DNA of 64,000 bases, from the NCBI RefSeq assembly GCF_020405205.1, contig NZ_CP084469.1, forward strand, positions 1,364,001 to 1,428,000, written 5' to 3'. Shown in pieces: positions 1 through 64,000 of this stretch (position 1 is the first letter of the stretch; each line of letters opens with the position of its first letter). A program made the translations under genes and the position numbers. A model generated the notes under the pieces. That model was not told the origin of the DNA, did no database searches, and saw only the letters and a list, made by a program, of their open reading frames with translations. This DNA comes from Natrinema salinisoli. GTDB taxonomy: Archaea > Halobacteriota > Halobacteria > Halobacteriales > Natrialbaceae.

Positions 1-175
1 GGGCGCCGACTCGGATCGCGAACTCGACGCGATCGGCCCACGTGGGAAGGGTCGCGGTCGCTGACAGCGCGGCGACGAGCGGCGCGCCGACGAGGATGGT
101 CGCGACGAAGGTCGTCTGCATTACCCAGCCGTAATCGACCCCGTCGGGAGCGGTCGTGTCGACGCGTTCGGGCAC
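1..175 (-). CDS. DUF5822-type small membrane protein, C-terminus cut by window edge
   Basis: The protein begins with a GTG codon (VPERVDTTAPDGVDYGWVMQ) and continues into a hydrophobic helix (FVATILVGAPLVAALSA) before running off the window. The GVDYGWVMQ..F..TILVGAP signature is what I recognise from haloarchaeal DUF5822 proteins, which are about 60 residues long with one or two membrane helices and have no known function. The GTG at 175 is preferred over the ATG at 121 because the conserved GVDYGWVMQ stretch lies between them. A TATA-like element at 200-207 is centred 28 nt upstream, as expected for a leaderless transcript. It is divergent from panB. Confidence 0.6.
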   Translation of the reverse strand, partial: MPERVDTTAPDGVDYGWVMQTTFVATILVGAPLVAALSATATLPTWADRVEFAIRVGA

Positions 176-199
176 AGATGGGTATGACTACCCGGTCCT

Positions 200-207
200 C
201 TTAAATA
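200..207 (-). promoter_or_regulatory. TATA box for the DUF5822 gene
   Basis: On the minus strand it reads TATTTAAG, 28 nt before the GTG start, the usual spacing for leaderless haloarchaeal genes. Confidence 0.5.
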
Positions 208-286
208 CGCCGGCTCGTCCGAGAGCGGACGACGCGAGGTATCAGAAAAACAACGACGTTTAATCGTGGGGCACCAATCTCTGCGT

Positions 287-1099
287 ATGCCTACCGTGCG
301 GGACATCAGGGCAACCGCTGGCGAGGAACCGATCACGATGTTGACAGCCTACGATGCGCCCACGGCGTCGATCGTGGACGAGGCCGGCGTCGACATCATT
401 CTCGTCGGCGACAGCCTCGGCAACACTACTCTGGGTCACGAGAACACGCTCCCGGTGACCGTCGACGATATGGCCCGGCACACCGGCGCGGTCGCGCGTG
501 CGACCGACGACGCGCTCGTCGTCGCCGACATGCCGTTCCTCTCGATCGGCGTCGACGAAGCGGCCAGTATCGAGAACGCCGGACGGATGCTCAAGGAGGA
601 GGACGCACACGCGGTCAAACTCGAGTGCGGTCCCCACACCGTCGATCTCACCGAAAAACTGGTCGAGCTCGGAATCCCCGTGATGGCCCACCTCGGGCTG
701 ACGCCCCAGCACGTCAACCAGTACGGCGGCTACCCGCGACAAGGAACGGAGCAGGCGGCCGCGGAACGCATCCTCGAACTGGCTCAGGCGCACGCGGATG
801 CCGGGGCGTTCTCGCTCGTCCTCGAGCACGTGCCGTCGAACCTCGCGGCCGATGTGACGGCGGCGCTGGATATTCCGACGATCGGGATCGGTGCCGGTCC
901 TGACTGTGACGGACAGGTCCTCGTGGTCGACGACGCGGTCGGACTCAGCGAGTGGTCGCCATCGTTCTCGAAACAGTTCGGGAACGTCCGTCGGGAGATG
1001 GAATCCGCCGTCGGAGAGTACGTGTCGGCGGTCGAGTCCGGCGAGTTCCCCGCCGAGGAACACAGCCACGAAGAGGGCGATCTCGAAGACATCTACTGA
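287..1099 (+). CDS. panB: 3-methyl-2-oxobutanoate hydroxymethyltransferase (ketopantoate hydroxymethyltransferase)
   Basis: PanB transfers a one-carbon unit from methylene-tetrahydropterin to 2-oxoisovalerate, giving ketopantoate for pantothenate and coenzyme A synthesis. The 270-residue protein shows the full TIM-barrel pattern: LTAYDAPTA near the start, the metal-binding VGDSLGN, the catalytic-loop VMAHLGLTPQHVN, and GIGAGPDCDGQVLV. Length matches the family. The ATG at 287 is chosen because the family motif RDIRA..GEEPITMLTAYD starts there and TTTAAT (259-264) lies 25 nt upstream. It stands alone, divergent from the DUF5822 gene. Confidence 0.95.
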   Translation: MPTVRDIRATAGEEPITMLTAYDAPTASIVDEAGVDIILVGDSLGNTTLGHENTLPVTVDDMARHTGAVARATDDALVVADMPFLSIGVDEAASIENAGRMLKEEDAHAVKLECGPHTVDLTEKLVELGIPVMAHLGLTPQHVNQYGGYPRQGTEQAAAERILELAQAHADAGAFSLVLEHVPSNLAADVTAALDIPTIGIGAGPDCDGQVLVVDDAVGLSEWSPSFSKQFGNVRREMESAVGEYVSAVESGEFPAEEHSHEEGDLEDIY

Positions 1100-1286
1100 G
1101 CGGTCGACGCTCGACACGGTGTAGGTGACTCCCGCACGGGGCGGGGATCGATATCTGAGAGGGGGCGCAGGTTCCGACTACGTCCCGTTCGCGACGATGG
1201 TCCGATTCCCCGACATATTAGGGCAATAATACCACATATAATCATAAGCCACACACAGTGGCAGTATTTATATGTCGTGGTAGAGT

Positions 1287-1517
1287 GTGTCGAGACACAG
1301 CGCGGAGGATCACACCATTTCAGAATCTTCGAGCCACACGCCCGGCGAGCGGGGGTGGGCCGCCGATCGGTCGTCGCGGCTACAGCACGTCACCGTCGAG
1401 CAGGAGGACGTGGCCGTCTGTACAATGTTTCCGAAAGAGATCGACGAGGACGTGATGTCGACGAAATGGATCACCGCGACCACCGATTCGTTCGTCCCCC
1501 TCGAGCAACGCAGGTAG
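1287..1517 (+). CDS. DUF7511-type small haloarchaeal protein
   Basis: A 76-residue protein starting at GTG. Its C-terminal half (VTVEQEDVAVCTMFPKEI...STKWITATTDSFVPLEQ) fits the pattern I recognise in DUF7511: a short beta strand, CT.FP, then a TxWITA...FV.L motif. The function is unknown. An in-frame TAG at 1281 makes the GTG at 1287 the first usable start. An AT-rich promoter region lies just upstream, but its TATTTATA (1264-1271) is only about 19 nt before this GTG, so the start is not firm. It is convergent with the alpha/beta hydrolase. Confidence 0.55.
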   Translation: MSRHSAEDHTISESSSHTPGERGWAADRSSRLQHVTVEQEDVAVCTMFPKEIDEDVMSTKWITATTDSFVPLEQRR

Positions 1518-1567
1518 CACCGACGTTCGGGGATCCCGACGACGACGCTACCCTGGCGCTCGCTTTC

Positions 1568-2365
1568 TCAGTACCAGTCCCGGCCTCGTTCGCTGTCGAC
1601 TTCCGCGAGAAATTCGTCGACGACATCGTTGAACGCTGCTGGCCGCTCGACCATCGCCAGATGTGCGGCGTCCTCGATCTCGGCGAGTCCCCCACCGTCG
1701 ATTTCTTCGGCGAGGTATTCGTGGAACCACGGCGGCGTGAGTTGGTCGTGTTCTCCGTACACTGCCAATGCGGGAGTGTCGATCTCGGCGACGCGGTCGC
1801 GGACGTCGAACTCGTGGCAGGTCAGGAAATCCCGGCGCGTGACCGCCTGTCCGCACTCGCGCATCCGCTCCACCGACCGCTCTCGCTGATCCGGGTCGGG
1901 GTCGTGGAAGAGCCGGTCCGGTCCGTGGAGGAACTCGACCGCCTGATCGAAGTCCGACTTGAGCCACGTCAGCAGATCCTCGAGCACGCCGAGTCGGGCA
2001 CCGGTCCCCGTCAGGACGACCGCTTCGGGATCGTACTCGCGCTCGAGGAGGATCTGGAGGACCACGGCACCGCCGAGGGAGCTTCCGACGAGGACCTCCG
2101 CGTCGGTCGCCTCGACGACGGCCAGGACGTCGTCGGCGTACGCGGACAACGCCGAGTAGCCGGCGCTCGCATCGATATCGTCCGAGTCGCCGTGGCCGCT
2201 GAGATCGATCAGAGCGATCGGCGCCTGATCTGCGAGCGCTCGCTGCCCCTCCCAGACGTCGCGCGACCCACCGCTCCCGTGAATACAGCAGATCGGCGGC
2301 CCGTCGTGACCTCGATCGACGACCTCGTACGCCGTTTCCCGGCCGTGATGTGATACCGTTTCCAT
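1568..2365 (-). CDS. alpha/beta-fold hydrolase
   Basis: A 265-residue alpha/beta hydrolase of the epoxide hydrolase/haloperoxidase type. Visible parts are the oxyanion motif IHGSGGS (about residue 29), the nucleophile elbow GSSLGG with Ser96, a helical cap, the acidic-residue loop YGEHDQLTPP and the catalytic His in DAAHLAMVERP. The substrate cannot be told. The ATG at 2365 is preferred over longer in-frame starts because it begins right at the first strand and a TTTATC box lies about 27 nt upstream. Confidence 0.85.
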   Translation of the reverse strand: METVSHHGRETAYEVVDRGHDGPPICCIHGSGGSRDVWEGQRALADQAPIALIDLSGHGDSDDIDASAGYSALSAYADDVLAVVEATDAEVLVGSSLGGAVVLQILLEREYDPEAVVLTGTGARLGVLEDLLTWLKSDFDQAVEFLHGPDRLFHDPDPDQRERSVERMRECGQAVTRRDFLTCHEFDVRDRVAEIDTPALAVYGEHDQLTPPWFHEYLAEEIDGGGLAEIEDAAHLAMVERPAAFNDVVDEFLAEVDSERGRDWY

Positions 2366-2560
2366 GTCGAACGACACGACCGGAACGGTGATAAAGACTC
2401 GATTCGGCGGAGCCCGGGAGACGCCACCAACGGGAATATAACTGTCCCGGCCCACTATTGCGGTACCGTCTCGGACGAGTATTCGCGGTGATCCTACTGT
2501 GAACCACGAACAATCAACTCTCTACCGATACACCGCCTTCATGCGGTATTTCGTCGAAAG

Positions 2561-2593
2561 GTTTATATAGTGTCGGCGCTAACTTTGGGTTAG
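2561..2593 (+). promoter_or_regulatory. promoter of the Hsp20-like/cdc48 operon with inverted repeat at the start site
   Basis: A strong BRE/TATA (GAAAGGTTTATATA, 2557-2570) precedes the operon. A perfect 5-5-5 inverted repeat, CTAAC-TTTGG-GTTAG at 2579-2593, sits where transcription should begin, 8 nt before the ATG at 2601. It could be an operator; its regulator is unknown. Confidence 0.6.
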
Positions 2594-2600
2594 TTACAGC

Positions 2601-2849
2601 ATGACTCTCGAACAATTCACCCCCGAAGAGGGGCAGGTGGCCCGACGGTACGAATACGACGACAGCACGGTGATGGCTGTCGACTTCGGTACCGAGGAGG
2701 CCGACGCGTCGGTCGACGTCGTCGACGACACGGTTATCGTCGTCCTCGCCGACGACCAGTACGAAATCGAACTCCCTGACGATATCGAGAACGCGCACAC
2801 GTTTATGAAAAACGGAGTTCTCACTGTCGAACTGGAGGAGGAACTATGA
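2601..2849 (+). CDS. Hsp20-like small protein (DUF7127 type) coupled to CDC48
   Basis: An 82-residue acidic protein that looks like a single compact beta-sandwich: [29 protein letters not shown] and the ending [12 protein letters not shown]. The last segment matches the NGVLT-type ending of the alpha-crystallin domain of small heat-shock proteins, so I read it as a minimal Hsp20/CS-like domain without flanking arms. Its stop overlaps the cdc48 start by four bases (ATGA), which suggests translational coupling. A role as CDC48 adaptor or substrate-holding chaperone is inference from this arrangement. Confidence 0.6.
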
Positions 2850-5107
2850 AACTCACTGTCAAACCACTCAAACAGAAGGACGCGGGCCGCGGGCTGGCCG
2901 CGATCGACCGCGTCTCCATGAACGAACTCGACCTCGAGAACGGGGACTACATCGTCATCAAGGGCAAGGGCGACAACCAGGCCGTCGCCCGCGTCTGGCC
3001 CGGCTACCCCGAAGACGAAGGACGCGGAATCGTCCGCATCGACGGCCGCCTGCGACAGGAGGCCGACGTCGGGATCGACGACAACGTGTCCATCGAACCC
3101 GCCGACGTCAAACCCGCCAACTCGGTCACCGTGGCGCTTCCCCAGAACCTGCGCATCCGCGGCGACATCGGCCCGCTCGTGCGGGACAAGCTGAGCGGGC
3201 AGGCGGTCACGGAGGGCCAGACGGTCCCGTTCTCGCTCTCCTTCGGGCCCATGGCCAGCTCCGGCCAGTCCGTCCCGCTGAAGATCGCGGGTACCTCGCC
3301 GTCGGGCACCGTCGTCATCACGGACTCGACGAGCATCGAGATCTCGGAGACCCCCGCCGAACAGGTCGAATCCGGCGGCGGCGCCTCCGCAGAGGGCGTC
3401 CCGAACGTCGCCTACGAGGACATCGGCGGCTTGGACGAGGAACTCGACCAGGTCCGCGAGATGATCGAGCTGCCGATGCGCCACCCCGAACTGTTCCAAC
3501 AGCTCGGGATCGAGCCGCCGAAGGGCGTCCTCCTGCACGGCCCGCCGGGCACGGGGAAGACCCTGATGGCCAAGGCCGTCGCCAACGAGATCGACGCCCA
3601 CTTCGAGACCATCTCCGGGCCGGAGATCATGTCGAAGTACTACGGCGAGTCCGAAGAACAGCTCCGTGAAGTCTTCGAGGAAGCCGAGGAGAACGCCCCC
3701 TCGATCATCTTCATCGACGAGCTCGACTCCATCGCGGCCAAACGCGAGGAAGCCGGCGGTGACGTGGAACGACGCGTCGTCGCCCAGCTGCTCAGCCTGA
3801 TGGACGGTCTCGAGGAACGAGGCCGCGTCACGGTCATCGCCGCGACCAACCGGGTCGACGCGATCGATCCCGCGCTCCGTCGCGGCGGTCGCTTCGACCG
3901 CGAGATCGAGATCGGCGTCCCCGACAAGGAGGGCCGCAAGGAGATCCTGCAGGTCCACACCCGCGGGATGCCCCTCGACGAGGGCATCGACCTCGATCAG
4001 TACGCCGAGAGCACGCACGGCTTCGTCGGTGCCGACCTCGAGTCGCTGGCCCGCGAGAGCGCGATGAACGCGCTCCGTCGCATCCGCCCCGAACTCGACC
4101 TCGAGTCCGAGGAGATCGACGCCGACGTGCTCGACTCGCTCGAGGTCACCGAACGCGACTTCAAGGAGGCGCTCAAGGGCATCCAGCCCTCCGCGATGCG
4201 CGAGGTCTTCGTCGAAGTCCCCGACGTCACCTGGAACGACGTCGGTGGGCTGGGGGATACCAAAGAGCAGCTCCGCGAGACGATCCAGTGGCCCCTGGAC
4301 TACCCCGAAGTGTTCGAGCAGATGGACATGCAGGCCGCCAAGGGCGTCCTCATGTACGGCCCGCCGGGCACGGGGAAGACCCTGCTCGCGAAGGCCGTCG
4401 CCAACGAGGCTCAGTCGAACTTCATCTCGATCAAGGGCCCCGAGCTGCTGAACAAGTACGTCGGCGAGTCCGAGAAGGGCGTTCGCGAGGTCTTCGAAAA
4501 GGCGCGGTCGAACGCACCGACCGTGATCTTCTTCGACGAGATCGACTCGATCGCGGGCGAACGCGGCCAGCGCCAGGGTGACTCCGGCGTCGGCGAACGC
4601 GTCGTCTCCCAGCTCCTGACCGAGCTCGACGGCCTCGAGGAACTCGAGGACGTCGTCGTGGTCGCCACGACCAACCGCCCGGACCTCATCGACAGCGCCC
4701 TGCTCCGTCCCGGCCGGCTCGACCGACACGTCCACGTGCCGGTCCCCGACGAGGACGCGCGCAAGGCGATCTTCGAGGTCCACACCCGCAACAAGCCCCT
4801 GGCCGAGTCGGTCGACCTCGAGTGGCTCGCGGGCGAAACGGATGGCTACGTCGGTGCCGACATCGAGGCCGTCTGTCGCGAAGCGTCGATGGCAGCCAGC
4901 CGCGAGTTCATCAACTCGGTCGATCCCGACGACATGGACGACACCATCGGCAACGTTCGCATTAGCCGCGACCACTTCGAACACGCGCTCGGCGAGGTCA
5001 ACCCGAGCGTCTCCCCCGACACCCGTGAGCAGTACGAGGAGCTCGAAGACGAGTTCCAGCGGGCCGAACCCGGACAGGACGAACAGCTCGGACGCACCTT
5101 CCAGTAA
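2846..5107 (+). CDS. cdc48: CDC48/VCP-type AAA+ ATPase
   Basis: A 753-residue archaeal CDC48 (p97/VAT). The N-domain double-psi barrel and four-stranded part occupy about residues 1-185. Two AAA modules follow. D1 has Walker A GPPGTGKT at 232-239 and Walker [11 protein letters not shown]2 has Walker A around 505-512 and VIFFDEIDS. Both have arginine-finger regions ending R..RFDRE or RPGRLDRH. The hexamer unfolds proteins for the proteasome. It overlaps the small Hsp20-like gene upstream, so both share the promoter at 2557-2570. A short T-run at 5174-5178 may end the transcript. Confidence 0.97.
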
Positions 5108-5372
5108 GGTCTGCGTCCGCGGCAGCGACCGGCGTTGCCACCGTTCGCGTTCCGCCTCCGACCGCTCACTTCATTTTTCGACCGCCGTACGGTTCGCATA
5201 TCGTTGGTAGTAGTCTTCCTACTAGCAGCTTCGAACTCGAGTACCACGGGTCGATAGTCGAAGACGGACCGATCGCAGAGAAGCGAGTCCGCTCGGTCGA
5301 TAGATCGCGGACCGATCCGTACGTATCACATAAGTGACTGCCGAAGGAATCCGTTCGGTTCGGGCTCGCGTA

Positions 5373-5846
5373 TCAGTGGGCGATGTCCGCCGGCTCGAGG
5401 TCCGCGAGAACTTCGTCGGCGTGGCCGTCGGGCGAAACACCCTCGTAGACCGCCTCGATCCGTCCGTCCGGACCGACGACGTATGTGTTCCGGAAGACGC
5501 CGTCGAAGGTGTTCCCGAACATGCGTTTCTCACCGTAAGACTCGTAGAGCGTCGCGACTTCCCCGAACTCGTCCGAGAGCAGATCGAACTCGAGGTCGTA
5601 GTCGGCCGCGAAATCCGCGATGTCGTCGACGGGGTCGTCGCTGATGCCGACGACTGCGGCGTCGAGATCGTCGAGTTTCGGGAGCGCATCGTTGAACTCG
5701 CAGGCCTCGGTCGTACAGCCGTCCGTGTTGGCACGAGGATAGAAGTAGACGACGAGCCGCTGCCCGTCGAAATCGGAGCGGCGGACCGTCTCGCCGTGTT
5801 GGTTTTGCAGTTCGAACTCTGGTGCCTCGTCGCCGGCGTCGAGCAT
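5373..5846 (-). CDS. bcp: thioredoxin-dependent peroxiredoxin, Bcp/PrxQ type
   Basis: This 157-residue protein reduces hydrogen peroxide and organic peroxides with a thioredoxin-type donor. It has the Bcp core: GDEAPEFELQNQHGE, the strand VVYFYPRANT, peroxidatic Cys44 and resolving Cys49 spaced C-x4-C in TDGCTTEAC, and the YGEKRMFG...FRNTYVVGPDG region. Both cysteines are present, so it should be an atypical two-Cys enzyme. It lies 84 nt downstream of gins on the same strand and may be read partly from it. Confidence 0.93.
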   Translation of the reverse strand: MLDAGDEAPEFELQNQHGETVRRSDFDGQRLVVYFYPRANTDGCTTEACEFNDALPKLDDLDAAVVGISDDPVDDIADFAADYDLEFDLLSDEFGEVATLYESYGEKRMFGNTFDGVFRNTYVVGPDGRIEAVYEGVSPDGHADEVLADLEPADIAH

Positions 5847-5930
5847 GAATGCGAGTTAGCGACGGGTAATGTATGCGTTACGGTTTCACACGACAGCTGT
5901 CCGCGGGGCCGAAACCGAGATCCGATCGCT

Positions 5931-6950
5931 TCACTCGAGCCGTTCGGCGGCCTCTCGCTCGAGGAGCGGGGCGGCGTTTGCTTCCGGCAGCGTGACCACG
6001 TCATCGCTCGACAGGGTGTACTCTCGATCGTCGACGCCGAGAATGGAGCCGATATCGGTGGTGATTCTGACGGTCGCCCGATCGACGTCGGCGGTCGGGT
6101 CGTGTGACTCGTCGGGTCCAGAGCCGTCACCTGGGTCCGGGACCGTCGAATCGGCGTCACGGTCCGTCCCCGTGGAGTTCGGTTGCGTCGGGTCCGCAGT
6201 ATCGACGGCCCCGCCGTCCGTGGAACGGGGAGACGGTTCGTCGGTGTCCTCGATCGGTCGCTCGGACCCATCGGTTCGGCCGGTTTCGGTCGCGTCAGTC
6301 GTGCCGACCGACGGTCCGTCGCCGCCCATGACGTCCGCGGGAGAGACCCCGCTCGAGTCCGCTGATTCCGGTTCTGCCTCCGCCGGGGAATGGTCGCCCG
6401 GTGACGGCTCCTCGGGCGGTGCCGGCGGCGGGTCGTCCGAAGCCGTGGTATCCGCTGATGGGTGGCCGGGAACCGACTCGGGGTCACCGCGTGTCTCGGC
6501 CGAGGCGGGATCGGAGCCGGCCGTCGAATCCGCGTTCGCATCCGGCCCGGCGACCGGATCCGCGACGCCCTCGAGCACGTCCAGCACGCGGCTCTTGTTC
6601 GAGCTAATGCGGTCGACGAGGTCGTCGAAGAGGTCGGATTCTTCGGCGGTGAGGCCCTCGTCGTCGGCCGGCATGCCGGCCGCGGCGAGGCTGGCCTGCT
6701 TGACGAGTTTCCCCATCCGGCGCTCGTAGATCGCTTCGACGACGTCCTTGGCGGTCTCGATCTCGTCGGTCAGCTGCCCGACCTCGGGCTCGGAAAAGGG
6801 ATCCTCGGCCTGCTCGGCCACGCGGTCGCGTTCGTCCTCGAGATCGGCGATGTACTCGCCGACCTCCTGATAGAACGAGGGGCGCAGGTTCTGGAGGCTA
6901 TCCTTCTGGCGCTCCTTGCTCTGGACCGAACGCAGTTCGTCTAGATTCAT
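5931..6950 (-). CDS. DNA replication GINS complex subunit (GINS51/Gins15)
   Basis: GINS joins the MCM helicase and Cdc45/RecJ at the archaeal replication fork. The 339-residue protein starts with the helical A domain (MNLDELRSVQSKERQKDSLQ, then SFYQEVGEYIADLEDERDRV and the GKLVKQAS segment) and ends with the small beta-rich B domain (VRITTDIGSILGVDDREYTL...VVTLPEANAAPLLE). Between them is an acidic, Pro/Ser/Gly-rich linker of about 150 residues, as is usual in haloarchaea. Longer in-frame starts upstream lack protein-like sequence. Gins51 is commonly next to priS; here four other genes separate them. Confidence 0.85.
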   Translation of the reverse strand: MNLDELRSVQSKERQKDSLQNLRPSFYQEVGEYIADLEDERDRVAEQAEDPFSEPEVGQLTDEIETAKDVVEAIYERRMGKLVKQASLAAAGMPADDEGLTAEESDLFDDLVDRISSNKSRVLDVLEGVADPVAGPDANADSTAGSDPASAETRGDPESVPGHPSADTTASDDPPPAPPEEPSPGDHSPAEAEPESADSSGVSPADVMGGDGPSVGTTDATETGRTDGSERPIEDTDEPSPRSTDGGAVDTADPTQPNSTGTDRDADSTVPDPGDGSGPDESHDPTADVDRATVRITTDIGSILGVDDREYTLSSDDVVTLPEANAAPLLEREAAERLE

Positions 6951-7089
6951 TGCTGTGCTCACTACCCGTCCCGACGGACGGTCATCGGAACTCCTGACCG
7001 GAGTGAACAGTCTCCGGGGTTGTAAACATATCGTCGTCGACGCGATAGAGTCCGACTCACGAGCGGCGGTCAGTCCGACGATCCGACGA

Positions 7090-7728
7090 CTATCGGACGG
7101 TGAACGACCCCTCGAGGCCGAGCGTCTGGTGGGGAGCACAGTAGTAGCGATACTCGCCCGGCTCCTCGAACGTGTGGCCGTGTTCGTACCCCTCGTCGTA
7201 GGTATCAGACGCCGTTCCCGGCGTTCCCTTCCAGTCCGACCCCTCGGGTTTCGCACGGACACGGAGGTTGTGTCCCGAGTCCATCCAGATCCAGTGAACG
7301 GTTTCGCCCGCGTCGATTTCGAAGGACTCCGGATCGAACTGGAACCCGTCGGGAGCGACCTCGACGACCTGTGACGGTGCTTGCTCGAGCGGTGGGGTAA
7401 TCTCCGTGTCGTCCGAATCCGTCCCCCCTCCATCGTCGGTCTCGTTCTCGGACGGGTCGGAGGGCGGATCCGTTTCCTCACTATTGCCGCCGGTTGCGGT
7501 CTCGGCGTCGTCGCTCGAGACGTCGTCCGAGTCCGGCCCCCAGGGATTGGTCAAACAGCCGGAGATACCGACCGCGAGCGCGCTCGCGGTCGTTGATAGC
7601 AGTGTTCGTCTGCTTCTGCTCGAATCGACCGATCGGGGACGGTCTCGGAGACCGTCGCCGTCGGTACCGTCTCCGTTCGGTTCGATACTCGAGCCGTTGT
7701 CGTCGATGCCCATCTCGTGATCTGTCAT
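7090..7728 (-). CDS. halocyanin-type blue copper lipoprotein with Leu in the axial-ligand position
   Basis: A 212-residue exported cupredoxin. A Tat-like signal (SRSRRTLLST) ends in the lipobox-like GISGC, followed by a Ser/Asp/Thr-rich linker and one plastocyanin fold at the C-terminus. Copper ligands visible are His in DSGHNLRV and Cys and His in YYCAPHQTLGLEGSF. The axial Met expected in CxPHxxxGM is Leu here. It should carry electrons on the outer face of the membrane. It is the last of four genes joined by 4-nt overlaps: its ATG overlaps the stop of the six-helix membrane protein gene. Start 7728 is supported by that overlap. Confidence 0.85.
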   Translation of the reverse strand: MTDHEMGIDDNGSSIEPNGDGTDGDGLRDRPRSVDSSRSRRTLLSTTASALAVGISGCLTNPWGPDSDDVSSDDAETATGGNSEETDPPSDPSENETDDGGGTDSDDTEITPPLEQAPSQVVEVAPDGFQFDPESFEIDAGETVHWIWMDSGHNLRVRAKPEGSDWKGTPGTASDTYDEGYEHGHTFEEPGEYRYYCAPHQTLGLEGSFTVR

Positions 7729-8348
7729 GCGTTCCTCACTGGTTCGGCGGGTCGATCGGGGGCTTCCGTGTCGGCGGCTGTGAACGCAACGTCCGCGAGT
7801 ATCGGCCCTGCGTGGACGACTCCCGTGAGCGCGAACATCCAGGACCGGCTCTCGAGCGGAAACGCCGCCCACGCGACGAGGACGATGACGGCCAGCAGGC
7901 ACCCGGCGAGATACGCCAGTCGGGTGCGGTCGACGGCGACGATTCCCATCGCCAGATAGCCGATCGCGTAGACCCCGATCCAGGGGTGCCAGAGCGCATA
8001 TCTCGCCAGCGATTCCGGAAAAAGGCCGGTGACGACGGCGGCGTTGCTCGTCATCGCGATGGCGACGAGGACTCCCCACAACCAGAACGGCGGCCCGTAC
8101 GTGACAGCGCGCGAGCCGGCTCCGAGGATTACCCCCGCAATCGTTATCGTCGCCAGCAGCCAGAACAGGAGCACGAGTACCGCTCCCTCGACGCCGACCG
8201 TTCCGAGGGAACGACCGGGATTCCAGGCGACGTACTGTGTCACGCTCCATCCCGAGAGCCCGACGATCGCGACGATTCCGAGCACCTGATCCACGGTCAG
8301 TCCGTCGTGGAGCGTCGAATCGACCGTCCCCGGTTCGGCGGTCGTCAT
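7725..8348 (-). CDS. six-helix membrane protein of the transducer/halocyanin cassette
   Basis: A 207-residue integral membrane protein. I count six hydrophobic helices: near residues 20-40, 55-80, 90-112, 118-138, 142-164 and 168-190. Two histidines lie in or at membrane helices: LWHPWIG at helix 4 and GVVHAGPIL in helix 6. These could bind a cofactor such as heme, but no recognised heme motif proves it. I do not recognise the family. It overlaps the ferredoxin-like gene before it and the halocyanin gene after it (ATGA at both), so it is almost certainly co-expressed with them. Confidence 0.75.
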   Translation of the reverse strand: MTTAEPGTVDSTLHDGLTVDQVLGIVAIVGLSGWSVTQYVAWNPGRSLGTVGVEGAVLVLLFWLLATITIAGVILGAGSRAVTYGPPFWLWGVLVAIAMTSNAAVVTGLFPESLARYALWHPWIGVYAIGYLAMGIVAVDRTRLAYLAGCLLAVIVLVAWAAFPLESRSWMFALTGVVHAGPILADVAFTAADTEAPDRPAEPVRNA

Positions 8349-9298
8349 CGGTCACCCGTCGGCGAGGCGCTTCTCGAGTCGTCGCCAGTGTCAGTTCCGG
8401 AGCTCGCATCGCGCTCGTATTCGTACGTCCCGGCGTACTCGGCGGCTGTCACGGTGATCTCCTCCAGGGGTTCGTCGCCGACGTCCATCCGTTCCTCGAC
8501 GTGTTGACCCCATATACCGCCGTGTTTGATCACCTCGAGGTCGCCGCGAACGCACGTCTGACAGGAGAGCCGAAGCCCGTCCGATTCCTCGTGCGGCGGC
8601 AGGCTGAGCCGCCGCTGCTCCCTCGAGGCCGGCTCGTCCGTAGCTCCGTCTACCTCGACCGCACAGGTCCCACAGAGTCCGTTGCCGCTACAGTTCGCGA
8701 CCTGCGTCATCTCGTTGTGCGGCGAGTAGCCGTCGGCACGCAGGAGGACGTCTCGCAACGTCACTCCCTCGTCACACTTGATCTCCCGGTCCCCGAATTG
8801 GACCGTCGGCATTCGCCGAAAGGACGGGCTCACACCGTTGTAGATCAGGTCGATCGACCGGGTCATCCAGCAGCCCGCATATTTCCCTGCGGACGCTTCG
8901 GTGAGAACGAACTCGTACGTTCGATCTCCTGCCGGATGGCGCGCAAGCACCGTCAGGGTGGCCCGGTCCCCCTCGCGCTCGAGGGGGCCGCGTTCGATCG
9001 ACTCCGCTGCGAGCAAGCGGTCATGTATCGGCCCCGACAGTGTCGCCCCGAACGTCTCGAGGGAGCCGTGACGGGCTCGAAACTCGGGACTCGCGAAATC
9101 GAACAGCGTTCGCACCGCAGGCGATACCGGGTCGCTCGATCCATCATCAGCGTCCGTCTCGGCGGCCTCGAGAATCGATCCGATCTGTGCCCGAACGACC
9201 TGTTCCGGGGACAGGGACGGAGCCGGACCCGCTTTGGCGACTGTCCCGTCCTCGCCTGCGGCAGACCCGGGCTCTGTACCGTGTTCGGTGGCCGTCAT
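8345..9298 (-). CDS. DUF4864 domain fused to an adrenodoxin-type [2Fe-2S] ferredoxin
   Basis: A 317-residue cytoplasmic protein with two parts. Residues about 30-150 match DUF4864: SPEQVVRAQI..., FDFASPEFRARHG, and the ending KYAGCWMTRSI, which resembles the GCWMTD signature of that family. Residues about 160-265 form a [2Fe-2S] ferredoxin with C203-x5-C209-x2-C212-x33-C246, the adrenodoxin/Isc spacing, plus an extra Cys249 in LSCQTCV. No signal peptide or membrane helix is seen. Overlaps of four nucleotides on each side tie it to the transducer and the membrane protein. An electron-transfer or redox-sensing role for the fusion is inference. Confidence 0.8.
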   Translation of the reverse strand: MTATEHGTEPGSAAGEDGTVAKAGPAPSLSPEQVVRAQIGSILEAAETDADDGSSDPVSPAVRTLFDFASPEFRARHGSLETFGATLSGPIHDRLLAAESIERGPLEREGDRATLTVLARHPAGDRTYEFVLTEASAGKYAGCWMTRSIDLIYNGVSPSFRRMPTVQFGDREIKCDEGVTLRDVLLRADGYSPHNEMTQVANCSGNGLCGTCAVEVDGATDEPASREQRRLSLPPHEESDGLRLSCQTCVRGDLEVIKHGGIWGQHVEERMDVGDEPLEEITVTAAEYAGTYEYERDASSGTDTGDDSRSASPTGDR

Positions 9299-10866
9299 TG
9301 CGTCGCACCTCGTGACGGTCCCCGTGAAACCGATGATTCACGGACCGTGAACTGCTCGAGACGGCGCTCGAGATCGGTCGCGGTCGAGGACAACCAATCG
9401 AGTCGGTTCTGAATCTCGTCGGCGATCGTCTGTTGTTCCGCAGCCGCTCTCGCTGCTGTCGACGCTTCAGTCGCGGTCTCCGCACTGATCTCCCGAATCG
9501 CTTCGACCGACTCGAGGACGTCAACCGTTCGGGCCGCTTGCGTGTCGGTGGCCTCGTCGATCGCGTCGATCTCGTTCGACGTCGCTCTGACGACCGATTC
9601 GACGTCCTCGAGCGCGCCGAGCGCCCCCTCGATCGGTTCCGCACTGCGTTCGATCGCCGCACGCGTCTCCGTGATCTCCGAGACGGCGGCGGCAGTCTGG
9701 GATTCGATACCATCTACGATGCGTTCGATATCCGTCGCTGCGCCGTCGGTATCGGCTGCGAGTTTCTTGATCTGTCGAGTCAACCGCTTGGATATCTCGC
9801 CGTCGCCGTCACGTGACGCCTCGATCTGGGTGTTGTTCGCCAGATGGCTCGTTCTCCTCGTCATCTCCGAGATGAGATCGGTTATCTCGCCGATCTCGCC
9901 GACGAGTTCCGAGAGCGCCTCCATCTCCTCGACCGAACGATCCGTCCGCGCACGAATCTCCGTGAGCTGCTCGAGTGCGTCTTCGGCTGCGGCAGCCCCT
10001 TCTCGTGTCGTGCTGGCGGCACGCTCCGAGCGCCTCGCGACGGTAACGGTTTCGGCGGCGATCGCATCGACGCTGTCGGCGAGCGTCTCCATCGCTTCCG
10101 CCGTTCCCTCGAGACGGGAGTGCTGGCGGTCGACACCATCACTGATCGACGCCGTCGAGTCGGTCACCGCCATCGCAGACTGATGGACCTGACCGGCGTG
10201 GTCGGTCGTTTCGGCGGCGGCTGCCGTGAGCCGCTGACTGTAGGTCCTGATCTCGGCGACCATCGTCTCCGTTTCGTCCATCATCGCGTTGAAATTCGTC
10301 GCCAGGGCTTCGAACTGCGGAATCCCGGTTTCCGTCTCCATCCGGCGAGTGAGGTCACCGCGACGACAGGCGGCGAGCGTCTGCGACTGGCTCGTCGCGA
10401 CCGTCGCGAGTTCCCTGTTCAACGATTCGACGGTCTCTACCTGGGTCGCGAGCTCGTCTCGGAGTTCGGCGACCCGCCAGGAGAGTTGTCCGATTTCGTC
10501 CCGTCGCGTCGTCGAAAATTCGGTTCCGTGCGTTCCCTTCTCGACGATGGTCCGCGTCCATCCGTCGAGTTCCCGGAGGCCGCCGACCACCGACTGGCGG
10601 ACGACTGCCAGCGTCACGACCTGTCCGGCGAGCAGGACGACCAGCGTGAGAACGCCGCCCCGGTAGACGACCTGCGCGCCCTCGAACGTCGTTACGAACC
10701 GTGTCGTTAGCTGCCAGATTGCGGTGGCGACGAGAACGGTAGTGAGTAGCGCCATCGCGACGCCGACGACTGCCAGTTTTCCGGTAATGCTTCGCCGCGG
10801 ATCGAGTTGCCGAGCGAGCGTCGTCCCACGTTGTTCGACCCACGACCGAACGAGTACCGTATCCAT
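9295..10866 (-). CDS. halobacterial transducer (methyl-accepting chemotaxis-type) without extracellular sensor
   Basis: A 523-residue transducer. Helix 1 (about 27-49) and helix 2 (about 67-87) are separated by only some 17 residues, so there is no extracellular ligand domain. A HAMP-like region, a second short HAMP/linker (RRGDLTRRM.....FEALATNFNAMMDETE) and a long coiled-coil signalling domain follow. The hairpin tip, normally like TNLLALNAAIEAARAGE, reads RRTSHLANNTQIEASRDGD, and the following GFAVVADEVR-type stretch is absent. Interaction with CheA/CheW may therefore be altered. Start 10866 has a TTTACC box about 27 nt upstream. It is the first gene of the cassette. Confidence 0.88.
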   Translation of the reverse strand: MDTVLVRSWVEQRGTTLARQLDPRRSITGKLAVVGVAMALLTTVLVATAIWQLTTRFVTTFEGAQVVYRGGVLTLVVLLAGQVVTLAVVRQSVVGGLRELDGWTRTIVEKGTHGTEFSTTRRDEIGQLSWRVAELRDELATQVETVESLNRELATVATSQSQTLAACRRGDLTRRMETETGIPQFEALATNFNAMMDETETMVAEIRTYSQRLTAAAAETTDHAGQVHQSAMAVTDSTASISDGVDRQHSRLEGTAEAMETLADSVDAIAAETVTVARRSERAASTTREGAAAAEDALEQLTEIRARTDRSVEEMEALSELVGEIGEITDLISEMTRRTSHLANNTQIEASRDGDGEISKRLTRQIKKLAADTDGAATDIERIVDGIESQTAAAVSEITETRAAIERSAEPIEGALGALEDVESVVRATSNEIDAIDEATDTQAARTVDVLESVEAIREISAETATEASTAARAAAEQQTIADEIQNRLDWLSSTATDLERRLEQFTVRESSVSRGPSRGATQ

Positions 10867-10975
10867 ACGACCACTGCAGACATATCGGTAAAGAGGATTG
10901 TGCGGATTGTCACCCAAATTCGACGGAATTTCGCCACAACTAGTGGGGCTCTGCGCCGTAATCAACCGGGTCGGA

Positions 10976-12151
10976 TTACTCCTTTTCCTTCTCCGCTCGA
11001 CCGCGTGCCATCAGGAATACGGCGACGTACTCGGGAAGCGATTGGGCGCCCTCGGACACCGAAAACGTATTTCCGTTCAGCTCGACCTCACCGCCGTCGC
11101 TCACGTCGACGGTAATCTCGTGGCCGACGAAGGTCTCCGGGACGGCGTCGACCAGGGGATCGAAGTCGGCGATCTCGTCGCGCTCGAGGCGGACCGTCTT
11201 CAACCCGCTCCCGCCGTGCAGACTGCCCGGGAGTCGAATCAGTCGGTTCGTGTCCGTCGTGACCGGTTCGTCGATCGGCGCGTTGTCCCGCTCGACGGCC
11301 GTGCTCGCGAACCGTTCGGCCAGCTGCGCGACCGCGGTGTGGACCGTGACGTTGCCCGCCTCGAGTTCCTCGCGGTTGTTGCGGGCCGCGTTGAGGGTCG
11401 CCGTCGCTTTCCCCTCGCCGATGCCGTCGAACTCCTGAAGGCGCTCTAAGGCCGCATCTTCGTCCATCTCGAGCAACTCGTCGACGAACCCCATGAAGTG
11501 GTCGTGCGTCCGAGCGCCCCAGCCGCCTTCGATCTGCAGCGTTCGGCGTTCCGTCGGGGTCTTCCGTCCGAGTCCGGCGACGGTCTCGGTCTCGATCAGG
11601 TCGTCGAACTCGAGGCCGATGCCGCGGACGTAGTCGACGATCTCGCGGCGGTGCTCCCGCTCGAGGTGCAAGACGTTCTCGTCGCGGACGTGGACGTGAT
11701 AGCCGCGGCCGCCCGAGAAGACGATCTCGAGGTCCTCGAAGGCGAAGTCGTCGGTGAGGAAGTCGAGCAGCCGATAGAGGGCGTCCTTACACTTCGCGAG
11801 CATCTCCCCGTAACTGTCCTCGCCGAGCGTGACGCTCGGGAGGTGGTCCGCGTCGAGGTCGAAGACGAGATCGGCGGACTGCCAGTCCTTCTCGTTCATC
11901 GAGCTCGCGCCGGGGTCGCGAAAGCGCCCCGCGGAGAAGTAGACGTGTCGCGGGCGTTTTCGGACGAGGAATTCCGAGAGATCGCCCAGCTCGAGCAGCG
12001 AACGGTGGCGGACCATCGTCGTGTCCGGTCCCTCGGTCCAGGGGATGAATCCCCACTCGCGTTCGTTCGCCGCGGGCGGCGGCGTGAGCTCAGTCCGCCG
12101 ATAGTAGTCCCGAAATCTCCCGCGGAGGTAGGCCCTCGTTCGCTCTTCCAT
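10976..12151 (-). CDS. priS: DNA primase small (catalytic) subunit PriS
   Basis: PriS is the catalytic subunit of the archaeal/eukaryotic primase; it needs PriL, which is not in this window. The 391-residue protein has the N-terminal ERTRAYLRGRFRDYY, the RHVYFSAGRF motif, the catalytic aspartates in LVFDLDADHLP, and the SGGRGYHVHV motif that binds nucleotide. Length is typical for haloarchaea. It is transcribed towards gins, but the four-gene cassette with its own promoter now lies between. Confidence 0.96.
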   Translation of the reverse strand: MEERTRAYLRGRFRDYYRRTELTPPPAANEREWGFIPWTEGPDTTMVRHRSLLELGDLSEFLVRKRPRHVYFSAGRFRDPGASSMNEKDWQSADLVFDLDADHLPSVTLGEDSYGEMLAKCKDALYRLLDFLTDDFAFEDLEIVFSGGRGYHVHVRDENVLHLEREHRREIVDYVRGIGLEFDDLIETETVAGLGRKTPTERRTLQIEGGWGARTHDHFMGFVDELLEMDEDAALERLQEFDGIGEGKATATLNAARNNREELEAGNVTVHTAVAQLAERFASTAVERDNAPIDEPVTTDTNRLIRLPGSLHGGSGLKTVRLERDEIADFDPLVDAVPETFVGHEITVDVSDGGEVELNGNTFSVSEGAQSLPEYVAVFLMARGRAEKEKE

Positions 12152-12236
12152 ACGCTTCGCCTACTCATCGTGGGTCGGGTATAATTGTATTGGACTGACG
12201 GTGTGAGTCCGGACGGGACCGACGGGTCGACGACGG

Positions 12237-12896
12237 TTATCCGTCGGCGCTCCGCTCCATGGGTCCGTCGACCGTGACGAAGCCGTCACCGCGCAAGATC
12301 CGTTCGACTCGGCCGTGCCAGGCCTCGGCGAAGGCCGCGCGTTCGTCCGCGGTCGCCTCGCCGTCGATTAGCGACGGGAGGTGCCGTGTGGCCGGTCCGG
12401 CATCCGGGATTTTCGAGATATCGTACGTGACGCGGACCGTCTCGTCCGTATCGGTTCGCGTGAGTTCGTACGTGATGCCCTCCGTGCCGATGGCACCGAA
12501 CCGCAGCAGGTCCGTCCGGCCGCCGTGGCCTCCGGCCAGACCGCCGAAGCCGTCCTCGCCGGCGGCACCCGTCACGTACGAGATCAGTCGCGACGTGACG
12601 CCGTAACTCGGGTCCGTTCGTGGCCCACCCGCGAGCACGGCGACCTCGCCGCGGACCGGGAGGTCGTCCGGATAGAGTGCCTCGAGTCCGTCCTTGACAA
12701 TGCGGTACGCGCCCGCAGCCGTGGGACAGGAGTGACCGGCTATTTTCACGACGTCCCTGTACGTGACGACGAACGGGTCGCCGGGATCGAGAACGGCCAG
12801 CGCTTCGGCGACGGGGTCTCGCAGTCGGATCGGCTCGATGTCGGTGTAGTCGACGGTCCAGTTCGTTCGGTCGGTTTCGTGGGTCGATTGAGTCAT
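12237..12896 (-). CDS. FmdE-like protein with GHxCP motif
   Basis: A 219-residue protein with the central motif VVKIAGHSCPTAAGAYRIVK, which resembles the GHxCP core of FmdE domains (formylmethanofuran dehydrogenase subunit E-related), where His and Cys can bind a metal. Haloarchaea lack methanogenesis, so it is not an Fmd subunit. The position 29 nt downstream of a heavy-metal ATPase suggests metal handling, perhaps as a sensor or buffer; that is inference. There is no signal peptide or membrane helix. Confidence 0.55.
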   Translation of the reverse strand: MTQSTHETDRTNWTVDYTDIEPIRLRDPVAEALAVLDPGDPFVVTYRDVVKIAGHSCPTAAGAYRIVKDGLEALYPDDLPVRGEVAVLAGGPRTDPSYGVTSRLISYVTGAAGEDGFGGLAGGHGGRTDLLRFGAIGTEGITYELTRTDTDETVRVTYDISKIPDAGPATRHLPSLIDGEATADERAAFAEAWHGRVERILRGDGFVTVDGPMERSADG

Positions 12897-12925
12897 TGTC
12901 GGATCTGTGATCGCAGTGGTCGTCG

Positions 12926-14875
12926 TCAGTACCGCAGCAGCCGCATCCCGTTGAGGATGACCAGTAGCACGCTTCCGATGTGGACGAGCATGCCGCCCGC
13001 CATGTGGACGTAACCCGCGAAGACGCCGACCAGCAGCAGGGCGACCGTCGCCACGGCGACGGCGACGTTCTCGAAGATGTTCCAGCGGGTCGCCTTGCTG
13101 AGCGTCACGGCGTACGGAATGCGCGTCAGGTCGTCGGCCATCAGCGCCATGTCCGCCGTCTCGATCGCGGTGTCGGTTCCGGCGGCACCCATCGCGATGC
13201 CGACGTCGGCGGTCGCCAGCGAGGGTGCGTCGTTGATTCCGTCGCCGACCATCGCCACGACGTAGCCCTCGGCCTGAAACGACCGGATGGCGTCCTGTTT
13301 CTCCTCGGGAAGCAGTGCCGCCCGGTAGTCGTCAATGTCGACCGTTTCGGCGACGCTGCGTGCCGTTCGCTCGTTGTCACCGGTCAGCATCACCGTGCGG
13401 ACGCCGGCGTCGTTCAGCGCCGCCACGACGCCGGCCGCGGCGGGACGGAGTTCGTCCCGGAGCGAAACGATGCCGACGACGTCCCCGTCGAGAACGACGT
13501 GAACCGCAGTCTCACCGGATGCCTCGCGTTCGCGAAGGCGGTCGGCGATCCGGGTCGGAACGTCGATATCACGATCCTCGAGGAGCGCGCGGTTGCCGAC
13601 GAGGATCCGACGGCCGTCGTACCGGGCGACGACGCCTTTCCCGGCGACGACTTCGAACTCGTCGGGGTCGGGAATCGTCGGCCGTTCGACGACCGCGCCG
13701 CCCTCGGTGCGGTGCTCCGACGAGGGTCGTCTCACGACGGTCGACTCACCGCCGTCAGTGGCGTGGGCAGTACCGGCTCCGTCACCCGCCCCGGCAGCCT
13801 CGAGAACGGCCTCCGCGAGGTGGTGTTCGCTCCTCTTCTCCGCGATGGCCGCGTAGCGGAGCACCTCGTCGTCGGCGGTACCGAACCCCTCGACGTGCGA
13901 AACGGTCGTCTCGCCTCTCGTCAGGGTCCCGGTCTTGTCGAACGCGACGAGGTCGATCTTGCCGGCCGTCTCGAGGTGCTCGCCGCCTTTCATGAGCACG
14001 CCCGAGCGCGCGGCGTTGCCGATGGCGCTGACGATGCTGACCGGCGGGCCGATGACGAGCGCCCCGGGACAGCCGATGACGAGCAGCGTCAGCGACACAA
14101 TGGCGTTCCCGGTACTCGCGTACGTCCCGACCGCCAGCACGACGATCGCGGGCGTGTAGTATTTCGCGAAGCGCTCGATGATCGTCTCCGTCGGCGCTTT
14201 CGCTTCCTGGGCCTCCTCGACCCTGCGGACGATCCGCTCGAGCGTCGTGTCCGAGCCGGTGTCGGTGGCGACGACCTCGAGTGCGCCCTCGTGGTTGACC
14301 GTCCCGGCGTAGACCTCGTCGCCGGCCGATTTGTGGACGGGCGCGCTTTCGCCGGTGACGGGGGCCTGATCGATCGCGCTTTCTCCATCGACGACTTCGC
14401 CGTCGACGGGGACCGTCGCGCCGGGTTTGACGATCACGATCTCGCCCGTTTCGACCTCGCGAGCCGGCACCTCGAGGTCTCGACCGTTCCGACGAACGAT
14501 CGCCGTGTCCGGGGTCATCTCGAGTAGCTCCCGGAGCGCGTTTCGGGTCTTGCTCATCGTCCGCGCCTCGAGGTAGTTCCCGAGCGCGAACAGGAAGACG
14601 ACGGCGCCGGCCTCCCAGTACTCGCCGATGTAGACCGCGCCGATCGCGGCCAGTGTGACGAGGGTGTTGATGCCGACGGTGCCGCTACGTAGCGTGTAGT
14701 AGGCTTTCTTCGCGACGTCGTATCCGCCGACGACCGCCGCGAGGACCACGAGCGCCGCGCTTCCCTGATCGAGGTCGTGGACGTAGCCGAGGCTCCAGCC
14801 ACCCGCGAGGAGCAGGCCGCTGGCGGCGACGATGGCCGGTTGTCGGTGGTTCCGGACGTACCGTTTAGCGCTCAC
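12926..14875 (-). CDS. P1B-type heavy-metal-translocating ATPase
   Basis: A 649-residue efflux ATPase. Seen in order: N-terminal membrane helices without an attached HMA domain, the actuator motif TGES (174-177), the transport-helix motif IGCPGALVIGPPVS with Cys269-Pro270-Gly271, the phosphorylated Asp313 in DKTGT, and GDGINDAP in the hinge. The C-terminal helix pair ends HIGSVLLVILNGMRLL. The usual CPC is CPG here, so I do not assign Cu(I) or Zn(II)/Cd(II) firmly. The separate HMA gene lies 6 nt upstream in the same operon and may deliver the metal. Confidence 0.92.
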   Translation of the reverse strand: MSAKRYVRNHRQPAIVAASGLLLAGGWSLGYVHDLDQGSAALVVLAAVVGGYDVAKKAYYTLRSGTVGINTLVTLAAIGAVYIGEYWEAGAVVFLFALGNYLEARTMSKTRNALRELLEMTPDTAIVRRNGRDLEVPAREVETGEIVIVKPGATVPVDGEVVDGESAIDQAPVTGESAPVHKSAGDEVYAGTVNHEGALEVVATDTGSDTTLERIVRRVEEAQEAKAPTETIIERFAKYYTPAIVVLAVGTYASTGNAIVSLTLLVIGCPGALVIGPPVSIVSAIGNAARSGVLMKGGEHLETAGKIDLVAFDKTGTLTRGETTVSHVEGFGTADDEVLRYAAIAEKRSEHHLAEAVLEAAGAGDGAGTAHATDGGESTVVRRPSSEHRTEGGAVVERPTIPDPDEFEVVAGKGVVARYDGRRILVGNRALLEDRDIDVPTRIADRLREREASGETAVHVVLDGDVVGIVSLRDELRPAAAGVVAALNDAGVRTVMLTGDNERTARSVAETVDIDDYRAALLPEEKQDAIRSFQAEGYVVAMVGDGINDAPSLATADVGIAMGAAGTDTAIETADMALMADDLTRIPYAVTLSKATRWNIFENVAVAVATVALLLVGVFAGYVHMAGGMLVHIGSVLLVILNGMRLLRY

Positions 14876-14881
14876 TAACCG

Positions 14882-15097
14882 TCACCGTGCCTGGGGCGTG
14901 TACCCCTGATTCGAGATCGTTCGTTCGAAGACGTCGGGATCGACGGTGCCCTCGTCGTACTCGATTTCGACGCGTCCGGTCGTGTAGTGGACCTCGACGC
15001 GCTCGACGCCGTCCGTTTTCGAAAGAGATCGTTCGACGTTGCTCGCACACGTCGGGCAGTCGAAGTCGGTCACGCGGTATTCTTCGATTCGGGTCAT
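14882..15097 (-). CDS. HMA-domain metallochaperone
   Basis: A 71-residue free-standing HMA (CopZ-like) domain with the metal-binding loop DFDCPTCASNV (Cys14, Cys17) and the ferredoxin-like pattern ending EYDEGTVDPDVFERTISNQGY. It should bring a soft metal ion to the ATPase encoded 6 nt downstream, replacing the N-terminal domain that ATPase lacks. The ATG at 15097 begins the conserved fold; an in-frame start 48 nt earlier adds unconserved sequence and lies inside the promoter. The TATA box (15126-15139 region) and the operator at 15140-15160 lie upstream. Confidence 0.88.
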   Translation of the reverse strand: MTRIEEYRVTDFDCPTCASNVERSLSKTDGVERVEVHYTTGRVEIEYDEGTVDPDVFERTISNQGYTPQAR

Positions 15098-15139
15098 TGC
15101 GTCTCGAATAGGCCTACGAACCCCGTCTACAAATATATC

Positions 15140-15160
15140 ACTCAAATGATTTGTTTGAGT
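15140..15160. promoter_or_regulatory. perfect 7-7-7 inverted repeat, likely metal-responsive operator
   Basis: ACTCAAA-TGATTTG-TTTGAGT is an exact inverted repeat directly upstream of the TATA element (TGATATATTT, minus strand) of the HMA/ATPase operon and within the intergenic region shared with the divergent ArsR-type regulator. Position over the BRE/TATA edge suits control of factor TFB/TBP access. The binding protein is inferred to be the neighbouring regulator. Confidence 0.65.
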
Positions 15161-15219
15161 TCCATCACGGTCGATTCCACCGGTGAAACGACTCGTCTAG
15201 ACGGTCGTGCGGTCTGAGC

Positions 15220-15230
15220 GACTTATATCG
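15220..15230 (+). promoter_or_regulatory. TATA box of the ArsR-type regulator gene
   Basis: CTTATATC lies about 30 nt before the ATG at 15257, giving a leaderless or very short-leader transcript. Confidence 0.5.
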
Positions 15231-15256
15231 GTCGCGGCCCAACGGCCGGGTAACCG

Positions 15257-15805
15257 ATGCCCGAATTCACGTCTGACGTGACGATCGAAGACATCGCGGT
15301 CCGGGACACGAACGTCTCGAGCGCCGTCGACGAACCGGTCCGTGCGATGATCCTCGACATGCTCGCCGAAGAGTCCCTCTCCGTGACGGAGATCGACGAT
15401 GACCTGGAAGGACGGGGCTACGACCGGACGCTCAATACGGTTCGCCACCACGTCAACGAACTCCGCGACGCGGGCCTCGTCGAGGTCGCCCGTCTCGAAG
15501 AGCACAACGGCGGGACGACCAAGTACTACCGTGCGAACACGATCGTTCTCTCGTACGCACTTCCCGACGACGCGCGGGACGATATCGCGGAAATGGCCCA
15601 CGGGCTCGCACCCGAGGTGTCCGCTCTCGTGGCGGACCTCGAAGCGGAGTACGGGGAGACTATAGATCGGATCGCCGACGAGATGGCGCCCTGTGCGCAC
15701 TGTCGAAGCCAGAAGTACGAAACGTACCTGCTGCTGACGGTTCTCCGTCGAGCGTTCGTCGAGGGAACCGTCCGGAACGAGAGGGACGACCCACCGACTC
15801 GGTGA
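15257..15805 (+). CDS. ArsR-like winged-helix regulator with C-terminal CxxC metal motif
   Basis: A 182-residue regulator. Residues about 22-95 form a winged helix (AVDEPVRAMILDMLAEESLSVTEI...TVRHHVNELRDAGLVEVARLEEHNGGTTKYYRA). A helical segment follows, then a cysteine pair in APCAHCRSQKYETYLLLTVLRRAF. The paired cysteines and its position divergent to a metal chaperone/ATPase operon suggest a metal sensor acting on the inverted repeat at 15140-15160. The metal is unknown. The ATG at 15257 fits the TATA at 15220-15230. Confidence 0.75.
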   Translation: MPEFTSDVTIEDIAVRDTNVSSAVDEPVRAMILDMLAEESLSVTEIDDDLEGRGYDRTLNTVRHHVNELRDAGLVEVARLEEHNGGTTKYYRANTIVLSYALPDDARDDIAEMAHGLAPEVSALVADLEAEYGETIDRIADEMAPCAHCRSQKYETYLLLTVLRRAFVEGTVRNERDDPPTR

Positions 15806-15831
15806 GAGGTGCCGAGACCACGAACCGCTCG

Positions 15832-16308
15832 TTACCGACGAATCAGATCCGAAATCCGGTCGGCGATGCCGACGTCTGCCCCGAGTTTCAGGTAGTATGC
15901 GTCGCCGCCGTCCTCGTAGTAGTCGTCGATCCGGCGCTTGATCTCGAAGCCGAGGTGTTCGTAGAACTGGAGCGCGTTCTCGTTGCTCGTCCGCGCGTGG
16001 CACGTGATCGTGTCGTGATCGTCCGCGACGTGGGCGACGAGGCGCTTGCCGATATCGTTCCCGCGGAACTCCGGATCGACCGCCAGAAAGAGAATGTACC
16101 CGTCGCGTCGAACCGCGGCGAACCCGATGAGGTCTCCGTCCTGAACGTAACAGTGCACTTTCGACCGACGATAGGCGTCAGTAAAGAAGTCGTACCGCTG
16201 CTTGAGCACACCCTCCTGTCGATTTATCTCCTCCTTCAGCTGCCAGGCCTCGTCGACGAAGTCGTCGCTCCCCGGCGCGACGACGCGACTGTCGATGTTG
16301 ACGCTCAC
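15832..16308 (-). CDS. GNAT-family N-acetyltransferase
   Basis: A 158-residue acetyltransferase with the GNAT order of motifs: the strand ILFLAVDPEFRGNDIGKRLV (motif A, acetyl-CoA pyrophosphate loop around R-G-N-D-I-G), ITCHARTSNENALQFYEHLGFEI (motif B, RimI-like) and a C-terminal strand. The substrate is unknown; the NENALQFYEHLGF stretch suggests the RimI-type group acting on protein or peptide N-termini. GTG at 16308 is chosen because the TATA (AATTATATTG, about 16331-16340) is 28 nt upstream; a GTG two codons earlier (16314) is also possible. Confidence 0.82.
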   Translation of the reverse strand: MSVNIDSRVVAPGSDDFVDEAWQLKEEINRQEGVLKQRYDFFTDAYRRSKVHCYVQDGDLIGFAAVRRDGYILFLAVDPEFRGNDIGKRLVAHVADDHDTITCHARTSNENALQFYEHLGFEIKRRIDDYYEDGGDAYYLKLGADVGIADRISDLIRR

Positions 16309-16405
16309 TACCACGACCTACCATCGTCGTCAATATAATTCCACCGGCAGTCGACGCTGCGGAACGTCAGACGCGATCGACATGTTCGAGACGATTTATA
16401 CTAGT

Positions 16406-16471
16406 CACTGCAACTATTTACACACTGATCGCACAGCTGTCGTGCGATCAGGTGTGCATCGACTTGCAGTG
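16406..16471. repeat. 66-nt nested inverted repeat/hairpin between gnat and archease genes
   Basis: Outer arms CACTGCAA (16406-16413) and TTGCAGTG (16464-16471) are perfect. Inner arms CTGATCGCAC (16425-16434) and GTGCGATCAG (16442-16451) are perfect with a 7-nt loop, extended by ACAC/GTGT around one bulged G. Two 7-nt strands form a symmetric internal loop. A TATA-like TTTATAC (16395-16401) precedes it. It may be a small structured RNA, an operator, or a relic of a small mobile repeat. Confidence 0.75.
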
Positions 16472-16558
16472 CGACTATATCTGCAATCGGACCGCTCAGA
16501 GAGACCATCGGTCCTGAAACGACGGACATAGGGACTCGGCCCGACAAGGAACCGCCAA

Positions 16559-17011
16559 ATGGGGTTCGAACTACGCGATCACACCGCCGACGTGGCAGTG
16601 TCGGCGACCGGCAACTCGCTCGAGGCGACTGTCGCGGCGGTGGCCGACGGGCTCGGGGCCGCCTCGTGCGACGACATACCGGCCGAGACGGGCGACCGCT
16701 TTTCGCTCACCGTGACGGCCGAGAACCGGGAGGCGCTGTTGTTCGATTACCTCGACGAACTGATCTACCTGCGGGACGTTCGAGCGGAACTGCCCGTCGA
16801 CCATCGGGTCGACTCGATCGAAACGCGCGGGTCGGAAGACGACTCGACCGGGTCCGACGGATCTACCGAGTGGCACCTCGAGGCGAGCGCTCGCGGCGTT
16901 CCCCTCGCCGAGATCGACGCCCGAGAGGTGAAGGCGGTGACGTACTCGGAGATGCGCCTCGAGCGAACTGAGGAGGGGGAATGGGAGGCGTACGTCGTCT
17001 TCGACGTATAG
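16559..17011 (+). CDS. archease (RtcB activator)
   Basis: Archease helps the RNA ligase RtcB turn over by promoting guanylylation. The 150-residue protein has the family pattern: N-terminal GFELRDHTADVAVSATG, the LFDYLDELIYLRD segment, the acidic EIDAREVKAVTYSEM metal-binding region and C-terminal WEAYVVFDV. It contains an acidic insert (about 90-106), common in halophiles. rtcB lies 1.3 kb downstream on the same strand, but a DoxX-type membrane gene sits between. Confidence 0.95.
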   Translation: MGFELRDHTADVAVSATGNSLEATVAAVADGLGAASCDDIPAETGDRFSLTVTAENREALLFDYLDELIYLRDVRAELPVDHRVDSIETRGSEDDSTGSDGSTEWHLEASARGVPLAEIDAREVKAVTYSEMRLERTEEGEWEAYVVFDV

Positions 17012-17048
17012 GGCCGCCAGTGGAGTGGTCAGCGAGTACACGAGGACA

Positions 17049-18191
17049 ATGTCGCCGGCCGACCAGTTTTCACCGTACCGGGCTTATTTGGGAGCGATGC
17101 GTGATACGCTACGGACACGTGTGCGTCTCGTCGGAGCGACGATGGCCGTTTCGATCGCCCTGCTCGTGGCCGTGGAGTCCGCGCTCGCACACGAGGAGTA
17201 CGTCGTCGACGGGGAGCGCGACGTAGCTGTCGGTGAATTCCTCGCCGAGTCGCTCACCGATCCCTTCGTCGTCGGTCCGCTGTTGGCGGGTGCGGTGCTC
17301 GTTCTCGTCGGTATCGCGGGGTATCTGGTCGTTCCGCCGGTGGAGCGGGACGTCGGGGCCTTCCGGGCCGCCATGGGAGAGTATCGGTCGTACGTTCCCT
17401 GGCTCCTCCGGATCTCCTTTGGTATTCCACTGATCGGTGCCGGGTTCGGCGGCTATTTCATCAGCCCCGCAGTGCACGTTCAGGCACGACTCCTGCAGGT
17501 CGCGCTCGGGTTCCTGCTGCTGTTCGGGTTCGCGACACGTGTCGTCGCGCTGCTGACGCTCGGGTGCTACCTGATCGGCGTTGTAGTCCGGCCGATCCTC
17601 CTGTTACAGCTCGAGTTCGTCGGCGGTATGCTCGCCATCGCACTGATCGGGAGCGGTCGACCGAGTGCGGATCACGTCCTCCAGCGGGTCGCCGGCACAC
17701 CGGGGACGCTCTACGGACGACTCGACATCGTACACGATCGCGCCCGCGTATTCCAGGAGCGGATCCGCGAGTATCGCACGTTGGTACCGACGATCGTTCG
17801 TCTCGGTCTCGGCAGTACGTTCGTCTCCCTCGGGTTGGGCCAGAAGATTCTACGGCCCGGTATCGGGCTCGCCGTCGTCGACAAGTACGAGTTGACGACG
17901 GTCGTCCCAGCCAGCCCGGAACTGTGGGTGCTCGGTGCGGGACTGGCCGAGATCGGACTGGGTCTCGCGCTGGTAGGAGGGTTCTTTACCCGTGCGAGCG
18001 CGGCATCGGCGATCGGCGTGTTCTCGCTCACGCTCTTCGCTCTGCCCGACGATCCCGTCCTCGCCCACGTCGGACTCTTCGGACTGGCGTCCGTGCTACT
18101 CATCACCGGAAGCGGCCCCTACGCCATCGATCGTCGTCTCGAGCCCGTCGAGACGGAGGAACCCGCAGACGCAGTCCCCGAAGCCGCGTAA
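17049..18191 (+). CDS. tandem DoxX-like membrane protein
   Basis: A roughly 380-residue membrane protein with about nine hydrophobic helices. Two related DoxX-type units are visible: YVPWLLRISFGIPLIGAGFGGYF...LGFLLLFGFATRVVALL and LVPTIVRLGLGSTFVSLGLGQKIL...AGLAEIGLGLALVGGFFTRASAA. DoxX-family proteins include the thiosulfate:quinone oxidoreductase subunit and terminal oxidase-linked proteins. The electron partner here is unknown. A signal-like segment ends near SALAHEE. The ATG at 17049 was chosen; 17025 and 17097 are also possible. It lies between archease and rtcB, 37 nt after archease. Confidence 0.75.
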   Translation: MSPADQFSPYRAYLGAMRDTLRTRVRLVGATMAVSIALLVAVESALAHEEYVVDGERDVAVGEFLAESLTDPFVVGPLLAGAVLVLVGIAGYLVVPPVERDVGAFRAAMGEYRSYVPWLLRISFGIPLIGAGFGGYFISPAVHVQARLLQVALGFLLLFGFATRVVALLTLGCYLIGVVVRPILLLQLEFVGGMLAIALIGSGRPSADHVLQRVAGTPGTLYGRLDIVHDRARVFQERIREYRTLVPTIVRLGLGSTFVSLGLGQKILRPGIGLAVVDKYELTTVVPASPELWVLGAGLAEIGLGLALVGGFFTRASAASAIGVFSLTLFALPDDPVLAHVGLFGLASVLLITGSGPYAIDRRLEPVETEEPADAVPEAA

Positions 18192-18276
18192 CCCTCGTGC
18201 GATTCGCCACTGTGAGTGAGTGTCGAAGGGAGCGGCGAGACGAACACCTTTCATCACTGCGGTCCGAATTTCGCGT

Positions 18277-19743
18277 ATGACCACCTTCGACGCCAACGGC
18301 ATCACGCTCGAGCGGGTACGCGAGTACGTCTGGGAGATTCCACAGGAGGGCGACATGCGCGTCCCCGCACGGGTACTGGCGAGCGAGGCGTTGCTCGAGG
18401 AGATCGAGGACGACAAGACACTCGAACAGATCAAGAACACGACCCATCTGCCCGGAATTACCAAGTACGCTATCTGCATGCCGGACGGGCATCAGGGCTA
18501 CGGCTTCCCGGTCGGCGGGGTCGGCGCGCTCGACGCCGAAAACGGCTGTATTTCGCCGGGAGCGGTCGGCTACGACATCAATTGCGGCGTCCGAATGATG
18601 CGGACGAACCTGACCTACGACGAGGTGCAGGGTCACGAGGAGGAACTCGTCGACTCCCTCTTCGCCAACATTCCATCGGGGCTCGGCGGCGGCGGCATCG
18701 TCGAAGCCGGCGTCGACACCATCGACGAGATCCTCGCCCGCGGCGTCGACTGGGCGCTCGAGAACGGCCACGCCGTCGAGGACGACCTCCTGCACTGCGA
18801 GGACGAGGGCATGCGCGAGGGCGCGGACCCGGACAAAGTGAGCCAGAAAGCCAAGGACCGCGGGAAGAACCAGATCGGCTCGCTCGGGTCGGGGAACCAC
18901 TTCCTCGAGGTGCAACGCGTGACCGACGTCTTCGATTCGGCCGTGGGCGAGGCCTACGGGCTCGAAGAGGACCAGATCGTCGTGTTGATTCACTGCGGTT
19001 CCCGTGGACTGGGCCACCAGACCTGCAACGACTACCTGCGGAAGATCGAGCAGCAACACAAGGGCTTGCTGGACCAGTTGCCAGACAAAGAACTCGCGGC
19101 AGCGCCAGCGGGCTCGCAGCTCGCCGAGGACTACTACGGCGCGATGAACGCGGCGATCAACTTCGCGTGGGTCAACCGCCAGCTGATCATGCACCGGACC
19201 CGACAGGTCTTCGAGCGCGTGTTCGATCGCTCCTGGGAGGTGATGGAGATGGAGTTACTCTACGACGTGGCCCACAATATCGCCAAGAAGGAAACGCACA
19301 CGGTGAACGACGAGGGCGACGAGCGCGAACTCTACGTCCACCGGAAGGGTGCCACGCGGGCGTTCCCCGCCGGCCACCCCGAGGTACCGAACGCCTACCG
19401 CGACGTCGGCCAGCCGGTGATCATCCCCGGCAGCATGGGTGCCGGCAGCTACGTTCTCCGGGGCGGCGAGAACTCGATGAACCTGACATTCGGCTCCACG
19501 GCCCACGGTGCGGGCCGCCTGATGAGCCGTACGCAGGCGAAAAACGAGTTCTGGGGCGGCGACGTCCAGCAGGACCTCGAGGACCAGCAGGCGATCTACG
19601 TCAAGGCCCAGTCCGGCGCCACGATCGCCGAGGAAGCGCCGGGCGTCTACAAGGACGTCGACGAGGTCGTCCGCGTCTCGGACGAACTCGGCATCGGCGA
19701 CAGGGTCGCGCGGACGTTCCCCGTGTGTAACATCAAGGGGTGA
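18277..19743 (+). CDS. rtcB: tRNA-splicing ligase RtcB
   Basis: RtcB joins 2',3'-cyclic phosphate and 5'-OH RNA ends after intron removal from tRNA, using GTP and Mn2+. The 488-residue protein shows the family motifs: MPDGHQGYGFPVGGV, the metal-binding Cys in GYDINCGVRMMRTN, IGSLGSGNHFLEVQ, IHCGSRGLGHQ, PGSMGAGSYVLRG and the active-site region FGSTAHGAGRLMSR with its histidine. No intein is present. The ATG at 18277 opens the conserved N-terminus (MTTFDANGITLERVREYVWEI); the longer reading frame before it is not protein-like. Confidence 0.96.
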   Translation: MTTFDANGITLERVREYVWEIPQEGDMRVPARVLASEALLEEIEDDKTLEQIKNTTHLPGITKYAICMPDGHQGYGFPVGGVGALDAENGCISPGAVGYDINCGVRMMRTNLTYDEVQGHEEELVDSLFANIPSGLGGGGIVEAGVDTIDEILARGVDWALENGHAVEDDLLHCEDEGMREGADPDKVSQKAKDRGKNQIGSLGSGNHFLEVQRVTDVFDSAVGEAYGLEEDQIVVLIHCGSRGLGHQTCNDYLRKIEQQHKGLLDQLPDKELAAAPAGSQLAEDYYGAMNAAINFAWVNRQLIMHRTRQVFERVFDRSWEVMEMELLYDVAHNIAKKETHTVNDEGDERELYVHRKGATRAFPAGHPEVPNAYRDVGQPVIIPGSMGAGSYVLRGGENSMNLTFGSTAHGAGRLMSRTQAKNEFWGGDVQQDLEDQQAIYVKAQSGATIAEEAPGVYKDVDEVVRVSDELGIGDRVARTFPVCNIKG

Positions 19744-19807
19744 TCGGGGTTCGTCCATCACGTAGGACCAGCAGAAGAGTCATATATTGTTGTCGGAAAT
19801 TCGACGT

Positions 19808-20032
19808 ATGCGCGTCAGTGCCGACGACGGTCGTCTTTCGCTTCCGGAATCGGTTCAGGAACGGTTCGGCGAGGAGTTCGAACTCATCGAGCGCTCCGAC
19901 CGGCTGGTACTCGTCCCGGTTCCCGATGACCCCCTCGAGGCACTCCGAGAAGCGGCCACTGGAAGTGACAAAACGGTAGCGGAACTCGAAGAAGACGCAC
20001 TGGACGAGGCACTCGAAGAAGCCGGTCGGTGA
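19808..20032 (+). CDS. orphan AbrB/MazE-type DNA-binding antitoxin-like protein
   Basis: A 74-residue protein with a swapped-hairpin AbrB fold: MRVSADDGRLSLPESVQERFGEEFELIERSDRLVLVPVPDD, then an acidic helix. Such proteins usually precede a PIN-domain (VapC) toxin or act alone as regulators. No toxin gene follows; the next gene is on the other strand. The ATG at 19808 has TCATATATTG (19778-19787) about 25 nt upstream, so it should be leaderless. Confidence 0.7.
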   Translation: MRVSADDGRLSLPESVQERFGEEFELIERSDRLVLVPVPDDPLEALREAATGSDKTVAELEEDALDEALEEAGR

Positions 20033-20127
20033 CGAACCCCATTATGGCCCTCTGAAGTCGGGTCACGATAGCGACCCTGAGCGGATCGAATCGGAAGAGA
20101 GGGACCGGTCGTCGTCGTATCCGAGCG

Positions 20128-20346
20128 CTATTTCAATCGATACGGACTTTCGTCGTCCTCCCCGTCACCGTCGTCGTCACCGTCCTCGTACGGTTTTCGC
20201 GCAGTGATCGTCACGGTCGCTTCCGGGTCGTCCTCGTCGGCCCACGGGCTGTCGTAGGCCGAAATCTCGAGGTCAGTGACGTCCCATCCCTCCTTCTCGA
20301 TGAGTTCCACGAGGCGACGCTGGTCCGCGAGCATGTCCTCGTCCAT
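20128..20346 (-). CDS. small acidic haloarchaeal protein of unknown function
   Basis: A 72-residue protein: a helix (MDEDMLADQRRLVELIEKEGWDV), a short strand region (TDLEISAYD), another strand (ATVTITARKPY) and a D/G/E-rich tail ending SPYRLK. I do not recognise a named family, but the amphipathic pattern and biased codon use look like a real gene. A decayed regulator remnant lies just upstream on the same strand. Confidence 0.5.
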   Translation of the reverse strand: MDEDMLADQRRLVELIEKEGWDVTDLEISAYDSPWADEDDPEATVTITARKPYEDGDDDGDGEDDESPYRLK

Positions 20347-20440
20347 GGCTCGTCGTTCGAGCGTGGTCGGTGTAGGTCTTCCGCCGGCCGGTCAATGAGC
20401 GACGCTGCACGTTACTCCGGTCCGGCGATTCACCGACATC

Positions 20441-20548
20441 GATGACTTCCTCGACGACGCGCTCGATGTCGAAATCGTCCGTCTCCTCGAGCGTGTGCCC
20501 GAGCGTGAACTCGGCGGCGGGGACCGTGAGTTCCCCGGTGGTACTCAT
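20441..20548 (-). pseudogene. N-terminal remnant of a Bat-type HTH-10 regulator
   Basis: The frame starting at ATG 20548 reads STTGELTVPAAEFTLGHTLE, which matches the opening of haloarchaeal Bat/HTH-10 regulators (S.I.EF.VPA..FALG.TL). After about 36 residues the homology stops; the frame then runs into the shadow of the 72-residue gene, and the other two frames hit stops within a few codons. No HTH-10 domain remains nearby. I read it as a truncated relic. Confidence 0.5.
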
Positions 20549-20708
20549 GGGGACGACCACCACGTGGACCGGAAAGATACCGGAGTCGGGCCGAGTGCGC
20601 GGACTCCCCGTTTTCGTAACACACTGACAGTAATTCGAAACCGAAATCAGTTACCATCCACCCGAACTCCCCGGCGTGTTTAAGCGGATCCGACTGCAAA
20701 TCGATGGT

Positions 20709-21680
20709 ATGCTCGCCGACGAATTCGGGCGGGAGGTAACTGGGGTACGTGTCTCTCTCACTGATCGGTGTAATTTCGACTGCGTCTACTGTCACAACGA
20801 GGGGCTCGGGGACACTCGCGGACCGATGGATCCCCAGGACGACGAGATGTCGACCGACGACGTCGTCCGATTTCTCGAGGTCGCCGCCGAGTTCGACGTC
20901 GACGCGGTCAAGTTCACGGGTGGAGAGCCGATGTTGCGACAGGATCTCGAGGAGATCATCGAACGCACGCCGGAGCAAATGGAGGTCTCGCTGACGACTA
21001 ACGGCACGTTCCTCCCCGGCCGCGCCGAGGACCTCGTCGACGCCGGCCTCGAGCGGGTCAACGTCTCCCAGGACGCGCTCGATCCCGAGGACTTCGCCGC
21101 GGTGACGAAGAGCGGGGCTTACGAGAAGGTGCTCGAGGGCGTCGAGGCGGCGCTCGACGCAGGGTTGGACCCGGTCAAGCTCAACATGGTCGTCTTCGAG
21201 CACACTGCGGGGTACGTGCCGGAGATGGTCGACCACGTCGCGGAAAACGACGGGCTTCAGCTCCAGTTGATCGAGTACATGCCCGAGCTGACGGGCAAGC
21301 CGGAGTGGAACATCGACATCGGGCGGGTCCACGACTGGCTGGCCGAGCAGGCCGACGAGATCGAGCATCGCGAGATGCACGACCGCAAACGGTACTGGGT
21401 CGATGGGGGCATGGTCGAAATCGTCGATCCCGTGGAGAACCCCACCTTCTGTGCGAACTGCCACCGCGTTCGGGTCACGCACGAAGGCTACCTGAAGGGG
21501 TGTCTCAACCGCAACGACGATCTCAAGTCGATGGGCGAGATGACGAAACCGGAGATCAGGGATGCCTTCCGCGAGACCGTCGCGAATCGGGTCCCCTACT
21601 ACGGCGAGTACATGGTCCAGAACGACGAGGGCCAGTGGGAAATCAACGAGAAGTACATCGAAGAGTACGCGGGAGTGTAG
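20709..21680 (+). CDS. moaA: GTP 3',8-cyclase MoaA
   Basis: A radical SAM enzyme that starts molybdenum cofactor synthesis by converting GTP to 3',8-cyclo-7,8-dihydro-GTP. The N-terminal 4Fe-4S cluster motif is C-x3-C-x2-C in [17 protein letters not shown]; the SAM-binding GGEP is in [12 protein letters not shown]. The C-terminal second cluster motif is C-x2-C-x13-C in FCANCHRVR......LKGCL. Length is 323 residues. ATG 20709 is leaderless with TTTAAGC (20680-20686) 26 nt upstream; the earlier in-frame ATG lies over that box. It lacks the usual C-terminal GG. Confidence 0.93.
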
Positions 21681-21872
21681 CTGACAGCATCAGGTACCGC
21701 CCGGTCCGAACCGTCTCTTTCTCCGACCCGAGCGGCGGAATCACGACAGAGAGGACCACACGAGCGGCCGCCACCTTTCGTTGCCCTTAAGTAGTCGACG
21801 GGGGTAGGTTCGGGTGCAATACGTGTAGGGGAGTGATCCCCGAGTCCGGGAGGGCGATGATAGACGGACGGT

Positions 21873-21955
21873 GTTGTGGTAGCCAAGCGGCCCAAGGCGC
21901 ATGGTTGCTAACCATGTGGCGTCAAGCCTCCGGGGTTCGAATCCCCGCCACAACG
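21873..21955 (+). tRNA. tRNA-Ser(GCT)
   Basis: Acceptor arms GTTGTGG (21873-21879) and CCACAAC (21948-21954) pair; discriminator base is G21955. The anticodon loop TTGCTAA carries anticodon GCT. A long variable arm (GTGGCGTCAAGCCTCC region) marks a class II tRNA, as for serine. The T arm reads GGGGTTCGAATCCCC. The CCA end is not encoded. It lies 73 nt before rps13 on the same strand. A TTAAG promoter element is near 21786. Confidence 0.95.
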
Positions 21956-21967
21956 TCGGACACTTCG

Positions 21968-21985
21968 CTGGCGTTTTCCCGCCAG
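21968..21985 (+). other. hairpin between tRNA-Ser and rps13
   Basis: CTGGCG-TTTTCC-CGCCAG is a perfect 6-bp stem. It may mark tRNA 3' processing or partial termination, separating tRNA from the ribosomal protein message. Confidence 0.5.
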
Positions 21986-22028
21986 TCGATTTGCAACGCT
22001 CGCAGACCAGACACAGATACACGACAAT

Positions 22029-22562
22029 ATGAGCGCCGAAGAACCTCAAGAACAAGAAGACGACGAAGATCTTCGATACTTCGTTCGCATCGGGCAAACC
22101 GACCTCGATGGGACGAAGTCCGTCGAGCGCTCGCTCTCGGAGATGAACGGGATCGGTCGCCGAACCGCCCGGCTCATCGCCGACGAAGCGGGTGTCGACC
22201 GAACGGCGACGTTCGGCCGTCTCGACGACGACGTCATCGATGGCGTCATCGAAGTCGTCGAGAACTACGCTGCGGAAGTCCCGGACTGGCTCAACAACCG
22301 CCAGGACGACTTCTACAGCGGTGAAACGACCCACGAGATCGGCAACGATCTCCAGTTGACTCGACAGCACGACATCAACCGGATGAAGATGATCGACTCC
22401 TACAAAGGGTCCCGCCACAAGCGCGGCCAGAAGGTTCGCGGTCAGCGAACCAAGTCCACCGGTCGTACGGAGGGCACCATCGGAGTCAACGTCGAAGAGA
22501 TCCGCGAAGAACAGGCCGAAGAGGCCGCCGCGGCCGAAGAAGAAGAGGACGAGGGTGAATAA
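22029..22562 (+). CDS. rps13: 30S ribosomal protein S13
   Basis: S13p of the small-subunit head, contacting the A and P sites. The 177-residue protein has [11 protein letters not shown] at the start of the fold, the helix-turn [16 protein letters not shown], and the RNA-binding [21 protein letters not shown] tail typical of archaeal S13, ending in an acidic E/A stretch. Its last base overlaps the S4 start. First protein gene of the S13-S4-S11-RpoD group. Confidence 0.97.
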
Positions 22563-23083
22563 TGCCACTCGGCACTGACACCAAGCAATACGAAACGCCG
22601 AACCACCCCTACCAGGGTGAGCGCATTGCATCCGAACACTCCCTCGTCGACCGCTACGGGCTCAAGAACAAGGAAGAGCTCTGGCGAGCACAGTCCGAGC
22701 TTCGCTCCTACCGGCGCGAGGCCCGAGAACTGCTCGGCCAGGCCCAGGACGACGAAACCGTCATCCGCCGCTCCGAGGAGTTCCTCGGTCGGCTCAAGCG
22801 CGTCGGCATCCTCGACGAGACCGACGAGCTCGGCGACATCCTGTCGCTCGAGATCGAGGACATCCTCGAGCGCCGACTGCAGACGATCGTCTACCGGAAC
22901 GGACTGGCGAACACGACCCAGCAGGCCCGCCAGTTCATCACCCACGGCCACATCGTGGTCGACGGGCAGCGCCACAGCATCCCGTCCTACGTCGTCGACG
23001 TCGACGAGGAGGACCTGGTGGCCTTCGACGAGAACAGCTCGCTCGCGGACGACCTCCACCCGGAACGCGCGGAGGGCCAATAA
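22562..23083 (+). CDS. rps4: 30S ribosomal protein S4
   Basis: S4p, a primary 16S rRNA binder. Its 173 residues include the N-terminal archaeal S4e/S9-like region ([25 protein letters not shown]) and an S4 RNA-binding domain ([40 protein letters not shown]). Starts on the overlapping TAATG after S13 and is followed one base after its stop by S11. Confidence 0.97.
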
Positions 23084-23084
23084 C

Positions 23085-23474
23085 ATGAGTCAGGACGACG
23101 ACAAATGGGGCATTGCCCACGTACACGCATCGTTCAACAACACCGTCATGACCGTGACCGACCTCACGGGCGCGGAGACGATCGCCAAGTCCTCCGGTGG
23201 GACCGCGGTCAAGCAAAACCGCGACGAGGCGTCGCCGTACGCGGCCATGCAGATGGCCGAGTCCGTCGCCGAAGAGGTCAAAGCGGCCGGCATCACGGGC
23301 CTGCACGTTCACGTGCGCGGCCCCGGCGGCAACCTGCAGAAATCCCCCGGTCCGGGTGCACAGGCGACGATCCGTGCGCTCGCCCGTTCGGGCATCGAGA
23401 TCGGGCGCATCGAGGACGTCACGCCGGTCCCGCACGACGGATCGCGCGCTCCGAAAGGGAAGGGCGGCTACTAG
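23085..23474 (+). CDS. rps11: 30S ribosomal protein S11
   Basis: S11p lines the mRNA exit/platform region. The 129-residue protein has [23 protein letters not shown], the [16 protein letters not shown] helix, [10 protein letters not shown] and the C-terminal [21 protein letters not shown], all diagnostic of archaeal S11. Confidence 0.97.
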
Positions 23475-23477
23475 ACC

Positions 23478-24227
23478 ATGACTGCAGAGTACGACGTCGA
23501 GTTCGTCGAACGCGAGGATCGGGAAGCCCGATTCATCGTCCGCGGCGTGACACCCGGGTTCGCTAACGGGATCCGTCGAGCGATGGTCGCCGACGTGCCG
23601 ACGATGGCCGTCGACACCGTTCGGTTCGTCGAGAACTCGTCGGTGATGTTCGACGAGCAACTCGCTTTGCGACTCGGGCTCGTCCCGCTGACGACGCCGC
23701 CGGTCGGCGAGTTCGCCGAGGACGATACCGTCACGCTCTCGATCGACGTCGAAGGGCCGGCAACCGCCTACTCCGGCGATCTCGTCTCCAGCGACGACCT
23801 CGTCCAACCCGCGGACGAGAACGTTCCGATCATCGAACTCAAAGACGACCAGCGCCTCGAGGCCGAGGCCGACGCTGTGATCGACCGCGGGAAGGACCAC
23901 GCCAAACACCAGGGCGGGGTCGCGGTCGGGTACCGACACCTCCAGCGCGTGGAGGTCGACGGTGATCTTCCGGAGTTCGAAGACGAGGAGAGTCGGATCA
24001 TTCGCGGCGTTATCGAGGACGAGGGCGAACTGGTGTCGACGAGCGAGTTCGACCACGATCTCTCGAACCGCTATCCGGGCAAAGAGGTCCGGGTCGAGGA
24101 CGTGCCGAACGCCTTCGTCTTCCACGTGGAGACAGACGGCTCGTTCCCCATCGAGGAGCTCGTGACGCGGGCCGCGGATACGCTCGCAGAACGCGCGACC
24201 GAACTCGAAGACGCAGTACAGCTGTAG
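23478..24227 (+). CDS. rpoD: DNA-directed RNA polymerase subunit D
   Basis: Archaeal RpoD (Rpb3/alpha homologue) forms the assembly platform with RpoL. The 249-residue protein shows the alpha-like dimerisation part ([33 protein letters not shown]) and the inserted domain. The cysteines of the 4Fe-4S insert known in some archaea are absent, as usual in halophiles. Downstream by 130 nt is tRNA-Leu. Confidence 0.97.
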
Positions 24228-24356
24228 ATATGAACCGACGCCCCCAACCCACTCAGGAGACGCCGCTCGCCGACGCCGTGAGCGACGAGACCGGCGATCG
24301 CGTCTCCGCTGGAATCGAAAGGGGTTTGAAGGGGCGACGGGTAGACGGAAGTGCGA

Positions 24357-24441
24357 GCAGGGATAGCCAAGTTAGGCCAACGGCGCAGCGTTCAGGGCGC
24401 TGTCTCGTAGGAGTCCGCAGGTTCAAATCCTGCTCCCTGCA
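24357..24441 (+). tRNA. tRNA-Leu(CAG)
   Basis: Acceptor arms GCAGGGA (24357-24363) and TCCCTGC (24434-24440) pair; discriminator A24441. The anticodon loop TTCAGGG carries anticodon CAG. A long variable arm marks class II. The T arm is CAGGTTCAAATCCTG. It stands between rpoD and the L18e-L13-S9 genes, the arrangement described for the halobacterial S9 operon, where a tRNA-Leu is cotranscribed. Confidence 0.95.
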
Positions 24442-24600
24442 TCACTTCTCTACGACCGAGCGACAGTCGGGACGGAGTCGATCGTGGTTCGATCACGATC
24501 GCTTCGCGACCGGGTTCGTTCGGCAGTACAACAATTTCGATTCCACAGTCGACGGCGCAGTTCCTCGCGTCGTCGATCAGTTAGCAGTTGGAGGATACCA

Positions 24601-24954
24601 ATGAGTAGCAAGACTAATCCGAGGCTCAACGATCTTATCGCCGAGCTGAAGTCGACGTCCCGCGAAGCGGGCGCCGACGTCTGGCGAGACGTTGCGGATC
24701 GACTCGAGAAGCCCCGGCGCACACACGCTGAGGTAAACCTGGGCCGTATCGAGCGATACGCACGCGAAGAAGAGACTGTCGTCGTTCCCGGCAAAGTGCT
24801 GGGATCCGGCGCACTACAGAAGAACGTCACCGTCGCTGCCGTCAACTTCTCTTCGTCCGCAGAGACGAAGATCGAACAGGTCGGCGAGACGGTCCCACTC
24901 GAGGAAGCCCTCGAGGACAACCCCGAAGGGTCTAACGTCCGGGTGATTCGATGA
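24601..24954 (+). CDS. rpl18e: 50S ribosomal protein L18e
   Basis: L18e (117 residues), specific to archaea and eukaryotes. Motifs: [36 protein letters not shown] and [25 protein letters not shown]. The ATG at 24601 opens the conserved N-terminus; the longer open frame is noncoding leader after tRNA-Leu. Overlaps L13 by four bases. Confidence 0.96.
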
Positions 24955-25400
24955 GTCTCGCAGAGTTCGACGCAGATCTCGTCGTCGACGCACAGGACTG
25001 TATTCTCGGCCGAGTCGCGAGCGAGGTCGCCCAGCGCGCGCTGGACGGCGACCGCGTCGCGATCGTCAACGCCGAGGACGCGGTTATCACCGGCGACAAG
25101 GAAGACATCTTCGAGACGTACCGCACGCGGCTAGAGCTGGGCTCGGACCGCGGGCCCTACTATCCCAAGCGACCGGACACGATCTTCAAGCGGTCCGTTC
25201 GCGGGATGCTGCCGTACAAGAAACCCCGTGGCCGCGAGGCCCTCGACAGCGTTCGCGTCTACGTCGGCAACCCCTACGAGCACGACGACGACCACGAGTC
25301 GGAAGTCCTCGAGGGAACGTCGCTGGATCGCCTGTCGAACATCCGCTTCGTTCACCTACACGAAGTGTCCGAACAGTTAGGTGCTAACGTCACATGGTAA
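24951..25400 (+). CDS. rpl13: 50S ribosomal protein L13
   Basis: L13p, an early assembly protein of the large subunit. In its 149 residues are [38 protein letters not shown] and the basic [22 protein letters not shown]. Translationally coupled on both sides: ATGA overlap with L18e and a 7-nt overlap with S9. Confidence 0.96.
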
Positions 25401-25792
25401 CCAACACGAGTGGCAAGAAAAAGACGGCCGTCGCTCGCGCCACGGTGCGCGAAGGCGAGGGTCGCGTTCGAATCAATTCCCAACCCGTCGAACTGGTCGA
25501 ACCCGAGATGTCCCGGCTCAAGATGCTCGAGCCGTTCCGCATCGTCGACGACGACCTGCGTGACGAGATGGACATCGACGTCCGCGTCGAGGGTGGCGGC
25601 ATCAGCGGGCAGGCAGACGCCGTTCGAACCGCGATCGCACGCGGGATCGTCCAGGAGACCAACGACGCCGAACTCCGCGACGCGTTCATGGAGTTCGACC
25701 GCTCGCTGCTGGTCAACGACGTTCGCCAGTCCGAACCGAAGAAGTGGGGCGGCCCGGGCGCTCGGGCGCGCTACCAGAAGTCCTACCGCTAA
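25394..25792 (+). CDS. rps9: 30S ribosomal protein S9
   Basis: S9p (132 residues), whose C-terminal tail touches the P-site tRNA. Motifs: [43 protein letters not shown], and the final basic [13 protein letters not shown]. Start overlaps the end of L13. Confidence 0.97.
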
Positions 25793-25804
25793 GGTGATTC
25801 AGAC

Positions 25805-25999
25805 ATGATGGTACCGGTCCGGTGTTTCACCTGTGGCAACGTCGTCGCCGAACACTGGGAAGCGTTCGACGAGCGAGCGAACGAGGGCGACGAGGATCCC
25901 GAGAAGGTCCTCGACGACCTCGGTGTCGACCGCTACTGCTGTCGGCGCATGCTCGTCAGTCACAAGGACCTCGTCGACGTCGTCTCCCCGTACCAGTAA
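25805..25999 (+). CDS. rpoN: DNA-directed RNA polymerase subunit N
   Basis: Rpb10 homologue, 64 residues, with the zinc-binding pattern CFTCGNV near the N-terminus and YCCRRML later. Two ATGs in tandem (25805, 25808) are possible; [11 protein letters not shown] is common. It is part of the polymerase assembly platform with RpoD and RpoL. Confidence 0.95.
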
Positions 26000-26001
26000 C
26001 A

Positions 26002-26187
26002 ATGCAACAACAACAGCACAACCGCTACGAGAAGGCACGCATCCTCGGCGCTCGAGCGCTGCAGGTCTCCTACGGCGCGCCGGTGTTGATCGAGACGGAG
26101 CAGACCCAACCGATCCTCATCGCCGCCGAGGAGTACGACGCCGGCGTGTTGCCCTTTACCGTCAAGCGGGGGTACGACCGGAAATGA
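26002..26187 (+). CDS. rpoK: DNA-directed RNA polymerase subunit K
   Basis: Rpb6/omega homologue, 61 residues: [24 protein letters not shown] and [20 protein letters not shown] match archaeal RpoK. It sits two bases after the rpoN stop, and its end overlaps the enolase ATG by four bases. Confidence 0.96.
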
Positions 26188-27389
26188 CGCTCATCACCGA
26201 CGTCCGGCTCCGCCGGATCCTCGACTCTCGAGGAAACCCGACGGTCGAAGCCGACGTCGTGACCGAGAGCGGCGGGTTCGGTCGCGCTGCGGCACCCAGC
26301 GGTGCCAGCACCGGCGAGTACGAGGCCGTCGAGCGACCGCCGGGCGAGGCGATCGCGGCGGCCCGGGAACACGCCGTTCCCCGACTCGTCGGCGAGGCCT
26401 ACGCGGGCAACCAGCGGGAAGTCGACGCCATCCTGCACGCCGCAGACGGTACCGACGACTTCTCGGAGATCGGTGCCAACAGCGCGGTCGCGATCTCGAT
26501 GGCGGCTGCCAAGGCCGGCGCCGACGTGCTCGGTGCCCCGCTCTTTCAGCACCTCGGCGGCACGTTCCGCGGCGACAACTTCCCGGTTCCGCTCGGGAAC
26601 GTCGTCGGCGGCGGCGAACACGCCGCCGACGCGACCGACATTCAGGAGTTCCTCGCCGCACCCGTCGGCGCGCCGAGCGTCGAGGACGCGGTCTTCGCCA
26701 ACGCGGCCGTCCACGCCGCCGTCGCCGACCTGCTCGAGGAACGCGATCTTCCCTGTGGCAAAGGTGACGAGGGCGCGTGGGCGCCGTCGATCGACGACAG
26801 CGAGGCGTTCGAACTCGTCGCCGAGGCGGTTTCGATGGTGCAGGACGAAGTCGGCTTCAACATCGGCTTCGGACTCGACGTCGCGGGCGCCGAACTGTAC
26901 GATTCCGACTCCGGAACGTACGAGTACAGCGATCGGAGCCGCGACACCGACGAGCAGATCGCCTACATCGCCGAGCTGGTCGAGGAGTACGACCTCGTCT
27001 ACGTCGAGGATCCCCTCGACGAGGACGATTACGACGCCTTCGCCGACCTTACGGACGAAGTCGGCGACCAGACACTGATCTGCGGTGACGACCTGTTCGT
27101 CACCAACACTGACCGTCTCGTCGAGGGGATCGATCGCGGCGCGGCCAACAGCATCCTGATCAAGCCGAACCAGATCGGGACGCTGACGGACGCGTTCGAC
27201 GCGATCGAACTCGCGACGGAGAACGGATACGACTCGGTCGTCTCCCACCGCTCGGGCGAGACCGAGGACACGACGATCGCACACCTCGCCGTTGCGACCG
27301 ACGCGCCCTTCATCAAGACGGGTGCCGTCGGCGGCGAGCGAACCGCAAAGCTCAACGAGCTCATTCGAATCGCAGACGACGCGACATGA
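26184..27389 (+). CDS. eno: enolase (phosphopyruvate hydratase)
   Basis: Converts 2-phosphoglycerate to phosphoenolpyruvate. The 401-residue protein has [24 protein letters not shown], the catalytic region GDEGAWAP, the magnesium ligands in [13 protein letters not shown] and [10 protein letters not shown], the catalytic Lys in [10 protein letters not shown], and [18 protein letters not shown]. It lies inside the ribosomal/RNA polymerase operon, a known archaeal arrangement. Confidence 0.97.
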
Positions 27390-28195
27390 CAGAGAACGAT
27401 GCAACCCAGGAAGGGCTCGACGCCGCCGAGGAGGCGATCGACGAGGAGCCAGCCGAAGGGGCTGGCCCCGCCGCCGACGCCGACGACGTCGAGCCAGTAG
27501 ACGAACAGCCCGCCGACGCCGAGGGAGCGCCCGCGGCAGACGCCGAAGAAACCGACGACGTCGACGAGGAGGACGCCGGTCCGACCCTCGACGACGACGT
27601 CATGTCCGACGAGGAGGCGGACCTGCTGATTCCTGTCGAGGACTACCTCGGCGCCGGCGTCCACATCGGGACCCAGCAGAAGACCGAGGACATGGAGCGG
27701 TTCATCCACCGCGTCCGAACCGACGGCCTCTACGTGCTCGACGTCTCGAAGACCGACGGCCGTATCCGCACGGCCGCGGACTTCCTCGCGAACTACGACC
27801 CCGAGCAGATCCTCGTCACCTCGAGTCGCCAGTACGGTCGGTTCCCGGCGGAGAAGTTCGCCGAGGCCGTGGGCGCTCGCGCCCGCACCGGCCGCTTCAT
27901 CCCGGGTACCCTGACGAACCCGAAGTACGACGGCTACATCGAGCCGGACGTGCTGGTCGTCACTGACCCGATCGGCGACGCCCAGGCCGTCAAGGAGGCC
28001 ATCACGGTCGGCATCCCGGTCATCGCGATGTGTGACTCGAACAACCAGGTCAGTAACGTCGACCTCGTCGTCCCGACGAACAACAAGGGTCGCAAGGCCC
28101 TCTCGGTCGTCTACTGGCTCCTCGCCAACGAGGTCCTCGACCGCCGCGGCGCCGAGCCGTCGTACTCGCTCGAGGACTTCGAAAGCGGCGTCTAA
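27386..28195 (+). CDS. rps2: 30S ribosomal protein S2 with long acidic N-terminal extension
   Basis: S2p of 269 residues. The conserved part begins near residue 78 ([20 protein letters not shown]) and includes [31 protein letters not shown] and [16 protein letters not shown], ending [18 protein letters not shown]. About 75 residues rich in Glu, Asp and Ala precede the fold, which is long but seen in halophiles. Overlaps eno by four bases. Confidence 0.96.
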
Positions 28196-28384
28196 TCCGT
28201 TCGAATTCGACGACGATACTGTTCGTTTTCTCGTGGCCGTTCTACCGTGTGTCAAGAGGGAAAGCCGTCGCTATCGGACTGTGATACCGACACTCCGCTG
28301 GATCGCTCGAAGCGCTGGTGCAGAGCGAGTGACACCCGAGATCTACCCACAAGCTTTACTGTGTGCTGGACTGTCATGATTGTT

Positions 28385-28801
28385 ATGGACAGTTCACCGT
28401 CACGGGGCCCGGAAGACGTGATATCGCGGTGGGACGAGGTGTTTACCGCTCTCTCGGCCGAACCGCGTCGACAGATCGTCGACGCACTGATCGACGTTCC
28501 CCCCGGCGAGCCCGTCTCGTTGCCGGAGACAGCGGCGAGCGCAAACGGTGGGACGGATTTCGATCGACTACGACTTCAATTACAACACCGCCATCTCCCG
28601 CTTCTGGAGGCGAACGGGTTCGTCCAGTGGGAGAGCGATCCGCTGCGCGCCTATCGAGGTCGCGACTTCGAGGAAGTGGCTATCGTTCTCGAGAGCCTCT
28701 ACGCGAACGCTGAGGAAATTCCGGATCGACTGGTTGTCGGCTGTCAGACCCTCGAGTACGAACTGGAAAGCGGAAACTCCGGGTGTGAACTCAGCGGCTA
28801 A
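28385..28801 (+). CDS. winged-helix protein (DUF7344-like)
   Basis: A 138-residue protein with the haloarchaeal winged-helix pattern: DEVFTALSAEPRRQIVDALID (first helices), ...DFDRLRLQLQHRHLPLLEANGFVQWESDPLRAYRG (recognition helix and wing), then a helix SLYANAEEIPDRLV. Probably a DNA-binding regulator of unknown target. ATG 28385 is chosen since CTTTACT (28354-28360) lies 28 nt upstream; ATG 28376 would be too close. Confidence 0.65.
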   Translation: MDSSPSRGPEDVISRWDEVFTALSAEPRRQIVDALIDVPPGEPVSLPETAASANGGTDFDRLRLQLQHRHLPLLEANGFVQWESDPLRAYRGRDFEEVAIVLESLYANAEEIPDRLVVGCQTLEYELESGNSGCELSG

Positions 28802-28905
28802 GCCCGGCTCGCGAACGGGGTGGGTCCGCGAGAAATCAGTGTGAGCCTCACGTGGGTAGCATCGACGATCGGAAATGACATGACGCGGCGGTGAGGCGCT
28901 GATCG

Positions 28906-29829
28906 TCACGCCGATATGGTCTCGAGCAGGTCCTCGACCAGTTCGGCGGCCTCGACGGCAGTCGACCCGAAGACGTAGGTCGCGGGTTCGATGCCGAATG
29001 CACCGCGGTGGTAGGCGACGCGGGGGACCGCGCCGCGGTCTGCGAACCGAGTCCGGAGATGATCGTCGCGGTCCTCGTAGTCGGCGTCGAACTCGAGGGG
29101 ATCGATACCCATCGCCCGCGCGGCCGCGAGCAGGTCGTCGTCGGTGGCTATATTGATCGCGCTGTGGACCTCGGGGTCGACGCTCGTTGCCGCGAGGACT
29201 GCCGTCGCGACGTGTTTCGACGCGCCGAATTCGGGGTTCGCCGGGATCTCGATCCGGCCGCCCATGGCGTAGATTCGGCCGGGGATCGCGGCGACGTCGG
29301 TCTCGTCGCGTGGATCGGGCAGGCACATGCCGACGTTGGTCCCCACGTTCGGGATATACTCCGCCATACCGGGAATCGAGGCGAGCGTGCGTGCGGCGGT
29401 GCGGACGCTTCCGAGGACGTCACGCTCCGCTCGGACGTCCGGATCGAGCCCGCGGACGCAGAGGTCACAGCTCAGTCCCTGCAGTTCAGGCATCGCCTCC
29501 TCGTGGAGTTCGCAGATCGGGCCGCGGTCCTCGAGCGTCCGGACGAGCGAGAGGAGTTCGGCGAGGGCGTCGTAGCCGTCGATCTCGCCGCCGGCGAGTC
29601 CGTCGGCGATGCGATCGACGGTGGCGACGGTTTCGGGGTCGTTCCGAAAGCGGTCGTCGCCGCCGCTCTCGCCGCCGATATATTTGCTGACGGCGGCCTG
29701 TGTCACGCCGAGTTCGGCGGCGATCTCCTGTTGGGTTAACCCGCGCTCGGCGAGTCGGGCGGCCAGCATCGCCCGTACCGTCGGCAGGAATCGATCGACG
29801 ACGAGTTCACTCGGAAGGACGAGCGACAT
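28906..29829 (-). CDS. ThiR-type regulator: HTH domain fused to ThiN (thiamine-phosphate synthase) domain
   Basis: A 307-residue protein. Residues about 1-75 hold a helix-turn-helix (LAERGLTQQEIAAELGVTQAAVSKYIGG). A linker has a cysteine cluster (CELHEEAMPELQ.LSCDLCVRG). The C-terminal ThiN domain shows ASIPGMAEYIPNVGTNVGMCLP, GRIYAMGGRIEIPANPEFGASKHVA, and DRGAVPRVAYHRGAFGIEP. This architecture is that of archaeal ThiR, which represses thiamine genes on sensing thiamine phosphate. ACTTATAG (about 29851-29860) lies 26 nt before the chosen ATG. Confidence 0.85.
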   Translation of the reverse strand: MSLVLPSELVVDRFLPTVRAMLAARLAERGLTQQEIAAELGVTQAAVSKYIGGESGGDDRFRNDPETVATVDRIADGLAGGEIDGYDALAELLSLVRTLEDRGPICELHEEAMPELQGLSCDLCVRGLDPDVRAERDVLGSVRTAARTLASIPGMAEYIPNVGTNVGMCLPDPRDETDVAAIPGRIYAMGGRIEIPANPEFGASKHVATAVLAATSVDPEVHSAINIATDDDLLAAARAMGIDPLEFDADYEDRDDHLRTRFADRGAVPRVAYHRGAFGIEPATYVFGSTAVEAAELVEDLLETISA

Positions 29830-29950
29830 ACGACCGACGTTCGGTTGCAGAACTATAAGTCCGACCGGGATCGGTGGACCGGCGAAGCCACGGGTGGACG
29901 ACAGCGACGACACAGACAGGTATTACTTCCCGTCGTGCGAACCGCCGGGC

Positions 29951-30937
29951 ATGACACGCTCGAGCGCTCCCGGGAAGGTGTACTTGTTCGGGGAGCACGC
30001 GGTGGTTTACGGGGAACCCGCCGTTCCATGTGCGATCGAACGGCGGGCGCGAGTCGAGGTAGAACGACGAGACGATGGACATCTCCGGGTCAATGCCGAA
30101 GATCTCAGCCTCAACGGGTTCACGGTGGAGTACGGGGCCACCGCCGATAGCCGGCCCGACGTGGACGTTCCGGAGTCACTCGTGACGGCCGCGACGCAGT
30201 ACGTCGACGGCGCGATCGAACAGGTCCGTGCGGTCACCGGCGCGGAGGACGCCGGCTTCGACGTCACGATCGAGAGCGACATCCCGCTCGGTGCGGGCCT
30301 CGGCTCCTCGGCGGCGGTCGTCGTCGCCGCCATCGACGCCGCGACCCGCGAACTGGGCGTCACCCTCGAGCCCGAGGAACTCGCCGATCGAGCCTACCGG
30401 ACGGAGTCGCAGGTCCAGGACGGCCAGGCCTCGCGTGCCGACACGTTCTGTTCGGCGACCGGTGGTGCAGTTCGGGTCGAGGGGGAGGACTGTCGGTCGC
30501 TCGAGGCGCCCGATCTGCCGATCGTGATCGGCTTCGACGGCGGGGCGGGGGATACCGGCCAGCTGGTCGCCGGGGTTCGCAGCCTGCGCGAGGAGTACGA
30601 CTTCGCGGCCGACACGGTCGAAGCCATCGGGGACGTGGTCCGGAACGGCGAGGACGCGCTCGCCGACGGTGACGTCGAGGAGATCGGTCGGCTGATGGAC
30701 TTCAACCACGGCCTCCTCTCCGCGCTGGGCGTCTCCTCGCGCTCGCTCGATACGATGGTCTGGGCGGCTCGCGACGCGGGCGCTCACGGCGCGAAGCTCA
30801 CCGGAGCCGGCGGCGGCGGCTGTATCGTCGCGCTCGATCCGACCGACGAGACGGAGACGGCCCTCTCGTTCACCCCGGGCTGTGAGGACGCCTTCCGCGC
30901 AGAACTCACCGAAACGGGGGTGGAGCGACTCGAATGA
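29951..30937 (+). CDS. mvk: mevalonate kinase
   Basis: GHMP kinase (328 residues) that phosphorylates mevalonate in archaeal lipid synthesis. It shows SAPGKVYLFGEHAVVYGEPA, the ATP loop PLGAGLGSSAAVVVAA, the ESQVQDGQASRADTFCSATGG stretch and the C-terminal KLTGAGGGGCIVAL. The isopentenyl phosphate kinase gene overlaps its end by four bases, so the two archaeal mevalonate-pathway kinases are coupled. Confidence 0.95.
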   Translation: MTRSSAPGKVYLFGEHAVVYGEPAVPCAIERRARVEVERRDDGHLRVNAEDLSLNGFTVEYGATADSRPDVDVPESLVTAATQYVDGAIEQVRAVTGAEDAGFDVTIESDIPLGAGLGSSAAVVVAAIDAATRELGVTLEPEELADRAYRTESQVQDGQASRADTFCSATGGAVRVEGEDCRSLEAPDLPIVIGFDGGAGDTGQLVAGVRSLREEYDFAADTVEAIGDVVRNGEDALADGDVEEIGRLMDFNHGLLSALGVSSRSLDTMVWAARDAGAHGAKLTGAGGGGCIVALDPTDETETALSFTPGCEDAFRAELTETGVERLE

Positions 30938-31674
30938 TCGTCCTGAAACTCGGCGGCAGCGTCATCACCGAGAAGGACCGCCCGGAGACGCTCGACGGCG
31001 AAGCCCTCGAACGGGCGGCCGACGCCATCGCGGCGGCGATCGACGGCGGGCTGGAGGACCTCGTCGTCGTCCACGGCGGCGGGAGCTTCGGCCACTACAA
31101 CGCCAGCGAACACGGCGTCAGCACGACCGAGGGGACACGCGACGCGACCGCGGTGCTCGACATCCACGGCGCGATGAAGACCCTGAACCAGTTCGTTCTG
31201 GGACGCTTGCTCGAGCGCGACGTCCAGGCGGTGCCGGTCCATCCCTTCTCGGCGGCCGCCCGGGATAGCGAGGGGGAGCTCGATCTGCCGACCGGACAGG
31301 TCGAAACCATGCTTGCGGAGGGATTCGTTCCCGTCCTCCACGGCGACGTGATCGCTCACGCCGGCGCGGGCGCGACAGTCGTCAGCGGCGACGAACTCGT
31401 GGCGGACCTCGCCCGGACGCTCGAGGCGGATCGCGTCGGCCTCTGTTCGACGGTCCCCGGCGTGTTAGACGGAGATGATGCGGTGATCGACCGGATCGAC
31501 GAGTTCGACGCCGTCGCGGCAGTACTCGGAGCGAGCGACGCGACCGACGTCACCGGCGGGATGGCGGGCAAGGTCCGGACGCTGCTCGCCCTCGAGGCCG
31601 AGGCGTCTATTTTCGGACTCGAGGCGCTCGAGTCGTTCCTCGAGGGGGAGAATCCGGGGACGACGATCGACTAA
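30934..31674 (+). CDS. isopentenyl phosphate kinase
   Basis: Makes isopentenyl diphosphate from isopentenyl phosphate, the last step of the modified archaeal mevalonate pathway. The 246-residue amino-acid-kinase fold shows LKLGGSVITEKD, VHGGGSFGHYNASEHGV with the catalytic histidine, PVLHGDVIAHAGAGATVVSGDEL and CSTVPGVLDGDD, ending TGGMAGKVRTLL. A T-run (CTCTTTTTA, 31709-31717) after the stop may end the transcript. Confidence 0.94.
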   Translation: MIVLKLGGSVITEKDRPETLDGEALERAADAIAAAIDGGLEDLVVVHGGGSFGHYNASEHGVSTTEGTRDATAVLDIHGAMKTLNQFVLGRLLERDVQAVPVHPFSAAARDSEGELDLPTGQVETMLAEGFVPVLHGDVIAHAGAGATVVSGDELVADLARTLEADRVGLCSTVPGVLDGDDAVIDRIDEFDAVAAVLGASDATDVTGGMAGKVRTLLALEAEASIFGLEALESFLEGENPGTTID

Positions 31675-31708
31675 GACACAGCGAAAACGAAGAGAGCGAA
31701 TACTGAGT

Positions 31709-31717
31709 GCTCTTTTT
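31709..31717 (+). terminator. T-tract terminator of mvk-ipk
   Basis: CTCTTTTTA lies 35 nt past the ipk stop and just at the convergent trkH stop. Archaeal intrinsic termination needs only such T-runs. Confidence 0.4.
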
Positions 31718-33248
31718 ACCGGGTCCAGAACCCGCCCGTGAACATAACGAGGACCGGAATGATCTCCAGCCGACCGATCCACATGAGGAAGATCATCAGG
31801 AGTTTCGAGAACATCGGGAAATCGGCGTAACTGCCGAAGGGGCCGAGGAACCCGAAGCCGGGACCGATGTTCCCGATCGTCGCGAGGCTCGCGCTGAACG
31901 CTTCTAGCGGCGTCTCGATCAGATGGTTGGCGTCGAGCGCGATGAGCAGTGTCGCGAGGGCGAAGATGAAGAGGTACATGAACGTGAAGCCGAGCACGCC
32001 GCGAATGGCGTCCTCGTCGACGACGTTGCCGCCGAGCCGAATCGGACGGACGACTTCGGGATGGGATGCCGTGAACAGCTCCCGACGGAGCACCTTGAAC
32101 ACGATCAGCCATCGAACGACCTTGACGCCCCCGCCGGTCGAGCCGGCACAGCCGCCGACGAGCATCGCGAAGAGGAGCACGATTTTGCCCGTCGACGACC
32201 ACTCGATGAAGTCACTGGTCGCGTAGCCGGTCGAGTTCAGTAGCGAGACGACCTGGAAGGCGCTCTGGCGCAGTGAATTTTCGAACGCACCCGCAGTTAC
32301 GCCGCCGAGTTTCCCCAGTTCCGGTGCGGCACCCGCATAGAGGATTCCTGCAAGTAAGACGGTAAGCCCAACGATTGCACCGATATACGCCCGAAATTCG
32401 GAGTTACGGACGAAGCGCCGTCTCTCGCCGCTGAAGACGTGCCAGAACAGGGCGAAGTTGGTTCCGGCGATAATGATGAACGGGATGAACGTCCATTGAA
32501 CGATCGGTGAGAACGCCGCGATACTCCTCGATTCAGGCGAGAATCCGCCCGTCGGGAGCGTCGTGAACCCGTGAGCAATGGCGTTGTAGAGTCCCATGTT
32601 GGGGGCCAACCCCGCCTGATTCAGGCCGTAGAGGATCGCGATGAAGACGACGGTAAAGGCGAAGTAGACGAGCCAGAGGATGCGCGCCGTCTCGGCGATA
32701 CGCGGCGTGAGTTTCTGTAACTGCGGCCCCGGCGCTTCCGATTCGACGAGCTGTGCCCCGCTGACCGCCAGCTCGGGGAGGATCGCGACCATCAACACGA
32801 TGATTCCCATTCCGCCGAGCCACTGGGTGAGCTGTCGCCACATCAGTATCGCGTGCGAGTGGCGATCGAACGAGATCTCCCCGAGAACAGTCGCCCCGGT
32901 CGTCGTAAAGCCGGACATCGACTCGAACAGCGCGTTGACGGGGTGAGCGAGCGTCGATTCGGTTCCCCAGCCCGCGATCACGTAGGGGACTGCACCGACG
33001 ATCGCGACGGCCAACCACGACATCGCCACGAAGAGCATGGCCTCACGGACCTGCAGGTCCGGGTCCGGGCTGAGCCGCTCGAGGCCGTAGCCGAGGGCGA
33101 TCGTGAGCACGATCGTCGCGACGAACGGGAACACCGGGTCACTGTAGATGAGTGCCACGACGATCGGGAACACGAGCGGAACGGAGAGAAACTTCAAAAC
33201 GGTACCGACGAGCGCGATGCTGGCCCGCCAGTCAGTTCGAATCCGCAT
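31716..33248 (-). CDS. trkH: TrkH-type potassium uptake membrane subunit
   Basis: A 510-residue K+ transporter subunit with about ten membrane helices. The four pore-loop repeats are visible: SMSGFTTTGATVL, HGFTTLPTGGFSPES, LLNSTGYATSDF and LATIGNIGPGFGF, together forming the K+ filter, and the GGCAGSTGGGVKVVRW segment. It is transcribed after trkA and 147 nt downstream of it. The pair splits the ipk/aRNase J neighbourhood on the opposite strand. Potassium uptake is vital for a salt-in halophile. Confidence 0.95.
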   Translation of the reverse strand: MRIRTDWRASIALVGTVLKFLSVPLVFPIVVALIYSDPVFPFVATIVLTIALGYGLERLSPDPDLQVREAMLFVAMSWLAVAIVGAVPYVIAGWGTESTLAHPVNALFESMSGFTTTGATVLGEISFDRHSHAILMWRQLTQWLGGMGIIVLMVAILPELAVSGAQLVESEAPGPQLQKLTPRIAETARILWLVYFAFTVVFIAILYGLNQAGLAPNMGLYNAIAHGFTTLPTGGFSPESRSIAAFSPIVQWTFIPFIIIAGTNFALFWHVFSGERRRFVRNSEFRAYIGAIVGLTVLLAGILYAGAAPELGKLGGVTAGAFENSLRQSAFQVVSLLNSTGYATSDFIEWSSTGKIVLLFAMLVGGCAGSTGGGVKVVRWLIVFKVLRRELFTASHPEVVRPIRLGGNVVDEDAIRGVLGFTFMYLFIFALATLLIALDANHLIETPLEAFSASLATIGNIGPGFGFLGPFGSYADFPMFSKLLMIFLMWIGRLEIIPVLVMFTGGFWTR

Positions 33249-33395
33249 AACACACCCCACACGGGTAGTCAGGTCTGGACACGGTATCTAATGGCATTTG
33301 GATTCGATCTCATTAATCCATCGTGACCAGTTCCACACACACACATCCGATACGAGTGGTGCGTTTGTCGGCCGAAGAGGTCGATTGCAGCGTCG

Positions 33396-34727
33396 CTAGA
33401 TCAGCTCGATGACCTCGTCGAGCGCGGCCGCGTCGACGAAGACGATGACGTGATCGCCGGGCTGGACGACCGTCGAGCCGCGGGGCGTGATGTGTTCGCC
33501 GCCCCGTGAGATCGCACCGATGACGACGCCCGTCGGGAGATCGTTCGTCGCGTCGGCGATCGGTCGACCGACGAGGACGCTGTCCTCGCCGACCTCGATC
33601 TCGATGACCTCCGCGAGGTCGTGCTCGAGCATCGCGACCTTCTCGGTGTGATCAGTGCGAGTGAAGCGGACGATCTCTTCGGCGGTCTCCTCGCGGGGGT
33701 TGATCGCGACGTCGACGCCGACGGTCTCGAAGAGATCGGCGTACTCGGGGGTTTCAATGATGGCGACGGTTCGGTCGACGCCGAGGCGGTCGGCGAGCAG
33801 GGAGACGAGCAGGTTCTTCTCGTCGCTGTCGAGGGCGGCGATCACGACGTCGGCTTCGTCGACGTGTTCGCGGGCGAGGAACTCGGCGTCGGTCGCGTCG
33901 TTCTCCATGACCATCGTGTTCGGGAGCGCCTCGGCGACTTCGCGGGCGCGGTCGGGATCCCGCTCGATCAGCCGCGGACGGAAGCCGTGGTCCTCGAACT
34001 CGCGAGCGGTCTGGAACCCGATCTCGCTGGCACCGACGATGACGACCTCCTCGGCTTCCTCCGGCGTCCGTGCGACTTCGTCGGCGAACTCGTTGATCGA
34101 ATCGGGACTGCCGATCACGACGACTCGGTCGCCGCCCTGAATGACCGTGTCGCCCCTGGTCACGACCATCTCGTCGTCTCGGAAGATGGCGGCGAAGGTG
34201 AGCGAATCGTAGCAGTCGGCCTCCCGCACGGTTCGGTCCGCGATCGGACTGTCCACTGGGATATCGAACTCCGCCATGCGGATGAGACCGCCGGCGAACG
34301 TATCGACGTCGTGAGCGCTCGGCACCCCGGAGATACGGAAAATCGCCTGTGCGGTCAGCAGGTCGGTACAGACCATGAAGTCGACGCCGAAGGCACCCTG
34401 CGAGCCCTGCCACGTCTCGAGCAGCGTCCTGCGCCGCACCCGTGCGATGGTAAACGCGTCCGAGGCGGCCTTCGCTGCACCACAGACGACCGCGTTCGTC
34501 TCGTCGTTGTCCGTACAGGCGATGACGAGATCCGCCTGCTCGAGCCCCGCCTCGCGTAGCAACTCGAGATCGGTCCCGTCGCCACAGACCGTGAGCACGT
34601 CGAGAGAGTAGGTGAGCTCCTCGGCGGTGGCGGGGTCTCGATCGATCAGGGCGACATCGTGGGTGTCCTCCAGATTGGCGGCGATCGAACGGCCGACCTC
34701 GCCTGCCCCGACGATGATCACGTACAC
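33396..34727 (-). CDS. trkA: TrkA potassium uptake regulatory subunit
   Basis: A 443-residue cytoplasmic protein with two RCK repeats. Each has a Rossmann NAD-binding part (VIIVGAGEVGRSIAANLE at the N-terminus and VVIVGASEIGFQTAREFE in the second half) followed by a TrkA-C domain. It should gate TrkH in response to nucleotide. It starts divergently from the aRNase J gene. Confidence 0.95.
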   Translation of the reverse strand: MYVIIVGAGEVGRSIAANLEDTHDVALIDRDPATAEELTYSLDVLTVCGDGTDLELLREAGLEQADLVIACTDNDETNAVVCGAAKAASDAFTIARVRRRTLLETWQGSQGAFGVDFMVCTDLLTAQAIFRISGVPSAHDVDTFAGGLIRMAEFDIPVDSPIADRTVREADCYDSLTFAAIFRDDEMVVTRGDTVIQGGDRVVVIGSPDSINEFADEVARTPEEAEEVVIVGASEIGFQTAREFEDHGFRPRLIERDPDRAREVAEALPNTMVMENDATDAEFLAREHVDEADVVIAALDSDEKNLLVSLLADRLGVDRTVAIIETPEYADLFETVGVDVAINPREETAEEIVRFTRTDHTEKVAMLEHDLAEVIEIEVGEDSVLVGRPIADATNDLPTGVVIGAISRGGEHITPRGSTVVQPGDHVIVFVDAAALDEVIELI

Positions 34728-35092
34728 GACGGACCCTCCGAAATCATAGTTATTGAATCGGATTTCGGGGCGACCGGCAAATGAATTGCGGTGTCAAAAG
34801 GAGCCCGATCGGGACCGCCGAGTCGCCGTAAACCGGCGTCACGGGCGACACCGCGGCGGGCGCGGTAACCCGCTGCGTTTTTAACACCCGGGCGTGTAAA
34901 GGATACCTAGCGAAACCCGCGGGCAAGTGCGTTCGGGACTCACGCCGACGTGAGCTATCGAAGACGGAACCGCCGTCGCGCCGGGCGCATAGCGGGATGG
35001 CCGACGCGCTGCAAGACGCCGGGGCCGTACGACTAGGCGTCCGCGGACCGTTTCGATGAGAGCCAGTTCAGCGGCTTTCAGTACAAGGAACC
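34728..35092 (+). other. structured spacer and probable 5' leader of the aRNase J gene
   Basis: No protein gene is seen in these 365 bases. A TATA-like GTTTTTAAC (34877-34885) suggests transcription from about 34908, which leaves a leader of about 185 nt, long for a haloarchaeon. Perfect stems: CTCACG-CCGA-CGTGAG (34939-34954), GACGG-AACCG-CCGTC (34963-34977), GACGCC/GGCGTC (35015-35041), and palindrome GTCCGCGGAC (35039-35048). It may be a regulatory leader or a separate small RNA. Confidence 0.55.
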
Positions 35093-36445
35093 ATGGAAAT
35101 CGAAATCGCAACCATTGGCGGCTACGAAGAAGTCGGACGGCAGATGACTGCCGTCCGGGCCGGCGACGACGTCGTCATCTTCGACATGGGTCTGAACCTC
35201 TCGCAGGTCCTGATCCACGACAACGTCGAAACCGAGCGGATGCACAGTCTCGATCTGATCGACATGGGCGCTATTCCGGACGATCGGATCATGAGCGACC
35301 TCGAGGGCGACGTCAAAGCGATCGTGCCGACCCACGGCCACCTCGACCACATCGGAGCCATCTCCAAACTGGCGCACCGATACGACGCGCCGGTCGTCGC
35401 GACGCCGTTTACGATCGAACTGGTCAAACAGCAGATCGAAGGCGAACAGAAGTTCGGCGTCGAGAACGACCTCGTCAAGATGGAGGCCGGCGAAACGATG
35501 TCGATCGGCGACTCCGGTCAGGTCGACCTCGAGTTCGTCAACGTCACTCACTCGATCATCGACGCGATCAATCCCGTTCTTCACACGCCGGAGGGTGCGA
35601 TCGTCTACGGGCTCGACAAGCGGATGGACCACACGCCCGTCATCGGCGACCCGATCGACATGGAGCGCTTCCGAGAGATCGGTCGGGAGGGCGAAGGCGT
35701 CCTCTGTTACATCGAAGACTGTACCAACGCGAACAAGAAGGGCCGGACGCCCTCCGAGAAGGTCGCCCGCGAACACCTCCGGGACGTCCTCTACAGCATG
35801 GAGGACTACGACGGCGGCATCGTCGCGACGACCTTCTCGAGCCACATCGCCCGCGTCAAATCGCTCGTCGAGTTCGCCGACGATATCGGCCGCCAGCCCG
35901 TCTTGCTGGGTCGCTCGATGGAGAAGTATTCCGGCACGGCGGAACGACTCGACTTCGTCGACTTCCCCTCCGATCTGGGAATGTTCGGTCACCGCAAGTC
36001 CGTCGACCGCACGTTCAAACGGATCATGAACGAGGGCAAGGAAGACTACCTGCCGATCGTCACCGGCCATCAGGGCGAGCCCCGGGCGATGCTCACCCGA
36101 ATGGCTCGCGGCGAGACGCCCTACGAACTGGACGACGGCGACAAGGTCGTCTTCTCCGCCCGCGTGATCCCCGAGCCGACCAACGAGGGCCAGCGCTACC
36201 AGGCCGAGAAACTCCTCGGCATGCAGGGCGCGCGGGTCTACGACGACATCCACGTCTCGGGCCACCTCAACCAGGAGGGCCACTACGAGATGCTCGACGC
36301 ACTCCAACCCCAGAACATCATTCCAGCCCACCAGGACATGAAGGGCTACTCGAGCTACGTCAACCTCTGTGAGAGCGAGGGCTACAAACTCGGACGAGAT
36401 CTCCACGTGACGCGAAACGGAAATCTCATCCAACTGGTCGACTGA
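35093..36445 (+). CDS. archaeal RNase J (beta-CASP metallo-beta-lactamase ribonuclease)
   Basis: A 450-residue 5'-3' exoribonuclease of the aRNase J group. The metal site is [11 protein letters not shown] (motif 2), with [13 protein letters not shown] at the start, [13 protein letters not shown], then the beta-CASP part with [12 protein letters not shown] and [12 protein letters not shown], and the C-terminal [32 protein letters not shown] carrying the last histidine motifs. It lies one base before the GGPP synthase gene. The long structured leader hints at post-transcriptional control. Confidence 0.93.
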
Positions 36446-36446
36446 T

Positions 36447-37499
36447 ATGACGAGTCCCGAGGCACGCGAAGAGGCGGTACTCGAGGCGATCCGGCAGCGC
36501 CGCGAGCAGGTCAACGAGGCGATTCCCGAAGAGCTGCCGATCCAGCGACCCGAACGGCTCTACGAGGCGTCCCGATATCTGCTAGATGCCGGCGGCAAGC
36601 GGCTGCGACCGGCAGTCCTCCTGACGACCGCGGAGGCATTGACCGACTCGGAACCGCTCTCGGCGGAGTATCGGTCGCTCGACGCGCTCGACGACAGCGG
36701 CCCGGTCGACGTGATGGCCGCCGCCGTCAGCGTCGAGGTCATCCAGTCGTTCACCCTGATTCACGACGACATCATGGACGACGACGACCTCCGTCGCGGC
36801 GTTCCCGCCGTCCACGAGGAGTACGACCTCGAGACGGCGATTCTCGCCGGCGACACGCTCTACTCGAAGGCCTTCGAGATCATGCTCGATACGGGCGCGG
36901 AAGCGGACCGAATCGTCGACGCGCTTCGCGTGCTCGCGACGACCTGTACGAAGATCTGTGAGGGACAGTCGCTGGACGTCACCTTCGAACAGCGAACCGA
37001 CGTCTCGCCCGAGGAGTATCTCGAGATGGTCGAACAGAAGACGGCCGTCCTCTACGCCGCCTCGGCGGCTATTCCCGCAATCTTGCTGGGGGCCGACGAC
37101 GAGACGATCGACGCGCTCTACGGCTACGGCCTCGACATCGGCCGCGCCTTCCAGATTCAAGACGACGTCCTCGATCTGACGGTGCCCAGCGAGCAACTCG
37201 GCAAGCAGCGGGGCAGCGATCTCGTCGAGAACAAACAGACGCTGATTACCGTCCACGCCCGCAACGAGGGCGTCGACGTCGACAATCTGGTCGACACCGA
37301 CGACGTCGACGCGGTCACCGAGGCCGAGATCGACGACGCCGTCGCGGCACTCGAGGACTCCGGGTCGATCTCCTACGCCAACGAGACCGCCCGCGACCTG
37401 GTCGAGCAGGGGAAGAACCGCCTCGAAGTGTTGCCAGACAACGAGGCACGCGAATTGCTCTGTGAGATCGCGAACTACCTGATCGAACGCGGGTACTGA
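36447..37499 (+). CDS. idsA: geranylgeranyl diphosphate synthase-type polyprenyl synthetase
   Basis: A 350-residue trans-prenyltransferase that builds the C20 chain of archaeal lipids. Motifs: GGKRLRPAVLL, first Asp-rich motif LIHDDIMDDDDLRRG, second Asp-rich motif FQIQDDVLDL, and KQRGSDLVENKQTL. The bulky residues before the first motif (QSFTLIHDD) determine product length but I cannot fix C20 versus C15 or C25. Follows aRNase J directly. Confidence 0.93.
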   Translation: MTSPEAREEAVLEAIRQRREQVNEAIPEELPIQRPERLYEASRYLLDAGGKRLRPAVLLTTAEALTDSEPLSAEYRSLDALDDSGPVDVMAAAVSVEVIQSFTLIHDDIMDDDDLRRGVPAVHEEYDLETAILAGDTLYSKAFEIMLDTGAEADRIVDALRVLATTCTKICEGQSLDVTFEQRTDVSPEEYLEMVEQKTAVLYAASAAIPAILLGADDETIDALYGYGLDIGRAFQIQDDVLDLTVPSEQLGKQRGSDLVENKQTLITVHARNEGVDVDNLVDTDDVDAVTEAEIDDAVAALEDSGSISYANETARDLVEQGKNRLEVLPDNEARELLCEIANYLIERGY

Positions 37500-37653
37500 G
37501 CGGGTCCCGACGCGTCGAGTCACCGTCCGATTCTCGGTCCCTCGTGTTCCGGATCGATCCCGCTCGAGAGACGGTCTCTCCCGGTCGGTACGACCGAACT
37601 CACCGTTCGATATCGTCCGGGTCTTTTTGCGGCTGCCATACCGATCGAGGAGT

Positions 37654-38373
37654 ATGACTGACGACACCCCCGACAGATCTGCCGGCATCTCCTCCAGGCG
37701 ACGATTTCTCTGCGCGGCCGGGGCCGCCGGAACGGCCGTGACTGCCGGTTGTACCGGGTCGATACTCGGGGCGTCCGAATCGGACGAGAACGAGATCGAA
37801 CCCGAGGAGCCGAGCGAGCCGCGAGCCGGAACGCCGGGTGAGTTCTACACGCTCGTCGAGCGGAACGACATTCCGGTCGATTCGCTCCGGTGGGATGGGT
37901 CGGATCTGGTCCTGAAGTACGTCTCGGACGCCGAAACGGAAGCTGAGTCGAAAGAAGAGATCGAGATTATTACGACGGTCTACAACGAGAACCTCGTGAA
38001 AAACGACGCCGGAGTCGGCACCCTCTTCGCGGAGATCACGAATCCATTCACGGGGCAGGCACACGGCTGGGGCGTCAAGACGGAATGGTGTGAGCGATAC
38101 AACGCGGCCGTCGAAGACAGCGGTGGGGAGAGCGACGACGGAACCAGTAGCGACGGGGACGGGGACGGGGACTCGAGCGGCGGAAACGAGACTGACGGCG
38201 ACGGATCGGACGGTGGCAACGAGACGGACAGTGATGACAGCACCAACGAGACGGAGGGCGGAAACAGCACCAACGAGACCGACGGCGATGGCGGGTCCGC
38301 GGATATGGCCGCGGTCGTTCTCATCAGTAACGTCCTCAACACGCGAGTGTACGCGGAAGATCTCGAAGAGTGA
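37654..38373 (+). CDS. Tat-exported lipoprotein with sequon-rich acidic insert
   Basis: A 239-residue secreted protein. Signal: twin arginines in SSRRRFLCAAG, lipobox-like TAGC. A small alpha/beta domain follows (FYTLVERNDIPVDSLRWDGSDLVLKYVSD, EEIEIITTVYNENLVK). About 65 residues of Asp/Gly/Ser/Asn/Thr then interrupt the fold and hold at least five N-glycosylation sequons (four NET and one NST). The end (AAVVLISNVLNTRVYAEDL) looks like the last strand of the domain. The function is unknown. It lies between the GGPP synthase and gltX genes. Confidence 0.75.
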   Translation: MTDDTPDRSAGISSRRRFLCAAGAAGTAVTAGCTGSILGASESDENEIEPEEPSEPRAGTPGEFYTLVERNDIPVDSLRWDGSDLVLKYVSDAETEAESKEEIEIITTVYNENLVKNDAGVGTLFAEITNPFTGQAHGWGVKTEWCERYNAAVEDSGGESDDGTSSDGDGDGDSSGGNETDGDGSDGGNETDSDDSTNETEGGNSTNETDGDGGSADMAAVVLISNVLNTRVYAEDLEE

Positions 38374-38471
38374 GAGCGACGGCGGTCTCGTGACGGGGCG
38401 CGACTGGAGACGTGCACCGGGAAGAGAGCGAATCGCGAGGGTTTTTGGCCGGGCGCGAATAGCAGCGAGTA

Positions 38472-40217
38472 ATGGACGACGAGTTACGCGAGCGCGTCGA
38501 GCGCGAGGCCGAAAAGCACGCGCTGTTGAACGCCGTCAAACACGAGAGCGACGCCGCGGTCGGTGCCGTCATGGGACCGCTGATGGGCGACAACCCGGAC
38601 TTTCGCGAGCACTCCGACGCCGTCCCCGGCGTCGTCGGCGGCGTCGTGAGTCGGGTCAACGACCTCGCGTACGAGGAGAAACGCGCACGCCTCGAGGAAC
38701 TCGCACCCGAGGAACTCGCCGAGATCGAGGCCGAGGAGGAGGAAGACGAACACGATCTACCGGAGCTGCCGAACGCCGGCGACTACGACGAGATCCGGAT
38801 GCGGTGTGCGCCGAACCCGAACGGCCCCTGGCACGTCGGTCACGCCCGGATGCCCGCCGTCATCGGCACCTACCGCGAGCGCTACGACGGCTGGTTCTGC
38901 GTGCGGTTCGACGATACCGATCCCGAGACCAAGCGGCCGGATCTCGACGCTTACGATGCGATTCTCGAGGATCTCGACTATCTGGGCTTCGAGCCGGACG
39001 CGACCTACAGGGCGAGCGATCGGGTCGAGACCTACTACGATCACGCTCGTGACCTGATCGAGATGGGCGGGGCCTACACCTGCTCGTGTTCGGGCGAGGA
39101 GTTTTCGGAACTAAAGAACTCGGCCGAGCCGTGTCCCCACCGCGACAAGGACGCGAGCACCGTCCTCGAGGAGTTCGAGGCCATGCTCGAGGGCGAGTAC
39201 AGCAGCGGCGAGATGGTCCTGCGGGTCAAGACCGACATCGAACACAAGAACCCGGCACTTCGCGACTGGGTCGCCTTCCGAATGATCGATACGCCCCATC
39301 CCCGCGAGGAGGCGAGCGAGTACCGGTGCTGGCCGATGCTCGACTTTCAGTCGGGCGTCGACGATCACCTGCTCGAGGTCACCCACATCATCCGCGGGAT
39401 CGACCTGCAGGACTCCGCGAAGCGCCAGCAGTTCGTCTACGACTACTTCGGCTGGGACTACCCCGAGGTCATCCACTGGGGCCACGTCCAGCTCGACGAC
39501 TACGACGTCAAAATGAGCACGTCGACCATCGCCGAGCTGATCGAGGAGGGCGAGCTCGACGGCTGGGACGACCCGCGAGCGCCGACGCTCAAGAGCCTGC
39601 GCCGACGGGGTATCCGGGGCGAGGCCATCGTCGAGGCGATGACCGGACTCGGCACCTCGACCACCGACGTCGACCTCGCGATGAGTTCGATCTACGCGAA
39701 CAACCGCGATCTGATCGACGAGGAGACCGATCGCCGCTTTTTCGTCCGGGACGGCAACCAGATTCCCCTCGCCGGGGACTCGCCGGCCGAAGCGAATCCG
39801 CCGCTCCACCCGAACCACGAGGAGCGCGGGGTTCGCGAGATTCCGGTCGGCGACTCCGTCATGCTCGAGCTCGGAGACATTCCCGACGACGGAGACGGGG
39901 GAGACGACCGGCGGATCTGGCTGAAGGGACTGGGGTGTTTCCGGTTCGACGACGGCGTCCTCCGATACACGGCCGACGACATCGACGCGGTCCGCGAAGG
40001 CGGCGTCGACGTCGTCCACTGGGTTCCCGCGACCGGGAGGGTCCCCGTCCGAATGCGAACGATGGACGGCGACGTGACTGGACACGCGGAGCCGGGCGTC
40101 GCCGACCTCGAGCCGGACGAAATGGTCCAGTTCGAGCGAGTCGGTTTTGCGCGAATCGATCGACACGAGACCGACGAAGACGACGAGGAGACGGTCGCGT
40201 ACTACGCGCACCCCTGA
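38472..40217 (+). CDS. gltX: glutamyl-tRNA synthetase (archaeal type)
   Basis: A 581-residue class I synthetase. HIGH region: APNPNGPWHVGHARMP; KMSKS region: DDYDVKMSTSTI, where the second lysine is replaced. The anticodon-binding part is beta-barrel type as in archaeal/eukaryotic GluRS and GlnRS. The N-terminal extension (about 1-100) is helical and acidic. In halophiles it charges both tRNA-Glu and tRNA-Gln, with GatDE/GatCAB amidation afterwards; that is family knowledge. Confidence 0.95.
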   Translation: MDDELRERVEREAEKHALLNAVKHESDAAVGAVMGPLMGDNPDFREHSDAVPGVVGGVVSRVNDLAYEEKRARLEELAPEELAEIEAEEEEDEHDLPELPNAGDYDEIRMRCAPNPNGPWHVGHARMPAVIGTYRERYDGWFCVRFDDTDPETKRPDLDAYDAILEDLDYLGFEPDATYRASDRVETYYDHARDLIEMGGAYTCSCSGEEFSELKNSAEPCPHRDKDASTVLEEFEAMLEGEYSSGEMVLRVKTDIEHKNPALRDWVAFRMIDTPHPREEASEYRCWPMLDFQSGVDDHLLEVTHIIRGIDLQDSAKRQQFVYDYFGWDYPEVIHWGHVQLDDYDVKMSTSTIAELIEEGELDGWDDPRAPTLKSLRRRGIRGEAIVEAMTGLGTSTTDVDLAMSSIYANNRDLIDEETDRRFFVRDGNQIPLAGDSPAEANPPLHPNHEERGVREIPVGDSVMLELGDIPDDGDGGDDRRIWLKGLGCFRFDDGVLRYTADDIDAVREGGVDVVHWVPATGRVPVRMRTMDGDVTGHAEPGVADLEPDEMVQFERVGFARIDRHETDEDDEETVAYYAHP

Positions 40218-40262
40218 GTCGAATCGATCCCCGTCGACGGACCCTGACCGCTTCTGGAGTCC

Positions 40263-41159
40263 TTATCGCGAGTCGGCCGACCGGAGCGCAGCGGTCAGCT
40301 CCGTCGTCCGACCGAACTTGACCTGTACGTCACCCGCGACCCGCTCGTACCCCGCTGCACTGGCTACGATGCGGTGTCGCCCGTGCTCGAGCTCGAGTTC
40401 GAACGCGCCGTCGCCGCCGGTCGACGTCTGTACGCTGTCCGCGCGGACGGTCGCGTCAACGACGGCGGTTCCAGACTCGTCGACTACGGTCCCCCCGATC
40501 GTGCCGGTTTCCGGAATTTCGTCGTCACCCTCGGCGAGTTGCACCCAGCCGAAGGCCGTTTCGCCGTCCTCGACCAGTACCTGCCCATAGCCATCGCTGT
40601 ATCCCTCGGCGCTCGTGACGAGAATTTCCCACCAGCCTTCGCTCACTTCGAACCCCTTCCCCCGGGTTTCGTTGTCGGGGACCGACCCGCGTGACGCAGT
40701 GATCCCGTATCGCTCGTCACCGAAAACGTCGATTTCGCAGGGAATCGTCCTGCCGCCGCCCACCGGTGTCGCGGAAACCTCGAGCTCACCCGTACCGGGT
40801 CCCCACTCGCGCTCGAGGCGGACGTCTCTCGTGACCGTCTCGCCGTCCCGGGCGCGGACCGAAATCGATCGCGAGGCGTAGCCGGGTGCGGTCACCTCGA
40901 GTCCGTACTCGCCGTTCTCGACCGCGAGCGCGTACTGCCCGGTGTCGTCCGTCACGGTGCTCGTTTCGCTGTCGATCCTCACTGTCGCGTCGGTGACCGG
41001 CGCACCGAAGTGGCGCACCGTGCCCTCGATGCGCGCGCTGGCGGTGGCATCGAGGTCGGCCGCACCGGGGTCGGCCGCAGCGGTACCCGTCGCGGCTCCG
41101 GCCAGTCCCGAGCCGAGGAGGGCAGTCCGTCGGAGAAACGTTCGGCGATGGTTCGACAT
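40263..41159 (-). CDS. secreted protein with two carboxypeptidase-regulatory-like domains
   Basis: A 298-residue exported protein. Tat signal: NHRRTFLRRTALLGSGLAG...ATGTAAA. Two similar beta-sandwich units are seen: ARIEGTVRHFGAPVTDATVRID...GYASRSISV near the N-terminus and GTIGGTVVDESGTAVVDATVRAD...AAGYERVAGDVQV near the C-terminus, both of the CarboxypepD_reg/PEGA type with GT.....G..V..A.V pattern. A different beta domain lies between. The role is unknown, perhaps cell-surface adhesion. Confidence 0.7.
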   Translation of the reverse strand: MSNHRRTFLRRTALLGSGLAGAATGTAAADPGAADLDATASARIEGTVRHFGAPVTDATVRIDSETSTVTDDTGQYALAVENGEYGLEVTAPGYASRSISVRARDGETVTRDVRLEREWGPGTGELEVSATPVGGGRTIPCEIDVFGDERYGITASRGSVPDNETRGKGFEVSEGWWEILVTSAEGYSDGYGQVLVEDGETAFGWVQLAEGDDEIPETGTIGGTVVDESGTAVVDATVRADSVQTSTGGDGAFELELEHGRHRIVASAAGYERVAGDVQVKFGRTTELTAALRSADSR

Positions 41160-41350
41160 ATGAATCGACTGAAGGAGAGTGCGATCCACTCATAACCCTT
41201 CGGTCCGAGAAATCGGTTTCTGAGGCTGAATGACGCAGAATACCGTATTTCAGTCGAGGGAGAATGACGGACTATTTTCAATATACCGCAATCGGATCGG
41301 TCAGTAGTCGCTCCTCGAGCGCGTCGCGCGACGAACGGCGTCGATCGTGA

Positions 41351-41515
41351 CTACTCGAGGAGGTCGTCGGCCCGCTCGGGGAGCGGATCGGCGACGACGC
41401 CGTCTCGCCGTCCCAGTACGCGGGCGTGGGCCGCACAGACGAGTCGGTTTCCGTCCCAGGGGACGTGCAACTCGACCGCGGCGGGGCGTTCGCAGTCGGA
41501 CTCGGAACACGTCAT
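41351..41515 (-). CDS. tiny cysteine-containing protein, probable zinc-binding
   Basis: A 54-residue reading frame: MTCSESDCERPAAVELHVP, then WDGNRLVCAAHARVLG, ending ADDLLE before TAG. Cys3, Cys8, Cys27 and His30 could form a zinc site of C-x4-C...C-x2-H type. The acidic composition and clear pattern support a real gene despite its size. The function is unknown. It lies just downstream of the DUF456 gene on the same strand, 46 nt after its stop. Confidence 0.65.
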   Translation of the reverse strand: MTCSESDCERPAAVELHVPWDGNRLVCAAHARVLGRRDGVVADPLPERADDLLE

Positions 41516-41561
41516 TCGTCCGTGCGAACGACGGCCAGGGATTCAGTGTTTTCCCCGCCCC

Positions 41562-42047
41562 TCAGAACAGGAAGACGGCGATGAGGAATCCGAAGAGGAT
41601 CGACGCCGTCAGCAGGACCTGGACCGCCGTCGAGGCGAGCACGCCGATCGTGGTGTAGACGGCCGATCGCGTGCTCCCCTCGAGTTCCCCGTTGCGGACG
41701 AACTCGAGGACGAAGACGGTCCCGAAGAGGCCGGCGAGTAGTCCCAGCGGGCCGGTGACGATCATGAGGACGATCCCGACGACGGCGGCCACGGCGGTGG
41801 TCAGCCAGGACGCGCCGCCGGCCCTGGCGGCGATCGAGCCGCCGAAGAACTCGACGAGCGCGGTGACGACGGCGATGAGAGCGAGGACGGCGAACGTGAG
41901 GGCACCGAGTTCGGCGAAGCCGGACCCCCACCAATAGACCACGAGTCCGGCCAGCGAGAGGAGGCCGCTGGGGACCATCGGGACGGCGGCGCCCACGATG
42001 GCGCCGGCGAGCAACGCGATCGCGACGACGGTAACGACATCGACCAT
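41562..42047 (-). CDS. DUF456 membrane protein
   Basis: A 161-residue protein made almost wholly of membrane helices (about four to five), with the DUF456 pattern: AGAIVGAAVPMVPSGLLSLAGLVVYWWGSGF, then ALVEFFGGSIAARAGGASWLTTAVAAVVGIVL and PLGLLAGLFGTVFVLEFVRNG. The glycine-rich loops are typical of this family. Function unknown. It is divergent from the SDR gene, with the palindromes at 42094-42120 between. Confidence 0.85.
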   Translation of the reverse strand: MVDVVTVVAIALLAGAIVGAAVPMVPSGLLSLAGLVVYWWGSGFAELGALTFAVLALIAVVTALVEFFGGSIAARAGGASWLTTAVAAVVGIVLMIVTGPLGLLAGLFGTVFVLEFVRNGELEGSTRSAVYTTIGVLASTAVQVLLTASILFGFLIAVFLF

Positions 42048-42093
42048 ACCGGTGGGGACGACGGACCGCGGCAAAGGCGTACCGTCTCCAATA

Positions 42094-42120
42094 CTGTTAC
42101 GTAACAGGTCCCGAACCTGT
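42094..42120. promoter_or_regulatory. two overlapping inverted repeats in the DUF456/SDR divergent promoter
   Basis: CTGTTACGTAACAG (42094-42107) is a perfect 14-bp palindrome. ACAGGT-CCCGA-ACCTGT (42104-42120) is a perfect 6-5-6 inverted repeat sharing four bases with it. They end 5 nt before the SDR start and cover its expected promoter, and so look like operators. Confidence 0.6.
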
Positions 42121-42125
42121 GGGGT

Positions 42126-42866
42126 ATGACAGAATCACGCGGTGCGATCATCGTCGGCGCATCGTCGGGCATCGGCGAAGCGCTCGCCCGTCGGCTGTCC
42201 GACGACGGCTACGAGATCGGGATGGCGGCCCGTCGAACGGAACGGATGCGACAGATCGGCTCGGAACTACCGACCAAAGCCTACGTCGCGACGATGGACA
42301 TAACAGCGACCGAGGACGCCCGCCGTGGGTTCTACGAACTGACCAACGCGATGTCCTCGGTCGACATCGTGATCATCAGCGCCGGCGTCGCCTCCGTCAA
42401 TCACGACCTCGAGTGGGAGGAGGAGCGACGGACGATCGACGTCAACGTCCGGGGCTTCACCGCGATCGCGACGGCCGCGATGGACTACTTCGAGCACAAC
42501 CCCGATCACGCGAGCGAGACGGACGGTCACCTCGTGGGGATTTCCTCGGTCGCGGCCCACGTCGGGACCGGTGGCACGCAGGCGTACAGCGCCTCGAAAG
42601 CGTTCGTCTCGACGTACCTCGAGGGCCTGCGGAATCGGGAGGCGAACGAGGACGGTACTATCGCGATCACGACCATCGAACCCGGATTCGTCGACACCGA
42701 CCTCTCGCTGGGCGGGTTCTGGGAATGCTCGCCGGAGACGGCGGCCAATCAGATCGCGAGGGCGATCTACAAGGAGCGCTCCCACGCCTACGTTACGCGG
42801 CGCTGGCGGCTCGTGGCGTCGTTCCTGGATCACGCGCCGAACTGGCTGCTCCGGCGGCTGTTCTGA
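42126..42866 (+). CDS. short-chain dehydrogenase/reductase
   Basis: A 246-residue classical SDR: cofactor motif IVGASSGIGEALARRL, the NADP-favouring ARRTERM after the second strand, a degenerate NNAG region (IIISAGVAS), catalytic Ser in GISSVAAHVG and Tyr-Lys in AYSASKAFVSTYLEGL. C-terminal hydrophobic tail (LVASFLDHAPNWLLRRLF). The substrate is unknown. Confidence 0.88.
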   Translation: MTESRGAIIVGASSGIGEALARRLSDDGYEIGMAARRTERMRQIGSELPTKAYVATMDITATEDARRGFYELTNAMSSVDIVIISAGVASVNHDLEWEEERRTIDVNVRGFTAIATAAMDYFEHNPDHASETDGHLVGISSVAAHVGTGGTQAYSASKAFVSTYLEGLRNREANEDGTIAITTIEPGFVDTDLSLGGFWECSPETAANQIARAIYKERSHAYVTRRWRLVASFLDHAPNWLLRRLF

Positions 42867-42917
42867 GTTCGATCGCTCGGACGTGGCCGATATCCGTTAT
42901 CCAGTGGCAGCGAGGAC

Positions 42918-45218
42918 TCACGAATCGGCGAATCGGTCTCGCACTTCGAGCGCCACGTCCGCCCCGTAGTACTCGACCAGCGGGCGGAACGCGTCGCCGA
43001 GCGCTCGCATGCACTGGCTGGCGGAGTGATACCCGAGGCGGTCGGCGACGGCGTCCCAGTCGTGTCCCTGGAGGACGCGCGAGACGAGGAGTCGCTCTTC
43101 GCGATCGGACAAGTCGACGGTATCGGGGTCGGCGACGAGATACCGGACGACGAGCGGTCGAAACGGCCCGGGGTCGACATCGAACAGTCCCGGCCCGTAG
43201 GCGGCACCCGCGACGACGCGCCACTCATGGTCGGTCAATGCGAGCGGCGGTCCGGCGTCGGCATTGACGCTTCGGAGGGCCGCCCGGGCGACGTCGGGCT
43301 CGAGATCGTCGAGCGCGTCCGAACTGAGCGCGGCGAACCGGCGGGCGAACCAGTCGGCGTGACGATCGCGCAACGCCGTCCCCTCGTCGGTCGTCGGCGC
43401 GAGCATGAGCGCGGAGTACTCGCCGCTGGCGTCGTTGCGCGTCGTCGAGACGTGGACGGTTCCGTAGCCGTTCTCGCGCCAGAACTCGAGGAGCCCGGGC
43501 GTCGCGCCGAACCCGGTGCCGAACCAGTCGATCGCGTCGGTTTCGTCGGCGTTCTCACTGACGACGCTACCGCCGCTGCCGTCTGCGAACTCCCGTTCGA
43601 TCCGCTCGAGCAGGTGCGACCCCAGCCCCCGCGAACGGACCGCGTGGTGGGTTGCGATGCGGACGACGCGGAGGCCAGCCGGCTCGCCCGCGGCCTCGTC
43701 TCGCAACTGGCTCGTCAGGACGTCCGGCAGCATGTTGCCGCGAACGCGGCCGCCCTCGTACATCATCGCCCGCGTTTCTTGTGGAAGGTTCCCCTCTCGA
43801 GCGAGCAAGGCGACGGTGACGACGTGGCCGTCGTGGACGAGCGCGCGGGCCTCGAGGTTCGGGGCGTCGAGCAGCCGCGCGAGGTCGTTGGGTTCGGTCC
43901 GGTAGTGTGCGAGGACCAGCAGGCCGAAGGCCTCGCGGAGCAGTCGGTCGTCCGCGAGCAGGTCGTCGGGCTCGAGTCGTCTGTACTCGACCGTCTCGGG
44001 CGCGGCGTCGGCCACGAGCGGGTCGACCGGCGGCCGCGCGTCGAGCAACAGCGCGCGAAACGCCCACACTTCGATCGGGTCCCCCGCCGCGTACCGGATG
44101 GGCTCGACGAGCGTGCAGTCGGTCACCTCGTGGTCGCTCTCGGCGAGTCGGTCCCGAAAGCGGACCGAGAACCCTCGCCCCGCTCCCTCGTAGCCGTGAA
44201 TCGTCGTCGCGAACGCGACGCGGTCGGCGGCGAGCAGCGACTCGAGGGTCGCGACCGGAAGCGCGGCGGCCTCGTCGACGATGACGACGTCCGCCGACTC
44301 GAGGTCGGCGATGGCCTCGGACGGCTCGCGAAATCGGATCGAGCCGCCGGACTCCGTTTCGATCCTACGTGATTCGACGGTCGCGGCGTCGCCCTCGAGC
44401 CGCTCGCAGAGTTCTCCCGCCCGGTCGAACAGTTCCGACGTGCTTCGCGCGGCCGGAGCGGTTACGAGGACGCGCTCGCCGTCGACGGCGAACGCCCCCG
44501 CAGCCAGTCCCGCCGCGCTGGACTTGCCGCGACCGCGATCCGCCTCGAGGACGACGGCCCGCTCGCCCTCGAAGAGGGACTCGAAGGCAGCGACGGCGTC
44601 GACCTGATCGGTCGTGAGACACGCCTCGTACGCAGCGGTCGGAAATCGATGGTCCGGCGGTGGCGTCGGCGCACCCGTCGAGAGACGCGGGGCCGGGTCG
44701 GTCAATCCATCGGCCTCGAGGCGACCGGCATCGAGATCGACGATCGCGATCCCGCGGTGTGCTCGGAGGGTCTCGACGAGGCGGCGTCTGAACCGGCCGG
44801 TAACGTCCTCGAGATCGAACGGCGGAATCGCGAGCGACGCGTCGAATTCTCCTCGTCTTTCCGGCCAGTCCTCGAGCGGCGGCGTCAGTAGAATCAAGAG
44901 GCCGCCGCCGTCGACGGCCCCAGTGACCTTCCCGAGCGCGTTCGGCTGGAGCTCGTCGTGCGTATCGACGGCGATCACCTCTCGCGTCGTTCCGAGGAGG
45001 TCGCCAGCGGTGACCTGCGGAACCTGTTCGCACCGAAGCCGATCCTCGGGACCGACGAGCGTCGTCGCGGTGATCGGGACCGACAGCGTATCCAGGATCG
45101 ACTCGAGGGCGTCGTACCCTCGCTCACGGTCGCCCGCGAGTACCAGTAGCCGTCGCTCGTTCGCGCGCCCGGCTTCCTCGCGGAGCGATTCGGCGAGGGC
45201 GACCACGTCGACGTCCAT
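42918..45218 (-). CDS. tmcA: tRNA(Met) cytidine acetyltransferase TmcA
   Basis: A 766-residue enzyme of the TmcA/Kre33/NAT10 family that makes N4-acetylcytidine using ATP and acetyl-CoA. Order of parts: N-terminal DUF1726-like region; RNA-helicase module with Walker A EADRGRGKSSAAGL and Walker B VIVDEAAALP; GNAT module with VRIATHHAVRSRGLGSHLLERIE; C-terminal tRNA-binding region ending ALEVRDRFADS. ATG 45218 is leaderless with CTATAC about 28 nt upstream. In archaea this family can acetylate many rRNA and tRNA sites. Confidence 0.94.
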   Translation of the reverse strand: MDVDVVALAESLREEAGRANERRLLVLAGDRERGYDALESILDTLSVPITATTLVGPEDRLRCEQVPQVTAGDLLGTTREVIAVDTHDELQPNALGKVTGAVDGGGLLILLTPPLEDWPERRGEFDASLAIPPFDLEDVTGRFRRRLVETLRAHRGIAIVDLDAGRLEADGLTDPAPRLSTGAPTPPPDHRFPTAAYEACLTTDQVDAVAAFESLFEGERAVVLEADRGRGKSSAAGLAAGAFAVDGERVLVTAPAARSTSELFDRAGELCERLEGDAATVESRRIETESGGSIRFREPSEAIADLESADVVIVDEAAALPVATLESLLAADRVAFATTIHGYEGAGRGFSVRFRDRLAESDHEVTDCTLVEPIRYAAGDPIEVWAFRALLLDARPPVDPLVADAAPETVEYRRLEPDDLLADDRLLREAFGLLVLAHYRTEPNDLARLLDAPNLEARALVHDGHVVTVALLAREGNLPQETRAMMYEGGRVRGNMLPDVLTSQLRDEAAGEPAGLRVVRIATHHAVRSRGLGSHLLERIEREFADGSGGSVVSENADETDAIDWFGTGFGATPGLLEFWRENGYGTVHVSTTRNDASGEYSALMLAPTTDEGTALRDRHADWFARRFAALSSDALDDLEPDVARAALRSVNADAGPPLALTDHEWRVVAGAAYGPGLFDVDPGPFRPLVVRYLVADPDTVDLSDREERLLVSRVLQGHDWDAVADRLGYHSASQCMRALGDAFRPLVEYYGADVALEVRDRFADS

Positions 45219-45377
45219 GCGTTCGGGTTGGAGCGGCGAGCGTATAGTAGCCACCGAACGCCACCGCGCGCTCGACCCACGACGGTTCCCCGACCGGCGT
45301 ATGATTGGACGACCTCGAGCCAGCGATCGCACATGTACGGGAGCATCGTTACTGGACCCCCGGACCGAGACGTCGAT

Positions 45378-45758
45378 ATGTCTACCGAGTACGACGATCT
45401 CCCGCTGGTGTACTCCTGTTCGGGGTGCTCGAGCGCAGCGCAGCTGGCGAACGATCTGGCCGTCTCACTCGACAGGGACGAAATGGCCGAGATGTCGTGT
45501 ATCGCCGGCGTCGGCGGCGGAGTGGCTCCGCTCGTCGAGACGGCCACGTCCGGGCGGCCGATCGTCGCGATAGACGGCTGTCCGCTCGAGTGTGCGAAGC
45601 AGTGTCTCGATCACCACGACGTCTCCCCGGACCTCCACTACAACCTCGCGAAAGAGGGCGTTCCGAAGGAGTACCACACGGATTACGACGACGACCAGGC
45701 CGCGAGGCTGCGGCGCGAACTGGAAGCGGACGTCGAGGAACTCGCGAACGCGGATTGA
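45378..45758 (+). CDS. DGC-domain protein, putative zinc-binding
   Basis: A 126-residue protein with the DGC pattern: VYSCSGCSSAAQLANDLAVSL, EMSCIAGVGGGVAPLV, and IVAIDGCPLECAKQCLDHHDV. Six or more conserved cysteines suggest zinc or another metal. The function is unknown in this family. Chosen start (ATG 45378) opens the fold. It is divergent from tmcA. Confidence 0.82.
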   Translation: MSTEYDDLPLVYSCSGCSSAAQLANDLAVSLDRDEMAEMSCIAGVGGGVAPLVETATSGRPIVAIDGCPLECAKQCLDHHDVSPDLHYNLAKEGVPKEYHTDYDDDQAARLRRELEADVEELANAD

Positions 45759-45829
45759 CGGTCCGCTCGCCGTCACGGACGATATCGGCGTGCGGTGGTA
45801 TCCCACGGACTCGTGCGTTTGAACACGCT

Positions 45830-45983
45830 TTTAAGGGGGGCAACGCTATTCGGGTGTACACCCTACGCGGGGTTGATGATGCTCCTAGCTTCACAGGACT
45901 TCGCCGGGACCGGCCCGGCACGGGTACCCAGTGCCCGGACGGCAGGGGAGCGCGAGCCCACGTGTAGGAGAGGTGAACAACCA
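45830..45983 (+). promoter_or_regulatory. promoter and structured 5' leader of the L7Ae operon with K-turn-like element
   Basis: TATA-like TTTTAAGG (about 45829-45836) predicts a leader of about 120 nt. Strand CTACGCG (45863-45869) pairs with CGTGTAG (45961-45967), then GGG/CCC (45857-59 partner side 45957-45959) across one bulged A. An internal loop with UUGAUGA (45873-45879) faces GCGAG (45952-45956), then GCTCC/GGAGC (45881-45885/45947-45951). The Shine-Dalgarno-like GGAGAGGTGA (45967-45976) follows at once. L7Ae binds K-turns, so self-control is likely. Confidence 0.55.
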
Positions 45984-46346
45984 ATGTCAGTTTACGTAAC
46001 CACCGACATCCCAGCCGACCTCGCAGACGACGCCCTCGAGGCGCTCGAGGTCGCTCGAGACACAGGCCGAGTAAAGAAAGGAACGAACGAAACCACGAAA
46101 GCGATCGAGCGCGGCAACGCCGAGCTCGTCTACGTCGCTGAAGACGTCTCCCCCGAGGAGATCGTCATGCATCTCCCCGAGCTCGCCGACGAGAAGGGTA
46201 TTCCCGTCGTCTTCATCGAAACCCAGGACGACGTCGGCCACGCAGCCGGCCTCGAGGTCGGCTCGGCCGCCGCGGCGATCGTCGATGCAGGCGAGGCGGA
46301 AGACGACGTCGAGGACATCGCCAGCAAGGTCGAGGACCTCGACTGA
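45984..46346 (+). CDS. rpl7ae: 50S ribosomal protein L7Ae (K-turn binding)
   Basis: A 120-residue multifunctional protein: ribosomal protein, core of box C/D and H/ACA ribonucleoproteins and of archaeal RNase P. Motif [35 protein letters not shown] is the K-turn-binding surface; [21 protein letters not shown] closes the fold. First gene of the L7Ae-S28e-L24e-Ndk operon. Confidence 0.97.
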
Positions 46347-46357
46347 GGTGATCAAAG

Positions 46358-46582
46358 ATGAGTGCTGAAGAGGAAGAAAGCGGCTCCACGCCCGCCGAGG
46401 TCATCGAGATCGTCGGCAAGACCGGCATGCACGGCGAAGCCATGCAGGTCAAATGCCGAATCAAGGAGGGCGAGAACCAGGGACGCATCATCACCCGTAA
46501 CTGCCTCGGGCCGGTCCGCGAAGGGGACGTACTCCAGCTTCGCGAGACCGCCCGCGAGGCCGACTCCATCGGAGGACAATAA
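46358..46582 (+). CDS. rps28e: 30S ribosomal protein S28e
   Basis: A 74-residue OB-fold protein specific to archaea and eukaryotes: [40 protein letters not shown] and C-terminal [11 protein letters not shown]. Its last base overlaps the L24e ATG. Confidence 0.97.
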
Positions 46583-46974
46583 TGGTCGAGAAACGAACCT
46601 GCGACTACACGGGCGAAGAGATCGAACCCGGTACGGGCATCATGTACGTCAAGAACGACGGGTCCGTACTCCACTTCGTCGACTCCAAGGCGGAGAAAAA
46701 CTACAAGCTCGGGCGCGAACCGCGCGATCTCGAGTGGACAGAGGACGGACGTCGCGGCAAGGGTCCGTCGCAGGCCGACACGCCTGTTGACGAGGACGAG
46801 ACCAGCGAAGACGAGGACCTCGAACCTGAGGCCGACGCGGTCGACGACGAGGAAGACGTGCCCGCCGGGGACGAATCCGTAGACGAGACCGAGGAAACGG
46901 AGGCCGACGAGGCCGACGAGGCTGACGAGGCTGATGAGGCTGACGAGGCCGAAACCGAGGAAACCGAAGCATGA
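46582..46974 (+). CDS. rpl24e: 50S ribosomal protein L24e with long acidic repeat tail
   Basis: The first 60 or so residues are normal L24e, with the zinc-type start [23 protein letters not shown]; only one of the four usual cysteines is visible, as in many halophilic versions. About 70 residues follow that are almost all Glu, Asp, Ala and Thr, ending in repeated EAD units encoded by five tandem 9-bp copies (46900-46944). Overlaps ndk by four bases. Confidence 0.93.
46900..46944 (+). repeat. five tandem 9-bp units in the L24e tail
   Basis: The unit GAGGCYGAY (Glu-Ala-Asp) is repeated five times with only C/T changes in third positions. Such in-frame repeats can grow or shrink by slippage without breaking the frame. 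Confidence 0.85.
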
Positions 46975-47435
46975 GCGATCACGAGCGCACCTTCGTGATG
47001 GTCAAGCCCGACGCCTTCGCGCGCGGCCTCGTGGGCGAGGTCATCTCCCGACTCGAGGACCGCGGGCTCAAGCTCGTCGGCATCAAGGTCGAGAACATGC
47101 CCCGCGAACGGGCGGAAGAACACTACAGCGAACACGAGGACAAGCCGTTCTACGGCGACCTCGTGGACTTCATCACCTCGGGCCCGGTCGTCCCGATGGT
47201 CTGGGAGGGCCAGGACGCGACCCGTCAGGTCCGCCAGATGATCGGCGAGACCGACCCGCTCGAGGCCGAGCCCGGAACGATCCGTGGCGATTACGCGCTC
47301 GATCTCGGTCGAAACGTCGTCCACGCGGCCGACCACGAGGACGAGGGCGCAAACGAACGTGAGATCGGCATCCACTTCGACGACGAGGAACTGATCGAGT
47401 ACGATCAGCACGACGCCGAGTGGCTCTACGAGTAA
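46971..47435 (+). CDS. ndk: nucleoside diphosphate kinase
   Basis: A 154-residue enzyme balancing nucleoside triphosphates by a phospho-histidine. Motifs: [59 protein letters not shown] and the active His in NVVHAADHE (usually NVVHGSDS). Last gene of the operon; the hairpin at 47444-47459 may end it. Confidence 0.96.
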
Positions 47436-47973
47436 CCACGACAACGGTCTAACGACCGTACTATTTCGGTCACGTCGTATCGAGACCGATTCTGACGCGG
47501 CTATTCTTGGTGATGGCCTCCTGTTCGGAGAGCCGTCGGCGAGACAGCTACGACCCGACAGCACCTATACTCAGGGGTCGAGAGATCTCGGCCGACAGTC
47601 GTCGGACCGTTCGGCAGCACCGATCGTGAACGACTGGGGAAACGTGGAGCGGTTTCAGCCTTCGACTCAGACACAGTAGGCGACCCGATACGAACGCGAA
47701 CGGTGCGATACCAGGGAGATCGGACGGCGTAGAGGACTCGGATAGACCGTACCCCGTCAGTGTCGGCTCGCGTCCGTTATACCTGGAAAATAGACATACT
47801 GATCGTTTTCACAAAATTCGTAACCGATGTGTACAGCATATGGTATTATTATATTCTTATTTTTATATTATTTAATTCATTTATAGCGCTAATAAGACGT
47901 AAGGCCTAATGTGACGGGTGGAGAAGAGGCCGGTGGTGGTTTCGAATGGTAACATACGGTAGGTGGTTCGTGG
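47436..47973. other. 538-bp spacer with an AT-rich island
   Basis: No convincing gene. The ndk terminator hairpin lies at the left. About 47808-47895 is strikingly AT-rich, with runs such as TATTATTATATTC and TTATATTATTTAATTC, against a GC-rich background. Several TATA-like boxes point towards the DUF7344 gene at 47974. Confidence 0.7.
47444..47459 (+). terminator. hairpin after ndk
   Basis: ACGGTC-TAAC-GACCGT is a perfect 6-bp stem, 9 nt after the ndk stop, followed by ACTATTTC. Confidence 0.45.
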
Positions 47974-48384
47974 ATGCGTGAAACGAAGGGTGGGAGAACA
48001 GGATTACCGGCGAGTACGACTCCGTCACTGGATCTCCTTTTCGATCTGCTCTCGAATAGTCGACGGCGGTACGCGCTCTACCATCTCAACGACCAACCGG
48101 ATGGTGTAGCGACGATCGAAGAGCTCGCCACGAACGTCATCACACTCGAACGGACGACAGAGACCGGTGATGTGAGTGGGAATCAGACTGTGGGGGGAGC
48201 GCTTGAGACCGACTCGTCGGAGTTGCAATCGGGGGTGCAGCTGGAACTCCAGCACGTCCACCTGCCGAAACTCGAGGAGGCGGGCATCATCGAGCACGAT
48301 CGACGAAGCGAGATGGTCCGCTACTGGCGGCAACCGTCGCTCGAGGAGTGGCTCGAGCACGCCCAGTACAAGGAGATGGGATAG
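47974..48384 (+). CDS. DUF7344-domain winged-helix protein
   Basis: A 136-residue protein with the DUF7344 pattern: SLDLLFDLLSNSRRRYALYHLNDQ, ATIEELATNV, then QLELQHVHLPKLEEAGIIEHD and VRYWRQPSLEEWLEHA. Likely a small DNA-binding regulator; targets unknown. A 40-residue Thr/Ser/Gly-rich stretch interrupts the fold. The AT-rich island directly upstream should hold its promoter. Confidence 0.75.
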   Translation: MRETKGGRTGLPASTTPSLDLLFDLLSNSRRRYALYHLNDQPDGVATIEELATNVITLERTTETGDVSGNQTVGGALETDSSELQSGVQLELQHVHLPKLEEAGIIEHDRRSEMVRYWRQPSLEEWLEHAQYKEMG

Positions 48385-48439
48385 GGAGGAGACGGTCTCG
48401 GCAGCGTCTGCGTGGTGGTAGACATGCCGAGCAGAATCG

Positions 48440-48556
48440 TTGAAAGGTTTAATATTAGGCCCGTGGTGGATCCAGTGGAGCGTCGGTGAATCGCAAGAGA
48501 GGACGGTCGTACCTTTGTGGGGTGTGATATCGTCTCACTCCTCAAAACTTAACAAG
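48440..48556 (+). promoter_or_regulatory. two promoter-like boxes upstream of sod
   Basis: A distal GAAAGGTTTAATATT (about 48442-48456) resembles the promoter before the cdc48 operon. A proximal CTTAACA (about 48548-48554) lies about 38 nt before the sod ATG. Two start sites are possible. Confidence 0.4.
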
Positions 48557-48589
48557 CGAGATACCGATACAGCACGTGAGGTGCATACT

Positions 48590-49192
48590 ATGACTGAACA
48601 CGAACTTCCACCACTTCCGTACGATTACGACGCGCTCGAACCGGCACTGTCCGAGCAGGTACTCACCTGGCATCACGATACGCACCATCAGGGATACGTC
48701 AACGGCCTCAATTCGGCCGAGGAAACCCTCGCGGCAAACCGCGAGGAGGGCGACTTCGGCTCGACGCCCGGCGCCCTCAAGAACGTCACCCACAACGGCT
48801 GTGGGCACTACCTCCACACGCTGTTCTGGGAGAACATGTCGCCGAACGGCGGCGGCGAGCCGGAGGGCGACCTCGCCGACCGCATCGAGGAGGACTTCGG
48901 GTCCTACGAGGGCTGGAAGGGCGAGTTCGAAGCCGCAGCCGGTGCCGCCGGCGGCTGGGCACTGCTGGTGTACGACCCGGTGTCCAAGCAGCTGCGCAAC
49001 GTCGCGGTCGACAAACACGACCAGGGCGCGCTCTGGGGCTCCCACCCCATCCTCGCGCTGGACGTCTGGGAACACTCCTACTACTACGACTACGGTCCGG
49101 ACCGCGGGGACTTCATCGACGCCTTCTTCGACGTCGTCAACTGGGAGAAGGTCGAAGAGGAGTACCAGACGTGTCTCGGCCACTTCGAGTAA
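48590..49192 (+). CDS. sod: superoxide dismutase (Mn/Fe family)
   Basis: A 200-residue enzyme that destroys superoxide. Metal-binding pattern: His in LTWHHDTHHQGYVNGLN, His in NGCGHYLHTLFWENM, and Asp and His in ILALDVWEHSYYYDYG. The Gln/His-type active-site features (NGLN, GGWALLVYDP) suit the archaeal Mn/Fe group, mostly Mn in halophiles. ATG 48590 opens the conserved ELPPLPYDYDALEP. Confidence 0.96.
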   Translation: MTEHELPPLPYDYDALEPALSEQVLTWHHDTHHQGYVNGLNSAEETLAANREEGDFGSTPGALKNVTHNGCGHYLHTLFWENMSPNGGGEPEGDLADRIEEDFGSYEGWKGEFEAAAGAAGGWALLVYDPVSKQLRNVAVDKHDQGALWGSHPILALDVWEHSYYYDYGPDRGDFIDAFFDVVNWEKVEEEYQTCLGHFE

Positions 49193-49225
49193 CGTCGCCT
49201 GCGACCCCGTGACGAGCTAGTCAAT

Positions 49226-49241
49226 CTCGGTTTTTTTCGAG
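49226..49241 (+). terminator. T-run hairpin terminator after sod
   Basis: CTCG-GTTTTTTT-CGAG has seven T in the loop, 39 nt after the sod stop. Confidence 0.5.
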
Positions 49242-49313
49242 TGATCGCCGCTGAGCGACCGCACCGTCTCCGGTAACCGGATCGTCGACCCGCTGGCTTG
49301 TAAGATCCGTGTA

Positions 49314-50978
49314 TCAGCACTCAACGGGAGCCGCTGCCGTCTCGATCTCGGTGAACTCGAAGGCAGCACCGCCCGACTGACTCTCGGTTACGCGTACCTC
49401 CCAGCCGTGGGCGCTCGCGATCTGTTCGACGATCGCCAGCCCCAATCCAGTTCCGTTACCGGTCGTGTATCCCCCCTCGAGCACCCGTTCCCGTTCACCA
49501 GCGGGAATCCCGGGACCGTCGTCCGAGACGACGAACCCGTCCCCCGTCGGCGTCGTGTCGACTCGCACAGACACGTCGTCGCCCCCGTGTTCGACGGCGT
49601 TGCGGTACAGGTTCTCGAGCAGTCGCGTGAGCGGCTCGGGATCCGCCAGGACGGACACCTCGGGCCTCCCCTCGAGCGTCGCATCGCCGGTATCGACCGT
49701 CTCCCAGGCCGTCCGAGCGATGCCAGCGAGGGAGACGGGTTCGGGGTCGATGGCGTCCTCGTCCGCCCGGGTGAGCGTGAGTACCCCGTCGATGATCGCG
49801 TCCATTCGGTCGAGGGATCGGTCGACTTCCTCGAGCGCCGTGAGGTCCCCGGTGTCCCGAGCGATATCGACGTAGCCGTCAGCGACGTTCAGCGGGTTAC
49901 GGAGGTCGTGACTGACGATTGCCGCGAACTGGTCCAGTTGTTCGTTGCGACGCTCGAGGACGCGCTGCTGGCGTTTCTGCTCGGTGACGTCGTGAAGCAG
50001 GAGCAGCGTTCCGCCGGCAGCACCGTCGACGCCCTCGAGCGATCGCGTTACCGCTTCGACGTGTCGATCGTCGAGCGTCAGTTCGGTTCGCTCACTGGTA
50101 GCCCCGGCGTACCAGTCGCGGAGCTCCGGTACCGTCTCGAGGGCGTCTTCGGCCTCGAGGCCGATGGGGTCCACGTCGTCCGTGCCGATGAACCGTCGTC
50201 CGGATCGATTCACGTCGATCAGCCTGTTCTCGGGATCGAACAGGAGCACGCCGTGATCGATGGACTCGAGCACCCTATCGCGGGCGACGGGAACGAGATC
50301 CATGAACCGGTAGCGTCTGAACGCCCAGGTGTACGCGACGCCGGCGACGACGAGCCCGATCGGCGTGGTGTCAACGATGAACGGGCCGAACACCTGAGCC
50401 GCGTTCGCGACGATCGGAGCCATCGTTCCGACCGCGAGGACGAGATACTGTCCGCGATACCGATTCTGTGAGTGGGCGTACGAGCCGAGAAACAGTCCTG
50501 AGACGAGTGCTCCCAGCACGTAGGAGATCACGATATGCCACCAGAACGCGGGGCCGAACGCGAGTGCGAACCCGCCGGGAGCCGTCGGATCGACCGCGAA
50601 CGTCTCGATGAAGATACCGTTCGGGTTGATCGTCGCCACCGAGAGAACGAGAATCGGATAGCACGCCGCCAGCGCAATCGTCTTGGCGGTGAGAAGTCGG
50701 GAGAGGCCAGTGTACGCCAGTGCGAACAGGAGCATCCCCACCGTCGCGAAGGCCGAGGTGAACATAGTCCGAAGCGTGATCGCACCGATCCTCGGATCGG
50801 TCGTTACGGAAAAGATCAACAGTGACCCGCCCCAGAGAACGGTTCCGATAAGCACGACGAGCAAAAACGGAGCGCCCGGATTGTCTCGGTGTTGCCAGAC
50901 GATGTAACTGAGCCCGATCGCGATCGGCGGCGACAGCGCGTTTATCGCCAGTACGATCAGGACGAAGAGCTCAGTCAT
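49314..50978 (-). CDS. seven-helix (HisKA_7TM-type) sensor histidine kinase 1
   Basis: A 554-residue kinase. About residues 1-215 contain seven membrane helices typical of the HisKA_7TM N-terminal region. A PAS domain follows (VLESIDHGVLLFDPENRLIDVNRSGRRFIG...VTEQKRQQRVLERR). The H-box is FAAIVSHDLRNPLNVADGYV with the phospho-His. The ATPase domain has NLYRNAVEHGGDD (N box), VSDDGPGIPAGE (G1) and GTGLGLAIVEQIASAHGW (G2). The signal is unknown and no response regulator is adjacent. A TTTTATG box lies about 27 nt upstream of the chosen start. Confidence 0.92.
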   Translation of the reverse strand: MTELFVLIVLAINALSPPIAIGLSYIVWQHRDNPGAPFLLVVLIGTVLWGGSLLIFSVTTDPRIGAITLRTMFTSAFATVGMLLFALAYTGLSRLLTAKTIALAACYPILVLSVATINPNGIFIETFAVDPTAPGGFALAFGPAFWWHIVISYVLGALVSGLFLGSYAHSQNRYRGQYLVLAVGTMAPIVANAAQVFGPFIVDTTPIGLVVAGVAYTWAFRRYRFMDLVPVARDRVLESIDHGVLLFDPENRLIDVNRSGRRFIGTDDVDPIGLEAEDALETVPELRDWYAGATSERTELTLDDRHVEAVTRSLEGVDGAAGGTLLLLHDVTEQKRQQRVLERRNEQLDQFAAIVSHDLRNPLNVADGYVDIARDTGDLTALEEVDRSLDRMDAIIDGVLTLTRADEDAIDPEPVSLAGIARTAWETVDTGDATLEGRPEVSVLADPEPLTRLLENLYRNAVEHGGDDVSVRVDTTPTGDGFVVSDDGPGIPAGERERVLEGGYTTGNGTGLGLAIVEQIASAHGWEVRVTESQSGGAAFEFTEIETAAAPVEC

Positions 50979-51138
50979 CATCTGTACTCGTCGAGACAAC
51001 ACATAAAAGGCTACGGCCGATTCGATCGGCACGAGAGCGTTACGTTCGATTCGACGGAGTCGGGCCGCCCGTATGGGGGTTCGGTTCAGGGCTGCAAGTA
51101 CGGCTAACTGTTTTGGTCGTGTACTCCGGGGATAGCAT

Positions 51139-54100
51139 ATGGCACTTGAGCACAGGGACCACGCTCGTTCCGCCGAGGGTGCAGTGGCACGTGAGGACGA
51201 CCGCTCGCTTCCGGCGGCCCTCCGCGCGGCCGTCGACGGCGACGTGCGGTTCGACGAGTACACGCGCGTCCTCTACGCGACGGACGGCAGCATTTACAGC
51301 GCCCAGCCGGCCGGGGTCGTCTTTCCGCGGGATACCGACGACGTCCGCGCGGCGATGCGCGTCGCGGCCGACCACGGTGTGCCGGTCCTCCCGCGCGGAG
51401 CCGGCTCGTCGCTCGCCGGACAGACGGTCGGTCCCGGCTGTGTCGTCCTCGATCTGTCGCGCCACATGGATGGGATCCTGAATATCGACCCCAACGAACG
51501 GACCGCCGTCGTCCAGCCGGGCGTCGTACAGGACGATCTCGACGCCGCACTCGAGCCCCACGGCCTCCGCTTCGCGCCCGACCCCGCCTCCTCGAACCGG
51601 GCGACAATCGGCGGCGGGATCGGGAACAACTCGACCGGCGCTCACTCGGTCCGCTACGGTATCACGGACGCCTACGTCGACGAGTGCGCGGTCGTCCTCG
51701 CGGACGGCTCGTTGATTCGAACTCGAGATATCGTCCTCGACAGCCCCGAGTGGGATCGAATCGTGTCGAAGGACGATCGCGAGGCCGAACTCTACCGGAC
51801 GGTCCGAGCGCTCGTCGAGGACAACGCCGACGAAATCGAGTCGCGGTATCCGGACCTCAAACGGAGCGTCAGCGGGTACAACCTGCAGAAGGTGATCCGG
51901 GAAGGCGAGGAGAGCGAGGCGGTGACAGCCGCCTCGGACGGCCGAGCGGGCGAGGCCCGCGAGGAGGGTACTCGGATCATCAACCTCTCGAAACTGCTCG
52001 TCGGAGCGGAAGGCACCCTCGGCGTCGTCGTCGAGGCCACGCTCTCCCTCGTGACCCGGCCCGAGGAGACCGCGCTCGCGGTCTACTGTTACGACGACCT
52101 GCTCGAGGCGCTGGCCGCGGTCCCGGACGCCCTCGAGCTCGAGGCCAGCGCCGTGGAACTCATGGATCGAGAGGTGTTCCGGCTCGCCGCGGAGTCGGCG
52201 GAGTACGCCGAGTACGCGGAGCCCATTCCCGACGGGACCGAGGCGGCGTTGATGCTCGAGTTCGATTCCGAGGTCGTCGACGACCTGTCGGACGCGATCG
52301 GGGGCGCGACGACCGCGCTGGTCGACGGGGGAAACGCGTTCGGCTCGATCGAAGCGTTCTCGCAGGCGAAACAGGATCGCCTCTGGAAGCTCCGGAAGGC
52401 CGCAATCCCGCTGTTGATGAGCATGGAGGGCGACCCGAAGCCGTACCCGTTCGTCGAAGACGCCTCCGTGCCCCCGGACGAGCTCGCAGCGTACGTCGCG
52501 GGCTTTCAGGAGATCCTCGAGAACCACGACACGACGGCGGCCTACTTCGCACACGCGGGGGTCGGCACGCTCCACATCCGGCCGGTGTTGAACCTCAAAG
52601 ACGGGGACGACGTCGAGAAGATGCGCGCGATCGCCGACGACGTCACCGACCTCGTCCGCGAGCACAACGGCTCCTTTTCGGGCGAACACGGCGACGGCCT
52701 CGCGCGGACGGAGTTCAACCCCAAGCTGTACGGCCCCGACCTCTGGGAAGCCTTTCAGGACCTCAAGTCCGCGTTCGATCCCGACTGGCGGCTGAATCCC
52801 GGAAAGGTCGTGTATCGGGAGGACGACCCCACGGACATTCGCGAGCATCTCCGATACGGGCCGGACTACGCCTCGCTCGAGCCGCAGACGACGCTCGATT
52901 TCGACGACGAGGGCGGATTTTCCCACCTCGTGGAGCTCTGTAACGGCTGTGGCACCTGCCGGCAGACCGACGGCGACGTGATGTGTCCGACGTACCGAGC
53001 GACCGAGGAAGAGATCGCGACCACGCGAGGGCGAGCGAACCTGCTCCGGGCGGCGATCAGCGGCGAGATCGACCCCGAGGAACTCTACGGCGAGCAGTTC
53101 CAAGCGGAAGTGCTCGACCTCTGTATCGGCTGCAAGGGCTGTCAGAGCGACTGTCCCACCGGAGTCGACCTCGCGAAGCTCAAGGCCGAAGTCAAACACC
53201 AGTACCACGACCGCGAGGGGACGAGTCTCCGGGAACGCCTGTTCGCGAACGTCGACCGGCTGGCCGCGATCGGAAGCACCCTCGCGCCGGTCGCCAACCG
53301 CGCGACCGAACTGCCGGGTGCGCGGACCGCGCTCGAGAAGACCCTCGGGATCGCGGCCGATCGAACGCTACCGACGTTTCGGCGGGAGTCGCTGGTCGAC
53401 TGGTTCGAGGGGCGAGGCTCCCGGGTCGACCCCGAAAGCGCGACCGCGGGGGTCGTCCTCTTCCCCGATACGGACACGAATTACTCGAACCCCGAACTCG
53501 GGAAGGCCGCCGTCGAAGTCCTCGAGGCCACCGGTATCCACGTCACTATCCCCGACCTCGGTCCAACCGGGCGGGCGGCGTACTCAACGGGGATGCTCGA
53601 CGACGCTGCGGAACAGGGGCGGGCACTCCTGGACGACCTCGAGCCGTACCTCGACCGGGGCTGGTCCGTGCTGTTCGTCGAACCCTCGGACGCAGCCATG
53701 GTCGTCGACGAGTACCGGTCGTTGCTCGGGGACGACCGAGTCGAGACGCTCGCGTCGAACGCGTACGGCGTCTGCGAGTACCTCGACGAACATCGGCTGG
53801 ACGAGGAGCTGTCGTTCGATCGGTCCGCGACCGCGGAGGCGCAACTGACGTTCCACGGCCACTGCCACCAGAAGGCTCGCGGCGCGGACCACCACGCAGT
53901 CGGTGTGCTCCGGCGAGCGGGATACGCCGTCGACCCCGTCGATTCGGGCTGCTGTGGCATGGCCGGCAGCTTCGGCTACGAGGCCGACCACTACGACCTC
54001 TCGGCGGCGATCGGCTCGTTGCTTCGGGAGAAACTCGAGGCGAGCGGGGCTCGCGATTCAGCGAGCAATCGGTCGCAACCGGACGAGGAGACGACCGTCG

Positions 54101-54201
54101 TCGCACCGGGCACCTCCTGTCGGACCCAGATCGGTGACTTCGAAGGCTACGATCGACCGGCCCATCCCGTCGAATTGCTCGCGCGGGGGCTCGAGCCGTA
54201 G
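51139..54201 (+). CDS. fused FAD-binding and Fe-S oxidoreductase, D-lactate dehydrogenase type
   Basis: A 1020-residue fusion. N-terminal FAD-linked oxidase (GlcD/Dld-like): VPVLPRGAGSSLAGQTVG and DPASSNRATIGGGIGNNSTGAHSVRYG; C-terminal GlcF-like part with two 4Fe-4S motifs, CNGCGTCRQTDGDVMCPTY and CIGCKGCQSDCPTGVDL, and two CCG-type motifs, HGHCHQKARG and DSGCCGMAGSFGY. It oxidises a 2-hydroxy acid, probably D-lactate or glycolate, feeding electrons to the membrane pool. Flanked by two paralogous sensor kinases. Confidence 0.9.
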   Translation: MALEHRDHARSAEGAVAREDDRSLPAALRAAVDGDVRFDEYTRVLYATDGSIYSAQPAGVVFPRDTDDVRAAMRVAADHGVPVLPRGAGSSLAGQTVGPGCVVLDLSRHMDGILNIDPNERTAVVQPGVVQDDLDAALEPHGLRFAPDPASSNRATIGGGIGNNSTGAHSVRYGITDAYVDECAVVLADGSLIRTRDIVLDSPEWDRIVSKDDREAELYRTVRALVEDNADEIESRYPDLKRSVSGYNLQKVIREGEESEAVTAASDGRAGEAREEGTRIINLSKLLVGAEGTLGVVVEATLSLVTRPEETALAVYCYDDLLEALAAVPDALELEASAVELMDREVFRLAAESAEYAEYAEPIPDGTEAALMLEFDSEVVDDLSDAIGGATTALVDGGNAFGSIEAFSQAKQDRLWKLRKAAIPLLMSMEGDPKPYPFVEDASVPPDELAAYVAGFQEILENHDTTAAYFAHAGVGTLHIRPVLNLKDGDDVEKMRAIADDVTDLVREHNGSFSGEHGDGLARTEFNPKLYGPDLWEAFQDLKSAFDPDWRLNPGKVVYREDDPTDIREHLRYGPDYASLEPQTTLDFDDEGGFSHLVELCNGCGTCRQTDGDVMCPTYRATEEEIATTRGRANLLRAAISGEIDPEELYGEQFQAEVLDLCIGCKGCQSDCPTGVDLAKLKAEVKHQYHDREGTSLRERLFANVDRLAAIGSTLAPVANRATELPGARTALEKTLGIAADRTLPTFRRESLVDWFEGRGSRVDPESATAGVVLFPDTDTNYSNPELGKAAVEVLEATGIHVTIPDLGPTGRAAYSTGMLDDAAEQGRALLDDLEPYLDRGWSVLFVEPSDAAMVVDEYRSLLGDDRVETLASNAYGVCEYLDEHRLDEELSFDRSATAEAQLTFHGHCHQKARGADHHAVGVLRRAGYAVDPVDSGCCGMAGSFGYEADHYDLSAAIGSLLREKLEASGARDSASNRSQPDEETTVVAPGTSCRTQIGDFEGYDRPAHPVELLARGLEP

Positions 54202-54654
54202 TCGGCCCCGTGGAGAGTCGAATCCCGAGCGAAACCGACGATTCTCGCTCGTCCTCGATGCCGGCCGTTCGAAGGGACTCCTCGAGGACCGTCGGGTGGT
54301 CTCGACGATTCGGAACGTGGCCGACGGCGAGCCGATCAGGGAACGGCACACGGTCAGAGGGGGTCCCGACGCTACCGATCCCAGTAGCCGAGAGCGTAGA
54401 TCGTCGCGGTGTTGACCGTTCCGTCAGCCATCGTCGATACGGACGCCGGGACGTAATACTACCCTCCGGCCAATACTGTCGCTCGAACCCGATTGGACGG
54501 TCGGTAGAATCGTGTGGCCATGACGTGACTCGTCTCGCTCGGAGAGCGGGAAGACGGCTAGGACCGCTCGAGCACTGCTCGAGAACATCCCGCGGGAGCT
54601 ACGTACCGTGCGATGGCCGTCGAACCCACGTTGCAGTCGAGTGTCCGGTCAGTA
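54202..54654. other. 453-bp spacer without convincing gene
   Basis: Open frames here have arginine/serine-rich compositions typical of shadows of GC-rich DNA. No tRNA, terminator or repeat stands out. A CTCGAGCACTGCTCGAG inverted repeat occurs near 54571-54587. Confidence 0.6.
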
Positions 54655-56376
54655 TCAAGCGTCGGCCCGATCCGCTCGGACGGGCTCGACGCCCGTAAAC
54701 TCGAACCGAGCCCCGCCGGCCTCGCTCTCGGTGGCATCGACCGTCCACCCGTGCGCGGTCGCGATCTCCTCGACGATGCTCAGACCGAATCCCGTTCCGT
54801 CGTCGTCGGCCGTGTATCCCTCCTCGAAGACGCGGGTTCCCTCGTCGGGAAAGCCCCGCCCGTCGTCTGCGACGAAAAACCCCTCGACCGATCCGTCGGC
54901 TGCGTCGCCGAGCGTTCCAACCGTGATCTCGAGGTCGGCCCCGTCACCGGGCTCCGTCCCGTGCTCGATCGAATTGCGGAACAGGTTCTCGAACACTCGC
55001 GCGGTCCGATTCGGATCGGCGAGGATCGAACCGTCGGTGTCGATCTCGATCGTTGCTTCCCCGGTAGCGACGCCGTTCCACGCCCGCTCCGCGACGTCAG
55101 TGAGGGAGACCGGCACCGGGTCGGTAACGTCGGCCCCCTCACGAGCGAGCGCGAGGACGTCCTCGATGATCGTCTCCATCCGCTCGTGGGACCGTTCGAT
55201 CTCGTCGAGATACGCCTCGGGATCCTCGTCCTCGCGAGCGAGGTCGAGGTAGCCGTCCGCGACGTTCAACGGATTGCGCAGGTCGTGAGAGACGAGGTCG
55301 GCGAACCGCTCGAGGCGTTCGTTCTGGCGCTGTAACTGCGCTTCACGACGTTTGCGTTCGGTAATGTCGCGAACGATGAGCAGCCAGCCGGCGTGGCGGT
55401 CGCGCCCGTCCTCGATCGGCGTTGCCCGGATGTGATAGTGGCCGCCAAACAGTGCCAGTTCGCGGTCGGTCTCGACGGGATGTTCCGTAAGTTCGTGGTA
55501 CTCGTCGCGTAATTCGGGAATCCCCTCGAGCAGCGAGTCGAGGCTCGCTCCGATCGGCGATTCGTCGATATCCTCGAGCATCTCCCGGGCCACGGGATTG
55601 ATGTCGATGAGCCGATTTTGCGTGTCGACGACGAAGACGCCGTCAGTGACGTTGTCCAGGACGCGGTCGCGAGCGATCGGAACGATGTCGACCAGGCGGT
55701 AGCGGACGATCGCAATCGCGTACATCGTGCCGGAGAGGATGAACCCGACGGGCGTCGTATCGAACGGGATCTCGCCAAAAATGTCGAAGATGTGGATCGC
55801 GTTCAACAGTACCGGGAGCATTGTGGCTCCGAGTAACGCTCCCGCCTGGCCGCGATACAGCGCCCGTGAGTTGTACAGTAACTCGATGATCATCGCCATC
55901 CCGGCGAGAGAGAGGCCGTACGAGTAGAGGACGTGGACGTCGAACGCGATTCCAGTTTCGTATGTAATGCCGGCGACGGCGCTCGAATTGTAATCGAACG
56001 ATTTGAAAAACAGGTTGCCGGGATTCACGAACGCGAACAGGATGAGCACCACCGGCTCGATCGAGAGGAGCGCGACCGTCTTCCGCGTAATGAGGTGTTC
56101 CCGCCCGCTGTAGGCGAGAACGAAGAGGAACGTCCCGAGGACGCTGGGTCCGACACCGACGTAGAGCAGTCGGGCCATGAACTCCGCCAGTGCATCTCCC
56201 CTGGCCATGGTACGCACGACCAGCGTTCCCGCCCAGAACGCCGCGCCGGCCAACCCTACCGTTAACCAGGTGGCTCCGCTTTTCTCCCGATGACGCCAGA
56301 CGACACCGGTGAGGACGGCAGCGACCGCCGTCGCAACGAAGTAGACGATCAGGCCGAGGTCGGGAGTGAATTCCAC
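54655..56376 (-). CDS. seven-helix (HisKA_7TM-type) sensor histidine kinase 2
   Basis: A 573-residue paralogue of the kinase at 49314-50978. The same plan is seen: seven N-terminal helices, RLVDIVPIARDRVLDNVTDGVFVVDTQNRLIDINPVA (PAS), ITERKRREAQLQRQNERLERFADLVSHDLRNPLNVADGYL (H-box), NLFRNSIEHGTEPG (N box), VADDGRGFPDEGTRVFEEGYTA (G1), GTGFGLSIVEEIATAHGW (G2). Start 56376 has TTTTTATAATT about 26 nt upstream. No response regulator adjoins, so both kinases may signal to shared regulators elsewhere. Confidence 0.92.
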   Translation of the reverse strand: MEFTPDLGLIVYFVATAVAAVLTGVVWRHREKSGATWLTVGLAGAAFWAGTLVVRTMARGDALAEFMARLLYVGVGPSVLGTFLFVLAYSGREHLITRKTVALLSIEPVVLILFAFVNPGNLFFKSFDYNSSAVAGITYETGIAFDVHVLYSYGLSLAGMAMIIELLYNSRALYRGQAGALLGATMLPVLLNAIHIFDIFGEIPFDTTPVGFILSGTMYAIAIVRYRLVDIVPIARDRVLDNVTDGVFVVDTQNRLIDINPVAREMLEDIDESPIGASLDSLLEGIPELRDEYHELTEHPVETDRELALFGGHYHIRATPIEDGRDRHAGWLLIVRDITERKRREAQLQRQNERLERFADLVSHDLRNPLNVADGYLDLAREDEDPEAYLDEIERSHERMETIIEDVLALAREGADVTDPVPVSLTDVAERAWNGVATGEATIEIDTDGSILADPNRTARVFENLFRNSIEHGTEPGDGADLEITVGTLGDAADGSVEGFFVADDGRGFPDEGTRVFEEGYTADDDGTGFGLSIVEEIATAHGWTVDATESEAGGARFEFTGVEPVRADRADA

Positions 56377-56919
56377 AGGCTCAATCGTTCGTCTGAATTA
56401 TAAAAATTTGTGGCCACTAGCCTTCGAAGGACCAGATTCCGTCAGAAAAAGAGCTGGAATATAAAACTAGTCATTGTCATAACAGGGGTATCAAATATCG
56501 TGTCAGAGATTCCTGGGTTTCAATCCTCGAGTGTCGCGGAGACACCGCTTACAATCGCGAGCGGAGCCAGACGCGGCGCAACGCGCCGCGAGAAGCGAGC
56601 GGCGGAGAAGGAGGCGTACGTTGATCGAAACTGAGCAAGCGATTTCGAAGGTATCACCTGGTCCAACGGAGCGCTTCGCACTCCGTTGCAGATTTCACCG
56701 AGGGACACCGCGGTCGCAAATCGTCGCGATCGCGATAGGGCGCCGTTCGAGACGACCTCGCCGTCTCGTGACTGAGCGAATCGACCCTAAGCGGGAGCGA
56801 AGCTCATGCGAGGTCAGCGGGACGTACGTCCCGCCAGGATTCGCGATGTCCGCGAACGCGAAGCGTTCGCTTGATCACGAAAGACGCTTCGTGTCCTCGA
56901 ACGACAGCGTGAAACCTCG
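56377..56919. other. 543-bp spacer rich in perfect hairpins
   Basis: No gene is seen. Perfect inverted repeats: CAACGGAG-9 nt-CTCCGTTG (56664-56688), GCGGGACGTACGTCCCGC (56817-56834), GCGAACGC-GAA-GCGTTCGC (56852-56870), CACGAA-6 nt-TTCGTG (56876-56893). All lie downstream of purF. They could be terminators, a structured RNA, or relics of small palindromic repeats. Confidence 0.65.
56817..56893. repeat. cluster of three perfect palindromes downstream of purF
   Basis: An 18-bp palindrome, an 8-3-8 hairpin and a 6-6-6 hairpin follow each other within 77 bp, 27 nt past the purF stop on the minus strand. Confidence 0.7.
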
Positions 56920-58431
56920 TCAGTCGTCCGCGGGGACCTGTTCCCCGACGGTGTCGGGACGACTGACGTCGCGGTCGGTTTCCTCGCCGTCGATATCGTA
57001 GGGGTACTCTCCCGTCACGCAGCCCAGACAGAGATCGATGCGGTCCTTCTCGAGGACCTCGGCGACGGCGTCGGTCGAGAGGTAGGCGAGGCTGTCGGCG
57101 TCTATCTCGTCGCGGATCTCGGCGGTGGATTTGTCCGACGCGATCAGTTCCTCGCGGGTGGCCATGTCGATCCCCATGTAACAGGGGGCGACGATCGCGG
57201 GGGCGCCGATGCGGACGTGGACCTCCTCGGCCCCGCAGTCCTTGAGCAGCTGGACGAGCTGGGTCGAGGTCGTCCCGCGGACGATCGAGTCGTCGATGAC
57301 GGTGACGGTCTTGCCCTCGATCGTTGACTTGATCGGGTTGAGCTTCAACCGCACCGCGCGTTCGCGCTCGTCCTGCGTCGGCATGATGAACGTGCGGCCG
57401 ACGTAGCGGTTCTTCATTAGTCCCTCCGCGAACTCGACGCCGTCGTCGTCCGCGGCTCGTCGCTCGCCGTCGGCGGTCGTCTCGCTCGCGGCGTCCGCAT
57501 AGCCGGCGGCGAACGCGCGCCCGGAGTCGGGGACGGGCATCACGACGTCCGTCTCGACGCCGCTTTCCTCCCAGAGCTTCCGTCCGAGGTTGCGTCGCGC
57601 CTCGTAGACGAGCGTGTCGTCGATGACGCTGTCGGGTCGCGCGAAGTAGACGTGTTCGAAGAAGCAGTGTGCGGTGTTCTCGTTCTCGACGAGTTGGTAG
57701 GAGTCGAAGCCCTCGCCGTCGTCCTGCAGGACCACCAGTTCGCCCGGTCGAACGTCGCGGACGAGTTCGCCGTCGAGCGTGTCGATCGCGGCCGACTCCG
57801 AGGCGAGGATGTAGCCATCCTCGAGTTTCCCGATACACAGCGGGCGATTCCCTTCCGGATCGCGCACGCCGAGGACGGTGTCGTCGTGGGTGATTGTCAG
57901 CGAGTAGGAGCCGTGAATGCGGCCCATCGTGTGTTTGACGGCCCGTACGAGGTCCTCCTCCAGGAGGTTCCGCGCGAGGTCGTGGGCGATGACCTCGGTG
58001 TCGCCGTCGCTGGTGAAGGCGTGTCCCGCGCCGGCGAGTTCGTCGCGGATCTCGTCGGCGTTGACGAGGTTGCCGTTGTGGGAGAGCCCGAGCGAGCCGC
58101 TCTTGAACGAGACGGAGAAGGGCTGTGCGCAGGAGGAGTCGACCGAGCCGGCCGTCGGATACCGGACGTGGCCGATCCCTGCGGATCCGTTGAGCGTGTC
58201 GAGATCGTCCTCGTCGAAGGCGTCTCCCACGAGCCCCATTTCGACGTGGCTGTGTTGTTGGAATCCGTCGTGGGTAACGATCCCCGCGGATTCCTGGCCG
58301 CGATGCTGGAGTGCATAGAGCGCATAGTACAACGGACGTGCCGCGTTTCGACCGTCCAGTGAGACGCCGACGACGCCGCACTTTTCGGTCATTCCTGTTC
58401 GCCGGGGAGTCTCGCCCCGCCCATCAGTCAT
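56920..58431 (-). CDS. purF: amidophosphoribosyltransferase
   Basis: First committed step of purine synthesis. The 503-residue protein has the N-terminal Ntn glutaminase domain with catalytic Cys in MTEKCGVVGV; 17 residues precede that Cys and would be removed. Then RGQESAGIV, GIGHVRYPTAG, LSHNGNLVN, and the phosphoribosyltransferase motif VTVIDDSIVRGTTSTQLVQLL. C-terminal cysteines in DLCLGCVTGEYPYDI suggest an Fe-S cluster as in the B. subtilis-type enzyme. Start 58431 has CTTTTTATCG about 26 nt upstream. Confidence 0.95.
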   Translation of the reverse strand: MTDGRGETPRRTGMTEKCGVVGVSLDGRNAARPLYYALYALQHRGQESAGIVTHDGFQQHSHVEMGLVGDAFDEDDLDTLNGSAGIGHVRYPTAGSVDSSCAQPFSVSFKSGSLGLSHNGNLVNADEIRDELAGAGHAFTSDGDTEVIAHDLARNLLEEDLVRAVKHTMGRIHGSYSLTITHDDTVLGVRDPEGNRPLCIGKLEDGYILASESAAIDTLDGELVRDVRPGELVVLQDDGEGFDSYQLVENENTAHCFFEHVYFARPDSVIDDTLVYEARRNLGRKLWEESGVETDVVMPVPDSGRAFAAGYADAASETTADGERRAADDDGVEFAEGLMKNRYVGRTFIMPTQDERERAVRLKLNPIKSTIEGKTVTVIDDSIVRGTTSTQLVQLLKDCGAEEVHVRIGAPAIVAPCYMGIDMATREELIASDKSTAEIRDEIDADSLAYLSTDAVAEVLEKDRIDLCLGCVTGEYPYDIDGEETDRDVSRPDTVGEQVPADD

Positions 58432-58789
58432 GGAAGTCAGTAGGGCACCGAGACGATAAAAAGCCCCGTGTTTGTGCCTGTTCGACTCTCCGCTGACCAG
58501 ACTTTTACCCACTATCATGCATATATCGCGGGCGAACGCGTGACAGCGCTCGCGTGAGCGGGCCGATCGATTCCTCGAGTAACGAGCCACCTCCGTTTCG
58601 AACGAGCGTCGATGGGAGACGACGCCCTGCACCTATCGATCGGACGGCCGACGGAGCGCCAGCGAGGCGAGCATGGATCCACGAACGTGAGTACATCTGG
58701 AAAGACCGATCGGGCGTCCCGCCACCGAGCACCGGATCTCGGCGACCGATGACACAGTGTTCAAGACGGTCGCCTCGAATCCGACGAGT
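58432..58789. other. divergent promoter region of purF and the mutS-like gene
   Basis: These 358 bases hold the purF TATA (58451-58462 on the minus strand) and a TATA-like GCATATATCG near 58520 on the plus strand. No convincing gene is present; the overlapping frames are arginine/serine-rich shadows. Confidence 0.6.
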
Positions 58790-60565
58790 ATGCGACTCGA
58801 GGAGTACTGGGGGGTCGGCCCGAAGACGCGGGAGACGTTGGTCGACGAACTCGGAAGAGAGCAGGCGATTCGGGCGATCGAGAGCGGCGACGTGCGGGCG
58901 CTGGCCGACGCCGGGCTCGCCCGCGGTCGGGCGACGCGAATCCTCCGCCGAGCGACCGGCGGCGCGGGGATGGATATTCTCGCGACCAGTGACGCCCGGT
59001 CGGCGTACAAGGAGCTGCTCGATCTCGCGGTCGAACACACCGTCACGCAGCGCGCAGCCGATCGAATTCGAGTTCTCACGCCACTCGACAGCCGCGAGGA
59101 AATGACCGCTCGCCTCGACGACGTACTCGCGGCCCGAGACGCCTGGGCCGACCTCGCGGACGACGACCGAACCGCCGTGCTCGAGGCCTACGAGCGCTAC
59201 GACGAGCGCGACGGCAGCGAGCACGCGGCCGTCGAGGCCGCGCTCGCACTGCTCGCGGCCGGCGTCGACTCCGGCCCGTTCGCCGCGATCGCGGACCTCG
59301 AGCGGGACCGGCTCGAGGACGCGGCCGACGCGCTGGCGGCGCTCGACGACGGACGGGTGCGAGACGGTGCGGACGAGGAACTCGACCGCCTCCGAGACGC
59401 GCTGGGCGCCGTCGAGGACATGGACGCGAACGTGCTCGCGCTGATCGAGGACCTCCGTTCGGAGGGCGTCCGCGACGTCGAGGGATTTCGGCAGTCCTTC
59501 GAGGACCGCCTGCTGACCGAGACGGGCGTGACGATCGATCGGGTTCGGGACGCGATGCCGACCGACGCGACGGACGCGACCGACTTCGTCGGCGGAACCC
59601 TCCGGACGCTCCGGAGCGACCTCACCGAAGCGGTCGACGAACGCGAGCGAGCCGTTGCGAGCGAGTTCGAGGAAACGCTCGCGGAGGCACGCGACGCCGT
59701 CGACCGAGCCGTCAGCGCGGTCGACGACATCGCCCTGCACCTCTCGCTGGCTCGTTTCGCGCTCGAGTACGACTGTACACGGCCCGTCTTCCTAGACGGG
59801 GAGGACGCTGCAGTGTCCGTCGTCAACGCGCGGAATCTCACGCTCGCAGCGCACGACGACGAATCCGTTCAACCGGTCACCTACGCGCTCGGCGAGCACG
59901 GCGTGACGAGCGTTCCCGCTGGAGTAAACGCGGTCCCCGGTCAGGAACGCGTCGCCGTCCTGACGGGCGCGAACAGCGGCGGGAAGACGACGTTGCTCGA
60001 GACCGTATGCCAGGTCGTCCTGCTGGCCACCATGGGGCTCCCGGTTCCCGCCGACCGGGCCGAGGTCACGCCCGTCGACTCGCTGGTCTTCCACCGCCGG
60101 CACGCGAGTTTCAACGCGGGCGTCCTCGAGTCGACCCTTCGATCGATCGTGCCGCCGCTCTCGTCGGGCGGGCGCACGCTAATGTTGGTCGACGAGTTCG
60201 AGGCGATCACCGAGCCAGGAAGCGCGGCGGACCTGTTACACGGCCTCGTGACGCTCTCCGTCGACCGCGAGGCCCTCGGCGTGTTCGTCACGCACCTCGC
60301 GGACGACCTCGAGCCGCTCCCGCCCGAGGCGCGGGTCGACGGCATCTTCGCGGAGGGGCTGAATCCCGACCTCGAGTTGCTCGTCGACTACCAGCCGCGG
60401 TTCGGTACCGTGGGACGGTCGACGCCGGAGTTCATCGTGTCCCGACTCGTCGCCAACGCCGGCGACCGGGGCGAGCGGGACGGGTTCGAGACGTTGGCGG
60501 AAGCGGTCGGCAACGAGGTCGTCCAGCGGACGCTCGCGGACGCCCGCTGGACGGCCGACGAGTGA
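58790..60565 (+). CDS. MutS-family ATPase with N-terminal helix-hairpin-helix
   Basis: A 591-residue protein. N-terminal HhH-like part: WGVGPKTRETLVDELGREQAIRAIESGD. A long helical middle follows (MutS core/lever). The C-terminal ATPase has Walker A VLTGANSGGKTTLLETV, the signature STLRSIVPPLSSGGRTLMLVDEFEAITEPG (Walker B) and FVTHLADDLEPL. No mismatch-binding N-terminal domain and no Smr nuclease are seen, so it is a MutS2/MutS5-like branch, perhaps acting on branched DNA. Start 58790 opens the HhH. Confidence 0.88.
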   Translation: MRLEEYWGVGPKTRETLVDELGREQAIRAIESGDVRALADAGLARGRATRILRRATGGAGMDILATSDARSAYKELLDLAVEHTVTQRAADRIRVLTPLDSREEMTARLDDVLAARDAWADLADDDRTAVLEAYERYDERDGSEHAAVEAALALLAAGVDSGPFAAIADLERDRLEDAADALAALDDGRVRDGADEELDRLRDALGAVEDMDANVLALIEDLRSEGVRDVEGFRQSFEDRLLTETGVTIDRVRDAMPTDATDATDFVGGTLRTLRSDLTEAVDERERAVASEFEETLAEARDAVDRAVSAVDDIALHLSLARFALEYDCTRPVFLDGEDAAVSVVNARNLTLAAHDDESVQPVTYALGEHGVTSVPAGVNAVPGQERVAVLTGANSGGKTTLLETVCQVVLLATMGLPVPADRAEVTPVDSLVFHRRHASFNAGVLESTLRSIVPPLSSGGRTLMLVDEFEAITEPGSAADLLHGLVTLSVDREALGVFVTHLADDLEPLPPEARVDGIFAEGLNPDLELLVDYQPRFGTVGRSTPEFIVSRLVANAGDRGERDGFETLAEAVGNEVVQRTLADARWTADE

Positions 60566-60604
60566 GCACGCGCGCCGGGTCCGACGTCGCTACTCGTCTC
60601 TCCG

Positions 60605-61195
60605 TTACTCGTCGGATTCGTCGATACCGTCCGTCGGTCCATCGCTCTCCCGACGGTCACGCTCGAGCCAGCGGTCAGGTGTGGGCGTATACGTCGGGTC
60701 GCCGTCTTCGATCGACTCCTCGTAGGTATAGAGGATCCCGTTTCGCTCCTCGCACACGCGCGCCTCGAGATACGCCTGTGCGGCCCGTCGCGAGAGCGCC
60801 CCCATCTCGACAATATCGGCCAGGGCGGTCTTGGTCGCGCGAAACCAGCGCCCGACGGTGCTGTCGTCGGGCCGGGTCGCAACGATCGCCCCGCGGCCGC
60901 CGTCGCGGCCGTCACCCCACTCCAGCCAACAGACCCGGTAGGGGTCGACCTCGTAGTCCGCTGCCGGATCGACGAGGTACAGTGCCTCGTACACACAGGG
61001 GTCGAGATAGTTGGAGAGGATCCGATCGCGGGCGATCGAATCCGCTACCAGGGAGCCCTCGATCGCGCCGCCGGCGAGCGGCGTCGCCGCAGTGATCTCG
61101 GTCGCGAGTGTGAGGTCCTCGCCGCCCCAGTGACTGTAGCGCAGATCGTAGAGCCGATCCGGTCGCCCGTAGGCGACGAGCGCTCTATGTCCCAT
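60605..61195 (-). CDS. DUF6735-type haloarchaeal protein
   Basis: A 196-residue protein beginning MGHRALVAYGRPDRLYDLRYSHWGGEDL, a start I recognise from haloarchaeal DUF6735 proteins. It has no membrane helix or signal. The C-terminus is acidic. The function is unknown. It converges with the MutS-family gene. Confidence 0.6.
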   Translation of the reverse strand: MGHRALVAYGRPDRLYDLRYSHWGGEDLTLATEITAATPLAGGAIEGSLVADSIARDRILSNYLDPCVYEALYLVDPAADYEVDPYRVCWLEWGDGRDGGRGAIVATRPDDSTVGRWFRATKTALADIVEMGALSRRAAQAYLEARVCEERNGILYTYEESIEDGDPTYTPTPDRWLERDRRESDGPTDGIDESDE

Positions 61196-61396
61196 CGTTC
61201 ACCCGCTCGAAATCGCGTGAATCGATCCGCCCGACGCTCGAATGGGGTACCGTGTCGCGGGTCACGAGGACTCTGGTCGCCCGTCCCTACTTGAACCTGC
61301 GGACGGGGTCAAGAGCCCGGCCCGATTCCGACCGAAAATACGGACCAGCGACGACCGATCGCATGCACGCTTCTCGAGGGATCGGTCGGAGTCACG

Positions 61397-62953
61397 TCAG
61401 CACGCGCGTGAGACTCGCTGGTGCGGAATCGGCTTCCCGACTGGACCGTCCGCGTCGACCGGTTGTTCGACACGGTAGATGGTCACCGACTCGATCCCAC
61501 CGGGTGCGCGGTCACAGAAGTACGCGCCCGCCGACTCGAGGACGGGATCGCCCGTGCCCTGTGCTTTCGTCCCGTATCGCTTCCAGAGCGTCGACGGGTA
61601 TCGATCCATCGCGTTGGGCGGTCGGTCGAACGTGACCGGACCGCCGGTGACGAGATCGGTCGATTCCCCGGACTCGTCCGTCGCTTCGACGACGTACCAG
61701 CTGTAGGAATCCGGCGGATCCGGCGCGAAGAAGGCCCAGCTCGCACTTCCCAGCGTGCTATCGTCTCCCGAAACCGGCGTATCGACCAGCCCTGCTGCGG
61801 CGACCTGCCAGCCCACGATGGCGACGAAAACACAGACGAGGAGCACAGACGCAGCGAGTCGGACACTGCGCCGAAGACCCGGTGACAGTACCGTTCCGGA
61901 CGATGCTGCACCGGCCGCGGCGTTCTCTTCGCTCGCGGACTCTCTCTTCCGGTCGATCCGTGCACCCGTCACGAACGACTCGAGACGCTGTCCGAGCCCG
62001 GCCGTCGAACCGTACCGGTCGACGCGGTCCCAGAACTGCGGCGGGAGGAAGACGAGCAGGACCGCGACCATGACGAACGGAAAGGCCCCCAGCCGCATCG
62101 TGACCGCCATACCGAGGTGTGCCGCGACGAACGCAGCGACCGTCGCGGTCCGGAGCCAGCCGGTCGCGAGCACGAGCAGTACCGACGCAGCGAGGGTGGC
62201 GGTCCAGAGCCAGTTGATCGCGACTAGGACGGCGGGAACCTCCGCCATCGCCGGCCCCAACAGATAGACGAAATCCTCGAGCTGCAAGATCCGCTGAGCT
62301 CCGACGCCGGCCATCCAGGCCTCGCTCTGGAACTTGAGGATCGCGTTGATCGCGTAGATGACGACGACGTGCAGGAGGAGGATCGCAGTCGCGACCGAAA
62401 CGACGCGGTCGTCATCACGACGTGAATCGCTGGTACCCCGGGTCCCGGAGCGACGCGGACGAAGCGACCACCGCATCTCGAGCGGGAGGAGTGCCGCGAA
62501 AGCGAGCAGCGAGAGGAGAATCGTGTCCCCTCCGTTGACCAGATACGGGTTGCGCGCGTGCAGCGACGCGAGGAGGAGCGCCGTGCCGAGAGCCGCGAGT
62601 CGGTGCCTGTAGCCGACGAGCACGCAGGCCGCGAGGACACCGGTCGCCCCGAGCAACAGGGCCTGTATCCAGACCGAGCCCGACAGGGCGTGGAGCGACC
62701 ACCGGGCGAGTACCGGCGTCGTCTCCGCGAGTGTGGATCGGGGGAGGACACCCTCGTCCGTGTAGAACGCCACCAGACCCGGAGCCCGGAGGAAAAGCAG
62801 ATCGAACAGGACGACGAGTCCGAGTCCGATTCGGAACGCAGCGAGCGCTCGCGGGTCGATCCCGAAACGCGACCGAACACGCGTTCGAAACGATGCGAGC
62901 CTCGACGCGTCAGCGTCGGTCGCGGTCGTCGATTCGGATGATGCCGCTGTCAT
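61397..62953 (-). CDS. HTTM-domain membrane protein (vitamin K-dependent carboxylase-like)
   Basis: A 518-residue membrane protein with eight or more helices and the HTTM pattern: FGIDPRALAAFRIGLGLVVLFDLLFLRAPGLVAFYTDEGVLPRS, HARNPYLVNGGDTILLSLLAFAALLPLE, VVVIYAINAILKFQSEAW, and GWLRTATVAAFVAAHLGMAVTMRLGAFPFVM. A C-terminal outer part (ASWAFFAPDPPDSYSWYVV) follows. Related to gamma-glutamyl carboxylase; the reaction is unknown in archaea. Start 62953 has CTTATATACC about 35 nt upstream. Confidence 0.85.
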   Translation of the reverse strand: MTAASSESTTATDADASRLASFRTRVRSRFGIDPRALAAFRIGLGLVVLFDLLFLRAPGLVAFYTDEGVLPRSTLAETTPVLARWSLHALSGSVWIQALLLGATGVLAACVLVGYRHRLAALGTALLLASLHARNPYLVNGGDTILLSLLAFAALLPLEMRWSLRPRRSGTRGTSDSRRDDDRVVSVATAILLLHVVVIYAINAILKFQSEAWMAGVGAQRILQLEDFVYLLGPAMAEVPAVLVAINWLWTATLAASVLLVLATGWLRTATVAAFVAAHLGMAVTMRLGAFPFVMVAVLLVFLPPQFWDRVDRYGSTAGLGQRLESFVTGARIDRKRESASEENAAAGAASSGTVLSPGLRRSVRLAASVLLVCVFVAIVGWQVAAAGLVDTPVSGDDSTLGSASWAFFAPDPPDSYSWYVVEATDESGESTDLVTGGPVTFDRPPNAMDRYPSTLWKRYGTKAQGTGDPVLESAGAYFCDRAPGGIESVTIYRVEQPVDADGPVGKPIPHQRVSRAC

Positions 62954-63133
62954 GGGGAGGGACGAAGTCGCTCCTCGGTTGTCAGCCGGTATATAAGTAT
63001 TTTCTCCCGAATCCCGGCCCTGGAAATCGGCGCGGGACGTCGGTGGAGCACTCGCGCGGCCACCGTTCCGGACGGCGGCACCGTTCGAGCGCGGACACAA
63101 CGCCGAAACCTCTCCGCCCACTACTGGACCCAC

Positions 63134-63793
63134 ATGGGAGCTCGGACCACGTACGATGCAGTAATCTTCGACAACGACGGCGTGCTGACGACGCCGACTG
63201 ATCGCGACGTGCTGATCGACGCCATGCGCGACGCGTTCGAGACCGTCGGCGTCGTGGATCCGTCTCCGGACGACGTCGATACGCTTCTCAGCCCCGACGT
63301 GCCGTCGCTCCGACGAGTCGCGGCCGACCACGGTATCGATCCCGACGAGCTCTGGACTGCCCGCGAAAACGCCGCGATCGCGGCCCAGCTCGCGGAGCTT
63401 CGGACCGGGCGGAAACGCCACTACGACGACGTCACGGCGCTCGAGTCGCTGTCGGTACCCACGGCGATCGTCAGTAACAACCAACACGAGACGATCGGCA
63501 ACGTGCTCGAGCACTGCGCACTCGCGGCGTTCGACGTCTGGTACGGCCGCGAGCCGACGCTCGAGGGGATCGAGCGGAAGAAACCGAGGCCGTACTACCT
63601 CGAGCGGGCGCTCGCGGACCTCGGGGTCGAGAACCCGCTGTTCGTGGGCGATAGTCGGGTCGATATCGCCGCGGCCGACGCGGCCGGGATCGACGCGGCG
63701 TTCATCCGTCGCGATCACCGCACCGGCTACGAACTCTCCGCGGAGCCGACGCACGAAATCGAGTCGCTGGCGGCGCTTCCCGAGTTCGTCTGA
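63134..63793 (+). CDS. HAD-superfamily hydrolase
   Basis: A 219-residue phosphatase-like protein. Motif I is VIFDNDGVLTTPT, motif II IVSNNQHETIG, motif III Lys in RKKPRPYYLERAL, motif IV VGDSRVDIAAADAAG. The cap is short and helical, as in phosphoglycolate phosphatase. The substrate is unknown. Confidence 0.9.
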   Translation: MGARTTYDAVIFDNDGVLTTPTDRDVLIDAMRDAFETVGVVDPSPDDVDTLLSPDVPSLRRVAADHGIDPDELWTARENAAIAAQLAELRTGRKRHYDDVTALESLSVPTAIVSNNQHETIGNVLEHCALAAFDVWYGREPTLEGIERKKPRPYYLERALADLGVENPLFVGDSRVDIAAADAAGIDAAFIRRDHRTGYELSAEPTHEIESLAALPEFV

Positions 63794-63835
63794 TCGGGTA
63801 TTCGACCGATCTCTCGAGATCAGCGGTGAGCGCGC

Positions 63836-64000
63836 TCAGGCGGTCGCGCTCGCACGTCGTTCCGCACGGGCCGCGATGGCCTCGTTCATTTCGATGAACG
63901 CACCTTCCACGCGAACCTCGTCGAACATGAACGGAACGAACGCACCGCGGACGGTCTCCCGCTGGAGCAACCGCGTCCGCCGACCGTCTTCGGACCGCGA
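63836..64000 (-). CDS. SRPBCC (polyketide cyclase-like) protein, C-terminal part
   Basis: The last 54 residues of a gene that begins outside the window. RLLQRETVRGAFVPFMFDE, then FIEMNEAIAARAE, is the usual end of SRPBCC/polyketide_cyc2 proteins, including the long C-terminal helix. Function not assignable from this part. Confidence 0.65.
   Translation of the reverse strand, partial: SRSEDGRRTRLLQRETVRGAFVPFMFDEVRVEGAFIEMNEAIAARAERRASATA

Follow-up and report, generated by a model that had tools for sequence, protein, structure and literature searches.

Bacteria are well known to control RNA-decay enzymes by feedback through the leaders of the enzymes' own mRNAs. In rnc (RNase III) and pnp, hairpins in the leader of the RNase mRNA set its stability and are cut by RNase III, and the ompA mRNA is stabilized by a 5'-terminal stem-loop. 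Bacterial RNase E regulates its own expression through its UTR, and roadblocks at the 5' end that hinder RNase J1 have been described (PMC3997798). Of H. volcanii transcripts, 72% have no leader, and leaders of more than 150 nt are rare, with 97 cases (PMC4983044); aRNase J is essential in this organism, where its homodimer shows endonuclease activity, the RecJ3/4-aRNase J complex, once purified, acts mainly as a 3'-5' exonuclease, and a strain for aRNase J depletion, with the gene under the tryptophan promoter, is available (PMC10470531). Structured haloarchaeal RNAs also include H/ACA candidates (PMC2584109) and the 5'-UTR intron of HVO_1309, which has a BHB motif and a long-range helix (PMC7714728). 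Our literature search, mostly of open papers without supplements, returned no leader of an archaeal RNase J and no feedback through its own leader for any archaeal RNase.

We analyzed a 64,000-nt stretch of the Natrinema salinisoli genome (NZ_CP084469.1), here called the window; all coordinates are window positions. The aRNase J gene in the window is preceded by a folded leader that appears to be a so far undescribed element controlling the RNA-decay machinery. As in the E. coli rne 5' UTR, a long structured leader belongs to the gene of an RNA-decay ribonuclease and feedback from enzyme activity is envisaged (here proposed only), whereas the host is archaeal and both the enzyme, a beta-CASP RNase J, and the RNA structure are unrelated. 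The leaders of rnc and pnp differ from that of aRNase J, whose several arms form a closed domain on which no nuclease is known to act. The likeness to ompA and to the RNase J1 roadblocks lies in a recessed 5' end that would protect the mRNA from 5'-dependent decay, but the pairing is long-range at this locus, and a covariance model detects it nowhere but at the RNase J gene. Because transcripts of H. volcanii are mostly leaderless and, to our knowledge, this organism has no RNA exosome, a folded leader of 185 nt that is conserved before the essential aRNase J gene of haloarchaea would be a direct handle on RNA-decay capacity.

The aRNase J locus and its promoter

The aRNase J ORF matches TIGR00649 (RNase J family) with 420.9 bits against a cut-off of 400, and hits to PF22505, PF12706 and PF07521 confirm the RNase J beta-CASP and RMMBL domains. 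The leader (Table 1) lies between this gene and a divergent trkA ORF on the minus strand (33396-34727). At the other end, a geranylfarnesyl diphosphate synthase gene (36447-37499) begins 1 nt past the aRNase J stop codon, which suggests that both genes are on one mRNA; the leader may thus also affect lipid synthesis.

Table 1. Features of the aRNase J gene, its promoter and its leader, in window positions.
Feature	Position	Strand	Basis or remark
aRNase J promoter, TATA-like box (TTTTTAA)	34878-34884	+	~215 nt upstream of the ORF
Imperfect palindrome ACACCCGGGCGTGTA, after the TATA box and before the predicted start	34884-34898	+	kept in relatives
Predicted untranslated leader	34905-35092	+	start placed from TATA spacing; blastn; model R1
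PL 5' strand (CGAAAC + CCGCGGGC)	34911-34924	+	RNAalifold, duplex energy test, pair probability
Arm P2 (base 34927-34935 with 34982-34990; tip, stems 34939-34954 and 34963-34977)	34927-34990	+	covarying pairs
GCGGG, invariant, complementary to 34916-34920	34992-34996	+	possible alternative partner (P1), exclusive with PL
Hairpin P3 (conserved loop UGYAAGAY at 35010-35017)	34999-35026	+	recurs in other families
PL 3' strand (GUCCGCGG + ACC bulge + GUUUCG)	35039-35055	+	RNAalifold, duplex energy test, pair probability
Hairpin P5 (UGAGAGCC:GGCUUUCA), ending 12 nt before AUG	35057-35080	+	covariation, pair probability
aRNase J gene	35093-36445	+	450 aa, metallo-beta-lactamase/beta-CASP

Conservation among relatives stops at the TATA box: the palindrome downstream of it is kept, the DNA upstream is not. 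The sequence TTTTTAANNCCNGGNCGTGTA occurs once in the genome with up to 2 mismatches allowed, and the palindrome taken together with the TATA box likewise has 1 genome copy at ≤2 mismatches. A role of the palindrome as a regulon-wide site was rejected, as the genome holds no second copy.

The spacing of the promoter from the structure is fixed. With nine TATA-like hexamers permitted in the search, a TATA-like box was found 36-39 nt before the 5' stem (its first paired base) in 114/114 leaders of the window type (type A) and 31-33 nt before it in 25/25 leaders of a second type (type B), i.e., in all 139/139 leaders of the two types together. Such a constant distance is expected if the RNA starts at the structure, and the promoter spacing suggests that the aRNase J transcript probably does so. 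A TTTT run, which could have served as terminator of a separate small RNA, occurs in none of 43 leaders aligned.

Conservation and linkage to RNase J

With 34877-35092 as query, blastn detected the leader in 38/61 genomes, comprising all of the genus and the rest of the searched family, with fragments beyond. We also compared regions upstream of RNase J genes from Natrinema, Natronococcus, Natronorubrum, Natrialba, Halovivax, Haloarchaeobius, Halorussus, Halosimplex, Halovenus and others. The Natrialbaceae share this promoter and leader, and several other families have versions that are still recognizable. The covariance model R1 (185 positions, 39 pairs) comprises PL, P2, P3 and P5. In its own genome it matched this locus alone, at 5.4e-43 (R1 E-values are rough), and across 391 genomes of the class it matched 181, with exactly one copy each, in 47 of 84 genera. 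We retrieved 20 matches from genera other than Natrinema, and in 20/20 an RNase J ortholog follows directly downstream. The position of the leader is therefore that of a cis-regulatory leader, i.e., fixed upstream of, and co-oriented with, one gene family.

The preliminary description had left open whether this element was a long structured leader or a small RNA. Synteny, covariation, fixed promoter spacing and the missing T4 run strongly support a long structured leader with its own promoter. An independent small non-coding RNA (e.g., an H/ACA or C/D guide) that lies before aRNase J by chance would also be a discrete structured RNA with a promoter of its own, and H/ACA hairpins with long spacers have been predicted in H. 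volcanii (PMC2584109). This explanation is nevertheless very unlikely, since the element is immediately upstream of RNase J and in the same direction in every case checked, and lacks a terminator-like T4 run. Contiguous complementarity of the leader to rRNA, our test for an H/ACA or other guide, did not exceed that of shuffled sequences, and with its fixed position this would set the leader apart from the haloarchaeal H/ACA candidates; nor was a K-turn or ACA box noted in it. Rfam 15, searched at gathering and relaxed thresholds, gave no credible match to guide RNAs, riboswitches or any other family, and no family's gathering score was reached. A BHB intron like that of HVO_1309 was also rejected: the motif (3-nt bulge, 4-bp helix, 3-nt bulge) occurs in 4/43 leaders versus 2/43 shuffled ones, and is absent from the leader in the window. 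Taken as a cis-acting regulatory leader of the aRNase J mRNA, 34905-35092 is in all likelihood correctly described.

Fold of the leader

The stems first drawn from the window sequence (perfect stems at 34939-34954, 34963-34977 and 35015-35041, and a palindrome at 35039-35048) are all present, but their number is at chance level: random 216-nt stretches of the window contain 2.98±1.24 such stems, and 65% contain at least three. The folding energy of the window leader alone is ordinary compared to shuffled copies (z = -0.79), and the case from the window sequence alone is weak.

Comparison among relatives separates these stems. In an alignment of 43 leaders (A1), almost all from the Natrialbaceae, a structure with P1, P2, P3, P4 and P5 has 97% of cells paired, versus 36-46% for slid versions, and 16 double-change cells versus 2.7 in shuffled alignments; the covariation counts given here are of sequences rather than events. 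Such compensatory changes show a conserved secondary structure, as expected of a cis-regulatory mRNA leader. The stem at 34939-34954 covaries strongly, and together with the stem at 34963-34977, for which support is partial, it forms the P2 tip with 53 double-change cells versus 16.7 shuffled. The expectation of covarying pairs across haloarchaea was thus borne out for the leader as a conserved element and for its first stem. It failed for 35015-35041, which has zero double changes and one inner pair broken in 38/43 relatives, and the palindrome, read earlier as a local hairpin, serves mostly as the 3' side of a long-range helix formed with 34917-34924. Missing from the earlier drawing were this helix, which closes the domain, and two hairpins, 34999-35026 and 35057-35080.

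The compensatory changes also bear on a constraint at the level of DNA or coding (an operator, an antisense ORF or an upstream ORF) as the source of the conservation. The palindrome does adjoin the TATA box, and an antisense ORF of 76 aa is present, as is an ATG at 34998; the antisense ORF is not conserved, however, and a conserved upstream ORF was rejected because leader lengths differ by amounts that are not multiples of three and a CAA codon in the frame is TAA in many relatives, with the ATG itself lost in some. We regard this explanation as extremely improbable. The frame in question, ATG-started and 20 codons long (MADALQDAG..., 34998-35060), passes through P3; it is probably not coding, given the CAA to TAA change (MADAL-stop).

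RNAalifold closes the domain with the long-range helix PL (34917-34924 with 35039-35046) instead of P1, so that the first ~20 nt of the leader pair with nt ~133-149. Since PL is nearly invariant within the Natrialbaceae, its covariation rests on comparison across families. Among 16 diverged leaders, PL segments from one species formed better duplexes, by energy, than segments combined across species, with a permutation p of 1e-4 in a test with hand-placed landmarks and some circularity left. Pairs equivalent to PL are visible by eye in diverged leaders, such as GCUCGGG:CCCGAGC (L120), GCUCGCGG:CCGCGAGC (L137) and CGCGGGC:GCCCGCG (L043), and the predicted folds of most diverged leaders show a PL-closed junction, two arms and then a hairpin before the AUG. 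Median predicted pair probabilities over the 43 leaders are 0.97 for PL, 0.98 for P5, 0.45 for P3 and 0.00 for P1. P5 has double changes in its helix pairs, and its inner part is paired in 98% of cells. P3 has a low predicted stability in the window sequence and in its Natrialbaceae relatives; in other families the same loop and stem reappear, with the outer stem changed (GAGUC:GACUC in L045, CCGUC:GACGG in L053). In the predicted folds the AUG is neither consistently free nor blocked (mean unpaired probability 0.47).

P1 (34916-34920 with 34992-34996) was rejected as the main closing helix: it is invariant, with a predicted probability of ~0, and it yields no covariation evidence because GCGGG is the same in all 43 leaders. 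P1 is a possible alternative state of the PL 5' strand. A cis-regulatory leader might sense something other than aRNase J, e.g., another protein (a ribosomal protein, SmAP1 or RecJ3/4), a small molecule or an ion, with PL versus P1 as the switch; 34916-34924 has two mutually exclusive invariant partners, as such a switch would need, although the near-zero probability and invariance of P1 argue against it, and we consider this reading unlikely. A similarly low likelihood applies to the invariant GGGYAA, UGYAAGAY and AUAGCGGG as its putative binding site. These strictly conserved segments are unpaired in the model; on the other side, the UGYAAGAY loop is absent from several relatives, the element goes with a single gene per genome, unlike most riboswitches, and Rfam matches are absent.

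Possible feedback by aRNase J

Autoregulation is attractive because aRNase J is essential and shows endonuclease activity as a homodimer, and RNase E offers a precedent of control through an enzyme's own UTR; self-control would also fit an element that is tied to the aRNase J gene only. By this precedent, feedback by aRNase J itself is a serious but tentative possibility. The aRNase J 5' UTR would be transcribed from the TATA box at 34878 and would fold into a closed domain in which PL encloses the arms P2 and P3, with hairpin P5 directly before the AUG. Recessed in PL, the 5' end would be resistant to 5'-end-dependent decay. With aRNase J in excess, the leader would be cut or invaded (by the endonuclease or a 5'-3' exonuclease) and the mRNA lost, while with aRNase J scarce the closed leader would persist and the mRNA would be translated. 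The whole chain, in which aRNase J activity feeds back on the closed leader and the leader sets the amount of enzyme through mRNA stability or translation, has a somewhat less than even chance of being right. A recessed 5' end would not counter the 3'-5' exonuclease of RecJ3/4-aRNase J, which speaks against this mechanism, as do the near-invariance of PL in the Natrialbaceae, the weakness of P3 and the inconsistent accessibility of the AUG. With the covariance model and the predicted helices in hand, the idea of control can be tested experimentally.

Other leader types and the RNase J paralog

Type-B leaders, found in many other haloarchaea (e.g., Halosimplex, Halovenus, Natronomonas and family f4), have the form TAACCGAG...CUCGG, then ~8-12 nt, then AUG. 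Their folds are more stable relative to shuffled sequences (mean z -4.0) than those of type-A leaders (-2.4) and random pieces of the window (-0.6), and the terminal CCGAG:CUCGG pairing has a predicted probability near 1 in most. The exact type-B pattern matched 93/391 genomes. In genomes of families f4 and f10 for which both positions are known, the match lies ~180-250 nt upstream of RNase J, with the exception of one f4 genome (G119) and of an extra match in a few genomes; outside these two families the matches look fortuitous.

The same genome encodes, outside the window, a second RNase J paralog with 85% identity (C1:3512245-3513588, minus strand). Its leader is of a third type, conserved in other genomes, with a TATA-like spacing of 31-32 nt in 14/14, and is closed terminally by CCGA:UCGG just before the ATG (CCAA:UUGG in L188); the duplex test of matched versus cross pairs was weak here (p = 0.03). 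Pairing of the 5' terminus is common to all three leader types, and the predicted folds suggest that the type-A, type-B and paralog leaders share a closed-5'-end design despite unrelated-looking sequences.

This common feature would also suit a passive element without feedback, in which the closed 5' domain shields the mRNA from 5'-end-dependent decay or brings the 5' end near the AUG for leaderless-like translation, and in type B and the paralog the partner equivalent to PL ends ~8-12 nt before the AUG. In window-type leaders, by contrast, PL ends ~37 nt before the AUG, and specific segments and arms are strongly conserved beyond the 5'-end pairing. A purely passive role therefore appears quite unlikely. 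Feedback by aRNase J could also be extended to all haloarchaeal RNase J genes, paralogs included: their 5'-terminal nucleotides would pair near the start codon, and aRNase J would read the closed RNA as a gauge of its activity. We regard this extension as doubtful; if true, it would mean that an archaeal RNA-decay enzyme is under feedback at the RNA level.

In Halorussus (L120, L126, L132 and L137), leaders are extended by repeated GCGUGGCUUUGCCAC hairpins between the junction and the ATG. The RNase J paralog (upstream region L169) lies ~560 nt past the end of the third 23S rRNA gene.
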